A DNA stretch of 64,000 nt, from the NCBI GenBank assembly GCA_013423385.1, contig BLZA01000023.1, forward strand, positions 1,057,782 through 1,121,781. Reading direction: 5' to 3'. The notes below the pieces were generated by a model. That model had not been told where the DNA came from. It searched no databases and saw only the letters and a program-made list of their open reading frames with translations. Source of the stretch: Naganishia liquefaciens (lineage: Eukaryota > Basidiomycota > Tremellomycetes > Filobasidiales > Filobasidiaceae). The first letter of the stretch is position 1. Every line of letters starts with the position of its first letter. Both the position numbers and the translations under genes were made by a program. Of this stretch, positions 1-64,000 are shown piece by piece.

Positions 1-1351
1 GTAAAAGGTGTGTTTCTTGACAGCCGGTATCACCGCCTTGGCGTCGGGACGAGGTCGGAGACGGAGAAGGATGGTCGCGAGCGATAGCAGGAAGAGCTGG
101 CACAGGGCGATGATGCGGACAGTCCAGCCCCAACCGACTGTGAAAAACGGTAAGCTACGATTGCGATGCGAGCGGCTTGAGCTTACCTTGTCGAGGCACA
201 TTAGCAATAATCAACGGCCAGACGATAGAACCGGCGGAAGCTCCGGACACTATGGAAGGTGTATCAGCATTCGAAGCTTTCGGATCCATCCGCTCAAAAC
301 TCACTGACAATGCCGCTGGCCATGGATCGACGTGCCTTGAACCAGCTGGTACGATATTGGGATCAGCCAAATGCCTTTGTCATCAATACAAACACCTACT
401 CGTTGGCGGTCGTCATCGGACAGACAAACCTAAACAGGCGCGGAACAGATCAGTCCGCGCACAATGAAGCAGTGGCATCGACAAGCTTACATCAAGGCAA
501 TGCCGGACGAAATGAACAGCGATTGACACAGGAAGAAATGCCACAACTCGGTGCACTGCACATCAAGGCTTAGCGAACAGCTCGAGGCTCGTCAAGTCCG
601 ACAGACTTACCCAGCTCAGGGCTAGGAAGCCAACCGTCATGATCGCCGTGCCGGTCATCATGACCTTTCGCGGGCCGAGTCTGTCCATCACCGTGCCTCC
701 GATAGCGGCGCCGGCAAAAGTTATGCACGACGAGACGGATCCTATCCACGCTGTTACTGAGCTACGAAGCGCAGGTGTTAGCGAGTGGATCGAGTTCTCT
801 CGAGGTGAAAGCTTACATTGGGTATTGCGACAGAATATTGTTGTGGTAATATGTGTTGAATGCACCATAACCAGCAATCATCTATCGAGGGTCACTGTTA
901 GGGAAGTCGCATTTTCGGGCACTGGCGACTCACACCGAAACCACAGAACGTAGTGAGGAAGCCTCCCAGAAGCACGGACCAAGCCTGCGTCGTACTAGAT
1001 CAGCAACAGCCTCCGACTCGATTCCATCGACATACCTGCAAGCCACCATCTGGGAACACATCTTCGACCACATTGCTCGTGTTGGCTTCGACTTTGGTCA
1101 ATTGCTTTTCGAGGAGGATAGGAACAAAGTTGGGATCTACGATTTTGACATCGGTACCTTCAGAGTGCGAGTTTCGTTTCGAATTGGGTCCCGAGCCTGC
1201 CCACCACTATGAGCCATGCTTACAGACCCAACGCGCGTATCGACTTACCACTATACAATGTCACTTCATCATCCCAAAAAATTTCTTGGGGTCTCTTTAC
1301 TGGAGACTCGGCTGCAGAAATAGTGGATGACGAACAGCAAGTGCTCGACAT
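1..1351 (-). CDS. MFS transporter of the monocarboxylate (MCT/SLC16-like) type, 3' end outside the window
   Basis: Predicted plasma membrane carrier for monocarboxylates or similar small solutes; the substrate cannot be told. The start at 1351 gives a hydrophilic N-terminus. Introns then lead to the family pattern DGGLQAWSVLLGGF (membrane segment 1), GYGAFNTYYHNNILSQ, SVTAWIGSVSS and a GAAIGGTVMDRLGPR loop, which is the MFS signature between segments 2 and 3. Further on lie WFKARRSMASGI and GASAGSIVWPLIIANVP, both typical of fungal MCT homologues, and the segment around IIALCQLFLLSLATILL. Introns are about 40-60 bases, for example 138-186. Only roughly the N-terminal half is present; the rest lies beyond base 1. 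Family assignment is firm, substrate unknown. Confidence 0.85.
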
Positions 1352-2812
1352 GCTTGCTCTGATTATCTTATCTCAGAATGGGTTGAGTATGGTAGATGAT
1401 GAACAGTGTTACGATAGTTTTACAATCGCATTCGCAGAGGTATCAACTGACTGGACAAGGTCTTCATGTCAATCAGCCTTCTTATGTTTCCTTGGTGAAT
1501 CCTCCCAGCCCAGCCGCATGGCAACCGCGTATCAACCCATCTGGCCATTCTGACGTTTCCGTAGCTGTTTCCATCATTTTACCCTCAAGCTCGTTCGGTC
1601 ATGGCGCATTTATCGATCTTGACGGGATTAACGGTCCAAGCCTTTCCAAGATCATTGATGTCCGAAGCGCGAACACGCGATCGGAAACGCGAATAGCCAT
1701 TTGATTCCGAGGTCCGATCAAGAAGCTTAAGACTAGAATTGAAGGCTCGTCAGTAGCTGGTATGGCTCACTGGAGCGGACCAGCTGGCGGACCCAAGAAG
1801 AGTGAAAACACCAGCCAAAGCTCTATCGCGTGAATGATGAACCGCCAACGAATGCAAGACAGGATCTGGTCTCGACATCCTTTAATCCAACCCTGAACCC
1901 TTGTAATATCTAACCCTCTATCTCTGGATCGGCCGTTTTCTCTCACGAAGCTTCCAGGAGGTAGGCTTTGCAACCTGATCAAGTGACCATCTGGCTTACG
2001 AGCGAGGAACTCAAAATGAGCTCTCGGTTCATTTACAGTATCCTAGCCTCGGGGTCCGGCAGTCCTGGCCTGACACGTCATATCGCTCTCTGCGACCTGT
2101 TTGTCGCTAAAGACCTCTTAACATCAAGCGGTCACTTATTGTCTGGAGGACACCACGGAAGCCATCTGAAGGCAATATATAGTGACCCAGCTCGCCCGCC
2201 TTTTCCCTTCTATTGCCCAATCTGCAACGTTATCACTACAACTCCTTTGCCGTTTCCTACTGTGCCCTGACGACAATATAATGGGCACTTGCATTTTCGT
2301 CGCCACCCAGTGATGTACGCGCATGGCCATTCCAGCCACCTAACGCCTGAGCGCTCCTCCCTGTCATGCCGTCGCAGCTAGCGGTAGCGACTTTGTAAAT
2401 AAGATAAAGGTTCGCGGCATAATTCAGACTCGCTGCCGCTGCCGCTGCCGCCGCTGCTCATCTTTGAAGAATTGCTCGTCTGAGACCAAGCTACTGTATC
2501 GAGGGTCTGGATCATCCTTCAGAGGGCGAGCAGGCGCTGTTGTTCGCGGTGATGACCGCCAACACGAAACGCGAGAGCTGCATCCATCAGGTGGACCCAA
2601 TGCTAAGTAGTTCGAAACACGTTTCAGACACGACTACACCAGAACAAGCTACAAGAGTATACTAGCATCACAGTAAACGAAAGGAATTTCGAGACAGATC
2701 GCAGTAGCGAGAAGCGACTAATGTGAATCACAAACGTGAACGCATTGATCACGCGATCACAAGGTTAACGCCCTCCAGCAGCGGAGCTACCAGTAGCTTC
2801 TCATACGGTGAG
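1352..2812. other. Intergenic region, no gene recognised
   Basis: This 1.46 kb lies between the start of the transporter gene and the 3' end of the DUF1996-WSC gene. Open frames are short and none has a recognisable family or plausible splice structure. A GCTGCC-type simple repeat lies at about 2431-2458. The first few hundred bases presumably hold the transporter promoter. Confidence 0.5.
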
Positions 2813-4793
2813 CTAACCGCCACGTACAGCCCTTATCAACCTCTGTTTGCGGTCTGATGATTGAGGCAGATCTCGTCGTTGAGCCTGTGTTGCACTCGGA
2901 GCGGCAGACGCAGTCACGTCTGAGGCAGGGGAAGGGTTTTTTGTGTAAAGCGAGACGTGGTAGACTGTCTCAGCGTTGAAGACATGAATGAAGCGTCAAC
3001 GAGTGGTTCTTACAAGTCCATCATCCAACACTTACAGCCGCCACAATAGGTTTCACTGTATCTGCCATGCCCGGTGCATTGAAGGTTGCACTGGAAGGCA
3101 GGCACCAACCGGAATTTGTCTAGTGAGGGAGTGCTGTTCGAACACATGCATTCTTCTCCATCTACCGCCGTAAGCATTAAGGCAATGTCAGCGAAGACTT
3201 CAACCTTGTACTAGGCATCCTACATTCGATTCCCGCATACTATAACGCAGGATTCTGTTAGTCGAATTCCTCGCACGCGGGTCGCTCAACAGCTCAGCAT
3301 ACTTACAGTAAAATTACCACACGTCGATAGACAGCGGTGGGGACTCATGTCCTGCTTGATACCAATCTCTCGGAAGCCCATCTCCGGGAATGCGTAGATC
3401 TCAGGCGTATTGCCGTCTCGAGCAAGACAACCCGTCATGGACCAGCCCTCGGGAATTGGCGGGGATGCTGAGATCATAGTGGCGGATTCGACGTAGCTGG
3501 CATTGGTCGCCTTACCATCCTCTGCACACCATACTGGATTGTTGCCGGGAAGCTTGTCAATGGCACCTTTGTCCCCGACGGGCTCGTTTACAAGGCCAAG
3601 CTCGGGAACGCAGGCAGACATGCTCTGGAAAGTAAAGACATTGCAGTTCCTCGCCTCTACGAATGGTGAACGTGTCAATTGCTCTTTCAGAACCAGTCAG
3701 CCATCCCGCACTTACCTCCTTTCATATCTGGGCAAGTCACTAGCGCCTGATTCAGAAGAGACGGCTTGCCCTCACCTCCGACAGAAAATCCATTGAAAAA
3801 GTCGCCGTGCATACTATAGCCTGTCGAGTCTCCCGTTGCAAGCACATAGTTGCCGGCCCCGGACGCTACATCTGCCGGCTTGATGTACGAGGTCTCAATC
3901 TTCAGCAGTGGGATACGACAGCCAAAGTCTTTCGGACATTGACCATCCACGGGATACTGCACATGGGTTGTCTGCCCATTGGCCGTTCTGCGAGAGAAAG
4001 CTGGATCAATGGAGTGAACCAATTCCGTCTCATAATCTTACGAGATGGTTTTACAGTCCCACTGGAGTAGCGAAAATAGCCTAAGTCCTCTGTAATATCG
4101 CGTTGATGTTGCTGCAAGCCCACTCACGCATGAAGGGAACTCGACAATGCTTCGTGGCTTATCACAACCCTGAGGAATTGTCTCGAATGTTCCATTTCGT
4201 CCCTCACAAACAAACGCAATATGCTCTTTGTAAACCGGATCTGACCTGTCCCGAGTTGAGTTGCCTGCAGTGAAGCCTGTCGCGTAGCAAATTCGCGGGT
4301 CAGTTTGGCCTGAGTCCGTAGTCATTGACGCTCACGAAGTCCTTTCGGCATATCGGTCAACGTTTCGTTCTCGCCCGTAATGCCGAACCAATAAATTGAT
4401 GTGCCTGCAGTATCCAAACTGATGAATTTATCGTCGGGAGTCATGTGGTAAATTGCCGGCGTCCAGTAAGCTGACATGTCATCGGTGATCTCTCCGGTGG
4501 CGCATCGACTGCTTCGGGCGTCTTCATACGTCATTTCAGGGTTAAACTTGCTTGGACCAATGATATTGTGGACGTGGCCAGAGACCTGTAGAAAAGCTTG
4601 TCATGAGGTGATGAGATTCCGAAAGCTCAAGTTGACATACTTTGCCATGATACGAGATCGGATCGAAACGCGTCTGCATCAGCGTCTTGTGGGTACTGAC
4701 GAAGTAGGAATCGAGAGAATAGACGCCCTTGACTGCGACGAACACGCCTACCAGGACGGCCAGATGCACAGTCATTTGCGAAAAGACAAACAT
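2813..4793 (-). CDS. Secreted DUF1996 protein with C-terminal WSC domain
   Basis: Predicted extracellular or cell-wall protein; DUF1996 has no established activity and WSC domains are thought to bind carbohydrate. The N-terminus has a signal peptide (hydrophobic VHLAVLVGVFVAVKGVYS). The DUF1996 core follows: RFDPISYHGK, then after an intron VSGHVHNIIGPSKFNPEMTY, ITDDMSAYWTPAIYHM, CPKDFGC and a cysteine-containing end. The WSC part begins near SPHRCLSTCGNFT and continues through EECMCSNSTPSLDKF, FQCNLQCTGHG and YCGG. A short Ser/Ala-rich tail ends at the TAG at 2813-2815. There are at least six short introns. The last two exons are inferred from splice sites and WSC cysteine spacing, so the 3' structure is less certain than the rest. 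Confidence 0.82.
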
Positions 4794-5621
4794 CTAGTTG
4801 CCCTCAAAGGTATATAGCGCGGAAGTCGAGGTCTCTGAACTCGGGCGCGAAGGATACTGCGCCCTTGCGGGCGAACATTTGCAACATAAAGATTCATTTA
4901 TAAGTATGCCTCTTAACAAAGGCGTCGACCGGCGAATCGCTTGGCATCGAGACAAGGGATCACAGGAAGTCAGGGACGATCTACGCTGTTGAGAAATTGT
5001 ACCGGTAAGGTCTCGATTCGAACAAAGGGGAGTGTTAAGGGCCCCCCATACTGCAGATCGCCGGACTTCACCAAGTACCTTTCCCCTCGAAGATCCGAGT
5101 AGTCGACGATTCAAGAACGGCAGGGGAGATTCAGCGAGTAGCAACGCTCCGCAAGGGAAGTTATGACTATGCCCTAAGGTAGCGGCTGAGCGCTCAAGGC
5201 GGTCAATCCCGCTGCAGACAGGTCCTTTGCTGCAGATCTTTTCTATAATAGCGGACAGGAACCTCTGGTGTTTGCGCCTTCTCTGTTCCAACGGGGTGGT
5301 ACAGTCTACAGATCGCCTTGCCCTCCGACAGGAGATTGCTAATGATCAGGTCTTTCCGTCACATTCAAGCAGCCGCTCCGGCATTGTTTCAATGCGCACA
5401 TCGGCAATGCGCTCTCACGTGTTATCTGCATTCCAGCATGCGGATTGAGCTGAAGATCAGATTAAAGTATCGCCCACTAGGTTGCCTGCTAATCTTCTTG
5501 ATGTCGATTCCAATACTTGATTTTAATCCACAGTTACTGTATTGAACAACTTTGGTTTGGCATGTCCCCGCTTATTTCTTGTCTATTTCGTCTATCTCTC
5601 ACGCTTTGCATGGCTTGTCCT
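4794..5621. other. Intergenic region between DUF1996-WSC start and GLC3 3' end
   Basis: About 830 bases with no convincing coding potential. It should contain the promoter of the secreted-protein gene on the minus strand and the GLC3 3' untranslated region and terminator. Open frames here (for example 4794-5291 minus) have no recognisable family. Confidence 0.45.
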
Positions 5622-8600
5622 CTAAGCGAGTCCCAAAACCAAGACGACTCGCGCAGGAATGTATACCTATGGATACGTCAGCCTCTATCGCATTTTCGGA
5701 TTGCCACAAGCGGCGCAGCGACTGACCTGCAAAAAGTTCTTCCGGTTGTTCCACGGGAAATCCGTTGTAAAGTATTCCCCGTTCATGTCCACGCGGTCAT
5801 GTCCGCCGAACCGCTTCTCGTCACTGTTCAAGACGATTTTGTACTTGCCCGGTGTCTCGACGCCGACCCGGTAGTCGACAAATGACTCGGTGGGTGAGAC
5901 TGAGGATGCGTGGGTTAGCAGTGATCTCACGGAAAGGCGAGGACATACAGTTGAAGATGAAGAGCAGACCAGCCCGCTCAAAGACGAGCATCTTGTCGGT
6001 CTCGTTCTTCAGCGAGACGTACGCCTGCGCAAGCTCATGAGTACGCTGCTATTCTCCAGGGGCAGATTGCATACCTGAGGCGCCGACAGCCACTTGTACT
6101 TGGATTCCGTATTGTTCATCACCTTGTCAAACTCGTAGAGGTATTTGTACCTGAGCAAGTTGTCATCGATAAGGTTGAATTGACGTCGAGCGTGCATGAA
6201 AGAGCTGCCGTTGCCTTCTCGAGGGAAGTCCATCCATCTATAATAGATCGTGAATAATCGGTACGAGTACTTCAGCGAGACTTACTCTGGATGACCAAAC
6301 TCGTTGCCCTCAAAGTTGAGGTAGCCTTCACCGCCGAGGGTGTGACAGACGAATCTAAAACGAGATCAGCGTCGCCTTTGGACCTCGAGCCATCGCACCT
6401 ACCGGATCATCTTGTGTAGAGCGATTCCTCGATCGATGACGGGCGTCAATGGCGACAAGTCGGACATGTTGGTGTCTATATAGGATGAGCAACAAGCAGC
6501 GAAGGGCAGCAATACCGCACTCACACATCTCGGCATCCATCAGCCAGAAAGCCAATGTCTTGTCACCGACCAGTGCTTGATCGTGACTTTCGGCATAGGC
6601 AATGCTTTTCTCGTTATGCCTTCTGTTGGTCAAGATGTGCGCAATGTTTCCAATATCCCACTGATCGTCGGTCTTTTCCTTGAGCAGCTTGATCCACATG
6701 TCGGGAATGGCCATCGACAGGCGGTAGTCGAATCCGACACCGCCCTCCTGCACGGGGCGGCAGAGCGCGGGCATGCCAGAGACGTCTTCGGCAATGGAGA
6801 TGACGTCGGGGTAGAGCTCGTGCAACATGTCGTTTGCCTGCGGGCGATCAGTATAGGATGAGGGTCGCGCCGCTGAGACGTACCAGCATGAGGTAGTTGA
6901 CGGCTTCGAGATCAACGTCGTCGCCAAAGTACTCGTGATAGCCGCCTGTCGCCGCGTCAGCGCTCGTTCCGCCGCTGTTCGAGCGACTCACCCGAAAATC
7001 CGACACCCATCCCGTGGTGCTTGTACATCATGCTGGTCACGCCGTCGAAGCGGAACCCGTCAAACATGTATTCGTCCATGTAGAACCGCAAGTTGGACAA
7101 GAGGAATCGGAGGACTTCGGGATGGGCGTAGTTGAAGAGCCGGCTGTCCCAGAGGTCGTGTCGTCCTCGACCGCCTTCGTGGAAGTAGCAGTGATCTGTG
7201 CCGTCAAAGTAGTTGAGACTGCAAAGCGTCAGCGAGCGCCCTTCACCAACAGATAGATACGCACCCATCCTCGGCGTTCTTGCTGGCATGCGAATGCACG
7301 ACATCCAGCAAGACTGTCAATCCCAACTCGTGCGCGCGATCAATCAAACTCTTGAGCTCTTCCGGCGTGCCGTATCGCGAGCTGATGGCGAAGAATGATG
7401 TAACCTGGTAACCAAACGAGGCATAATAGGCGTGCTCCATGATGGCCATCATTTGAATGCAGTTGTATCCGAGCTCGGCGATTCGCGGCAGGACATTGTC
7501 CCGGAACTCGACGTAGCTGCCGACCTTGGGTTCCGGGGTGGAGATACCGACTGCCAGGAATCAGTACCAGCGCGACGGGGCCATATGGGCACTTACCATG
7601 CGCCTCGTAGATCTTGAGACCGCCTGTAGAGTCCTTGCCGCCGATGGCTTTTGGTCGGGGGTGCTTGAATGTGTACTTTTCAGAAGGCGGCGGGTTCCAG
7701 AACCTTCCGTCGTATACGGGCGAAACGGATAGGTCTTGGGTGACTCGCGTGATCCAAGGCGGGAGCCGGTCAATGGTGGTGCCGTCGGGTTTGGTAAAGG
7801 AGACCTGGCGAGGATGGCACGGATGAGCGAGGGGAATGGTACCGGCGAGACACATACCTTGACCATCGAGTCGTGCGGGATGGCGCACGATCCGTCCGCG
7901 AGGGGAGGCACGTAACATGACCAGACGCCGTATTGATCCCTTTCCATGACATTGGCAGAGTGGTCCCAGTTGTCTAAGAAGGGTCAGCGCGGTTGCCAAG
8001 GAGAGGGAAAAGAGGAGCGAGGAGATGCGGGAGTTGATAGGAGGTGCTGCGAATTGACGGGTCTCCCTAGCGATAAATGTCAATCGCAAGCGTTGCTATG
8101 GCAACCAAGCTGCTGGCTGTGCTCGCACGTCGAACGCTCGAGGCAGAGATCATCGGGCCCCGTACGTGAATTGACTTTGGACTGTGGAGGTGACACACAG
8201 AGTCCTGAGGCGTATACGGGCCCATGTATCGCGGGACAGAGGGACGGTGCTTCCGCAGCATCGCCAATGCGAGGGCTAGTCATCCTAGAGCTCAAGTTTC
8301 CAGCTCGCAGTTCTCCGTTGCTCAAGGTGTTCGACGAGTGTTCTGGCGGAGCCTGCTTTCTCTCGAGCGCTCAACGGGCAAGGGGGTTCCTTCTCTGCGG
8401 CACCTCCTATCCTCGCTTCGCTCGACGAGAGGGGGAATTCTCGCTCCTTCGGTCGCTCGAGAATATTCTCGGCCGTCCTTCGACGGCCTCGGGGAATCCT
8501 TGCCTGCCGGCGCGGGAATTCTCGCTTCGCTCGACGAGACACGCATTCTCGCTCCCTCCGGTCCCTCGGCCGCTCATCTCGACTCACTAAACTCGCCAAT

Positions 8601-8913
8601 CAACCTCGCCCCCACCGCTCCCGGCGCCCACTCCCTATACACGACCCCTCCCTTTCCATCCACCTTGAACCCCCTCTGCTCCCATCCCCTCGAAAACTTT
8701 TCATATCCTCCCTCGGACTGCTCAATCTGCCGCTTCATGCCCTCATACTGGCTAAACCTGTGCTGAATCGCGCCCTTGAATGGCTCGAGCCAGGGATCAA
8801 GGTCGATGATGCCGGTGCCTGCGAGCGAGGAGTCCATCAGTACGAGGGATCGCCGACTGAGAGGAACGGGACGAACCGTCTGCGGTCTTGTTGGATTTCT
8901 GAACAATAGACAT
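5622..8913 (-). CDS. GLC3: 1,4-alpha-glucan (glycogen) branching enzyme
   Basis: Cytosolic enzyme that cuts alpha-1,4 glucan chains and rejoins them as alpha-1,6 branches in glycogen synthesis. About 12 exons give roughly 690 residues, the usual eukaryotic length. In order: [15 protein letters not shown] at the N-terminus; the CBM48 region with [19 protein letters not shown] and [10 protein letters not shown]; then the family 13 glycosidase barrel with [12 protein letters not shown], the nucleophile motif [13 protein letters not shown], the acid/base glutamate in [27 protein letters not shown] and [17 protein letters not shown]. The C-terminal beta domain carries [16 protein letters not shown] and ends [14 protein letters not shown]. 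Intron 1 has a GTTCGT donor. Intron 2 (7974-8587) is 614 bases and repeat-built, unlike the others (about 40-60 bases); removing it joins GEF to NNWDH exactly as in the family. Confidence 0.95.
8037..8410. repeat. Inverted repeat pair ATAGGAGGTGCYGC inside the GLC3 intron
   Basis: On the plus strand ATAGGAGGTGCTGC begins at 8037 and its inverse GCGGCACCTCCTAT ends at 8410, with one mismatch in 14 bases. The pair bounds 374 bases that hold a GGCAACCAAG motif (8100-8109). The same ATAGGAGGTGCTG and GGCAACCAAG, at nearly the same spacing (67 against 63 bases), lie in the LYS20 intron at 22750 and 22817. Confidence 0.65.
8400..8587 (-). repeat. Palindrome-like module array A
   Basis: On the minus strand the array reads donor GTGAGT, then GAGGGACCGGAGGGAGCGAG, TCTCGTCGAGCGAAGCGAGA, a GCGCCGGCAGGCA block, the hairpin GGCCGTC-GAAG-GACGGCC (8471-8488), GAGCGACCGAAGGAGCGAG, a second TCTCGTCGAGCGAAGCGAG and finally ATAGGAGGTGCCGC. 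Most modules end with CGAGAAT or CGAGGAT. No protein is encoded. Confidence 0.85.
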
Positions 8914-9191
8914 GGCTGATGGAAATGTCGGGCGTGTGGCAGCGATCCGCGCTTGTGCCCGCCTTGTGTCATATATTATTATACCGTCCAGCCCCCAGCC
9001 AAGCAGGGACCCCATGCCCATTCCCATGCTCGTGGAGCTCCCCCACTGCATCCCGTGACTCGCGTATAAGCGAACCGAGCGGCCGGAAGCAAACAGCGCG
9101 CGGATCCAAAGCGGCAAACGCTTATTGACGTCATCATGCCGTTCCGCTTGTCGCGCTGTGCCTCGCGCTGAAATATCGAGCAAAGAAGGGC

Positions 9192-12100
9192 ATGACCGTC
9201 GTTTCTTTGTCGCCAAAGGGGGATGCACACCTCTTGACACCCGCAACAGCAGCAGCAGCGATGGACGCCGAGGATAACCCACGGGACGCCGTCACGGGCC
9301 AGCCCCACGTATTCCATACCGTCGAGACGTCGGCCCAATCGCACCCGCAGCCGCCCCTCGAGCCTTCAGACGCCCACGTTCCCCCTGTTCCCCCTCGACC
9401 CGTTCGATCCGAATCTCGAGATGCGCCGCGAGAGCAGGTGTCCGCGCCGCCTTCGGTGGCCCCGAGACCGGCAGTCAGACGCGTTCCGACGGCCGTGATC
9501 ACACGTGCGGGCGAGGCCCCGCCTCCACCGGCGACGCAGAACGACGACATCAACGACAAGAAGACAGTGCCGACAGAATCCGTCTCCCATACCGTGCACG
9601 TACCCAACACGGTATCGCCCTCGGGAACCGCTCAAGGCACCGCCGTTATCCCCGCCACACAAGCCCACGCCGCGCCGGAGCATGCCCTCCCGACGGCTCC
9701 CTCGGTGCATCCCGAGGCGCAGGCGGCGCAGTTGGACAAGGCGACGCGGGAGGATCCGGCGTTGGTGGCGGGAGAGGTGGAAAAGGCCAAGGCCGGGAGG
9801 AGAGAGCTCGAGGGCAAGGAGCCCAAGGGGACGGTGGTGCAGGGTTTGGAGGATGATCGGCTGTGGGCGCTCTTGCGAAAGTTTGACGAGGTGAGCTTGA
9901 CTCGCTGGTCCGCGCGTTGTATGTACTTACTCAACCTCTCGATACCCTTTGTAGCAAGTAAACCACACCCTTATCCTCACCTCCCACAAACTCCCTCCAA
10001 CGGAACCGGATCTCCGACGCTCCGTTCTCCCCCACGTCCCCTTCAACTCGGACATTCTCCGAGCCAACATGGAACGCCTCTACGCCGGCGCAGGCATCGG
10101 CCTCATTCGGAGCATCAACGAAATCATTCGACTTCGCTCCTGGTCACCGCAAGAGCGTCGGAGGACGGCGTATTTCTGCGTCACCTATTTCTTTGCATGG
10201 TGCCTCGGCCTCGCGATCCCGACCGTCATCTTGTTTTTGATCACGCTCATCGTCTTGCCGGAATCCCGATACTTCTTCTTTCCGCCCGTTATGCCGGCCC
10301 TGGGTCAACCGCCGAGCGCGACGGATCCGACAAACCAGGCCGGCGATCAGAGTTTCCTCGGAGGAGTGGATAGTGACGTGCAGCATCGCAGCAAAGCCGA
10401 GCAGATTGAAGAGCAGGCTTGGGAGTTCCGTCAGCTGTACGTATATCTGCTGGTTCCAAAATGCTCTCGTGTGCTCACGTCCCGCTCAGCGCCGAAGCAT
10501 TCGCTGTTCGAATCGCCGTCTCGAAAGGCGCCAAATCCAAAAACCAAGGCAACGCCGCCGTCGGTGAAAAACACTCGGCGCGATCTCTCGAGCCGTCTTC
10601 GGATTCATCTTCCAGTGAGACCGACTCGGACTCGGACGACGACTTTGCCGATGCGCAGGCGGAATTGGATCCGTCCTTGTATGCGCCTGGCGAGCATCCC
10701 GATGAGATTCGGCGGCAGCAGAAGCAGCTGAGGCATGCGCGCGGTGCCGATAGGAGTGACGGGATGAGCGGCACAATGGTGCATCATCGCAAGGGGAGTC
10801 GAGAGGTGGCTAAGCCGATGAATGAGAAGCAGCGGAAAAAAGCCGAGGGTAAAGAAGCCAAGAGGAAGCGGGACGAGATGATTGGGTAAGTTGCGGTCTT
10901 GAGCTGACCAGAACGACGGATGCTCACAACCTGTTCAGCAAATACACAAAAATGATGCAGGACGTCACCGGCGACATTGCCGATCTGTCTGAATGCGTTG
11001 CACAGTATGTCCTTGCCGCACTCTACGCCCCAAATCGTGTCTCATACTCTTCTCAGCGCCTTGTCCCCCCCGCGTCCGTTCCCGCCCAACATTGCACGCT
11101 TCAAACTCGCCGGCGCTATCTTTGCGCCCCTCTTTCTCGCATCCGCCGTCGTGCCCGCATGGATTTGGCACCGAGCCGCGAGCTTTATGCTTGGATTCTT
11201 GTTCTTTGGGCAGCCGCTCATCGACCGCGGGCTCGCGTGGTTTGTCCGCGCTGTTCCCGATTGGAAAGAAAAGCTGGATATGCGAAAGTAGGTATCGCAG
11301 CTGTGCGGTTCACGTCGTGATGCTAATTTGGCGGCTGCAGCTCACTGTTGTCCGGCGTGCCTACAAACGATCAACTTGTGCTTCACTTGCTACGAGTGGG
11401 CGAACGCATGAATCATCCCTTGCCGCGACCGCCCCCGCCCCCCTTGGCCGGAACTCCGAAGGAAGCGGTAAGCCACTTTATGGAAAGAATCCGCGGCGAT
11501 GTCACTGACGTTCCCCACAGATCAAAGATACCGGTCCGGATCCCGACGATGATCTCGTCGACGAAAAAGGTAACCCCATCGGAGTCGACGAATTGAGCGC
11601 CAGGGACAAGGTCATGCACAAGAGCAAGAGCAAGCTCGTGAACAGCTTCAAGTCTGTTTCCAAGCGTGTTGCTGCAATCGGTGCCGATGTGACGGTGGAC
11701 GGCGTCAGGAAAAAGGTGGGTCCCTCGCCGCCCTCATCGGCTAGAGCTGACAAGCCATGTCGCAGGTTGGGACCAAGGTCGATCGTGTCGTCTTTGGTGA
11801 CGTTCTCAAAGACGACGGTGATGCGGAATGTAAGTTCTGTGCTCGAAGCGGGGCAGAACTTGCTCACACAAGGTCCTACAGCGTATCCTTGCAAACTCAA
11901 CGGCAAGCCGGGGCATATCGTCATTCAGCCCCTCAGCGTCTACGGTCCCGCCTCAATTACCTGGGAGCCGCTGGTTGGCCGGCCTCTTTTCGAACGCAAG
12001 ATCGACGACATTGTCGAGATCAAAAAGGGCGGTGTCTCGATGCCACGGGCCGTTCTTGGTTGGGCGTCCGGCGCGGACATCGAGAGTCAGACCTTGATCA

Positions 12101-12267
12101 TTCGACTCAAGGACGAGTTTGAGAAACAGGTGACCGAGATCTCCAAGGAAATCAAGGGCATGCAGGCTCAAGATGGGGATATCTACGAGCTGAACCAAGT
12201 GGTCAGGCGGGAGCAGTTGTTCAATAGGTTGATCGCCATGGGCAATCAGCGGTGGGAGAGCTTGTAG
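9192..12267 (+). CDS. DUF3292-like multi-pass membrane protein
   Basis: Function unknown. A low-complexity Pro/Ala/Thr-rich N-terminus of about 200 residues precedes the conserved part, which begins near LEDDRLWALLRKFD and NHTLILTSHKLPPTEPDLRR and continues with NMERLYAGAGIGLIRSINEI. A first membrane hairpin follows (FAWCLGLAIPTVILFLITLI), then an acidic Ser/Asp linker. A second hydrophobic region (GAIFAPLFLASAVVPAWIW) is followed by WFVRAVPDWKEKLDMR. The C-terminal domain resembles a GRAM or PH-type fold (YPCKLNGKPGHIVIQPLSVY, then IVEIKKGGVSMPRAVLGW) and ends NQRWESL at 12267. There are several introns, including ones near 9890, 10440, 10890, 11010, 11290 and 11470. The family name is given from memory of the fungal DUF3292 group and is moderately sure. 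The promoter is shared with GLC3 across 278 bases. Confidence 0.7.
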
Positions 12268-12754
12268 TCTCGTCTCCGCGCATAACGAGGCAAAACCTAG
12301 TACAATCATCTGATGGTATACGATTTTCGTTCTTCTTGGTAGACGTAGCCTCGTGCCTTCTTCTGAAGCACTGATCGGTCATCCACTTGGCTGAAAGCTG
12401 GCAGAATACTGGACGGCATTTTCTGCTTTCGTAAAACAAGAGGAAAGGACGCGTAAGCCGATTGCTTTTCCCTCGGAGCGAAAGCTGGTCAAGAGGAGAA
12501 GCCATCACAAACCTTGACACTGTTGTGCGTTGTAAGCCTCAATATCATTACTCGACACTCCTTCGGCTTGTTCTTGAATTCACCGCAAATCCCCTTCCGT
12601 CATCACGCATATCAAAGTTCTGTATCAACGACAATCCGCCTGACGGGGCCTTGACACCTTTCTTGGACTGCCGTCACGATCTGAATCAAATTGGCACACC
12701 CAACCATCAATCAACCGTTCAAAGATACCTCAAACACTTGCTCCATCTAAGACC
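12268..12754. other. Intergenic region, no gene recognised
   Basis: Roughly 490 bases downstream of the DUF3292-like gene. It holds that gene's 3' untranslated region and possibly the upstream part of the kinase-like gene. Nothing else could be supported. Confidence 0.4.
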
Positions 12755-14286
12755 ATGTCAGCAGCTATACATGACCAGACCATCTTTCCACTCGATCGCG
12801 CAAGCGGAACAGCTTCCTCCGCCACCTCTCATGGTCTCGCCGGGTCATTCAGTTGTCAGCGTCCATCCAGTCTGTGAGACTCGCCCTCCTCACGGCAAAT
12901 GCGATCGCCTACCTTTTCCGAAGTCCAGATGCTTGCCTCGCATTCAAGCGTACGGATTATCGACAATTGAAAAGAAGCCATCTTCACTCTTTCGCCGCAG
13001 GAACCGTTCCTCCTAATCCGAAATGAGATCTCAAGTGGTACTATAGGGTCCGGAACATCAACTCAACAGCGGCATGTACCGTGCTGCTGTTACTCTTTGA
13101 AAAGCAGGTCGCTGTGAACGTGAAGAATGCGAGTAATTCAGGATAGCGGCGCTGCCTTGGACCAATTTCGATGACGACTATGTGACTTTGGAAGGTTGTC
13201 TCGTGGAATCCCCAGGTGCGGTGCGAATGCGCGCCCTTTGCGACGCTCGAAAGGATCCCAAGACTCGGATTTACGCCAGTTTCAAGTCTGCGCATGATCA
13301 TCCGCGTCACAGACTATACAACCCAATCGTTAGAAGTTTCCTTCGAGAAGTCGCCGCGCTCAATCGCGTCATGGGAGCTCGTGGATGTCAACAGATCATT
13401 GAATACGACATCTTCCCCTTGCAGAAGCAAGCCAAACTTGTTGGTGAGTACCAAAGTACAAGTCGTGCGAGCCTTTCCTGCTTAAAATTCTGCTCGGACA
13501 GCTTGTCGCGAAGGAAAGCCCTTGGGTATCAGGTTGCGCCACCAGATCAATCAAGATTTCGATACCCAGCAGGTAAAGAGCCTGAAAGTATCACAGATGG
13601 CTCACCTCGAGAACTAGAACTTGTGCTGATCATCCTCGCCTTGACGATGAATGCCGTTTGCCGATATGCATTCTCGAGGAGTACTGTACAACGGCATCGG
13701 CGAAGATATTTTGCGATTCGGACAGAATTAACACCCTAGTTTGACTGACTTTGCGCTGTCAAGGTCCACTGCCGCAGACCCCATGACGGGTCCTGAGCGA
13801 GGGTCATTTGAACGAGCTGGCGATCTATACCTTGCCGCTAACGAGACTCCAACCATCCAGTACTCTCGGACCGACTTGTGCGGCTTCAACACAACCAAAA
13901 GCGACGTTTACGCAGCTGCGCTTGTCTTATCCAAGGCGTTCTGCACCATGAAAACCGACTTCACGGACGAGAAAACGACGAAACCATTAGATTGGACGAC
14001 GCTTGTAAAGGCGGAAAGTCGGCGGGCTAAAGTGCTTTCTCTGCTCCTAATCCTGGATCTTTTCCGAATGTGCTTGCACCCTGATCCAGAATACCGCGTC
14101 CCTGCCGCTCTGGCAGTCTGTCAGGCTCAAGCTTTTGCTAGCATGATAATGTCTCCGGGGGGAGAAGCGGCGCTGCGTTACGTGCTGTGGAATCCTAACT
14201 CCGTGTACCCAGGATCCCTCGCCAGCAGTCGGGCACCGCCCTTTCCCTCATGGCATATTCGAGGAAGGGTCGCGCGTAACGGGTAA
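12755..14286 (+). pseudogene. Degenerate protein kinase-like gene, possibly a pseudogene
   Basis: Blocks of a kinase fold appear in order. An N-lobe-like stretch holds RIYASFKSA and SFLREVAALNRV. A catalytic-loop-like stretch reads MHSRGVLYNGIGEDILRF, where the HRD motif is absent. The activation segment reads HPSLTDFALS, with DFG replaced by DFA. Then come YLAANE in place of an APE motif, TTKSDVYAAALVLSKAF (helix F), and CLHPDPEYRVPAALAV (end of the C-lobe). In the frame joining the catalytic loop to DFA a TAA stands at 13729-13731, and I found no clean intron that removes it. The 5' end is uncertain: an ATG at 12755 opens a 41-codon frame, but the exons after it could not be joined with confidence. 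Either this is a pseudogene or the splicing is unusual. In any case the missing catalytic residues argue against phosphotransfer. Confidence 0.42.
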
Positions 14287-14780
14287 TCGTTGGAGAGCTT
14301 GGAGAAAGGCCTATCGGTGGTGGGATGGCTGATCAGAAGATAGCAAATGATCACGCACAAAAAGGTGAGCTAGAACGAGAACAAGATGCCAAGATGACCA
14401 TTTCAGCCGAATTGATTGCAGGCTCAAGGGCTATATCAAAGTAACGTGCGCCAAAGCATGTCCAGATCTGGGATATGGCTCAGTCGTGAGTCATCTAGCT
14501 TTGTCCGTATAGCATGATCCCTGTCTTCAAGACAGCGGAGGCAGAGGAATGTTGTGAATGCGATAAGTTATCACGATCCGCTGAGACTCCGTATTTGCTG
14601 ATTGCATGTTTCATGTTGACGCATCGAGTATGGTAGTGAATTACACGTCTTTGATAACTTGCACTATTAACCCATTTGCTTTGCTTTGATTTTTCTACAA
14701 GGCGATCGTACTATAATGGGGCTCGAATGGCGCGCAGAGCGGCTTCAGATGAAGAGGGAGCAGCGTGACGGCGCCATCAG
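14287..14780. other. Intergenic region between kinase-like gene and PKA
   Basis: About 490 bases between two convergent 3' ends. It is more AT-rich than the flanks and shows no open frame of note. It should hold both terminators. Confidence 0.45.
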
Positions 14781-16819
14781 CTAGAATTCAGGGAAGAGAT
14801 GGTCATGAACGCCCCGACCCGTCTTGCCGTATTCCGTCACATCGGCTTCCGCATATCGGTCAAACCTGCCAAACACAATCAGCGCCCATTCGCCCAAGCG
14901 ACTTGTCGTCCACACTCCGACCTACTGGCTAGCATCTCCATCGCCCTCGATCCTTGGAACGTATGGCGCCGGAATCTCGCGTCGGTAGAGTTTTTCCCAA
15001 TCGACTTCGTTGAACCACGGGTGCGAGAAGATATCAGCGGCACCGCCGCGCAAGTTGCCGAAGCGCTTGGAAAGGTCGCCGACGAGCAGGTTTTTCAGCA
15101 GTTCCTTGGCGGTCGCGTCAAAGTAGGTGGGGTAGCGGACTTTGCCCTGTAGGAGAGGGGATCAGGGGAGCGAAGGGAAGGGGTTTTTGGCGGGTTGTCT
15201 TACAGCAATGATCTGTAATGTCACGTCAGCGGTCATTCAGGGGCGAGCATCAGGGGACTTGCCTTTTCATACAACTTCATTGGGTTTCCATCTTCGGTAA
15301 AGAACGGGGGGTAACCAGCCTGAGAATCAAAGTGAGCGCACGATCACGATGCGTGAGCCACTCTTGCTCACCAGCATTTCGAAAATGAGCACGCCCAGCG
15401 CGTACCAATCCACGCTCTTGTTGTAGCCCTTGCTCTGCACAACCTCGGGCGCGACTAGTATAACCCTGATCAGCTCCGCTCTCCCTCCCACACAATCCGT
15501 GCCGCAAGCCGCACTCACGGTAGTCTGGCGTGCCACACAGCGTCCACGTGATATCCGGCACGAGCTTGGCAAACCCAAAGTCGGTCACCTTGACGTGTCC
15601 GTCGGCGCCGAGCAGCAAGTTTTCGGGCTTGAGGTCGCGGTAGATGATGTCGAGCGAGTGAAGGTAGTCGAGGGCGAGTGCGACCTCGGCCGCGTAGAAT
15701 TTGGCGACCGAGTTCGGGAAGCGCTGTGCGAGGGCAAGGCAGTGTTAGTAAACCGATACGAGCGTGTTCTTGGTTCCCGCCGCCAGGGAGAGGGGGACCA
15801 TACCTGACTCTTTCGCAACAAGCTGAACAGTTCACCACCGGCAACGAAATCCATGACCATGTACAGATTGTTGACGTCGCCAAACGTGCCCCACAAGTTG
15901 ACCAAAAACGGATGTCGCACCCGTACGAGCATCTCGCGTTCCGAATTGGTATGCTCGACCTGCTTCATGCGGACGACTTTTTCCTTGTTGAGCACCTTGA
16001 CGGCGTAGAAGCGACCATTGTGCCGGGATCGAACGAGGTGGACGCGGCCAAAGGAGCCCGTGCCGAGGCTATTGCGCGAGGTGTCGGATGTCAATCTCGG
16101 AAGGGAAGGGGGGAGCTCACAGCCAGTCGGCGCGAAAAATCCGCGACTCACGTTCTCTCGATCTGAAAATCATTCAGCCCATACCTGCCCGCGGTTTTCC
16201 GGAGCGAGGGGACGGCAGGGACGCGGACTCCACTGCTCGTCAAAATGTATCCCGTCTCGGCGGTCTGTGATTGCTTGGACACCGACGTCGCCTCTTGAGC
16301 CTGTTGATGCTGCTGCTGCTGCTGCTGCTGTTGTTGTTGTTGTTGACTGCGCGCGAGTGCCTCGGCCTGTGCCCGTGCTTGCGCCTGAGCCTGTTCATAA
16401 GCCGCTTGGCTTGCCTGAGCATTCAGCGCCGCCACACGGGCCTGCTGCGCTGCGTATTCCGCCGCCGCCTGTGCTTGTTGTGCCTGGCAAGACGGGTAGT
16501 GATTAGAACGCATGTTTACCCCGGATACTCAAAAAACCGCGCGCGCACCTGTAGCTGCGCCGCCTCCATCTTTTCGCGCATCGATACTTCCCCAACACCG
16601 CCTTGCGTCGCGTCGTGCCCACCCTGATTCGTCAAGCTGAGCCCCGACACATCCATCGTATCGATGCTCATCTGCCTCGCTCCGGATCCGTGGATATCCT
16701 GCTGCGAATGACCATCGGTGCCGTGTACGTTGACGACGGGAATCCCCGCCAAGGCGACACCGGAACTGGCCTCGGCGATGGCATGCTGCTGCAACGACAT
16801 GGCTGATACGTCACCGCCC

Positions 16820-16853
<34 letters not shown>

Positions 16854-17214
16854 CTTCCTGCTTTTGGTAATCCTCCCCGCCGAGAATCGTGCTCAGCGTT
16901 CTACTCTGGCCCAATGCCGAGTGCGATGCACGCCCGGCGATCAGGTCACTGCTGACGCTCGAGCCGGATCCGCCTGCGGATGAATTGGCGACCGTCGGCG
17001 AGGACGCGGACGAGTCGATCGAGGAGTGATGATGCGGCACAGCCGTTGATGTCGATGGTGTCGGTGATGGTGCGGGTGCGCGCGGGCCCTGACGGAGGGG
17101 TTGTTGCGGTACTTGCTGCTGCTGCTGCTGCTGCTGATGCTGTTGCTGTTGCTTCGCACCACTGGGCGAAGACTTGTCTCGTGCAAACTTTGCGAGGAAA
17201 CCCGAGGGCATCAC
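14781..17214 (-). CDS. PKA1: cAMP-dependent protein kinase catalytic subunit
   Basis: Serine/threonine kinase released from its regulatory subunit by cAMP. In basidiomycete yeasts it drives nutrient sensing, mating and, in pathogens, virulence traits. The N-terminus ([16 protein letters not shown]) is followed by about 300 residues rich in Gln, Ala and Ser, with three poly-Gln runs. The kinase domain starts at [20 protein letters not shown] (glycine loop) and has [13 protein letters not shown] (ATP lysine), the acidic patch of [34 protein letters not shown] and an activation loop [10 protein letters not shown]. The AGC tail ends HDHLFPEF, the hydrophobic FxxF motif that closes PKA proteins. 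At least seven short introns. The family is certain; the long Q-rich leader is larger than in animals but usual in fungi. Confidence 0.95.
16306..17151. repeat. CTG/TTG triplet tracts coding poly-Gln in the PKA gene
   Basis: Three triplet runs lie at about 16306-16344, 16821-16850 and 17114-17151 on the plus strand and read as glutamine runs in the minus-strand gene. CAA codons interrupt the first and third runs, while the second is nearly pure CAG, so its length is the most likely to vary between strains. Confidence 0.85.
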
Positions 17215-18029
17215 GAACGGAGGGGAGGAGAGGGAAGGAGAGCGGGATGAATACGGGACCCGGAGGACAAGGGGAGAGGGGACGGGGCTGCGCGCTACTC
17301 GTTTCGCTCAGTCAGGGCGCGCGTCGCTAATGAGACAAGGTAAAGTGGAGTCGATCGAGCCCGACCCGAGGGTGCATGCATGCGATTCCATCCCATCTCG
17401 CCCATCCTATCCTATCCCATCCCATCCATCTCATCTCTATCCGTCGCGCATCTGGTCCCCGACCACCACCCCCGTGCAAGCCCGCTCGCCCGCCCGTCCG
17501 CCCGCCCGCCAGCCAAAGCCTCGATTTCCCCCGTCTCTCTGGCTGGCGCTGTCGTCATTAGCGCTGTACGTACCCCCCCGCGCGCGACCCGGGGGTCTCG
17601 TCGAGCGATATTCATCCCGCGCGCGCGTTCGCGTGCTCCACTGGTACAAAAAGTGCTTGGAAATCATACTCTATCCTACTCCCATCGCATCCTACGCTCA
17701 TGTATCCCCGACCCTCGTGCCCCTCATCCCCCCATCCCCATCCATGCAGCGCGCCCAGAGCGAGGCGATTGCACCTCCCCCTGCCCGACTTTTGGGCTCT
17801 CCACCCTGACATAAAGATGGCTGAAACGAGGATCGCTGCTTCCGCGCGTCGCCCATCATGCCGGAAGCGGTAAAGCCCCCTGCGGTGCGCCCGCTCACAC
17901 TGTACTGCATCCTGGAGATGGGCCCGACTCGGTCGCGCGGGGACGGCCAACTCGCGCATGGCCATGACTAGGGATGGAATCACCGCGATAGCGATACTAC
18001 AAAATTACCCTCAACCTGTCCTCACGTCC
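17215..18029. other. PKA upstream region, C+T-rich
   Basis: 815 bases upstream of the PKA start, ending at the STE11 stop. The plus strand carries a long CCATCC/TATCC pyrimidine run (about 17386-17460) followed by CCCG-rich sequence. Pyrimidine tracts of this kind are common in fungal promoters. Several open frames cross it (for example 17612-17983 minus) but none has a family. Confidence 0.4.
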
Positions 18030-19530
18030 CTACCCCACCTTGGCTAGCCACGCGCCGGCCAACAACTCGCTCGCATCAGGTCGCGCATGATGATCAATCT
18101 CGAACGTTTGCTGCAGCATCGCCACAGCATCGACCGAGATATCCGTCGGGATCGTCGGCTTGGACATTTGTCCGATCTGCGCAGTGGGAACGGGTGAGTA
18201 CGTGGTCGTCCGCAAAGGAGAGTCAAATCCCCCTCCCTCCCCCCCCTCCCCTGGCACGTACTCGAAAAATGGCTTGCATCTGGGTGAGATCAGGCCACGG
18301 ATGCTCGCCCGTCAGCATCTCTATCACCAGGCATCCGACACTCCAGATGTCGGCTTTTTTGGTGTACGCCGTCTGCTTGACGACTTCGGGAGCCATCCAA
18401 AAGACGCTGCCTTGCAGAGACGGTCGATTGAGGCGCATCGTCGAGAGCAAGTCTGACCACGGGGCAAACGTTAGTTGTCGTTTCCCCTGCGAGCGCGCGC
18501 CCCCACTACCTACTATTCTCGACTTTTTTCGAAATCCCAAAATCCGAAATCTTGACGCCGCCTTTATTGTCGACTAAAATATTGGCGCCCTTGATATCCC
18601 GATGTACGATCCCCTTGTCGTGCAGGTATTCGAGGCCCGTCAAGATCTGCCGTACAAAGTTTTTCACGAGCGCTTCCTCGAACGCGCCATAGTTGCGCAA
18701 CAGGGCTGCGACCGAGCCGCCGGGGACGTATTCGAGGAAAATGTTGAGGTGCTTTTCGTCGGCCGACGAGTCTGGTCGGAGCGGAAATCAGCGACCTCAT
18801 CCGCTCCCGCAATCGTGGTCCTTCGGCACTCACCGAGATACTGCACGATATTCTCGTGCTGGAGCTCCCTCAGCAAGGCAATCTCGCGCTGCAAAGCCGT
18901 CATCATGCTCTGCTTCTTGTCCTCATTCTGCACACCGACGCTCAAATCGACCTGCTTGACGGCCATGAGGAGCCCGCTGTGGGCATCCATGCCAAGGTAA
19001 ACTTGACCAAACGAGCCGGCGCCAATGAGCGCGCCTTTGATCCACTTGATAGAGCGCTTGTCTAAAAAAAGGCGTTGGCGGGCCGGATTCAGGCGTCATG
19101 AAGGAGCGCGCACTTACCACCCGTCGACGTAAACGCCTTGCCGTGCTCATTCTCGACCTCTTCCTCGTCTTCTTCACTCTCCTCTTCCTCACTCTCCTCC
19201 TCGCTCTCCTCGTACGACTCCTCATCCCACTCCTCCTCCTCGCTCTCTGGCTGAGGCGGCAATCCGCCTGGGCCCAACGCCGCCGCCGCCGCCGCCGCCG
19301 CCGCCGTTCCGACACCGCTCGAGAATCGATTCGCCGCCTCCTCGGCCTCTTGCTCCGACTCGGCAAACGTAATCACACTCGCCCGACGGTGCTCGAATTC
19401 GGCCGTGATTTCATCGACCGTAAGCATGCTCGGCGTGGCCGACTGCCGACGGTCGCGCAGCGGGATGTGGCTCTTGCGGCGGCGGGATGCGGTGGAAAAG
19501 ATGGATGCCGGACGTGTGTGTGGGGCGCCG

Positions 19531-19574
<44 letters not shown>

Positions 19575-20707
19575 GGCGTCGTCCGAGGCGTGGGTGTCAT
19601 CCGAGATGGAGACCCTCGGCACGTCGGCTTGCGCCAGTGTCGGCGGAGACGTCCGACGCACGCGGGCCGAGCCTCCTTCGCCCGAAGAGCTCGCGCTACT
19701 GGCGACGCTAAACCTCGACGGCATTACATTGTGCTCAATGCTGCTCGTCCGGGAGGACGCATAGCTCGCGCGATTCGAGTCTCCGACTGCCGTTGCCCCC
19801 GCGGTGCCACCGATCCGCAACATGCTATTCCGGTACCCGCGCTCGAGGTCCTTGCGCTTGGCGGCGGGAAAGTAGTCGGCAAGATGCGTCGAGATGAGTT
19901 CACTCGGCGGACGATGACCGAAAAAGTTGTACATTTTCTTGCCCCGACTGGCGAGGAATGACCCGGACGACGGGGATTTCGTTGCCGGCGGTGGTTGCGG
20001 TGGTGACGGCGCCGGCGGAAGCGGTGGCGGCGCTTGGCCGAGCGTAACACCGAGCGCCGACATGACGCTCGACATGCTCGCCCTGTTTGTCTTTTTCCTT
20101 TGCTGTTGCTGCTGCTGCTGCTGCTGCTGCACGGGAGCCACCAGGTACGCCCCCGGCTCGGTCGGGGATCCCTTGCTCGGCAGTGCCTCCCCGAAGAATC
20201 CCTCGATATCCTTGCGGTGGCCAATCTTGCGAACCTTGCGCAGCGTGAGGCCGCGGGAGCGCGCAGGATCGTCGAGAGATGATTGACAGATGGACATGAG
20301 CTGGCTTTCCGTCAGGGGATCTGTTTCGAGGGTGTTTAGCGCAGCATAGAGTGGGAGGATTGTACGCCACTTACCCTCTACAGACGGCGCAAACACGGCC
20401 CAGCCATCGACGATCAACGCCCTTTCCCCGCGCGCATCCCCTCCCTCCTCCTCCTCCTCTTCCTCCTCCTCACTCCCACTCACGCCACCGAGACCGACAC
20501 CGCCGGGGCCCGCCTTGCCAAACTTTTTCAACACCTTTTCCATCACCTCGCACCCGTCCGCGCACCGCTCGAGGTCGACGACGCGCGTCGATGCGTCATC
20601 CGCCAGAATGAATTTCACGCATCGCCTCCGAACGGCATCGAGGGAAAGGACCTGTGCGCTCTGGGATCGTTCCGTGAGCTTGCCCGGGCGTGACGCCGCG
20701 GCCACCA

Positions 20708-20742
<35 letters not shown>

Positions 20743-21704
20743 GCATACTCTTGCGCCGGCGAGGCCGCCGCCGCCGCCGCGACACGACCCCTAGTGTTTC
20801 CCAAGCCGGGAGGCGAATGCGCTCCTCCGCTGCCAGACGACCCCGGACGCAGCAGCGCCATCCCCGTCCCCGTCCCGAGACTCGACATCCTCCCATGACT
20901 CGCCGACGCGGCGCGCGTGATCCCTGGTCTGTGTACCGACTCTCCGGGCCTTGCCGGGAGGGGCCGATCGATGAATTCCCGTGCGGGCGGGGCGTGCCGT
21001 GCGGATACGGATGCGGACGGGCCCGGGGATGGGTCATTGTTGCTGGGTGGTGAGACGGCTGCAGGTGCGCGAAGCCGCCGCGAAGGGGTAGGTTGCTGTT
21101 GTGGTGCGGGGACCGAGGAATGGAACGGTGATACGTCTGGACGTCCATGCGGCGGAGTCACGGAAGCGGACGGATCTTTTCGTGCGTTCCGGGGCGAGAG
21201 GGATGCGTGACTCGTCTGATGCAGGTCGAGCGGCGGCGGGCGGGATCCATTGAGTCGTTTGATGGAGCCGCTCGTGCGTGCGAGAGCAGGGGATTCGTGT
21301 GCGTGCGCGTGTGCGGTCCCCAAGAGGGATCCATCGATGGGCGTGGTTTGGCCGTTGAGTTGTACTTCGATAGGTGATGCACGAGTCGGATACCGTGTCG
21401 TCGCCGTCGCCGTCGGAGCCCTTCGCAAGTCGACCGCCGCCGCCGCCACAGGATTCGCCGTCCCTGCCACGCCGGCCCTCCTCCTCAACTCTTTGATCCC
21501 ACTCAAAAGCCTCACCCGTTCGCCGACCTTGCTCACGCCCAACTCGCGCAACTCGTCCTGTCCCAAATCGAGAATCACGGCGCCCGTGATATCATTCTCG
21601 CGAAACTTGTCGGCGTGGTGTGCGCACTTGTACTGGGCGAGGAATGCGGCAATGTGCGAGTGCTGCCATGCGGCGAGGCGCAGCGGTGGCGGCGGGTCCG
21701 TCAT
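18030..21704 (-). CDS. STE11: MAP kinase kinase kinase, Ste11 type (SAM-RA-kinase)
   Basis: MAPKKK at the top of the pheromone/filamentation cascade, activated by Ste50- and Ste20-type partners. The start at 21704 ([13 protein letters not shown]) puts the SAM domain first ([13 protein letters not shown], then [17 protein letters not shown]). A long Ser/Pro-rich region with poly-Gln follows, then a Ras-association-like domain ([17 protein letters not shown]). Next is a linker with further Gln, poly-Thr and acidic runs, and last the kinase: [65 protein letters not shown] and HPWPDLTQM. It ends AWLAKVG. The open frame runs upstream to 21983, but that part lacks SAM-like sequence. Introns are few and lie mostly in the kinase part. 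The order of domains matches basidiomycete Ste11. Confidence 0.94.
19531..20742. repeat. Homopolymer triplet tracts in STE11
   Basis: A pure GTC run at about 19531-19574 codes a poly-Thr run in the minus-strand gene. CTG runs at about 20101-20130 and 20709-20742 code poly-Gln. All lie in the linkers between the SAM, RA and kinase domains and not within a folded domain. Confidence 0.85.
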
Positions 21705-22016
21705 GGTGTGGGGCCAAGTGGGCGGGGTCCCTTTGGTGGGAGTGAAACGCGCGTCAGGGGAGACAAAATAAAGAAGAAGAAGCTGCGCAACGTCGTACGT
21801 AACGCGACAGACGCTCGCGGCTCGGCCATCGGCGACCCCGAGCTGTATATCCCCCCGCCCCTTCCCGCATGGGTTATTTCCTCCCAGCCAGTAAATGACG
21901 TGTCCTGATCCCCCTCGGCGCTCCCGTCGGCCGAAACACCTGGCCAGAGTGGGCAATGACGCTCCCCGCGCTCTCGGTGGCAATAATCCACCGCCGTAAG
22001 ATTTTTCCCCGACCGA

Positions 22017-22023
22017 TGACTCA
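22017..22023. promoter_or_regulatory. TGACTCA, Gcn4/Cpc1-type site upstream of LYS20
   Basis: A perfect palindromic TGACTCA stands 119 bases before the LYS20 start codon in the STE11-LYS20 divergent intergenic region. General amino-acid control factors (Gcn4 in yeast, Cpc1 in filamentous fungi) bind this heptamer, and lysine synthesis genes are known targets. The assignment rests on motif and position only. Confidence 0.55.
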
Positions 22024-22141
22024 GGGCGCGGCGCGGGCGGGCGAGGTATATGTCCAACTCTCTCTCTTTTCGCACAGGCGTCCTATCGCATCGTGGATAA
22101 TTCCAACAAGCCTCACTTATCACTCGCAACTACCCATCACC

Positions 22142-24270
22142 ATGTGTCCCCCCGCCGACGACGCCAACGCCGCACCGCCCCGAAAGGAGGACTGCGTCCC
22201 GATCGAGACCAATGCGCCGTCCATTCCGACCGTCAACGGACAGCAGAATGGCGAGTCGCATTTGCCCGCCGGGGCGCAGCCGCAGCATCATTCGAATGGG
22301 ACGCATCAGAACAAGAAGAAGAATCCGTATGGGCCGAGGTATTCGGATTTCCTGAGTAATACGAGCAATTGGAGTATTATTGAGAGTACGCTCAGAGGTG
22401 AGTACCCGAGGAGCGGCGAGCGACCGAAGGGAGCGAGATTACTTGTCTCGTCGAGCGAAGCGAGAACCCCTCCGAGCGACCGAAGGGAGCGAGAATACCA
22501 GCGCCGCAGGCACGAGGCCGTCGTAGGAGGGCCGAGAATACCCTCGAGCGACCGAAGGGAGCGAGAATCCCCTCTCGTCGAGCGCAGCGAGAGTACCTTC
22601 CTCGACGAGCGCAGCGAGAATCCCCTCTCGTCGAGCGCAGCGAGAGTACCTTCCTCGACGAGCGCAGCGAGAATACCTTCCTCGACGAGCGCAGCGAGAG
22701 CACCTTTCTCGGCGAGCGCAGCGAGAACACTTTTTCTCGTCGCCCGCGAATAGGAGGTGCTGTCGGCAAAGATGTACGAGCAAGCCCAAGAGCCAGCCCG
22801 CCAGCATAGGCGGCGTGGCAACCAAGGTCTCTTCATTTTTGTCCTTCCCATCCTCGCAACCCTCTACCCCTCGATCCGATCACGCCCACTCTGAGCGATC
22901 CCTCATCTTCCACCATTCCGCCCGTGTCGAGGACCCCACTGACGCCCATCTCCACCAGAGGGAGAGCAATTCGCCAACGCCTTTTTCACGCTCGAGACCA
23001 AGATCAAGATCGCCAAGGCGTGAGTCGTCCGCTTGGCCATTGCCCCCCCCGATGCTAATGTCCCCTCGCAGCCTCGACGAATTCGGTGTCGAATACATCG
23101 AGCTGACCTCGCCCGCCGCCTCGCCGGAATCGTTCAACGACTGCAAGACCATTTGCTCGCTCGGCCTCAAGCGATCCAAGATCTTGACCCATATCCGATG
23201 CCACATGGACGACGCCCGACTCGCCGTCGAGACGGGTGTCGACGGTGTCGATGTCGTTATCGGTACGAGTTCGTTCCTGCGTGAGCACTCGCACGGCAAG
23301 GACATGACCTGGATCACCAAGCAGTGAGTCGGACCGAGCCTTTTCAGCCCAACCGCGCTCATCCCGCCGTTGCAGGGCCATCGAGGTCATCGAGTACGTC
23401 AAGTCCAAGGGCATCGAGATCCGATTCTCCTCGGAGGACTCGTTCCGATCCGAGCTCGTCGACTTGCTCTCCATCTACCGAACCGTCGACAAGGTCGGCC
23501 TCAACCGAGTCGGTGTCGCCGATACCGTCGGATGCGCCGACCCGCGACAGGTGTACGACCTCGTGCGAACGCTGCGTGGTGTCGTCTCGTGCGACATTGA
23601 ATGCCACTTCCACAACGACACGGGTTGTGCCATCGCCAACGCTTATGCGGCGCTCGAGGCCGGTGCCACGCACATTGATACCTCGGTGCTCGGTATCGGA
23701 GAGCGAAACGGTATCACCCCTCTCGGTGGTCTGATCGCGCGAATGATGGTCGCCGACCCGGACTATGTCAAGTCCAAGTACAACTTGCCCATGCTCCGAG
23801 AGATTGAAAACCTCGTCGCCGACGCCGTCGAGATTTCCGTGCCGTTTAACAACTACATTACCGGATTCTGCGCATTCACCCACAAGGCCGGTATTCACGC
23901 CAAGGCGATCCTCGCCAACCCGGCCACGTACGAGATCCTCAACCCGACAGATTTCGGCATGTCCCGATACGTCTCGATCGGTCATCGACTGACGGGATGG
24001 AACGCTGTCAAGTCGCGTGCCGAGCAGCTCAACCTCGACATGACCGACGAACAGGTCAAGGATGCTACTGCCAAGATCAAGGAGCTCGCAGACGTCAAGA
24101 CCCAGAGCATGGAAGACGTCGATGCCATCCTGCGTATCTACCACACCGCCATCAACGCCGGCGAGCTCGAGGTCGGTCAGCAGAAGAAGCTGCAGACCTT
24201 GCTCGACAAGCACATGCCCACATCAAGGGAACAGTCTCCGGCTCCGGGAAAGCGCGAGGCCCAGGCCTAG
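22142..24270 (+). CDS. LYS20: Homocitrate synthase
   Basis: Condenses 2-oxoglutarate and acetyl-CoA to homocitrate, the first and lysine-feedback-controlled step of the fungal alpha-aminoadipate lysine pathway. Residues 1-70 are a variable Pro/Gln-rich leader. The TIM barrel starts at [11 protein letters not shown] and, across the first intron, [19 protein letters not shown]. It continues with [53 protein letters not shown], the metal-binding [18 protein letters not shown] and [20 protein letters not shown]. The C-terminal region has [14 protein letters not shown] and [14 protein letters not shown]. Four exons. The first intron (22398-22958) is 561 bases and repeat-built, the second and third about 50. 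The family is certain; LYS20 and LYS21 are not distinguishable here. Confidence 0.97.
22398..22762 (+). repeat. Palindrome-like module array B with six-fold tandem expansion
   Basis: Order: donor GTGAGT, GAGCGACCGAAGGGAGCGAG, TCTCGTCGAGCGAAGCGAGA, a second GAGCGACC module, GCGCCGCAGGCACGAGGCCG, GAGCGACCGAAGGGAGCGAG again, then six copies of a unit of about 27 bases centred on GAGCGCAGCGAGA (about 22570-22735), and last ATAGGAGGTGCTG at 22750-22762. The GLC3 copy has one unit where this has six. Confidence 0.88.
22398..22958 (+). other. Oversized repeat-built intron of LYS20 (candidate introner-like element, copy B)
   Basis: The intron runs from GTGAGT at 22398 to CCACCAG at 22958, phase 1, rejoining G|AG of the conserved R-E-G-E-Q-F. 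The first 365 bases are a GC-rich module array homologous, module by module, to the GLC3 intron. The remaining 196 bases are ordinary C+T-rich intron sequence. Without splicing the frame leaves homology with homocitrate synthase and stops at 22751-22753. Confidence 0.78.
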
Positions 24271-24689
24271 GCGATTGGCGCGGTAGATGAGACAACAGAA
24301 TCCTAAAATAATAAAAAAAAAGCAGCGTCGTCGTGCGCAATATGGGCGACGGGCGCAGGACAAGAGCTGGCAGGCTTTGGCGTATGGTGGGGCTCTCGTT
24401 CTTGCCCGCGAACATGTACCCTGTAGCTCTAGAATGAAAATGGCTATTCCATGTTTGGTTTGATCCAAGGCTGCTCGACCGGTCGGGGTCATCGATGAAT
24501 TGCCGCAACAGAATGGCAGCGTTGCACCCCTCCTTGCCACGCGATCGGTCTTGTCCGATCAATCGAGTTTTTTTTGAAACAGCGACGGCAGGTCATCTCG
24601 TAGTCTTTGTCGGTCGAACCCTCGGCGGCCCCTTGACACTTGAAGTCGTCCACTTGCACTCGCAAAGTCGGCAGTCGGGAATTTTCAGC
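24271..24689. other. LYS20 3' region and SLX9 upstream region
   Basis: Some 420 bases. An AATAATAAAAAAAAA stretch at about 24306-24320, 40 bases past the LYS20 stop, is a plausible poly(A) signal zone. No other gene is seen. Confidence 0.45.
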
Positions 24690-25583
24690 ATGGTGCGCTG
24701 CCCGCTCTCCGCCTCGGTAAATCCCTACTAACGTCACGCCGCAGCCGAAAGCGACGAAAAACCCGAGAGCGCGTCTGCACAGCAAGGCGGCCGCGTCGGC
24801 GAAAGCGGTCAAGCAGCCATCGCAAGAGGGCACGACCGATGATGTGCAGATGGTAGACGCTTCCTTGACGGCGTCCGGCGGCGGCGGCGGCGGCGGCGGC
24901 GGGGGGAAAAAGGCGAGACAGGCGGGTGTGCAGAGTAAAATACCAGGCAAGTCGACCGGATCTTTCTTCGAGGTATCCGATGGCGGCGGAGGGGGGTTCC
25001 TGTGTGTTGACGTTCTGGCTGCTTTCTCGTAGAGCTGAGAACGCAATTCCTGCAAACGTCTGCTCATCCGTACTCGCGCTCCCACATGCGCCGCATGAAG
25101 CGTAAAACGAGGGAAGATCTCTCTGGTGGATCGCTTTCGGCAGTCCAGGAGGCATTGCTGGGCACACTGGACGCGGACGAGGCTGCGGCGGATACGCTCA
25201 ACGGCGATGAAGATGACGAAGAGGACGCCGCCGATGCAGATATCGTGGGAGCCAAGAAGAAGCGGAGACGAGGCAACAAGGGGAAAAACCCCGAGGCGCA
25301 GGTCACGAATGGCGGGTTCACGATGATTGGTTTGGGAAAGGGCAAGACGCTCAAGCCCAAGCAGCGGCAGCAGGAGATGTAAGTGTCGTGGCAAGCTTCG
25401 CTCAGTGTTGCCCTCGACGACGACGACTCAACATGCAACTCTGTGCGCAGTCTTCAAGCACGAGCGCGGGTGAACGCCGTGATCGCCAACCCGGTGTTCA
25501 AGGCGAACCCATTCGCAGCGATCCGGGAACACGCGGGAAATACGCTCGTCAAGCAAAAGACGGAGACTGCAAAGGAGACGTAG
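24690..25583 (+). CDS. SLX9: Ribosome biogenesis protein Slx9
   Basis: Nucleolar factor of small-subunit pre-rRNA processing and pre-40S export. The coding start is only the ATG at 24690-24692. A GTGCGC..CTAAC..CAG intron joins it to PKATKNPRARLHSKAA, which is the family's N-terminus. A basic region and a poly-Gly run (24878-24902) follow. After the second intron come LRTQFLQTSAHPYSRSHMRR and MKRKTREDL, then an acidic stretch, KKKRRRGNKGKNPEAQ, and MIGLGKGKTLKPKQRQQ. The last exon gives VNAVIANPVFKANPFAAIR and HAGNTLVKQK, the diagnostic C-terminal block. Four exons in all. Confidence 0.85.
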
Positions 25584-25977
25584 CACGGCTGTGACAGCAG
25601 GGGGAAAGGCCGGCGGCGGGAGGTCGTGAAGTGTTCCGGGGGCCGCCAAGGGATCCGAGGTTTCGCGTCACATGTTTGGACATATGGCATACATATAATG
25701 GCTTGGTCTCGAACAGATCGCTCATGAGGCTTGCTTGCCCGGTGGTGTCCGGAGGCTACAACGCCAGTCATCCTTGTTCGGTCCCTGTTGACCGATTCGA
25801 ATACACCTCACACGGCCACCCTCCATTGCCGGCGCGCGTCTCAATCGCACGCCGATCGGGCGTGGTTGAGGAGCTGGCTAGCTGGTTGAATAGAATTCTG
25901 GTGTCCGACAGACAATTCACTCGTCACGCACCGTCCTCTGGCTTTGACATTGCCCTCCATACCCGCTGACGTTCATC
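25584..25977. other. Intergenic region between SLX9 and the DUF3605 gene
   Basis: About 390 bases; no gene or clear regulatory motif was found. It should contain the SLX9 terminator and the promoter of the next gene. Confidence 0.4.
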
Positions 25978-27219
25978 ATGGGCGGACCCGGGCTATACCC
26001 ACCTCCGCCGCATATCAAGGGAATCCCCACCAAGGCCGAGCTGGATGCATTACCGCGGCTAAACACATGGGAGGAGCTCAAGGATACGATAGGTGAAGAG
26101 AATCCCCCCTTTCCCCCCTCCTTTCCCCTTTCTTCTTTCCCCATCATCTCACCCGCTGGCTCCTTCACTCGTGCTCATCCGTAACGGTCCGCAGCACGTT
26201 GGTGAGTAGACTAGGCAGACGTCGTTTGACGATGCTCAGCTGTCGTCGCGTGGACTTGTCGCGTTTTTAGCGAGCTGGGAGAGCTCGGCCGGGGACCCGA
26301 GTTGCAGGCTCGTTATGACAAGTGGATGACGACGATCAAGGAAGAGTACGGAACGACTGGTGAGCGACGCTTCGGTGGTCTCTGCTTGAGATCGTTCTGA
26401 TAGAAGGGGGTGGGGGGGCATTTGATCAGAGAAATACCTCATGGAAGCACGTCTGCCCTGGGAGTCTGGTCGGACTGACGGCCATGTCGATCAGCAGCCT
26501 GCAGAGTCAAACGGGACAATCACCGCCCATGACCTCGACCTCGACGCCGATGGGCAGTACCTCGAATTCAACATTGGACAACAGCTGGATCCCGAGCTCT
26601 ATGCAGTCTTACCCAACGACTGGCCGTATAATACCCCTTACGATGTCGAGCACATCGTCGTATGGAGCAAGGTGAGAATGAGCTACCCCGAGATTCTCGG
26701 TGCCAGAATCGCCCCTCCCCCCCCTCCCCGCGTGCGCGTGCGACTGATCCGCCATGTGTTAGCTCGCCATCTTCCACCCCTCCCTCGTCCAGTCCGACAC
26801 CGCGAAATGGGCTCGAATCCAGCAAGACGGATTCGCGGGATTCACGGGCGACCCGGCGATGCAGGAGCCGCCGGTTGAAACACCGCCGGGCGGGACATTG
26901 TTCAGTAGTTTGAGAGAGGTGGGGCCGTGGGGATGGTGTACGGAGGGAGGCAAGGAGGTGGGCAAGATGGTTGTGACGTTGTGGCCTGTGGACGAGTATG
27001 AGTGTGTCTGGGTGAGTTCCCGGCGAGGCCGGGGTGTTTTGCTTGAAATCTGACTTGCACGCGCGTTCGGCAACGGGTCATCTCAGTTTGTGAACCCTCC
27101 GGTACGTCTGTGCATCTCCTCCCTCGGTCATGGGCACTGGCTGACTCGTGGATGCGCAGCGGCTTCAATCTGTGCGCGGGCTGAGCCACTTTCACGTCTT
27201 TGCGCGTCGGCGAGGGTGA
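25978..27219 (+). CDS. DUF3605 family protein
   Basis: Uncharacterised fungal family, some members of which are called N-acetylglucosamine-induced protein 1. It starts MGGPGLYPPPPHIKGIPTK, with LPRLNTWEELKDTIG. After introns it continues GRGPELQARYDKWM, KYLMEARLPWE, NIGQQLDPELYAVLPNDWPY and the family hallmark DVEHIVVWSK. The end reads WVNPP-like FVNPPRLQSVRGLSHFHVFA, closing at the TGA 27217-27219. About six introns. No signal peptide or membrane segment. Function is unknown; the fold's hallmark blocks are all present. Confidence 0.83.
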
Positions 27220-27527
27220 TTGTTGAAAGAGGGCGGGGGGGGGGGCGCATGATGGATATAGAGTACAAGTACAAGCTTTGGCGCGAATATAGATCTCCTG
27301 CAGCGCGCCCCATTGTCGTGCCTGGCCCATGAATTGGCCATCCTGCCTCGCCGAGAATCACCAGAATGGCCAATTCCCATTCCCTTTCCCGCGCCCGATC
27401 ACGCTCTGAGACAATCAAATCACCTGACCCCGCACCCCTCCCTATATATCCACCGCGCCATTCCCACCCCCCCGCTTCGGCCGGGACACATCCATAGGGG
27501 AGCCACGATGTATGCCCACTCCGCGCC
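27220..27527. other. Intergenic region before transcription factor 1
   Basis: 308 bases with a G run at about 27232-27245 just after the DUF3605 stop, then C-rich plus-strand sequence that likely forms the promoter of the next gene. No gene seen. Confidence 0.4.
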
Positions 27528-30500
27528 ATGACGCCCGTGACCGAGTCTCTGAGCGAGCAGCAGCCGGCGAGGGCGAGAGCCGCATCGCCGCACGCGCCCG
27601 CGGGTTCGGCAACGAGTCCACCGGCGGAATCGTCCTTGGCCGCTGCATCTGTCAGCACGTCGGCACGTGAAAAGGCCGCCGTCGAGGGAACCAGCGCTCG
27701 TTCCGAACCGCAAGGCGTATGTAAAGAGGAAGCCACCAGCGATAAAAAATCCGAGAACGAGGAGAGCGTGAAAAAGGAACGGGACAAGAAGAATGCCACC
27801 AAGAAGCCGAGGGAGCAGTATTCGTGTGTAGAGTGCTTTCGGTGAGTCGTGGGAGCGAGCGCAGCCTCTGCATTTCGGGGCGCCTTGAGCTGATCATCCG
27901 GGCGTGATCGTAGGCGCAAGCAGAGATGCGAGTGAGTATCAGTCTCTCGTTACCACGTTTTAGTGCTCTCGTGATTGATATCGACCCCCTCACGCTTTCG
28001 CAGCCGAAGATTCCCGTGCAAAAACTGCATCGCCCGGCGTCTTCCCGAACGATGCATCCCCCCACCGGGGCATCCGCTCTATCGGGATCCAGCATTGGGC
28101 CCCGTCATTCCCGGCGTCACAAAGACGGACGCGAATCCCCCACCACCACCACCAATACCGCCACCGCCGCACACGACAGGCTTGTTTCAGCCTCCCGCCG
28201 TAACATCCACCGACGCAACTTTTCCCGGCGGCTCTTCCGTCTTGGCTCAACCCGCGGGAATGCCATATCCCAGTTCTGCACCTCTGGCGGCGCCTCCTGT
28301 GACTCACATACCGGCATCGATGGCACACCTGCCGGATCTCGCGGGGATCAATAGACGCGCAAGTGAAGCGAGGGTTTCGGGTTACGGATCGCAACACCAT
28401 GTGGGTGGGGAATTTTATCGTCCGAGTTCTGCACCGGGAGGAGGATACAGTGCGGAACAGGATCCACAGTATGGCATGGCCCATAAACGACGACGGGTGG
28501 AACGAGAAAGCTCGGCGTACGGTCCCGTGTCCGTCAAGCCCGAACTTTCACGTATGCTGAGCGTCGGGGGTAGTTCGGTTTTACCCGCACCTGAGGGCAT
28601 GCGACCGCTGGTCGTAGAACAGCCGGGATCCGCGTCGCTTCCCCTGAATCCGACGGTCAAAGAACAGGCATCCGAGTCCGCAGCGACCTTGGCAGAAACC
28701 ACGGCACGTCTCGCGAGATTAGAGCGCCTGTTGACGCTTCAGGACCACACGTATGCCGAAAAGCGGCTTCGTCTTGCCGAGGAAGCGGCTTTGCGTATGC
28801 TAGAGGGCGGCACAACCACGGAGAGGGACACCTCGATGGGGCATGTATTGCATGCGGGTAATCACGGACGGACACAGGTGGGGTATTCTCCCTCCCATGT
28901 ACGCGGACAAAAGCATCAGGGGCAATCCCTGCGTATAGACATTTCAGCGACGACGGCGGCGGCGGCGGCGGCAACAGAAGAACCGAATGGTCCGGTGGCG
29001 CAGAGCCATGCGACAGCATCGGTCGATCATGATGATGACGGGGGCGAAAATCACCTGGATAGTGCCGACGTCAAGGGTCATTTTGGGCAATGGGATACGG
29101 TTGAAATCATTGGAGATGCCGGATACACGGGTGCAGAGGGTTTGAATGCTTTGACAGCGGCGTCCGTCTTGGTGAGTGACGGGGTGCATTGGTGTCCGGC
29201 GTTTCATGATGCAAACAGACAAAATATCTTCAAATCTAGGCAAACAGACCCACCCGTCCTGGCTATGGCAAGACTTTTTTCGCGCGAAAGAGCCAGGAGA
29301 ATACGAATGCCGCGTCGATGGAAAAGCTCATTGGCCTGTCGCAAGTTCAGGCCACCGAGATTCGTTCTCTGATTGCGGTGCTGCCCACGATCGAAGTGGC
29401 GCAGCACCTCATTGAGCGGTATTTCAAGCTATGGGGCAAGTCGCTTGTCTCTTGCCGGAAGATGGGTGCTTTTTTGCTGATCGTTCGATCGCTTCCACTT
29501 CCAGACTGGAGTCGGTATCCCTTGTCAGCCTCCCACGCCTTTCCGACAGATTGGCAAAAGTTTTACACCAAGGAAATCGAGCGCGAGTTGGGCGCCGCCG
29601 GAACCAACTATTTCTCATCCCTGGCACTGCTCCTCGGAGCCCTCGCGCTCGGATCTGTTTCGCCCGTGCTCAGCTGCTCGGACACACATATCACGGCGTC
29701 CACGTACTTTTGGGCATCTTCCAAGGCTCTGATGTATTGCGAGACGGCAGGGACGAACGATATCCGCACTATTTGGGCAAAGAGCGTGCTCGTCAGGTAT
29801 ACGGATCTCGTGAGAAACACGCAGGCGAGCTGGCATGTAGTCGGTGGCTGGATCAGAAACGCGATAGACCAGGGTCTTCATCGGTGAGTTGCGGCTTTAG
29901 ACTAACATGGTGTGTAGCCTGAGCTGAATCTGACTTGGCAGAGATGGGACGGGGTTCGAACCGCCTCTTGCGCAAGATCTCACGGCCGAGAGGCGCGTCT
30001 TGTGGTCACATGTGCTTCATGCTGGTGAGCACGATATCGGCTTCGGCGGACGAGCCTACTCACACCACATCCCAGACAGAGAATGGGCGCTATTGCTTGG
30101 CCGTCCCCTCGCAATCAACCAGTATTCGACGAGAATGCCCGATGACAATGATTTAAGCGCGTACCCTTGGGATTATCGGGTCTATCTTTCGACAAGAAAC
30201 AACTTTATACCGTGAGTCCGATTCGGACAAGGGGGAACACGCTTGACTGAACGTCTCGTGTCTTTTGCAGAATACTGGAAAGAATTTCTCGCATATTTCA
30301 AGATCATGGGCTAGCATACGAGCACGGACGCTCGGGAAGACAGGTCATGGAGAACGATCGCAATCGAATGTATCAAGAGGTACTAGCGATCGACCGAGAC
30401 ATCGACAACTACCTCGTCACCCTACCGGCATGCTTCTCCTTGGACCCTACCAAGAGCAATCTCGCCCTCGATCAACAATACCCGCGGTTACCCTTCTACC

Positions 30501-31348
30501 GCAGTCTCATTACCGGTGCAATCAACTTTCACAGGATTCTGATGCACCGGCCGTTCATGCTCAAGCCTATTCGACGGAAAAGGCACCCGTACCGGTACTC
30601 GTGGCAAAAGTGTGTCGATACGGCTGTACAGGATCTGCGCGCACGCACGGTTTGGCAGAAGACGCTCACACCAGCGGAACAGGTGGGTGAACTGGTAAAA
30701 GAAGCTGAAATACGGCTGATGCGTGGTCCCGTTTCCAGACGCAAACCTACGGCGGCAGTTTTGCGCCATTCAACGATTGTGTTGTCTTGGGTCTGTCGAT
30801 TCTGATATCACTTGATATGGGCGAGATGCCCTCGCCGGAGATATACTCGGAACACCTGACATATCTGCAGGATTTTGTTCAACGACTGCAATCCGACCTT
30901 GATGACGGTCGAGACGGAACCACTGCTCAAAAGGAACGGACGATCATGGACTCCATCTTGGCTCGATTGGATGCCTTGATCAACAACGATGAAGGTTCCA
31001 CACGCAATGGACGCGGCCCGCACTCTGCATCGGCTCATGATCATCCGGGTATGTCAGGACGCGATGGTAGCACGCTGGCTCGACTGATCGTCCATGACCC
31101 TCGCAGCGTCGGCTCACCACCATGGGCCCATCGCGAAGCCGCGCTCGGTCGTGATGCCCAGTCCCGGCACTTCGGGACAAAGCACACCATACGACGCCAG
31201 CCAGGCAAACGCCCAGATGGCGTTGATCGACTTTGACCCAACTGCCCTCGGGTTCGATCCCAACACAATTCTCGATAGCCAGGCACCCTTTGATTGGGAG
31301 GTCTATTTGTCGGAAATGTACAATGAGGGCAATTTGTTCATGAATTAG
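27528..31348 (+). CDS. Zn2Cys6 transcription factor 1
   Basis: Nuclear DNA-binding regulator; target pathway unknown. An acidic/basic leader of about 100 residues precedes the zinc cluster YSCVECFRRKQRCDRR and FPCKNCIARRLPERC, with cysteine spacing C-x2-C-x6-C-x5-C-x2-C-x8-C. The cluster is encoded across three exons, the middle one just 18 bases (27914-27931). Then come a Pro-rich region, a short coiled stretch near LARLERLLTLQDHTYAEKRL and the fungal-specific transcription factor domain (VLPTIEVAQHLIERYFKLW, FPTDWQKFYTKEIER, LALLLGALALGSVS, WSHVLHAGEHD). The C-terminal part ends at FMN, 31348. One intron is GC-AG (29436-29504). The whole is about 1000 residues. Confidence 0.88.
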
Positions 31349-31400
31349 AGCTCTGATCAAATGCTGGAGTAAACTAGATTGCGAGAGGCTGATGGATCCG

Positions 31401-32034
31401 TCATGTAGTCTCGGCCGCTCCGAGAAGGGCCACAATAGTCCCTGTAGATTTCCGCTTTCCAATCCAGGCAACCAGTAGCAACGTATCGTCCGCGGTGGCC
31501 GCGTTTACTTTTCGAATATCTTCGAGTCCCGCCAGCAGGTTGTACAATTTGGAGCCCTTGATGATGCCTGCTTGGCCGTCAAGATCGCATGATATTATCT
31601 TTGGCTCTTCAAACTAGTGCACGGATGATGAGATGAAAGCTTCCAGGGGCTGCTCTTCACTTACAGAGGAAAGGTCCAGTTGCAAAGCTTTCGTCATCTG
31701 TTCCCATGCACGTGTGATATCATCTTTGTCCATCACGACGGCAACGTCCTCAACGTCTGGGTCATCCGCGACGTTGCCCACGCAAAAACTTCCCGCTCCG
31801 TACGTTTCGATAGCGGCATCCCTGGATTCTGCGAGGAGTGTTTGGGCATACTCGGTATCGTCGTCTTGTGAGGAAGTGTTCGTTGGGCGTAAATCAATAA
31901 TGGTTCCATCCTTTAGAGCATCGCTTGGCTGCTGACATCCGAGAGACTGAAGCAACTGTCTAATAGACGACGTTAGACGAAAGCCTCTCAGGAGTGCTTT
32001 CTGGCGGTAACACTCACAACGTGCGATCGCTCAT
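31401..32034 (-). CDS. Small uncharacterised protein
   Basis: About 175 residues in three exons; no family recognised. Exon 1 codes only MSDRT plus two bases. Exon 2 runs from LQLLQSLGCQQPSDALKD to ITRAWEQMTKALQLDLSS. Exon 3 runs from FEEPKIISCDLDGQAGIIKG to GTIVALLGAAETT and stops at 31401-31403. There is no signal peptide or membrane segment. Splice sites are GTGAGT..TTAG and GTAAGT..CTAG, both clean, and the exons keep the frame, which is why I believe the gene. The alternation of hydrophobic strands in exon 3 would suit a small alpha/beta domain, but that is a guess. It converges with transcription factor 1, with only 52 bases between stops. Confidence 0.6.
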
Positions 32035-32904
32035 GGTTACGAGTTTATAGCGTTGGGCGAAGAAAGGATTCTGGCGAAGTGGGAGTCTAACAAGGCAGGA
32101 CTGCGATACGAAGAAGCCTAAAGTGTCCAACGTGTTTGACCAGCTCATATAACTGCTCTCGTCGAGCGTTCGATCATGGCGGAATGACGTAATCAGCAGG
32201 GCTGATATTGGACGACATGCCACAAACGCAGCCTGATGGTGTCCCCTAGTACCGGGGACAGGGTATTCATCCCGTTCACAGGTAACAGCGTCATTCTCCT
32301 CTCCGGCCACCCTATCCTCGCCTATCCCATAGGAAGGCAAACTTGCAAACCGCAGGATCCGACCTCGAGGGATTCGCGCTTGCCCCGCATGAGCTACACT
32401 ACGTACGCGAAGGTAGCGATCGAGGACAGACGCGGGACCTGTTGCCAAGGAGAGTGCTGTTTGTGAGGTTTGGGATACCGTTCTGCTTGACGTTTGAACA
32501 GCTATCTCGCGCCGGTTTGTCATGTGCGGAGCTCGTGACAGATCGAGTGGTATAGCGAAGGTAATAAATCTGTAGACGTTGATTGAGAATTGCGCCACAT
32601 TCCGGCAAGTGTGGACATTGAATCCCCGGAAAGTAAAGGCGCCAAAGACTGGGAGATACACTCGGTATTGATTCCGCGCGCAATTAGGCAGTTACGAAAG
32701 CTGTAATTGAAGGAATGCCATTGAAATTCGTCCCAATTAGTCTGTGCGATCGCCGTGGGGTTGGGAATCTCGATAGCGGCGACCACTTGTCGACAGCTTC
32801 GTCGGTCTCGGGCGACATCTCGTCCACCGGAGTTTCTCAGCCGTGTTGTTGAGTTTTGTATACACCAACGTCCAGTGACAACAGCCCACCACAAAGGATG
32901 CGAC
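32035..32904. other. Divergent promoter region between the small gene and transcription factor 2
   Basis: 870 bases. A minus-strand frame without stops runs from 32661 down into the small gene's first exon, but its translation looks non-coding to me. A plus-strand frame (32343-32555) has no family. Most likely a shared regulatory region. Confidence 0.4.
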
Positions 32905-35900
32905 ATGGATGCGAGCCTGCAACCACCTAGTCTCTCACTGAATACGGAGCAGGGCGGTTCAACTGCAGCGGACTTGCAAGAAGAGAGCTATCCTCAAAGC
33001 GGAGGAGATGGGGGACCTTCCAATCTACCCGTAAGGAATATCATGTGAGTATGCTAGTTTGTCATTTCGGGGAAAAAGAACTAAACCAAACTCGACTTTG
33101 CAGAGCATGTAGCAACTGCCGCTCGCAAAAAGTAACGCTATTCCCGACATGCCGTCGCTGCGCGAGTCTCACTCCTTCATAACTTTCATGACATCTAGAT
33201 CAAATGCTTTCCGTCCGAATCGCAGGAGAGGCCATGTCGAAGATGTGATAAGTACGAGTTGACATGCGAATACCTTCAGCATCGTAGAGGTCGCAAGAAG
33301 AAACCTAAACCAGGGTATGTCCAATTCCCATACTTTTCTTGCTGCGATACTGACCGCATCATAATTGCCAGAGACTTGTCTACTGAGAGTGTCAATGGGT
33401 CTCCTGCTTCAACCTCAAAGCGAGATGCGCTCAGCAATCCGTATCTTCCATCCATGCTGCCAAAGGACACTCATCAAGCTCAATACGATGGCGAGTCTTC
33501 AACGTCGACAGCGCTGCGGAGCAATTACTCGCGCGAACCGCACAGAGCAACAGAGGGTGGAATGCTAGGAGGTATCGGACATGGATCCGATTATCCCTCC
33601 TTGTTGGACAACAGATATCTACCTACCGTAAATGCTAATACGCAGTCCTTCGACAACCCGCCTCCTCGGTTCTATCCTCCTCAACCGATGCACGTATATC
33701 CCGGTCTGCAGTCGGCATCGCTGGCGCTTCCACACGTCTCGACACCCATCAGCGCCGACAGACAGACGGCCAACGAGATGAACACGGAACGGGCGTACAA
33801 CACGCCGTTTGCTCTGCCGGGACTGCATACCGCTGCCGTAACAGAGGCACAAATGCCGCCCCACATGGAGCAAATTGCCAGTTCGTCGCAGCCGCTCTTG
33901 CAGTTACCGCCTCCACTGCCTCACACCGTGGTCTCGCAAATGCATGATTACATGCAGGGTAATGGAAACTATAGCGGAAGGGTGACGCCAACGGTTAGCC
34001 TTCTCAATGATAAAACCGGTCCAGCTAATAGGACATCGCCTCGAGAAGCCACAATGGACGCTTCACCAGCGAATTCTCCTCGTCCAGCCAGTATCCCCGA
34101 AGGAGCTCGAGGCCGAGTGCCTCTTGTTGAAGGGAGCGCAGCCAGTACCGGAAGCAGCGCGAACGTAATGCGAGAATCATCCCCGCCGATTCGACCCATA
34201 GAGGTCCGCCGATTCCCCTTTCTTTCACCTGCAATAGGAGAAGGCGCGCTTGGCCGTCGACCCGGATTGACTCCGGCTTCGTTGCCCAACATTCTGAATA
34301 CGACGTCTGCTTCTGGCGAGGGCGCAAAGTCCATGACTGATTCCACAACGAGTCCGTCAGCTCTGACGGCAAGCTCGAACAAACGTCCGTCAAAGTTTTC
34401 ATCATTGCATCACATGGTAGCAGACATGGACGGCGATTCCGATTCCGAAGGCCGACGAGAATCAAGCATAGAGGACGACAAGCCTGGAGATCGGAGCCGG
34501 CCAGCCACGCAGACTGGAAAGGACCATCAACACGAAGACAGCCAGAAGAGAAAGCGCAGAAAGCTAAACCCTGACAGCAGGGCGAATAGCGAGGACAATG
34601 AACAGTCAGCATCCTTACGTAGGGACCCCGTATCTGCCGGGTTTGTGTCGGAAGGTCAAGCCCGAGAGCTGTTTGACATGTAAGTTCAGCTTCTCTTGCG
34701 GTACCCACGGAGATGGTCACCTGACTTTTCTTAAATAGCTTCATGGCAGAGCTGAATATCTCTTTGCCGTTGCTGGACCCAGCGGTCCATAGCTTCGGTA
34801 TGTAACCAGTTCGCCCATGACTTCGTAGCTCATTGCCGCTTGTTGCGCTTGCAGACTTTGTTCGCAGCAAGTCCCCCTTTCTCCTATCTGCTACCCTTTG
34901 CGCCGCTTCCCGTTTTCTGCGCGGTGGTCCGGATACCACGCCCGAGCTGGTGACATCTATCCCACCGGAAAAGGCTCGGGCTGTTCATGAACAGTGTTTA
35001 CGACTGGCCCATCAGCATATGCATCTCGCGTTTCAGCACGCCATCACCACATTGGAAGTCGTTCAGGCCATGACTCTGCTTTCGATATGGAAGGAACCGG
35101 ACGACGATAAAGCGGGCTTCTATTTCAATCGGGTGAGTATAGTCCGCTTTCATTGACAATCGGGGCTCATGTCCAAGGAGCAGGCTGTCGTCATGGCAAA
35201 AGAGATACAGCTTGGAAGAATCGAGAGGACTCGGCCGCGATCGGAAGAAGAAGCTTTGTGGCGGAGAATCAGACAGAGAGCCTGGTAAGCATTATGGCCA
35301 GGCTGTCCGGCGCGATGCTCATCAGCACTTGCTTGTAGGCTGGGATTGTTCATTGTCAACACCATTTTTGCCATGCAATTCAACCAGATTTTACAGATCA
35401 CTCAAGAAGACCCGCTGATTGCCAACAGGTAGGAAGGATCCTTCCGCCTACAGCTGTCAAGCTAATCGTTTGAGCGGTCATCAGCTTTGATTGGCATATA
35501 GGGTCGCACGCTCCCCTGGTTGATCTTTCTCTCATAGCATCAGTCCAGATTCGAGCTCGCTTTCTCCATTACAAGTCACTCCTGGAGATCACCGCTGCCG
35601 ACGCCGACGATCTAGAAAGGACAGACAAGTCACACACGGCCACTCTCTTATCTCTATCTATCTTGACGCGGACTGCGAACCAGGATCTTGGTAACATCAA
35701 CGCACACTGGGTCGAGCAAATTCGTGAAGGTGCGTTGTTATGAAAGGCCTCTTCACATCGTTCTGAATTCTCATCTTCTTTTTCAGCTTCACCCACTGGC
35801 GTCATTCCGATCAAGCCATTTATTTGGCTGGCCGGACTTCGTTTGCACCTAAACATAGTCATCATGAATCAGACTATAAGAATAGAAAATTCACGTCAAT

Positions 35901-36656
35901 TGCAACGGAACTCGCTGGGATCGATCGCAGCCTTCCACCATTCTATCAATGCAGCCTGCGAAGTTCTCACGAGGATGAAGATGCTGCCGAAACGGCAATT
36001 GGCATTCGCTTCAGACACACTGCTACACTTTACGATATACGCGGGCTACTTTCTTTTTACGGTATGTGAAATATTTCTTGCCATCTTGCATGGCCCTGAC
36101 CTCAGCACGCATTCAGGTTTGCACCAAATCTACGCGTGATCTGTTGGAGCCGCAAGAGCGGCAGCATTGCGAGGACATTGTTGTGGAAGCCAGTGAGGCC
36201 CTGGTCAATGCCTCACTGTACCCAGCGGACGCACCGGCACTTCATGCGAGATTCCTCCGACGATTAACAAGCCCATACCTTCCTTCTCGACCGGAGCCGG
36301 AAACCGAAAGCATGCCCGTCCGAAATGCCGAAGCCATCAATCCAGACATACAAGGAGCCCAAAATGCACATCCACAGCTCAACCACAGCACCGCGTTCCC
36401 GGCGAGTTACGGTAATCTCGCTGCCCTGCCGAATGGCTTCCAGCTTCCTCAGAATCATGGTCTGCCTGCCAACGTGGCGCTTTCAGAGACGATATGGGGT
36501 GGTCAAGATGATGGTTTGTGGACGCAGTTCGATGGGGCTTGGTGGGATCGTGAGTACTGGTCTGCGAGCACATGACGTTCTCGGTCGGCTGAAAATGCTT
36601 TGCCTATTGTAGATGTTATGCAAGATATGACCGCCAGTCGCCCAGTCGGTGCATAG
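32905..36656 (+). CDS. Zn2Cys6 transcription factor 2
   Basis: Nuclear regulator of unknown targets. After a 48-residue leader the zinc cluster reads ACSNCRSQKIKCFPS, then RPCRRCDKYELTCEY. It spans three exons, the middle one 28 bases (33104-33131). The next exon of about 1.3 kb codes a Ser/Pro-rich linker. The fungal-specific transcription factor domain begins at ELFDIFMAELNISLPLLD and shows FLLSATLCAASRFL, EVVQAMTLLSIWKEPDD, RQRAWLGLFIVNTI and IRARFLHYKSLLEI. I end the gene at 36656 because a GTGAGT donor at 36551 and a TTGTAG acceptor give a short last exon (HVMQDMTASRPVGA). Reading straight on would stop at 36575 after WWDREYWSAST. It is not a recent copy of transcription factor 1: the sequences outside the cluster differ. 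Confidence 0.87.
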
Positions 36657-39600
36657 GACTTGGCCATGAGAGCAAACAAGGTGATTTGCATGAAAGCCTG
36701 TATGGAAATGTTAGGGCGTTGTATGAATGCATAAGTAATTGGGAACAAGATATATCGCGCTTGTCTTATATGATTTCCGCTATACAAAGTCACAAACAAG
36801 GAACACCGGTGGAGAGGATCTGCTCAGTGTAAAGTGTCAAAAAGGTTGTCGCTTCCTGCGTCGAGGCTCTGACCTCCCGACTCGCGCTGAAGAAATTCAA
36901 AGAAAAGCATCATAGAAGATCCTTTTCCACCGGTGTAGCCCATGTTTGTTCCCTCTTCGGATCCCCCAATTCCCAAACGAGCCACAGTCCGACCGAAGAC
37001 GTCCCTGCCGACTCCAGCCATGAAGCCAAAGAGGAATCAGTGAACGATCGACAGAGGGGAAAAAAGAGAAGCAGCCCAGCAGCGTCTCCTCGAAGAACCA
37101 GACCATCATCCCGGCAAACCGTCAAATCCAAGTAGGTAGAGCGTGCAAGAGTAAGCCCCGTCGAGTTCCTCCTGGTACGAGACCAGGAGTAATCGCATGA
37201 CTATCGGTTATGAGCGTACTGGTGAATCACAGCGAACGAACCTTTCCCATGCTTCCCGCATTGACTGCGGTTGGGGGCTGATCGGTGGATGCGCAGGCGT
37301 GTCCGTCCTTTCATCGTTGTGCGGGGGTCGTCATGAGGTCAAGGCGGAATCCGTCACGAATGACACGAAGTGACGGACAGCAAGTTGATGGAAATGTGGT
37401 TGTGGGAGGAGGAAGGATGAAGCAGAGACGGAATGACTCATTGCCAAGAGACCGCGACGCCCAGGACTGTCAACTCTGCCGGTGTCACCTTCTGTTTGAT
37501 CGTTTACGGATCGTTCGAGCGTCGGCATGCATGATCGGGTTTCCCGTGAAGAGAAGGTATCTCGCTCGCGCGATACTGGCAAGCACCCACGAGAGCCGGC
37601 GGATCCAAGCCCGATCATTGCACGTCGAAACCGATAACGAACCTCGAGAGCGAAGAGCGACACACCGACAGAGATTGTGACAGACCGGGTAGCCGCGGCA
37701 GTCCGGTAACCACTGCGCCAGAAAGGCAGATCGGACCCACGACCATCAACCTCGTGCCGAATCACGCAAGGAACACGTCGCGGAAAGACCTTTATATCTG
37801 AGAGCCTTCCTGTTTCCAGTCCTAGAAAAATTTCCTCCAACATCCTAATAACCCTCATCTGACGGACAAACCTCCCCAACACGCGCCAATCAACCGGTGA
37901 GATCGATACGAGTCAACGACAGTTGACGAACAGGAAAAGCAGAGCTCCATCGTTTCCAGCGCCACATCCGCATTCTTGATCGCCGCAAACGACGCCGACG
38001 TGCGGTCTCATCTGCACCTTTCACACAACACGATGGCCGTGCTGCAAACAAAGTGATGGACCTTTCGTCCACGAGCCTTAAGCTCTACCAGATATCAGAC
38101 CTGCCCATCTACGCCGTTGGTCCTCGCAAGAAGAACATCTCTCGAACACCCAACGGAGATCGTGGTGGAGACTACCACCCCATAACGGACATCCTTGCTG
38201 ATGGACCCATCAAGAATGAAACGACCCGGCGCGAGATCGGTGATAGAGATACGTAAACGGCTCACCGGGTGGAAGGATCCCTTCTGTTCGCAACGATCCC
38301 GTCGTGCTCGACTTGTCAACCCGAATACCAAGACCCAAAGAGATGGTCCATATCCACACTGCAATACCAGTCCATCTCCCTGCGGTATGATGACATCCCG
38401 GTTTATGAACCTCGCCACTAAACACGGGACCACGCTCCTGTTATGTATCACTCGTTGGATCAACGCGACGTTTGCAACGCGTTGGAAGAGATGATACAGA
38501 GCGAGACCATTTGGGGTAGATGCGGACGTGATGGCACAGCAGCGGTGCTGGTAACCCATCTTGGCGATCGAGGTAAAGCTGACAGCGAAACACGCGAGAT
38601 CGTAGAGCATGAACGGGTATGCGCCTTCCGCCCGACACGTCTTCGCCAGTAAACACTCTACCACCGCCCTTGCGCGGATGCCGATGTCCAAGAGGCGAAT
38701 ATTTTGCGCAGAGGTATGTCGGGAAGAGATCGGTTGTAGGTTTGCGATGATGTGGAACGCCTTTCATATGAAAACGTGGAGATGCAAGAGCCTGTTGTCT
38801 AATGTATGTCGTGCTCGATCTGTTTGATCGTTGATGGCGACGTCATGCGGGAAGGAAGGGGAGACTTGAAGGTCGGACGAGGTAGGAAGAGAAGCAAAGG
38901 CCATGTTGAGACCGGAAACAGATGAATCCTCTGATAATCTGCACGTCCACCCTGCGGCAAACTGATGTAACGCGAGACAGGTTTCCCACGACGTATCCTC
39001 TACGTAACCGGAACGAGACGACAATTGAAGGCGAACGTCGACCTTTCCGACACAGCGACGCAACCATAAGGCTGCTCGAGACGCTTTCGATCACCATCTT
39101 TCCCGCCGCAATGCTGGAATGGATGAAATCTATCCCCTGGAAGCCTTTTTACACGACGAATAGTCCGTAGACATATCCGGCGCGCCAGTGCCCGTGCTTG
39201 ATTCCTTCCGACAGCCATCACTGCCCTTGAGGTCTGATTCACTCCGCTGACCCGCCAGGAAGTCTCCCAACGACGACTAAACCCCCGCACGAAACAAAGT
39301 AATTCCACGATGCCCACGCCGTACGCAGTCCGAGCCGAAAAGCCCGTGAACCCGACCGCGAGCCAAAGACGGGATGGAAAACGGGTACGTTACCGTTGCG
39401 AGTTCAAGCTCCGGGGACTTTCACACCCACAGCGACGGAACGGTCAAGATAACGCCCCCCCCTCTTGGGGGAACGTTTCTGATTGTGCGTAGAGCTGCGA
39501 TAGCGATTCTTTGCGTGCGTTCTGGTGATTTGAGCGGGTGTCGAGGTGTGATGGTGGCTGACTGGGGGGCTGTTTCTGGGGGGGGGAGAGACCGGTCGAG

Positions 39601-39830
39601 GAGCCAGTTTTGTGCCGAGGCGCGGGAAATTTATAGGGGGAGCCCTGCGAGGATTTTTAGCGCAGAGCGAGGGCAAACAACAAAGAGGCGCACGGGGGGG
39701 CGCTTAGTCAGCAGCAGAGGACGATTACGACACCGAGCGAGTGCCCATTCCACATGCCATTCATCATCGCACGCTTGGTCGTTCAGCTACCACTTCCTCC
39801 TCGTCGCCCCACTAGCGCATCCAGATCAAC
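36657..39830. other. Gene-poor region, no gene supported
   Basis: 3.2 kb with no recognised gene, the longest such stretch in the window. A minus-strand frame of 198 codons (38095-38691) and one of 65 codons (36824-37021, MAGVGRDVFGRTVARLGIGG onward) are the best candidates; neither matches a family I know. A plus-strand frame at 39374-40039 overlaps the true start of PRE4 and is probably chance. A perfect 8-base hairpin stands at 37169-37189. The last 300 bases are G-rich and should be the PRE4 promoter. Confidence 0.4.
38095..38691 (-). CDS. Possible uncharacterised gene (198-codon open frame)
   Basis: An uninterrupted frame with a few moderately hydrophobic stretches (YPFMLYDLACFAVSF and PSLWVLVFGL) and many Arg and Cys codons. 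No family is recognised and I could not build flanking exons. It may equally be a chance frame in a GC-rich region. Listed only because nothing else explains this stretch. Confidence 0.2.
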   Translation of the reverse strand: MDIGIRARAVVECLLAKTCRAEGAYPFMLYDLACFAVSFTSIAKMGYQHRCCAITSASTPNGLALYHLFQRVANVALIQRVIHNRSVVPCLVARFINRDVIIPQGDGLVLQCGYGPSLWVLVFGLTSRARRDRCEQKGSFHPVSRLRISITDLAPGRFILDGSISKDVRYGVVVSTTISVGCSRDVLLARTNGVDGQV

Positions 39831-41154
39831 ATGAACCACGTACGCACACCATGCAGAGCACTGGACTGGACTGCACAACCTGCATGCTGATCGGTCGCCT
39901 CTTCCTCCTCCTCCTCCTCAATCTAGCATCCAGGAGCATGGGGACAAACCCTCACCCCGCACCAGCGATTCGACCAGTACTCGAGCATGGCGCCCTCGCG
40001 GTACCATGCCTCGGCCGCGGCTGGAATCGTTTCGAATGATCATGGATTTTACGATGCGAGTCAGGGTGGAAGCGAGGCGATGATGGCGGGAGGGGTTGTC
40101 AGCCATACCCAGTGAGTGTGATACGAATGTGTGCAGTAATCAGGCATGGCTGATGCAAGTCGGGGCCAAAGGCAACCGCTTGTCACGGGTACCTCTGTCC
40201 TCGGACTCGTCTTTGCGGATGGTGTCATGCTCGCAGCGGACAACCTCGGTGAGTGGACCGGAAAAGTCCGCGCTGACCTGGCAACTGAATTCCGTCTCGC
40301 GGCGTATAGCATCATATGGCTCCCTCGCCCGATTCCGTGATATTCAGCGTCTCGTCCCTCTGGAATCGACCAAATCTTCGAGCACGTGTCTGGCGGTCGG
40401 TGGCGATATGAGTGATTTCCAGTATCTGCAGAGGCAATTAGAAAGCATGATGCAAGTCCACTTTTCATCCGTGCCTGCGTTTTCTGCACTGGCTGATCTC
40501 GCGATTTGCCCTCTTCTCCCATTTCTCCGATCCACAGAATCAGCGAGCGTACACAGGCCCTGGGTGACGATCATCCGACACTCGGCCCAAAGCAAATCTA
40601 TGAGTACTTGTCGAATCTGATGTATGCCAGGCGCAGCAAGATGGACCCACTGTGGAATTCTATGCTTTTGGGCGGAGTCAAGGATGGTGAGAGGTAAGCA
40701 TGAACCGTTCTGTTCAGCGAAAGCAAGGTGGTGATGATCCTTCCGCCAGTTTCCTTGGCTATGTTGATCTCCTCGGCACGACCTACTCGGCTCCGACGCT
40801 CGCTTCAGGCTTTGGCTCCCATATGGCCCAGCCGCTGCTACGTGAGGCGTACGAGAAGCGCCAGGCAGAGGGCCAGCGTGGGGAGAAGCAGGGCGAATTG
40901 ATGAGTCGAGAGGAGGCAACAGCCGTCTTGGAGGACTGCATGAAGGTGTTGTATTACCGTGATGCGAGGAGTCTGAACAAGGTGCGTATTTTGTGGGTAC
41001 AGAGTGCTCTTCGTGTGCTGATGTTGGCGGACGGGGGTAGTATCAAATCGCGACCATTACTGCAGATGGCGTGGATATTTCTGCATCCAAGACGTCCGAA
41101 ACGCAGTGGAAGTTTGCCGAGGGCCTTCGTGGTTACGGGCCGCAGAAGCAGTAG
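39831..41154 (+). CDS. PRE4: 20S proteasome subunit beta type-7 (yeast Pre4, human PSMB4)
   Basis: Non-catalytic beta7 subunit of the 20S core; its C-terminal tail clamps the two half-proteasomes together. Exon 1 codes only MNH (39831-39839). After a GTACGC..TAG intron comes HPGAWGQTLTPHQRFDQYSS, then QPLVTGTSVLGLVFADGVML, AADNLASYGSLARFRDIQRL, VGGDMSDFQYLQRQL, YEYLSNLMYARRSKMDPLWN, ASFLGYVDLLGTTYSAPTL, GFGSHMAQPLLREAYEKRQ, EDCMKVLYYRDARS and the end WKFAEGLRGYGPQKQ. The match to yeast Pre4, including its MNHDPFSWG start, supports the 9-base first coding exon. A propeptide and no catalytic threonine are normal for this subunit. About six introns. Confidence 0.95.
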
Positions 41155-41766
41155 AGTATAAATGTGCAACCGCAACGGATGTGTATATAGGCAGTAGTGC
41201 ACGAGGTGCCCATGGCCACCAGTGATCATCATTCTATTCCATTCATGACTCACGGCGTCCGCGAGCTGTACCCTGCTGGCCCCCGGCGTGCGTGACTACC
41301 GGCCAACTCTGGCGCGCAGTACAGTTTCCTTCATTTACCTCGCCCACCACGCACGTACGCACGTCGATCGCTCGCTCTCGGGTTCGCGTCGTGGAATTCG
41401 AATTCGTCACGCAAAGCAAGGAAGCGCCGGGACGTGCGAGACGCCAGCAGATGGCATAAACTGTCCTCTCTTCAGAGTCGAGCTTGTGGCGCGCAGACAA
41501 CGCTATCAACCCGTCGTGTCCGCCACTTGCAGTCGCCGTACGTGGCCAACGGACCTGAACCGGACCGCGCTGGGCGGGGTTTCCAAAGCTTCGTCCTGGA
41601 ACACGAGTCTGCATGTCGATCACTCGTCCAAACCGTCCAAACGAGTCAACGTATCACAGCGACTTGGTCTATCGACTTTGCGGAAGAGCGCGGGAATATC
41701 TTGGGGGAGGGAAACCGGTGAAGATATAGAGAGATCGCTCCGGCGGTCGTGCAATCGTCCTTCAAA
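41155..41766. other. Intergenic region before PIK1
   Basis: About 610 bases. It holds the PRE4 3' end and the PIK1 promoter. A long plus-strand frame (41288-42043) crosses it and overlaps the PIK1 start in another frame; it looks like a shadow. Confidence 0.4.
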
Positions 41767-45913
<4,147 letters not shown>

Positions 45914-46029
45914 GCCAAACTGTTGTAAACATGACCATAATATGCGGTGCCGCACAACGAAGAGACCGCCTATGCATATCCGTTGTTAACGGCTTCGTCT
46001 TCAACGACATCGGTCGCGCCTTCTTTGCA

Positions 46030-46790
46030 CTATCGGGTGTCGCCCGTGCGAGGGTCCACCTTCTTTAGGGGCATGAGCGCAGCCGCTACTGTTCTTCCCT
46101 CTTCCGCGAGTAAATTGAATGTCGAACATGCATTTCGCTGTGGAGCCCAGACTTGAATGAAATGCTGGAGGGACAGATCAGAAAGGACTTACAGTATCCA
46201 TAATGTCTAGCGATATGCCGAGTCGTGAAATGTATTCCCGGAGCTCGGGTGGAGGAGGCAGAGCTGACTTTCCAGTCCCGAGAATCAGGATTTCTGTCAC
46301 AAGGCGAAGAATTAAGTCTCTATGAAAGCCTCTAAGTCCATCCCAACCATCCCTCACCTGGTCGAGGGACAACCATTTCAAAAATGGCAAATCTCTCCTT
46401 GGTCCATCCTTCCTCTTTCCATTTTCCCCTACCGCTCAACTCATCGACACCGACGGGATCGACATCCCACAGAAAGGCCCGATTCTCGACAAACACGACT
46501 CCGCCCGGAATGACGAGACCGTCGGAGAGGTGAAAACCTTCGTCGTTGAGCTTGCTTACTTGGATTCTCGGCCGTGCACCCTGGTCATCCGCGTCGAATA
46601 GGTTGGTCAAGCCGCCACTCCCTGCTTGAAGACGAGCAGATGTGTGAATGGCATGACGAAAGAACGGGGAGTTCGGCAAAACCGTTGTTGCCGTTTGGCG
46701 GTATCGTCGCGATGCGGATCGCACCAAAAGGTTTGCCGTCCGCGCAGATGAGACGTTGCGAAGAAGAGTGTTGGAGGAGTTGCGGGACAT
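46030..46790 (-). CDS. NDUFAF3: Mitochondrial complex I assembly factor NDUFAF3 homologue (DUF498/Mth938 domain)
   Basis: Matrix protein that helps assemble the membrane arm junction of NADH dehydrogenase. The N-terminus (MSRNSSNTLLRNVSSARTAN, rich in Arg and Ser, no acids) is a mitochondrial presequence. The domain begins at QVSKLNDEGFHLSDGLVIPG, continues FAIFEMVVPRPEILILGTGK (with SALPPPPELREYISRLGI), and ends with NACSTFNLLAEEGRTVAAAL and MPLKK. Three exons. The frame extends upstream of 46790, but the first residues with presequence character start there. It shares a 270-base divergent promoter with the WBP11-type gene and converges with PIK1. Confidence 0.88.
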
Positions 46791-47060
46791 TACGACGAGG
46801 TGGAATCGCAGCTTATGTAGAGGAGAGGTGAGATTCCGAGTGTTCGATTGAATGGGCCAACATGCGAATAGGGAAGGGGATCGCCATGACGAATCGAGCC
46901 AAAGCGGGAAAGCGATCGAGCGGATTTCTCGTCCTCCTGCGACGTCCAAACGGTCGCTGAAGGTCATTGAGGGCTTTCAACCAAGAAACATTCACTTCTT
47001 TTCAGCTTGAGCGCTCTCTCAGTGGCAGAATTATCCTCCAAGGCTTCGCATCCTTTCAAA

Positions 47061-48832
47061 ATGGCAAAAGGAAAGTCGTCCAACCCAATGGACGCCTACA
47101 GTGAGTGTTCAGTCATGCCAAGGCTACTCTTTCGCTGAAGCATCATACGCGTCTGTCAGGAAAGGCTCAACGAGCAAAAGAGCTGAAAAAGGTGAGATGC
47201 CGGGCTCGCTCCTTCTTACATCAGACTCAGCAATTCTCTGTATCCTGATAGAACAAGGAGTCCCGCACGAAAGCGCGGGAAGTCGCTACGCTGAAGAAGG
47301 ATGTCGGACCGCTCGAGGCCGAAGTCAGGAAGCTCACAGCAGCCGGTAGGCTCATTCCTGAGCTTATTACTGTGATGTGAACTCACGGAGTCGTCTCACA
47401 GATCAAGCCAAGTCTCTGGACAAGAATGGACAGGCCCGTCTTGCCGAACTACGAGAGGAAGTGACGAGGATCAAGAAGGCCAAGGAAGAATACGTCAAGG
47501 CCCACCCGGAACACCGGAAATTCGTGTATGCGCATGAAGAAGCCAGGGAACAGGCACGAAAGGCGGCGAACGCGTCGTCGAGCTCGGCGGGAGATGGACC
47601 TGCATATGACAAGCACGGAAGGCTCAGGGATCCAACGAGGAGTGTCTATTATGATCCAGTGTTCAATCCGTTTGGTGCGCCGCCGCCCGGCATGCCATAT
47701 CTGGAGAAGCGTGAGTGCTACCCGGATGGCCGTAAACAGGGCTCAAGCTTATTCTCGACAGCGGCCGAAGGACCGGAATTTGACGATGAGGGTTCATCCT
47801 CGGATGAGGACTCGGGTAAGCATTGTCAATCTGCAGCCTACCCGGACATTGACATCTGTGCATCCAGATGACGACATTGCCATGCCCGAAGGTCCCGCTC
47901 CAGGAGCAGAAGATGCAGGCGCCGAAGATTCAGACTCAGATGACAGTATAGTCATGCCAGAGGGTACCCCGCCGCCAGAAGCAAGGCTATATCCTGTCGC
48001 TGCCCATGAACAAGTTCCGCCACCGCCAATGCCGTCCTTCGGTACGCAACCCAATCTGGGTTATCCGCAGCAGATGCCTCCCACTATGCCCACGCCATTT
48101 CCACCTGGTTTCCAAGGCCAGCTTCCGCCACAGATGGCCATGGGTTATGCGCAGTTTCCGCCAGTGCCGTATGGCGGCAACGGCTTCAACCCCCCTCCGC
48201 CACGTGGCTTCTTTCCAAACGCAGGAAATCAGCCGCACCCACCGCCCGGACCACCGAGGACCTTCCGGCCGCCTCCGGCTTCAGCGAATCTGCCACAACG
48301 TCCACTGGGCGTAGTCAACGATCCTTTATCCGACACGCCAAATCAGACATTTCAAGCTCATCGACAAGCCCAGCGGGAAGAAGCAGCTCGAGATGCGCAA
48401 GGAACTACCATTATCAAGGAAGCCGGTGCGGCGCCACCTCCAGCAAGCGCCGAGATCTCTGCCGCACCCCAATTGCGGGATCTGCGAAAGGAGGCGGCCA
48501 TCTTCGTCCCGCGTGTCGCCAAGAAGAAGAAGACCGTCGCTGATTCAACTGTCATTACCTCTGCACCTGCAGTCCCCGAAGAGAGCTCCGAAACAGCTGA
48601 TGACGTATCGACAGAGACGCGTCAAGACGGTCGTGGCACTCAGGAGGCTGATCACAGCCCATTCTTGTCGACTACTGCCCCTTCAACGACGTACAACCCG
48701 TCCATGGCTGGTGGTGGACTGATGAGCAAACTTTCAGGTGTGCTCGGTACTCCCGCGCTGAAACAGGCGGAGACGGAGAAGGCGGATGAGTACAAGACGT
48801 TCCTGGCTGGACTGGGCAAGCTCGAGCAATAG
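47061..48832 (+). CDS. WBP11: WBP11-type pre-mRNA splicing protein
   Basis: Nuclear protein that binds WW/SH3 domains and protein phosphatase 1 and acts with the spliceosome. The N-terminal Wbp11 domain reads MAKGKSSNPMDAYRKAQRAK and ELKKNKESRTKAREVATLKK, followed by a charged coiled coil (RLAELREEVTRIKKAKEEY). Next come DPTRSVYYDPVFNPFGAPPP and GMPYLEK, acidic DDDIAMPEGP repeats, a Pro-rich region (PPPPMPSFG, PPPPRGFFPN) with candidate WW ligands, and the conserved RKEAAIFVPRVAKKKK. Six exons with short introns at the 5' end. Confidence 0.88.
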
Positions 48833-48985
48833 ATCTCGTTTTGGGTATCGATAGTTGTACATCACATTTACAGAGGAGATTCCAAGGCAGCATGCCTGGA
48901 CCAGGTACAATTATGCTTTTGGTCGGCGTACAATAGTGTTGAGAGTTTTGGAGAAGGCTCTTTTTGGTCAGATATGCCTGACGAG

Positions 48986-51305
48986 TTACACCGCATGATC
49001 CCTGTCCGATACACCACCCTCACCTCGCCCACGTCCTTCAATCCGTCGGAAGTCATCACCTCGTATACGTTCGCGTCTGCCGCTTTCCACTCTCTGCAGT
49101 TCCTGCGCAGGTACCGTCTCCGCGTCAACACCGCCTTCGCCACGTCCTCTCATCATCTCCTTCTCTGCATCCTGACCATTGAGAGACAGTTGTTGATGGC
49201 GGATGCCGTTCTCTGCACGGAGAGCGCTCGCGAGACCATGGGACCCGGGAGTTGGCTGGCCAACCGACCTGATCTCTGCCGTTGCACCCACTGCTGGATT
49301 CTTTTCTGAAACAAATTCTCGCGGGTCCGTCGCCGTTCGTTCTGGAGCGTTGCCCTCCAAGTCTCGTTGGACCCAGGCGTAGTCGGCCACATATTCATCG
49401 TGTTCAACTTCCTGTGAGGGAAACGATGCATCAACAATCACGCTCATGATATTAGCTACGAGCAAACTTACGTCCATACCGACCACTTCGGCCTCTTCGC
49501 TCGCACGGAAATGCAAGCCTGGCACCAGGTTGATGACAAACATGATAGCATACGTCACAACGAATGTCCAAGCGACACCGACTGCGATCCAGGCGACCTG
49601 CTTGCCAAGCTGGACCCAGTTGCCGTCACTGAAATGGGCGGTGTGAGGTCAATCGCCATTGACTCGCCATACCGCGAAGTAACTTACAGCCATCCTCCGG
49701 GCGCGATAGTGTACCCGTCGTTGTTGATGACAGAAGCTTGAGCGAAACTGTTCAGGTAGACAGGGAATGAGTGAGAGATTTCTTGCGAAAGCGTCTGACG
49801 CACATTCCGGTCATGAAAGTACCGACGATACCAGCAAGTGCGTGAACCGCGAAGATATCCATGCTGAAAAGCGATGTCAGTGAGCGCGGTTGTAGCGCAA
49901 ATATCGAAAGAACTTACGGGTCATCAACTCGCATTGAGACCTTCAACCGGGTTGCCAAGTTGGAAAGAGCGCCAGATACGACTCCAATGAGCGCTGCAGC
50001 AGGGGTTCCAACGTTTCCAGCGGCAGGTGTGATTGCAACTAGGCCCGTAATCATTCCGGTGCAGAAACCGACAACCGACCACTTGCGCTCGAGTCGGAAG
50101 TCCATAATCATCCAGACGATACCAGCAATGCTACCGGCCAAGTTGGTGTTGAAGACTGCCATTGCTGCTCGGAGATTGGCGGCGAATGTGGATCCTCCAC
50201 TGATGGCCAAATCAAGATTAGCTCAGAGTACTAGATTCGGATGATGGCACGCACTTGAAGCCCAGCCATCCAACCGCAAGCAAAATCGTACCAAGGATGA
50301 CATGTCCGACGTTGTGCGGTTTGTAAAGGATGCGCTCGGTACCGTATCCTCTTCGCTTGCCAATGAAGTAACTACGGCCGGTCGCGCATAAGTTTGCAGC
50401 GATGGCGAGCGGAAAAAGAAGGCTTACGAGTAGGCGAGACCTCCAATACCAGATGCGATCTCGACGGGAACACCTCCAGCGTAATCCAAAACACCCCATT
50501 TGAACGCCCAACCGTTTGATGACCAAATCCAATGGGCGAGCGGATCATATACCAATGTCGTCCAACAGAAAATGAAGACCATGGCCGGCAGCACTCGACT
50601 TCTCTCGGCAGCAGCACCGAGGACAATGGCAGGGACTAGACACGCGAACATCAATTCGTAGGTGGCGAAAACGATCTCCGGAAGCTTGTTGTTGGCTTCA
50701 GGTATCGGTCGACCGAGAACGCCCATAAAGCAGAAGTTTCGCAAATTGCCCCAGAATGATCCACCGGTTTCTGAAAACACGAGTGAATATCCCCTGAACG
50801 TCGATTGAGAATCAGCCTGGAGTCAGCAAGACTGACGACGGGCACTCACCAAAACCACCATTGGAAACTTGTGATGGCTAGCGCCACTATTGTGAGAAAC
50901 AGCAGCGACAAGGCATTTTTTCGCCGCACGAGACCCGAATACAGGTATCCGAGACCGGGACTACAAGTGCGCGAAGGGTCAATGATGACTCTCAGAGCAG
51001 AATTGTCTTTGGGAGACGTACATCATGAGCCACACCAAAGCTGTACATGTTAAAATCCATGCGATATCTCCTGCATCGAAGGCTGAATTGAGTCTTTTGT
51101 TAGCCGTCGCAGAGTGTGCGTTAGAGAAGTACGAACATGCTAATGTGCCATCATCCTGGGCAACAATCATGTCCGTTCCTGCCGGGTTGATGGTGGCATC
51201 ATTGATGTCCGTGCCACTCGTCACTACTCCATATCTAGAGACGCTCACTGGTCAGTCACGAGGCATCGGGTCGATCCTGTAGATGACATACGTGATGTTG
51301 ACCAT
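48986..51305 (-). CDS. Ammonium transporter, AMT/MEP family
   Basis: Plasma membrane ammonium permease; in basidiomycetes Amt/Mep proteins also sense nitrogen and trigger filamentous growth. Exon 1 codes MVNI and two bases; spliced to YGVVTSGTDIND it gives the N-terminus. Membrane segments follow: DAGDIAWILTCTALVWLMM, a GLGYLYSGL-like block, SLVFSETGGSFWG, YELMFACLVPAIVLGAAAER, MVFIFCWTTLVYDPLAHWIW (the DPxAHWxW hallmark), LDYAGGVPVEIASGIGGLAY, HNVGHVILGTILLAVGWLGF, VGFCTGMITGLVAITPAAG and DIFAVHALAGIVGTFMTGMF. The cytosolic tail is long and charged (to DRDHAV, 48986). About nine introns. Which paralogue it is (MEP1/2/3 type) cannot be decided. Confidence 0.93.
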
Positions 51306-52429
51306 TTTTCTGACCCGTACCAATTAAAGTCGACCCTCTGACGTTATATGTCGAACGATGGCGAGATTGTCGTCGTCCCTGTTGACGAGGAGTCGTTGTT
51401 GTATGATCAGAGGTTTGAGTTCAGAAGGTTTCAGGACACAGGAGGCAATATGAATGCGTTGAATAGGTACGATGAAAGCATGGAGTAAAATAATGACGGA
51501 GCTGCAACGATGCTACATTCCGTTCGCCCGTTCGCCAAGCTGGACACAAACCCGATACCTCCACTGCCAAATTCTACAGTGGGCCACCATCCCGAAGTAC
51601 GGGGTGAGCCAATCATAGCAACAATCCCTTATCAGCTCGATTGCCACTCGATCCCGCCGGTAGATTTCTGCAGATCTTACTCGCTCCGGCGCACAGCTCC
51701 GGAGGCAATCAGCCTTGATGCTCGCGCTAAACTCGCTCAGCTCTTTCCCCGCATTTGGCAGCACTTCTTATCTCCATCGTTTTCAAAAAGTAGCTCGAAA
51801 TAATGCTTCCGCGTAACTGCAAGTCCCTGGGCCGCTCTTTCCACTCGAAGCTGCCAAGCCAGCTACGGGTTTGTGATTGGCTGTCAAATCATCAACGCTT
51901 CTTTCCGAGTTTCAGGCGTTTGGAGGCGCTCGAAAATCATGTCTCAGATGACGCGTCATGTCAGAATGACCAGTGGAGACACCCGGACTTGTAGCTAAGC
52001 CGAGCATCGGAGAGATGAATATTATGCGACCGAGCTCGCGACTGCGTTCAAGGTGGATGGGAAATGGGAACAACTAGAGGATTGCTTCGGGTTTTGCATG
52101 ACGACGAAGCGCAGGTCGCTGGGTGAAATTCGGATAGCTCTCTGGCTCCGGAGCAGTACAGGACTTCGTTTCCATGTATCTGGGAACTACCAAGGCTGTC
52201 GAGGAGATACTTGACATCGTAGATCGTTGAAAATCTGACGCTGGGCAACAGACATCGCGGGTGGGATGCGTATTTGCGAAGCGAATAATCACTGATCCAA
52301 CACTTCGGGTGATTTGAAGAAGAAGGCGATTGCCACAAGACTCCTCGTCAGTCTGGACGGATATCGCTGTGCAGTTAAGAATATGGAGGGAGTCTTGCTT
52401 GAGGTGCCACCGAATGCAGTACAATCCAG
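51306..52429. other. Ammonium transporter upstream region and EFG1 3' flank
   Basis: 1.1 kb, no gene recognised. Minus-strand frames at 52048-52424 lie just past the EFG1 stop and have no family. Two GATAAG motifs stand on the minus strand (see separate entry). Confidence 0.45.
51628..51772 (-). promoter_or_regulatory. Pair of GATAAG motifs upstream of the ammonium transporter
   Basis: Minus-strand GATAAG occurs at 51628-51633 and 51767-51772, 320-470 bases upstream of the start codon. Fungal nitrogen GATA factors bind HGATAR, and ammonium transporters are classic targets. Two such hexamers could also occur by chance in 1 kb. Confidence 0.35.
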
Positions 52430-53664
52430 CTATTCGAAGAAGTCATCCTCCTCCTTCTCCTGCTTCTCGACAACCGTCTTGCTTGCGTCTGCTGAAGTGG
52501 CCGCAACATCGGCAGGCGTGGTCTTGATGCCCAACACATCGTCAAAGGATATCTTCTTCCGCCTGTCATCCTCCTTTTCGTTTTCTGGCTGCAAGCTGAC
52601 AGCCACATCACCGGTGACTTTTCCAGCTGCCAGGTCGCGCATCAAGTCACGGATTTTGAGTAGCATGTCTAGTCGCCGCTTGTCCACCATTGCGTTTCCA
52701 GATTTTTGCTTCTGCTTTTTATTGGTAGATTGCTGAGAGGTCGCTGCGGATATGGCATCGATGGCTGCTTGTGAGAGCAGCGGCGGAAGCACGAGTTTCC
52801 CTTGTTGATCTTCTGTTTCGTCGTCCGCCTTGGATTTGCCGTTCGCCGAAGTTGCCGGGAACAGACTGACGTACTTGAGAGTGTTTCTGTTGGAGAAAAA
52901 TGCGACCCGGATATTCAGCCTCCTGGTAAGTCGCTGCGGACCAATTAAGTCTCCGATAAACTTACGGATAGTGAATCACGTAGTTCAACATCACGCGAGC
53001 ATCTTCCAAGTCTTTCTCCAATTCTTCGCGAGTAACTTCAACTGAATCTCCCTGCACCTTCTCCTTGCCCTTGCCTGCATCCGTTGCTTCCAGCTCTTTC
53101 AATTGCCTCTGGATGCGCTTGATGATACGCAAAATCTTCTTCCTTTCTGCAGAAAGATACCGGTGAATGATCATGAGTATCATTTTAACTTGTCAGACCT
53201 CCAGACGTCTCACCGAAAAATTTCACCTGAAAGTAGCAGACGAGTTCATTGTACGAGATGGCAGTATTCCACAAGTCCAACGCACCATGTGATATCTCTC
53301 GCCGTTCTTTCGCTCGACCGTCCTGTGCTCCGCCTTCGCTAGATCCGCTTGCAGCGACGTCAATCTTCGTTCGGTCTGGACTCTGAGTGCTGGTTCGAGG
53401 TTTTCCTGAAAAAGGGAAGGAATTGCTGTCAGATGCGTGTGGGACGAGTCGGAAATTGCGAAAACTCACCTTGTTCAGTAAACGCGTCGTTTGGCGGATC
53501 TGACTCTTGATTTTGGAAACTCCAGGAACCCCGCCGGGGTTGGCGTTTCCGGCGTGACCACCGCTCCCACCAGCTTTGCCTTTTGCATTCTTGTTGTAGG
53601 GTGTTTGACGATGCTTCTTGTTCCCTCCTTCGCCTACACCAGTCTTTTGAGGTCGAGTGGACAT
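52430..53664 (-). CDS. EFG1: rRNA-processing protein Efg1
   Basis: Nucleolar factor of 18S rRNA maturation within the early 90S/SSU processome. Basic N-terminus (GGNKKHRQTPYNKNAKGKAG), then the family core VSKIKSQIRQTTRLLNK. Across an intron the core continues ENLEPALRVQTERRLTSLQA and DLAKAE. Two more introns lead to YHMVKFFERKKILRIIKRIQ, then LEDARVMLNYVIHYP and RVAFFSNRNTLKYVSLFP. The C-terminus is acidic and Lys-rich, ending EEDDFFE. I chose ATG 53664; an in-frame ATG at 53700 would add 12 residues. The name here means the rRNA factor, not the unrelated Candida regulator of the same symbol. Confidence 0.88.
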
Positions 53665-53972
53665 GGCGGAACGAAATCTCCCAGTACGGTTGGCTTTCAA
53701 GAACAGTTAGATTCGGGGGAGGATGTTACGAATCTCGTTCAAGGGAAGCGAAACGAGACCAGAGAGCCATCTCAACAAAGTCAACACCAGAAATATTGGA
53801 CCACGTGATTCAAGCTTGAAGCTCCGGGCGCCGATCGCTCAGCGAGCGGTACGGTGCACCACGACCATTACATTCCGGTTGTCGGCGTTTCATGAGACAG
53901 TCCCTGCACTTGATTCTCGTAGACTGGTCCCAATATCTCAAGGCCATAGCCCTACTCTGGATCGATTTGACT
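53665..53972. promoter_or_regulatory. Divergent promoter region EFG1 / FSH-family gene
   Basis: 308 bases between two start codons on opposite strands, so both promoters must lie here. No motif could be assigned with confidence. Confidence 0.4.
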
Positions 53973-55392
53973 ATGGCTGCGAATCCTACCAAAAAAGCTC
54001 TGGTCCGCGTGCTGGCGCTGCCAGGCTACACCCAAAATGCGGCGATTTTGAGCCGAAAGGTGAACAGGCCTTGGATCTCGTCGGATTAGTGAACTGACGA
54101 TGTCTTGATAGATGGGATCTGTCAGAAAGACTTCCAAACAAGTGGAATGGGGTATGCAATGTGACTGACGAGCACAAACAGTCTACTGAGACTTACCCCT
54201 GCAGTCTTCCTCGACCCTCCACATATCCTGGACAAGGTCGACTTTGGCAACGGCACCGCTACCCTGGCAGATTTTGACTCTGAGTCCACCATGGATCAAG
54301 AGCAAAGAACGCCGGAAACTACTCCTCGGTCCGTTTCGCATTCAAAAGAAACTAGCTTCAGCTGCTGAATGAGTGTCATTCCGATGTTAGCGCTTGGTTT
54401 ACTGCAAGCCATGACCATAGTGACCCGAACGACGTCAAGACAACATATAACAGTGAGTATTGCTACACGTTGTTGGCTTGAGGGATCTCATGTTGGCTGA
54501 ATCTCTCTCCCAGTGATGGAGGAAACAATAACGTACCTCCACGACTTCCTCACCAAGCAGGAAGAGCCGTTCGACGTAAGCTCGGGTCTCTCAAACTATG
54601 TGTCAGTTGAGCTAAATGTCAGCGCCTCCTTCAGGGTGTGTTTGGTTTCTCGCAAGGAGCCTGCATGGCTGCATTGCTCGCAGCCTTGGTAAGGATTCTG
54701 TGTGCACGACCGATGTCCCAATGATTGACGCCATATCGCTCCTGCGTGCGATAGATGGAGAAGCCGCCATTTCATCCCAAATTTCCCTCTCACCCGAAAC
54801 TAAAGCCCTTCAAATGTATGTTATCAAGTCGCGAATCATTTCCCTCTTGAGACTCAACCATCATCATTGTCGTTGCTTACAGTCGCGATATGCTGTGGAG
54901 GATTCGAAGCGGCGGATCCCGCCCTTGCGAACTTTTATCCTATCGAAACACCGACCCTACATATCATAGGCAAGAACGACACGATAGTCACGGAGGAGCG
55001 CAGTCGGACATTGATACGACGGTGCGAGGACTACCGCATAGAAATTCATGAAGGCAGTAAGGGTCCCGGACGCATATCGCAGATTTCTGCCATGAAATGC
55101 TAAGGGTGTCATCAATGCTTCTGCCAGGTCATTTTGTGCCGTCTAAAGCAAATTGGCGACACTTCCTGGCGTAAGTTGGTTCCTTCGCAACCCGGCAACA
55201 AGGCTGAAACGCGATTCTTGCGACGATAGCGCCTACATTACCTCCTTTGTGGAGGGTGGCGAACAGGGGGATGTGCCACCACCCGCGAACTTTGGGCCAC
55301 AGAGCACGAGTACCAGTGCAGCGGGTACGAGACAGGGTACACCGGAACCGAGTGCAGTGGCAGGTGATAAACAATCGCAAAGCAGCCTATGA
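53973..55392 (+). CDS. FSH family serine hydrolase (Fsh1/OVCA2-like)
   Basis: Alpha/beta hydrolase of unknown physiological substrate. Start MAANPTKKALVRVLALPGYT, with YTQNAAILSRK. After introns, VEWVFLDPPHILD, then the nucleophile elbow VFGFSQGACMAALLA (GFSQG serine). Next come FEAADPALANFY, the acid strand TPTLHIIGKNDTIVTEERS, and EIHEGSHFVPSK, whose His completes the triad and is joined across an intron. The C-terminus is low-complexity (GPQSTSTSAAGTRQGT). About eight introns. Length about 290 residues, slightly longer than yeast Fsh1. Confidence 0.88.
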
Positions 55393-55744
55393 ACGATCTG
55401 ACATGCAGAGGAATGCATGGTCATTCATGGAGGCGCAAGTTCCATCGACGAGGTTGTACATTCCATCGTCCTGACAGGTAGCGTGGGACACTCGAGAACG
55501 CCCTTCAATGTAGCATATGATGACATACAACCGCGCGAGCGGTAAACGCTCCGAAGAATCGAGAGCTTTTTATGCTTGCAGATCACATCATAGACGTTTT
55601 TGCGATCAGCATCACCCGCCGCGGTACACGATTGTCCGTTGAAAGAGGCCTTCACCAGCACTTGGTTCTGGCAACGTCGAATCGCGACACCGCGAGACGC
55701 TTTGAGTTGATTTGTTATCGATCGGAGCAGATTCGCGACTTCGT
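55393..55744. other. Intergenic region between convergent FSH and NOP10 genes
   Basis: 350 bases, no gene recognised; holds two terminators. A plus-strand frame at 55572-55769 runs antisense to the NOP10 end and is likely chance. Confidence 0.4.
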
Positions 55745-56131
55745 TTACAAAGGCTTGGAAGGAAGTTGAGTGGGAAGGATACCGAATCTGAGCAAATCAT
55801 CAGTAACTCCAACCGCAAGGGCTCACTCGCCGTAGCACGCACCGCTTCTTGATCGTGACTCGGTGCCTGGAGAACTTGTCGTCGGGGGAGAATCGCGCAG
55901 GGTGGGCAGACTTGGCGACCTTGCCGTCCTTGGTGATTTTCTGAAAAGCAATGGTGAAAGTTAGTACTTGCTACCCTCCGAGCCTTCTCTCCGCCATTGG
56001 ATCCGACAATCACCTTCAGGGTGTAAATCCTGGTGAGCGAGACGGAAAGGTTAGCGCGATGCAAGACAACTGGAGCAGACTGGAAATCCGCACCTGTTTC
56101 CCTGCGGGTCGAGAGTGAACATCAAATGCAT
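55745..56131 (-). CDS. NOP10: H/ACA snoRNP protein Nop10
   Basis: Small core protein of H/ACA snoRNPs, needed for pseudouridylation and 18S rRNA maturation. Four exons inside 387 bases: [38 protein letters not shown] with [13 protein letters not shown]; and [13 protein letters not shown] ending at the TAA 55745-55747. The spliced product is about 65 residues, the usual size, and matches the family from end to end. Unspliced frames hide the gene. Introns are about 40-60 bases. Confidence 0.93.
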
Positions 56132-56442
56132 TTTGAGCGGGCTGTTGTCGAGGTGATGATGCTATCGAGGGGCGGGGGAATGGCGTTACGCTGTTTTGCC
56201 CACTGAACGTGAACCTCTTGGACAGCTACCGCCGACGACAAGACGAAATCCGGACCCAACACGTGACTGTCTCGCTGTTCCTGTTTACGTAACAGAGCTG
56301 TCTTCTCCATCCCGGAACCGAGATTCGACCGGTTTGGCGTATCCACGATTGGTCTGGCTCGTATTCGGGATGCAGCATCTGCTAGAATTCTCGCTTTCAC
56401 CTCAATTGACACCATCTTCGTGGCTCCTACGCACATCTCATC
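56132..56442. promoter_or_regulatory. Divergent promoter region NOP10 / NDUFB8
   Basis: 311 bases separating two divergent start codons. No specific motif assigned. Confidence 0.4.
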
Positions 56443-57159
56443 ATGCTTTCTCGGGTCGCAACGCAGACCGCACGGGCGTCCACGCGAACGATCCGCGCCA
56501 ACCAGTTCCAGGCCAGCAGGACCCTGATCGCTACGTCACGACGATGGGCGGAAGTGACCGCAACGCAACCGCAGGACCTGGTGGAGCGAAGCTTGAAGCC
56601 TGGAACAGAGGCTGATCCTCAGTGTGAGTCTTATCGCGACAAATATGCATCAAGACGCATCCCTGGGCTTACGGGCGAGTCTTTGTGCAACTTTACGAAT
56701 AGTGAACGGTTACCCGGAACTACCATACGTATCTATCCAGAAGCGAGTTCCCAAGGGTTGGTGGGACCAGCAGGAACGAAAGAACTTCAACGAGACTGTT
56801 AGTCTTCGTCACATATTCCAGAGATCCTCAGGCTGAATCTTCCGAATTGTACAGCTTCATGAGCAGGAAGATGCATTGTCCATGTGGTCGCCGGACGTCC
56901 ACGCTACACCGGCAGGCTGGGCTCTTACCCAGGTATGTTCGATCTATCGGCCATGTGGTGGACAGGAAATACTAAAATTCCTCCGCAGATGATCCTTGCC
57001 TTCAGCGCCATCGCTGGCTTCGGATACTTTATCTATGTTTCGCTTCCGGAACGACCAGTCGCCAAGCGATCGTACCCTTACGGCGGTCTGAGCCAGGAAC
57101 TCGGCGGATCCGACCAGACACCCAAGGCCAACCCGGAAGTGTATGAAGACGAAGAGTAA
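56443..57159 (+). CDS. NDUFB8: NADH dehydrogenase (complex I) subunit NDUFB8 homologue
   Basis: Accessory subunit of the membrane arm of mitochondrial complex I. An Arg/Ser/Thr-rich presequence (MLSRVATQTARASTRTIRAN) comes first. The mature part reads GYPELPYVSIQKRVPKGWWD, then QQERKNFNETLHEQED and ALSMWSPDVHATP, the family hallmark. One membrane segment (MILAFSAIAGFGYFIYVSLP) and a polar tail ending EVYEDEE follow. Four exons. It converges with RAD2, 76 bases apart. Confidence 0.9.
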
Positions 57160-57235
57160 ACGTTGAGCTTGTAAACCGTACGACTATGGATGATCAATGC
57201 ATGATATCTACCATATGATGCATGTTCGGCACCTG

Positions 57236-60200
57236 CTATTCCGCTGTTTCAGCTACAACCTTTTGCCTCTTCCTCGGTCGAGGCCTGGAAACTTTGCCAG
57301 CTGGCAGACTATTCTCCTTGTCCGTGCCGGTCGTGCCTGTTGGTGCCTCCAGCATCTCTTTCGTTATTGCTTCGTCAATCGATCGTCCCCAGTCATCGTC
57401 AAAGTCGTCTTGGTCGTGGTCGTTAGCCATCGTAGTTGTAGTGACGACTGAGCTGGCCCTGCTCGCGCTTCGCCCTCGCTGACTACCTCTGCCGCGCCCT
57501 CTTCCGCGTCGCCGGACCGCGGAACCCCGCCGAGAGACATTTGGTGTCGAGTCATCGGCTGCAGTAACCGCACTCGTTGCGTCGCTGTTCATCGAATCCA
57601 CTGTCTTTCGCTTTCTCGGTGCACGTTTGGCCGGTACTGATCCATCTTCATTGTTACTCGTTATTCCTTTGCGTTTGCTACCTTGTTTAGCCCGAGTGCT
57701 CTCGGAAGTCTCGTCATTCAGAGCTGCTTCTGATTCAAGGCCATCGAGTTCTGTAATGCTTTTCAGCGGAGGCTCCGGTTCATTTAGATCCGCGAGCATT
57801 TCGCCGAATCCCTTGGGAATCGCTTCTCCGTTCGCCCGAGCCTCTGCCTCTCGATAAGCCTTGATGACGGCCTGAAGCCGCTTGGAGGGATGTTTTGTTC
57901 GTGTTCTAGGAGCGAATTGCCCTTGTCCTAAAGAGGAATCGAAAAATGGATCGAGAATGGTTTGTCGACTCGCCGTGCCAACCTAGCGGAACAGTTAGCG
58001 ACGCTGCGTTATGCACCAGAGAGGACACTCACCTGGCCCCGACGTGCTAGACGTTGAATGATCGGAGTCAACTCGTCGTCTACCTTGGACACAGACCACG
58101 ATAGCTCGGCCTGCAGGAATCTATCATGATTGATAGTCAGTGACCAGAGGGAGGTATATTCGACTGGTGGACTCACCCTCGGAGACCGATCAAGTCAGGA
58201 AAGCCCCAATGAAATGGCTCATCGGAAGAATCGACCGTGGGAAGGTTATAAGCCTCGCGCTACAACCAGATTCTCGTCTCGTCAGCAGAGCCCACTTCTG
58301 GGCTGGGCAGTACGCACCACAGCTGGATTCGGCCAGTCACCTGATAGATATATGCTGTCACTGAACTTCTTTTTCTACGAAGCCGCAAACTTTAGAGTTG
58401 GAACAATTTTGATTCTATAGAAACTCACAAAGCTCTTCTGCCATTTGGTTTCGTTCTCGACGTCGTCCCTTCCCTGTTGCACATCCGTCCACCAGGCTTT
58501 GAAATTTTGCAAGCCATGAGGTCCAGGAAAGTTGGCCATGATTTCCATTCCGGCAACAGGCCCAATGCCGGGAAGCCCTTCCGTGTAATCGCTTCCGAGT
58601 AGATAAGCGAGGCTGATAAGTCGTTCTCTTGTCAAGCTCAACTCCCTGGCCAAATCCGCAGCGATGAAACATTCAACGTATTTGGCGTCGTTGAAGAGAT
58701 TCTTGAAACACTGCGATGCGCCGAACAGAAAAACGTCGTTGTCATCCGTGATGACACCGTCAACTAGGTTGAGACGAGCGAGTTCCGCGCATTGGGCTTC
58801 AGCCTCCATGGGTGCTGTCACGTAGGGAATTCCAAAAAGCCGTAACAAGAGCTGGAGCGGGACAAGATCAGCATGGATCGATCACCCGACCTCTCAGGAC
58901 AGATATACCTGAATTTGGGCAATCATTTGATGCGTGATTTCCTCAGAATCCCTCATTGCTACCTTGTTCTGCTGATTGAGATTTCTGATCTCGTTGTCGA
59001 TCTCTTGACGGACTTGCTCCAGATTTCTGTGCTTGATGGATGCCAAGAACCTCGCATAATCATCGCCCTCGGCATTCATGTCGATGCCGCCTTCGTCTTC
59101 CTCCAATCCTGGCGGCGGTGCTGGGAAAGTATCTGTTTGGGTTTGCCGTGCTTCCGGCTCGGGAGATGGGGACCACTCTAGAGATCGACTGTCGTCCAAT
59201 TCATCGTCTTCTGAATCAGTAAAGTTGGTGTTTCCGCTTTCGTTGATCTCTTTCATAGGAGACTCTTGATGAAGCGGATCCTTACTAGGCGAATTCCGCG
59301 GGGGCGACCGCTGGTGAATGGGAGACTGCATGCTTGCCGATTCCGTGGAACGAGTCATGGTTGGGACATTGGCAGAAGCGTTGGAGTAATCGCCAAGAAG
59401 GCCATTCATGCTGATCTGTGACCGTTCCTGTTCGTGCTGATCTATCTTGTTTGTATGCTGGGGGTTTTCGAAAACCTCTCGCATCATTTCTTCGCCGCGA
59501 CCTGTCTTGCCTAAAAAGCCGGGAAGCACCGGTTCCGCATCAATATCGGACTGGTTGCTGGCGACAAAGGCCTCAGGTGTCGTCAATGAAGGCTTGATGT
59601 CGAGCATGGTTACCGAGCGTGGCGACTCAACCCTTACCTGTGGACTTTCCACAGAGACTACAGCATCCGCCTTAGATGATACGTGATTACTGATGGGGGT
59701 GGTCTGAGAAATCATTATCAAGTCTTCGCTCTTCGCCTCGACTGCTTTTTTTGGGGTATCATCAATCTCCGCGATGCGGAATGGCGATTTTGTTTTCTCG
59801 ATCCCTTCTTCCTGCATGGTCAGGTCTCTCCGAATAGCGGCCTCGATCAAGTCACGGTCTTGACTGTCAAGGGGTGGTACTTCGTCTCTCGCGCCCTGGT
59901 CCGCGCCATGGTCAGCAGACAATGGCAAATCGAAATAACCCTGCTCAGGTGGCGTAGGCGATGCCTTTGGACTTTCGGAAAGCGAAGCCTTCATATGAGG
60001 GACTTCGACTTCCTCGAAATCATCCTCGTCACTATCGCCGAGCACACTGGCTGTCGACTTTGTGGCCGCGATACTCGGTTCTTTGTCGCCCGCGACGAAT
60101 TGCAGTCGAGCATCGGTCTTGCTCGCACGTAAAGCACGGATCAGAGCTAGATCTTCTTCGTCTCGACGACGTGCCGCCTCGCGTCGGCTTGCTTCCAGCG

Positions 60201-62136
60201 CCCTTTGTTCCGACATATCCGCTTCGTCTAGAGATGCAGATTCAACATATTCTTGCTCTTGCAAATTGCGCGCGACAGCCTCGTCGTCGAAAGGGTTCTG
60301 AAGTGTCTCACCCACAACTTCGACCATGTCCTCATCATCGCTTTCCCTGGCGACTTCTTCCGCCTCGTCTTCCTCTGGCGCAAAGAGCGGGACTTGATTT
60401 TCGGATCTGCCTGTCGCCCCGAGTTGTTCTTCGTAAGTCAGGTTCTTGCGAGCCTTTTGCGGGGTATGCCGACGGGTAAATGCTTCGATCATTTGACGTT
60501 GCCGCAACGCTCGCAGTTCCGGGTCGACCGCCGTAGGCGAGGGCCTTGAATGAATATATGCATGAGTTTTCCTCAACGTCACTCTGAATGCCGACTCACT
60601 TGGGTATGGCCTCAACTTCGTCGTCGGAGTCGTTTCTGTGCATCACCCCATTTCTGATTCGAGGTCTCTTTTTCGGACTCTCCTCGATGACGATCGGCTT
60701 ATCTTGCGTACCCTGGTCGCGCACTCCCAGCACCCACCCACCACCTTCCGCTTCCGAATTCCGCACCAAGACGTATTCGCGATTCCTCTCAGCGGCAACC
60801 CGCACGGGGATGTGCAGACCGGAACTCCCGATGGTGTCAGTGACCGTCAGCAACTGCTGCGTGAGGTTGTTTCGCTGCGATAGACTGGCAATTTGAGCCT
60901 TTGAGAAGTCGAGTGGGGTTGGTGCCGCTTTCAACATGCTAGCCAAACGTTTATGTGATTGCTGCCGTGAACGAACTCGCAGGTCGCCGATAATTTCGTA
61001 CTGTGTTTCTGTCGGTAGTGCACGAAAGTCGGGACTCGTTAAGTCAAAGTCTTCCGGCTTCATCTCCTCGATGAAATGGACCAGCTCTTCCTCGGTCGCC
61101 ATTCGCGGATCAGGTCGCCCGCCATTCGTAGATGGATTCGAACGCGTGGCCGTCAGTGCACCTTCCGGTAATTCGGGAAGACGGTAAGGATCGTGGTTCT
61201 TAAACTTTTTCCGACGTTCCGCAGCAGCTATCGCAGGTGTCATCTCCTGCGCCGGAGATGGTTCGGGCTGAACCGGAACTGGAGATTCGACAAGGGGAGC
61301 GCCGTTTCCGGTTTCTCGGTCAACGCCTTCGAATTGTCGGACTGGCTGCGGGCCTACGCTGTCGTCCAAATAAGCAGCATTGCCTTCTTCAATGAGGTCC
61401 CCTTCTTCCGGCTGATACTCGAATTCAACACCCGGAGGCTGGTTTGCCCTCCCGGCTTGCTTTTCCCTGACACTAGAAGAAAACGTGACACGTCAGTCAG
61501 AGTGCAGAAAGATGCTGTCGTCCTTACGCCTGTGCCGCCTTGACAGCCTCTCGCCTCATTTGAGCTGCAAAGAGCTTTTCCGCAACTTTGGCATGACTCG
61601 CCGCTGCCCCAGTCTTCTTGCGTTTTCGCTCAGCCTATGACAACAGGCGTCAGCCGATTCGCGAAGCCGATTTAAAATCTACTTGCAATAGTGCTACGCT
61701 TCAGATTCGGAGCACCGCCGTCGAATACGAAGACCGGTTTGATGCCATGAAAGAGAAGCTTGTTGATACGCCGCAAAAAACCTACGAGAGGCAGGTTTAG
61801 CACGCACGATGCCGAATGCCGTAGGTAGGTGTGAAGGTTACCCAAGATATGTGCATTGACCAAGACCCGACCATCTTTGTCCCTCATGGTGGCTTGAAAC
61901 TAGAATACGGAATGGCCAACTGTCAGTCATCGCTCAAGGAGTTCGACATGAACGCTCACCTGGTAAAGCCAAATGGAACTGTCAATCGCCAGCCGTTTGC
62001 CCTCCATAGTTTCCAGTCTATTGATGCGTTGAATTAGATGATGCTGCACAGACTGCCAAGGCCACAGCTTGAAATGTACTCACTTGATGGGCCTCGCCAC
62101 TGGACTCAACAGAGACCACAGCCCCTTGACACCCAT
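57236..62136 (-). CDS. RAD2: DNA repair endonuclease Rad2 (XPG)
   Basis: Structure-specific nuclease that makes the 3' incision in nucleotide excision repair, in the nucleus with TFIIH. The N nuclease region reads MGVKGLWSLLSPVARPIK, LETMEGKRLAIDSSIWLYQ (metal Asp), GFLRRINKLLFHGIKPVF and VFDGGAPNLKR. A long acidic spacer follows, mostly one 1.7-kb exon (58894-60615). The I region has FGIPYVTAPMEAEAQCAELA, GVITDDNDVFLFG and LAYLLGSDYTEGLPGIGPV. The C-terminal part holds RQTILDPFFDSS, a PIP-box pattern (57941-57964), then a basic region with GRGRGRGSQRG and a tail PRPRKRQKVV that looks like a nuclear localisation signal. About 1250 residues, within the family range. Confidence 0.95.
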
Positions 62137-62485
62137 CTTGCGTCACAGAGCTCCAGAGCACGAGCCTAAATCGAGACGTGGCGAGTCTGCAGCTCCTCCT
62201 GGGATAGATTTTCCTCTGCTTCCTGCTGTGTCTTTCCCAGCGTCTGGCCCGAGACACCATGATGTGAACAAGTCCCCAACCTGTCTTCTCCATTCTGCTA
62301 CATGCTGATGACTCATGACCCACATCCCGATCGCACGCGGTCCCGAGGAGAACAAGTGCAGCGTGTCCGCCTGGATTTTGTCGATCAGCGCTCTCGACTA
62401 CGGCTTCGGCTGGACTTCAGATGGTCAGGTACTGGAATTGTTTCTCTCTCTCGATACCATACCTTGACACACAACCGACAACACC
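62137..62485. promoter_or_regulatory. Divergent promoter region RAD2 / bL32m
   Basis: 349 bases between two opposite start codons. No motif assigned with confidence. Confidence 0.4.
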
Positions 62486-63086
62486 ATGGCCGCTATCAAC
62501 GTCTCTCAAACGAGTGTCTCGCGCTCAGCCTCCGCTTTCATCAGCGCACATCTTCCGGCACTTCCATTCCTCGCTTCGCGGCTATCTGCGCCATCCTCGG
62601 CATCTTCCTCATCCCTGCATGCCACCGAGGACAGCGTCAAAGAGACGTACGAAACACCAACAAGAACACTCGGGTCGCTGCTTGCCGAGTTGTTCCCGCC
62701 GTTTCTGTTAGCGGTTCCAAAATCCAAGACGTCGCATTCGAGGAAGAGCATGCGGAGTGCAACCAAGGGTTTGAAGAACAAGACGAGTGAGTTCATTCGT
62801 GTTCACATGACGTGCTCGGTCGTCTTGTCAGAGTATTGATTTCATATAAACAGACATCAACCTCTGTCCAGCTTGCGGATCGCCAAAATTGATGCACCAC
62901 CTCTGTCCAAGATGCTACTCGCAGATCAGTCGTCGGTACGTTTCAGCGGACACGGCTTGATGCATTGGTTCCTGATATCTTTTTCTGGGCCTTAGATGGA
63001 AGGCAGAGACTCGTTCGAGCTTGACGACGCAGCAGGCACCGATAACACAGAATCAAGCCGAATCCGATCGACAGCCCGCTGTCTAA
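62486..63086 (+). CDS. MRPL32: Mitochondrial ribosomal protein bL32m
   Basis: Large-subunit mitoribosome protein; in yeast the m-AAA protease removes its presequence, which licenses mitoribosome assembly. A Ser/Ala-rich presequence with few acids (MAAINVSQTSVSRSASAFIS) precedes LLAVPKSKTSHSRKSMRSAT, the basic L32 core. After an intron a zinc ribbon reads NLCPACGSPKLMHHLCPRCY (two CxxC pairs). The last exon gives WKAETRSSLTTQQ and stops at 63084-63086. Three exons, about 155 residues. Confidence 0.9.
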
Positions 63087-63306
63087 TGTACAACGATGAC
63101 ATGTATCTCAGTATCCCCGCTTGCACAGTCGTGTGTCACCAGAACGGCTTGCCTTCCATCTCTTGTGAAAGTTCAGGCCATCTATCGGTGATCTATCAGC
63201 CATATGGTCACGTCCAGCAACAGCTTTTCCACGCTTTTCGCTATTGACGGGTGTATCTCTATCGACAACTACGGTTCTCGCGCCTCAATTCTCAGCGAGC
63301 TGATAT

Positions 63307-64000
63307 TTACAGCTCATCTTTGAGATGCGCAGCGGCCTTGTCCTTGAGTGCCGCTGTTGGGTTTTCCGGGTCGATTTCGGCCCAGCTGTGGGCAAGGAAG
63401 CGGTAATCAGCCAAGCGCACCATCTGCGAGACTTCCCACTCACGCCTTCCCCGCCAATAACGGAGGAGTCGTATGCCATGCCCATTCCTTTGTACCGGCG
63501 ACGTACCTCGGGATTGTCTGTTTCATCGTGACCGGATTCAAGTCCTCCCAGGACGATATAATGACCTTCATTAACCCATCAAAGATGGCGCGATAGCCTT
63601 GAGCCGTGAAATGCAAGCCGTCCGAATATAATGGTCGAAGGAGATCGTCCTTTTCTCCTCCAGCGGCATCCACGATCGTGGTCCAAGTGTCCAAGACTTT
63701 GATCTTTCCTCCTGTCTTGACGTCCCATGCCCTGCCAACCTCCAGACATGCGTCCTTGAACTTGCGTGTGTATTCAAGGTTTCGTTCTTTGCCCTGTTCG
63801 CCTTTTGGTACATGAGGCGGTAGAGGTTGTTCGAGGCGCATCGAATGGACGATAGGGGGTGGTGTGATGACCACAATGCGCGCTTCCGGCTGATAATAAT
63901 CTGACGCCGGTTCCACGAGCGAAGAGATATAATGGTTGAGATTTGCGACATATTTGTCGAGGGAAAGGGCCTGGGTGCATGGCGGCAGAGTGGCATCATT
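63307..64000 (-). CDS. IAH1: Isoamyl acetate-hydrolysing esterase (IAH1-like SGNH hydrolase), 5' end outside window
   Basis: Esterase that splits acetate esters such as isoamyl acetate. The visible part starts inside SGNH block III (NDATLPPCTQALSLDKY) and contains VANLNHYISSLV, ARIVVITPPPIVHS, YTRKFKDACLEVGRAW and block V SDGLHFTAQGYRAIFD, which has the catalytic Asp and His. A final intron of about 110 bases joins KQTIP to SWAEIDPENPTAALKDKA; stop at 63307-63309. The serine block I lies beyond the right edge. It converges with bL32m, 220 bases apart. Confidence 0.88.

Follow-up and report, generated by a model that had tools for sequence, protein, structure and literature searches.

The window, i.e. 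the whole stretch of 64,000 nucleotides that was analysed, lies on a scaffold of 1,284,819 bases in the 19.4-Mb genome of one strain, Naganishia liquefaciens N6. This deep-sea yeast was isolated at 6,500 m in the Japan Trench. Its annotation, for which RNA-seq was used, counts 38,748 introns and 6,883 genes, and its assembly was built from Illumina data only, apart from some Sanger gap filling (PMC7679087). Two genes in the window, GLC3 for 1,4-alpha-glucan branching enzyme and LYS20 for homocitrate synthase, carry oversized introns with the following features:

7974..8587, minus strand: GLC3 intron 2, 614 nt, phase 1
8400..8587, minus strand: array of the GLC3 intron, anchored at its donor and made up of modules F B C D A B E
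7974..8399, minus strand: remaining 3' part of the GLC3 intron, in which no fresh modules are recognisable
8588..8780, minus strand: stretch rich in G and poor in C that precedes the GLC3 donor (skew tract 8521-8780)
22398..22958, plus strand: LYS20 intron 1, 561 nt, phase 1
22398..22760, plus strand: module array of the LYS20 intron, likewise anchored at its donor, with a 27-nt tandem repeat inside it (22560-22727)
22761..22958, plus strand: remaining 3' part of the LYS20 intron, which has a CTGAC resembling a branch point and ends in the acceptor CCACCAG

Both introns start with GTGAGT; GLC3 intron 2 ends with CTGAC...TTAG and LYS20 intron 1 with CTGAC...CCAG. The spliced LYS20 model agreed with the annotated protein NliqN6_4307 (100% identity over 487 aa), and the GLC3 model with NliqN6_4302 (100% over residues 14-140, the part scored, with the junction within that span). 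Both oversized introns are therefore spliced in the annotation as first drawn, and an earlier note on this DNA was right about their lengths, start and phase. The note had also described other introns as roughly a tenth as long. This fits the remaining two LYS20 introns (52 nt each) and the median of 59 nt for ordinary intron candidates, but the latter were found by a motif limited to about 120 nt.

The 3' part of the GLC3 intron had no other copy among the best 40 of 67 candidates, which were scored in a genome search with the whole intron. Its minus strand (7974-8399) folds somewhat better than shuffled sequences (z -2.10), and the non-array 3' part (window 8037-8410) is flanked by inverted copies of ATAGGAGGTGC. 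No Rfam family reached its gathering score within the window.

A dispersed module family at 5' splice sites

The modules shared by the two introns are far more frequent in the genome than their reversed controls. We counted 284 occurrences of GAGCGNAGCGAGA (control 10), 139 of GCGCCGCAGGCAAGGATTCC with up to 3 mismatches (control 2), and 39 of a further short module pattern (control 3). Only ATAGGAGGTGC, also listed as shared in the earlier note, was so weakly enriched (21 occurrences, control 12) that we rejected it as a true module. Genome searches returned at least 119 matching pieces for the GLC3 intron and at least 102 for the LYS20 array, and a hand-compiled list holds about 70 loci with related modules. 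The DNA analysed further comprised 39 blocks, corresponding to 43 arrays after merging of one split array, plus three small loci. A source outside the yeast was rejected both for phages, with no viral contig containing one exact module pattern, and for prokaryotes, where another 18-base pattern gave one match in each of 36 contigs, which we judged to be near chance.

The host genes are unrelated, as the earlier note had proposed from its two examples. Pfam families were identified on the strand of the array at 22 of 38 submitted loci with E up to 0.001 (17/20, 2/10 and 3/8 in the batches, an extra PP2A match in the 8-locus batch being left out of the count). Four of the counted matches (Arm, PHP, Ribosomal_S8, GFA) fell just under the curated cut-off. 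In five genes (tetrahydrofolate dehydrogenase, subtilase, Methyltransf_28, cytidylyltransferase and Pex13), the match was solely downstream of the array. Further hosts encode a homeodomain protein, mevalonate decarboxylase, NDUFA12, Utp11, PTPLA, BRAP2, a mitochondrial carrier and RPN1. For 14 array introns of 561-1258 nt, both ends could be set by eye from protein conservation, as between VQIW and FQNKRQ of the homeodomain. Taking the longest open frame upstream as a guide, we assigned phase 0 to 23 of 38 arrays, phase 2 to 8 and phase 1 to 7, so that the phase 1 of GLC3 and LYS20 is not characteristic of the arrays. The median distance of the array from the first in-frame ATG in the open frame of the exon was 246 nt (37/38 loci), a measure that is blind through upstream introns; arrays may thus lie early in genes.

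Several loci deserve mention in their own right. Among the 74 NDUFA12 proteins returned, relatives of N. liquefaciens were present, but none bore the name of this species, suggesting that the annotation missed or altered the gene (C1:281k), whose array intron measures 1081 nt. Two successive array introns occur in one gene at C14:10447-11932, for which the armadillo-repeat match is marginal. Divergent pairs of arrays or modules about 1 kb apart, at C2:55787(-)/56610(+), C10:626398(-)/627519(+) and C2:31768-32307(-)/33234(+), look like neighbouring divergently transcribed genes.

In 42 of the 43 arrays, a 5' splice donor on the sense strand precedes the array start, in agreement with the placement given in the earlier note and at odds with copies scattered outside introns without donor bias. 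The distance from the donor to the first strict module was 7-72 nt (42 arrays, 11 donors assigned by eye), and the donors comprised 31 GTGAGT, 5 GTGAGC, 2 GTGCGT and 4 others. GTGAGT was present within 90 nt 5' of the first module in 30 of 43 arrays, compared to 3.2% of random positions. The corresponding controls gave 0 on the sense strand beyond the 3' end, 0 on the antisense strand at the 5' side, and 2 on the antisense strand beyond the 3' end. Genome-wide, a module followed GTGAGT within 30 nt in 25 cases in sense and in none in antisense orientation. Module matches within array introns were 505 sense and 11 antisense, and each of 40 module clusters had essentially a single orientation (one stray match). 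The exception, an antisense array at C1:356861, has its 5' end adjoining an acceptor, by our reading, and its peptide is without Pfam match. Since a hairpin array in antisense should do an intron about as little harm as one in sense, the near-strict orientation points to a donor-aware process. Beyond the arrays themselves, GAGCGAG was hardly in excess near donors (87 sense, 52 antisense), and hence there is no visible continuum of nascent arrays. On these counts we rejected the idea that seeds are born at donors everywhere.

The arrays consist of head-to-tail units of about 25-27 nt, and copy number varies between loci, as is typical of minisatellites. The unit types A, B, C and D/F follow a loose grammar, (A or B)-C-D, with C followed most often by D or F; module order and length differ between copies, and there are no fixed ends. 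D and F share a 7-bp hairpin, three pairs of which show double changes. Altogether 95.5% of cells were paired, compared to 81.4% after shuffling, and there were 29 double-change cells, compared to 10.1; for either value, none of 500 shuffles was as high. Pairing fell to at most 48% when the alignment was slid by up to three columns. The number of pairs with double changes was no higher than after shuffling.

In 38 of 39 loci (37 of 39 under a looser cut), the units diverge more from the consensus the farther they lie from the donor, the error fraction being 0.073 in the first and 0.228 in the last third. The first 150 nt of the 14 introns with defined ends were alike (mean score 89.7, shuffled 17.5), whereas the last 150 nt were near the shuffled level (17.0, shuffled 15.5), with one pair reaching 45. 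The 3' parts resemble the units faintly, the sense strand being better in 66 and the antisense strand in 30 of 109 overlapping windows, most strongly in NDUFA12 and the enoyl-CoA hydratase gene. This faint sense-strand resemblance is as expected of a decayed array. Judged by eye, two more loci appear to be decayed over their whole length, and an intron of 68 nt has just one core. A DNA search with a decayed array gave no match but itself among the matches listed.

Arrays were enriched near scaffold ends. Of about 70 loci, 39 were located within 100 kb of an end, compared to 17.7 expected and a maximum of 31 in 2000 simulations. The clustering is compatible with ectopic recombination, but it could also stem from other regional properties.

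The G-rich zone before the donor

The end of the exon that precedes an array is very G-rich. In the 100 nt before the donor, the GC skew exceeded 0.4 in 36 of 41 arrays, but in only 3 of 47 ordinary intron candidates. Successive 50-nt bins upstream of the donor had skews of +0.65, +0.56, +0.23 and 0.00, compared to at most 0.09 for ordinary candidates. The zone spans about 120 nt. The array itself is only slightly skewed (median 0.09). With +0.65 before the donor, the non-template strand is G-rich at the initiation side, as would be expected of an R-loop or switch-region-like locus.

Of the fourfold sites within 80 nt of the donor, 70-73% were G, 11-13% C and 2-4% T, compared to 41% C and 25% G at 200-240 nt before it (loci whose open frame covers at least 150 nt). 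So little T speaks against simple cytosine deamination. The bias tracks the donor and not the start codon, since the first ATG of the open frame may be anywhere between 21 and 690 nt away. Short intron candidates inside the zone were also G-rich (4, mean 0.40, as opposed to -0.04 for 5 farther away), although they are motif-based and some are uncertain. The upstream skew did not correlate with array length (rho 0.06). Since some ordinary intron candidates (3/47) have G-rich exon ends as well, the bias may precede the array.

In the GLC3 protein, changes specific to N. liquefaciens, at sites where N. vaughanmartiniae and N. cerealis share a different state, affected 11 of 39 sites in the G-rich zone and 44 of 592 elsewhere (Fisher p 0.0002), and the amino-acid changes in the stretch 8588..8780 run toward G-rich codons. 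The NDUFA12 protein showed no acceleration in its zone (3/39 sites, compared to 10/89).

Skewed sequence is also found elsewhere in the window, with several flips from plus to minus. Near 9893 (window 9721-10090), an ordinary short intron sits between G-rich (+0.47) and C-rich (-0.53) tracts. On the plus strand at 27012-27159, a longer-than-usual intron candidate begins with GTGAGTTCCCGGCGAGGCCGGGG; its exon-end skew is 0.67, and no array modules were found in it.

Age of the introns and origin of the arrays

Two homologous LYS20 proteins, P0114 and P0116, have a 16-aa insert exactly at the position of the array intron (2 of 120 among the matches listed). With codons inferred from the protein, the insert reads as a retained 48-nt phase-1 intron of the form GTGAG...AG. 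In NDUFA12, inserts at the array-intron position were present in 2 of 74 proteins, with 26 residues in N. adeliensis and about 21 in Phenoliferia. The latter insert starts with VS and contains LTLHTNQ near its end, as would be expected from translation of a retained GTGAGT...CTGAC...CAG intron. The former lacks a donor-like start and may thus be the 3' part alone of a longer intron. Many further inserts occur elsewhere in LYS20 and NDUFA12 proteins, and placement by chance is possible; the apparent coincidence in both genes is nevertheless persuasive. Because of the identical positions, the LYS20 and NDUFA12 introns look older than the arrays, at the level of proteins and for these two genes. 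GLC3, with no retained intron among 119 homologues listed, is uninformative in this respect. No target-site duplication was apparent in 13 introns (3.38, compared to 3.47 in mismatched pairs).

On balance, we lean towards the view that the arrays are a dispersed, donor-anchored, polar minisatellite family that colonises pre-existing introns, presumably spreading by repair copying and making no new introns. The putative splicing out of the arrays and the presumed older intron in two genes draw their support from protein models. Repair directed by homology or microhomology would copy an array into a further intron at the transcribed, G-rich, R-loop-prone donor region. The resemblance between the donor GTGAG and the repeat core GCGAG, combined with damage linked to transcription in such G-rich DNA, would fix orientation. 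RNA-templated copying would also account for the near-strict orientation. The array would then grow, renewed at its donor end, while distal units mutate; intron creation would play no part.

In its strongest form, which we put forward tentatively and do not expect to hold in full, this model makes the 5' splice site the growing point of a mobile repeat. An R-loop, formed at the donor when a G-rich exon end is transcribed, would be repaired from arrays of other genes or their RNA, fresh units would be laid down behind the donor, and G would be driven into the preceding 120 nt, including coding DNA.

An unlikely alternative is that the arrays are regulatory and under selection, with hairpins and the G-rich exon end being kept because they help to splice oversized introns or enhance early-intron expression. 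Donor anchoring and strand agree with such a role, as would the possible placement of arrays early in genes and the D/F pairing kept through double changes, though D and F may be merely two types. However, neither of the two whole arrays examined surpassed its shuffled versions in folding (z -0.57 and +0.65), leading us to reject whole-array RNA structure as the driver. Units decay away from the donor, and the G-rich zone takes in short intron candidates and goes with the amino-acid changes of GLC3, more like the result of a mutational drive.

We are more doubtful still of introner-like elements, the proposal of the earlier note. The arrays would be, or would have begun as, mobile introns that bring their own donor, arrive by reverse splicing or transposition, and expand later. 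The shared 5' end from GTGAGT, the sense strand and the unrelated hosts are all compatible with this origin. Fungal introners are described (PMC9860276) as favouring genes and as having neither target-site duplications nor inverted repeats, and introners as biased to aquatic organisms, which is circumstantial. Yet homologues of LYS20 and NDUFA12 apparently keep ordinary introns at identical positions, 3' ends are not homologous, and the copies vary without a fixed unit, so that together with the missing target-site duplication the claim of intron creation is not supported.

A non-autonomous, MITE-like DNA transposon with a preference for introns would be dispersed and carry hairpins, and the inverted ATAGGAGGTGC at both ends of the GLC3 3' part is reminiscent of one. 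We consider it very improbable, given the near-strict orientation, the lack of fixed ends and of a duplicated target in 13 introns, and the single copy of the GLC3 3' part among the matches listed. An assembly or annotation artefact is hardly credible; copy numbers may be wrong in a near-exclusive Illumina assembly, but arrays differ by locus and sit in conserved genes, and spliced models match annotated proteins and a homologue.

Known systems and intron growth

Polar minisatellites are tandem units with variation graded along the array. The N. liquefaciens arrays, with tandem units of about 25 nt and graded variation, are alike in this respect, but their pole is nearly always the 5' donor, and they occur in dozens of genes. 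Immunoglobulin switch regions are intronic tandem repeats just past the donor in transcribed G-rich DNA. Here the resemblance is in layout only.

Introners and Introner-Like Elements of Micromonas and Dothideomycetes (PMC9860276, PMC4457414) are likewise dispersed, similar introns of unrelated genes, in sense and with the donor at their 5' end. In N. liquefaciens, by contrast, only the 5' part is shared, the arrays are variable, and the intron is apparently older in two testable genes. The term basidiomyc- is absent from the main text of PMC9860276. Intron gain by repeat expansion in Cryptococcus is similar in that expansion of DNA repeats alters tremellomycete gene structure, but there whole introns were duplicated within one gene (PMC2395259), whereas in N. 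liquefaciens the expansion concerns units of about 25 nt within one intron, and these units recur in many genes. We found no description of donor-anchored intron arrays among the papers listed in the literature searches.

The reasons why a few introns become long are poorly understood. In the compact genome of this yeast, a single repeat family appears to have lengthened dozens of introns, working from the donor end. The findings also carry a warning, as intron sequence common to unrelated genes is no proof that introns were gained. With this system, the growth of introns could be told apart from their gain. Its arrays form a graded series, from fresh ones to decayed ones, and intron growth is tied in it to a sharp G bias of the adjoining coding DNA. 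If the 5' splice site is indeed the growing point, the system would amount to a repeat engine, anchored at splice sites and similar to a switch region, by which old introns are enlarged and proteins reshaped.
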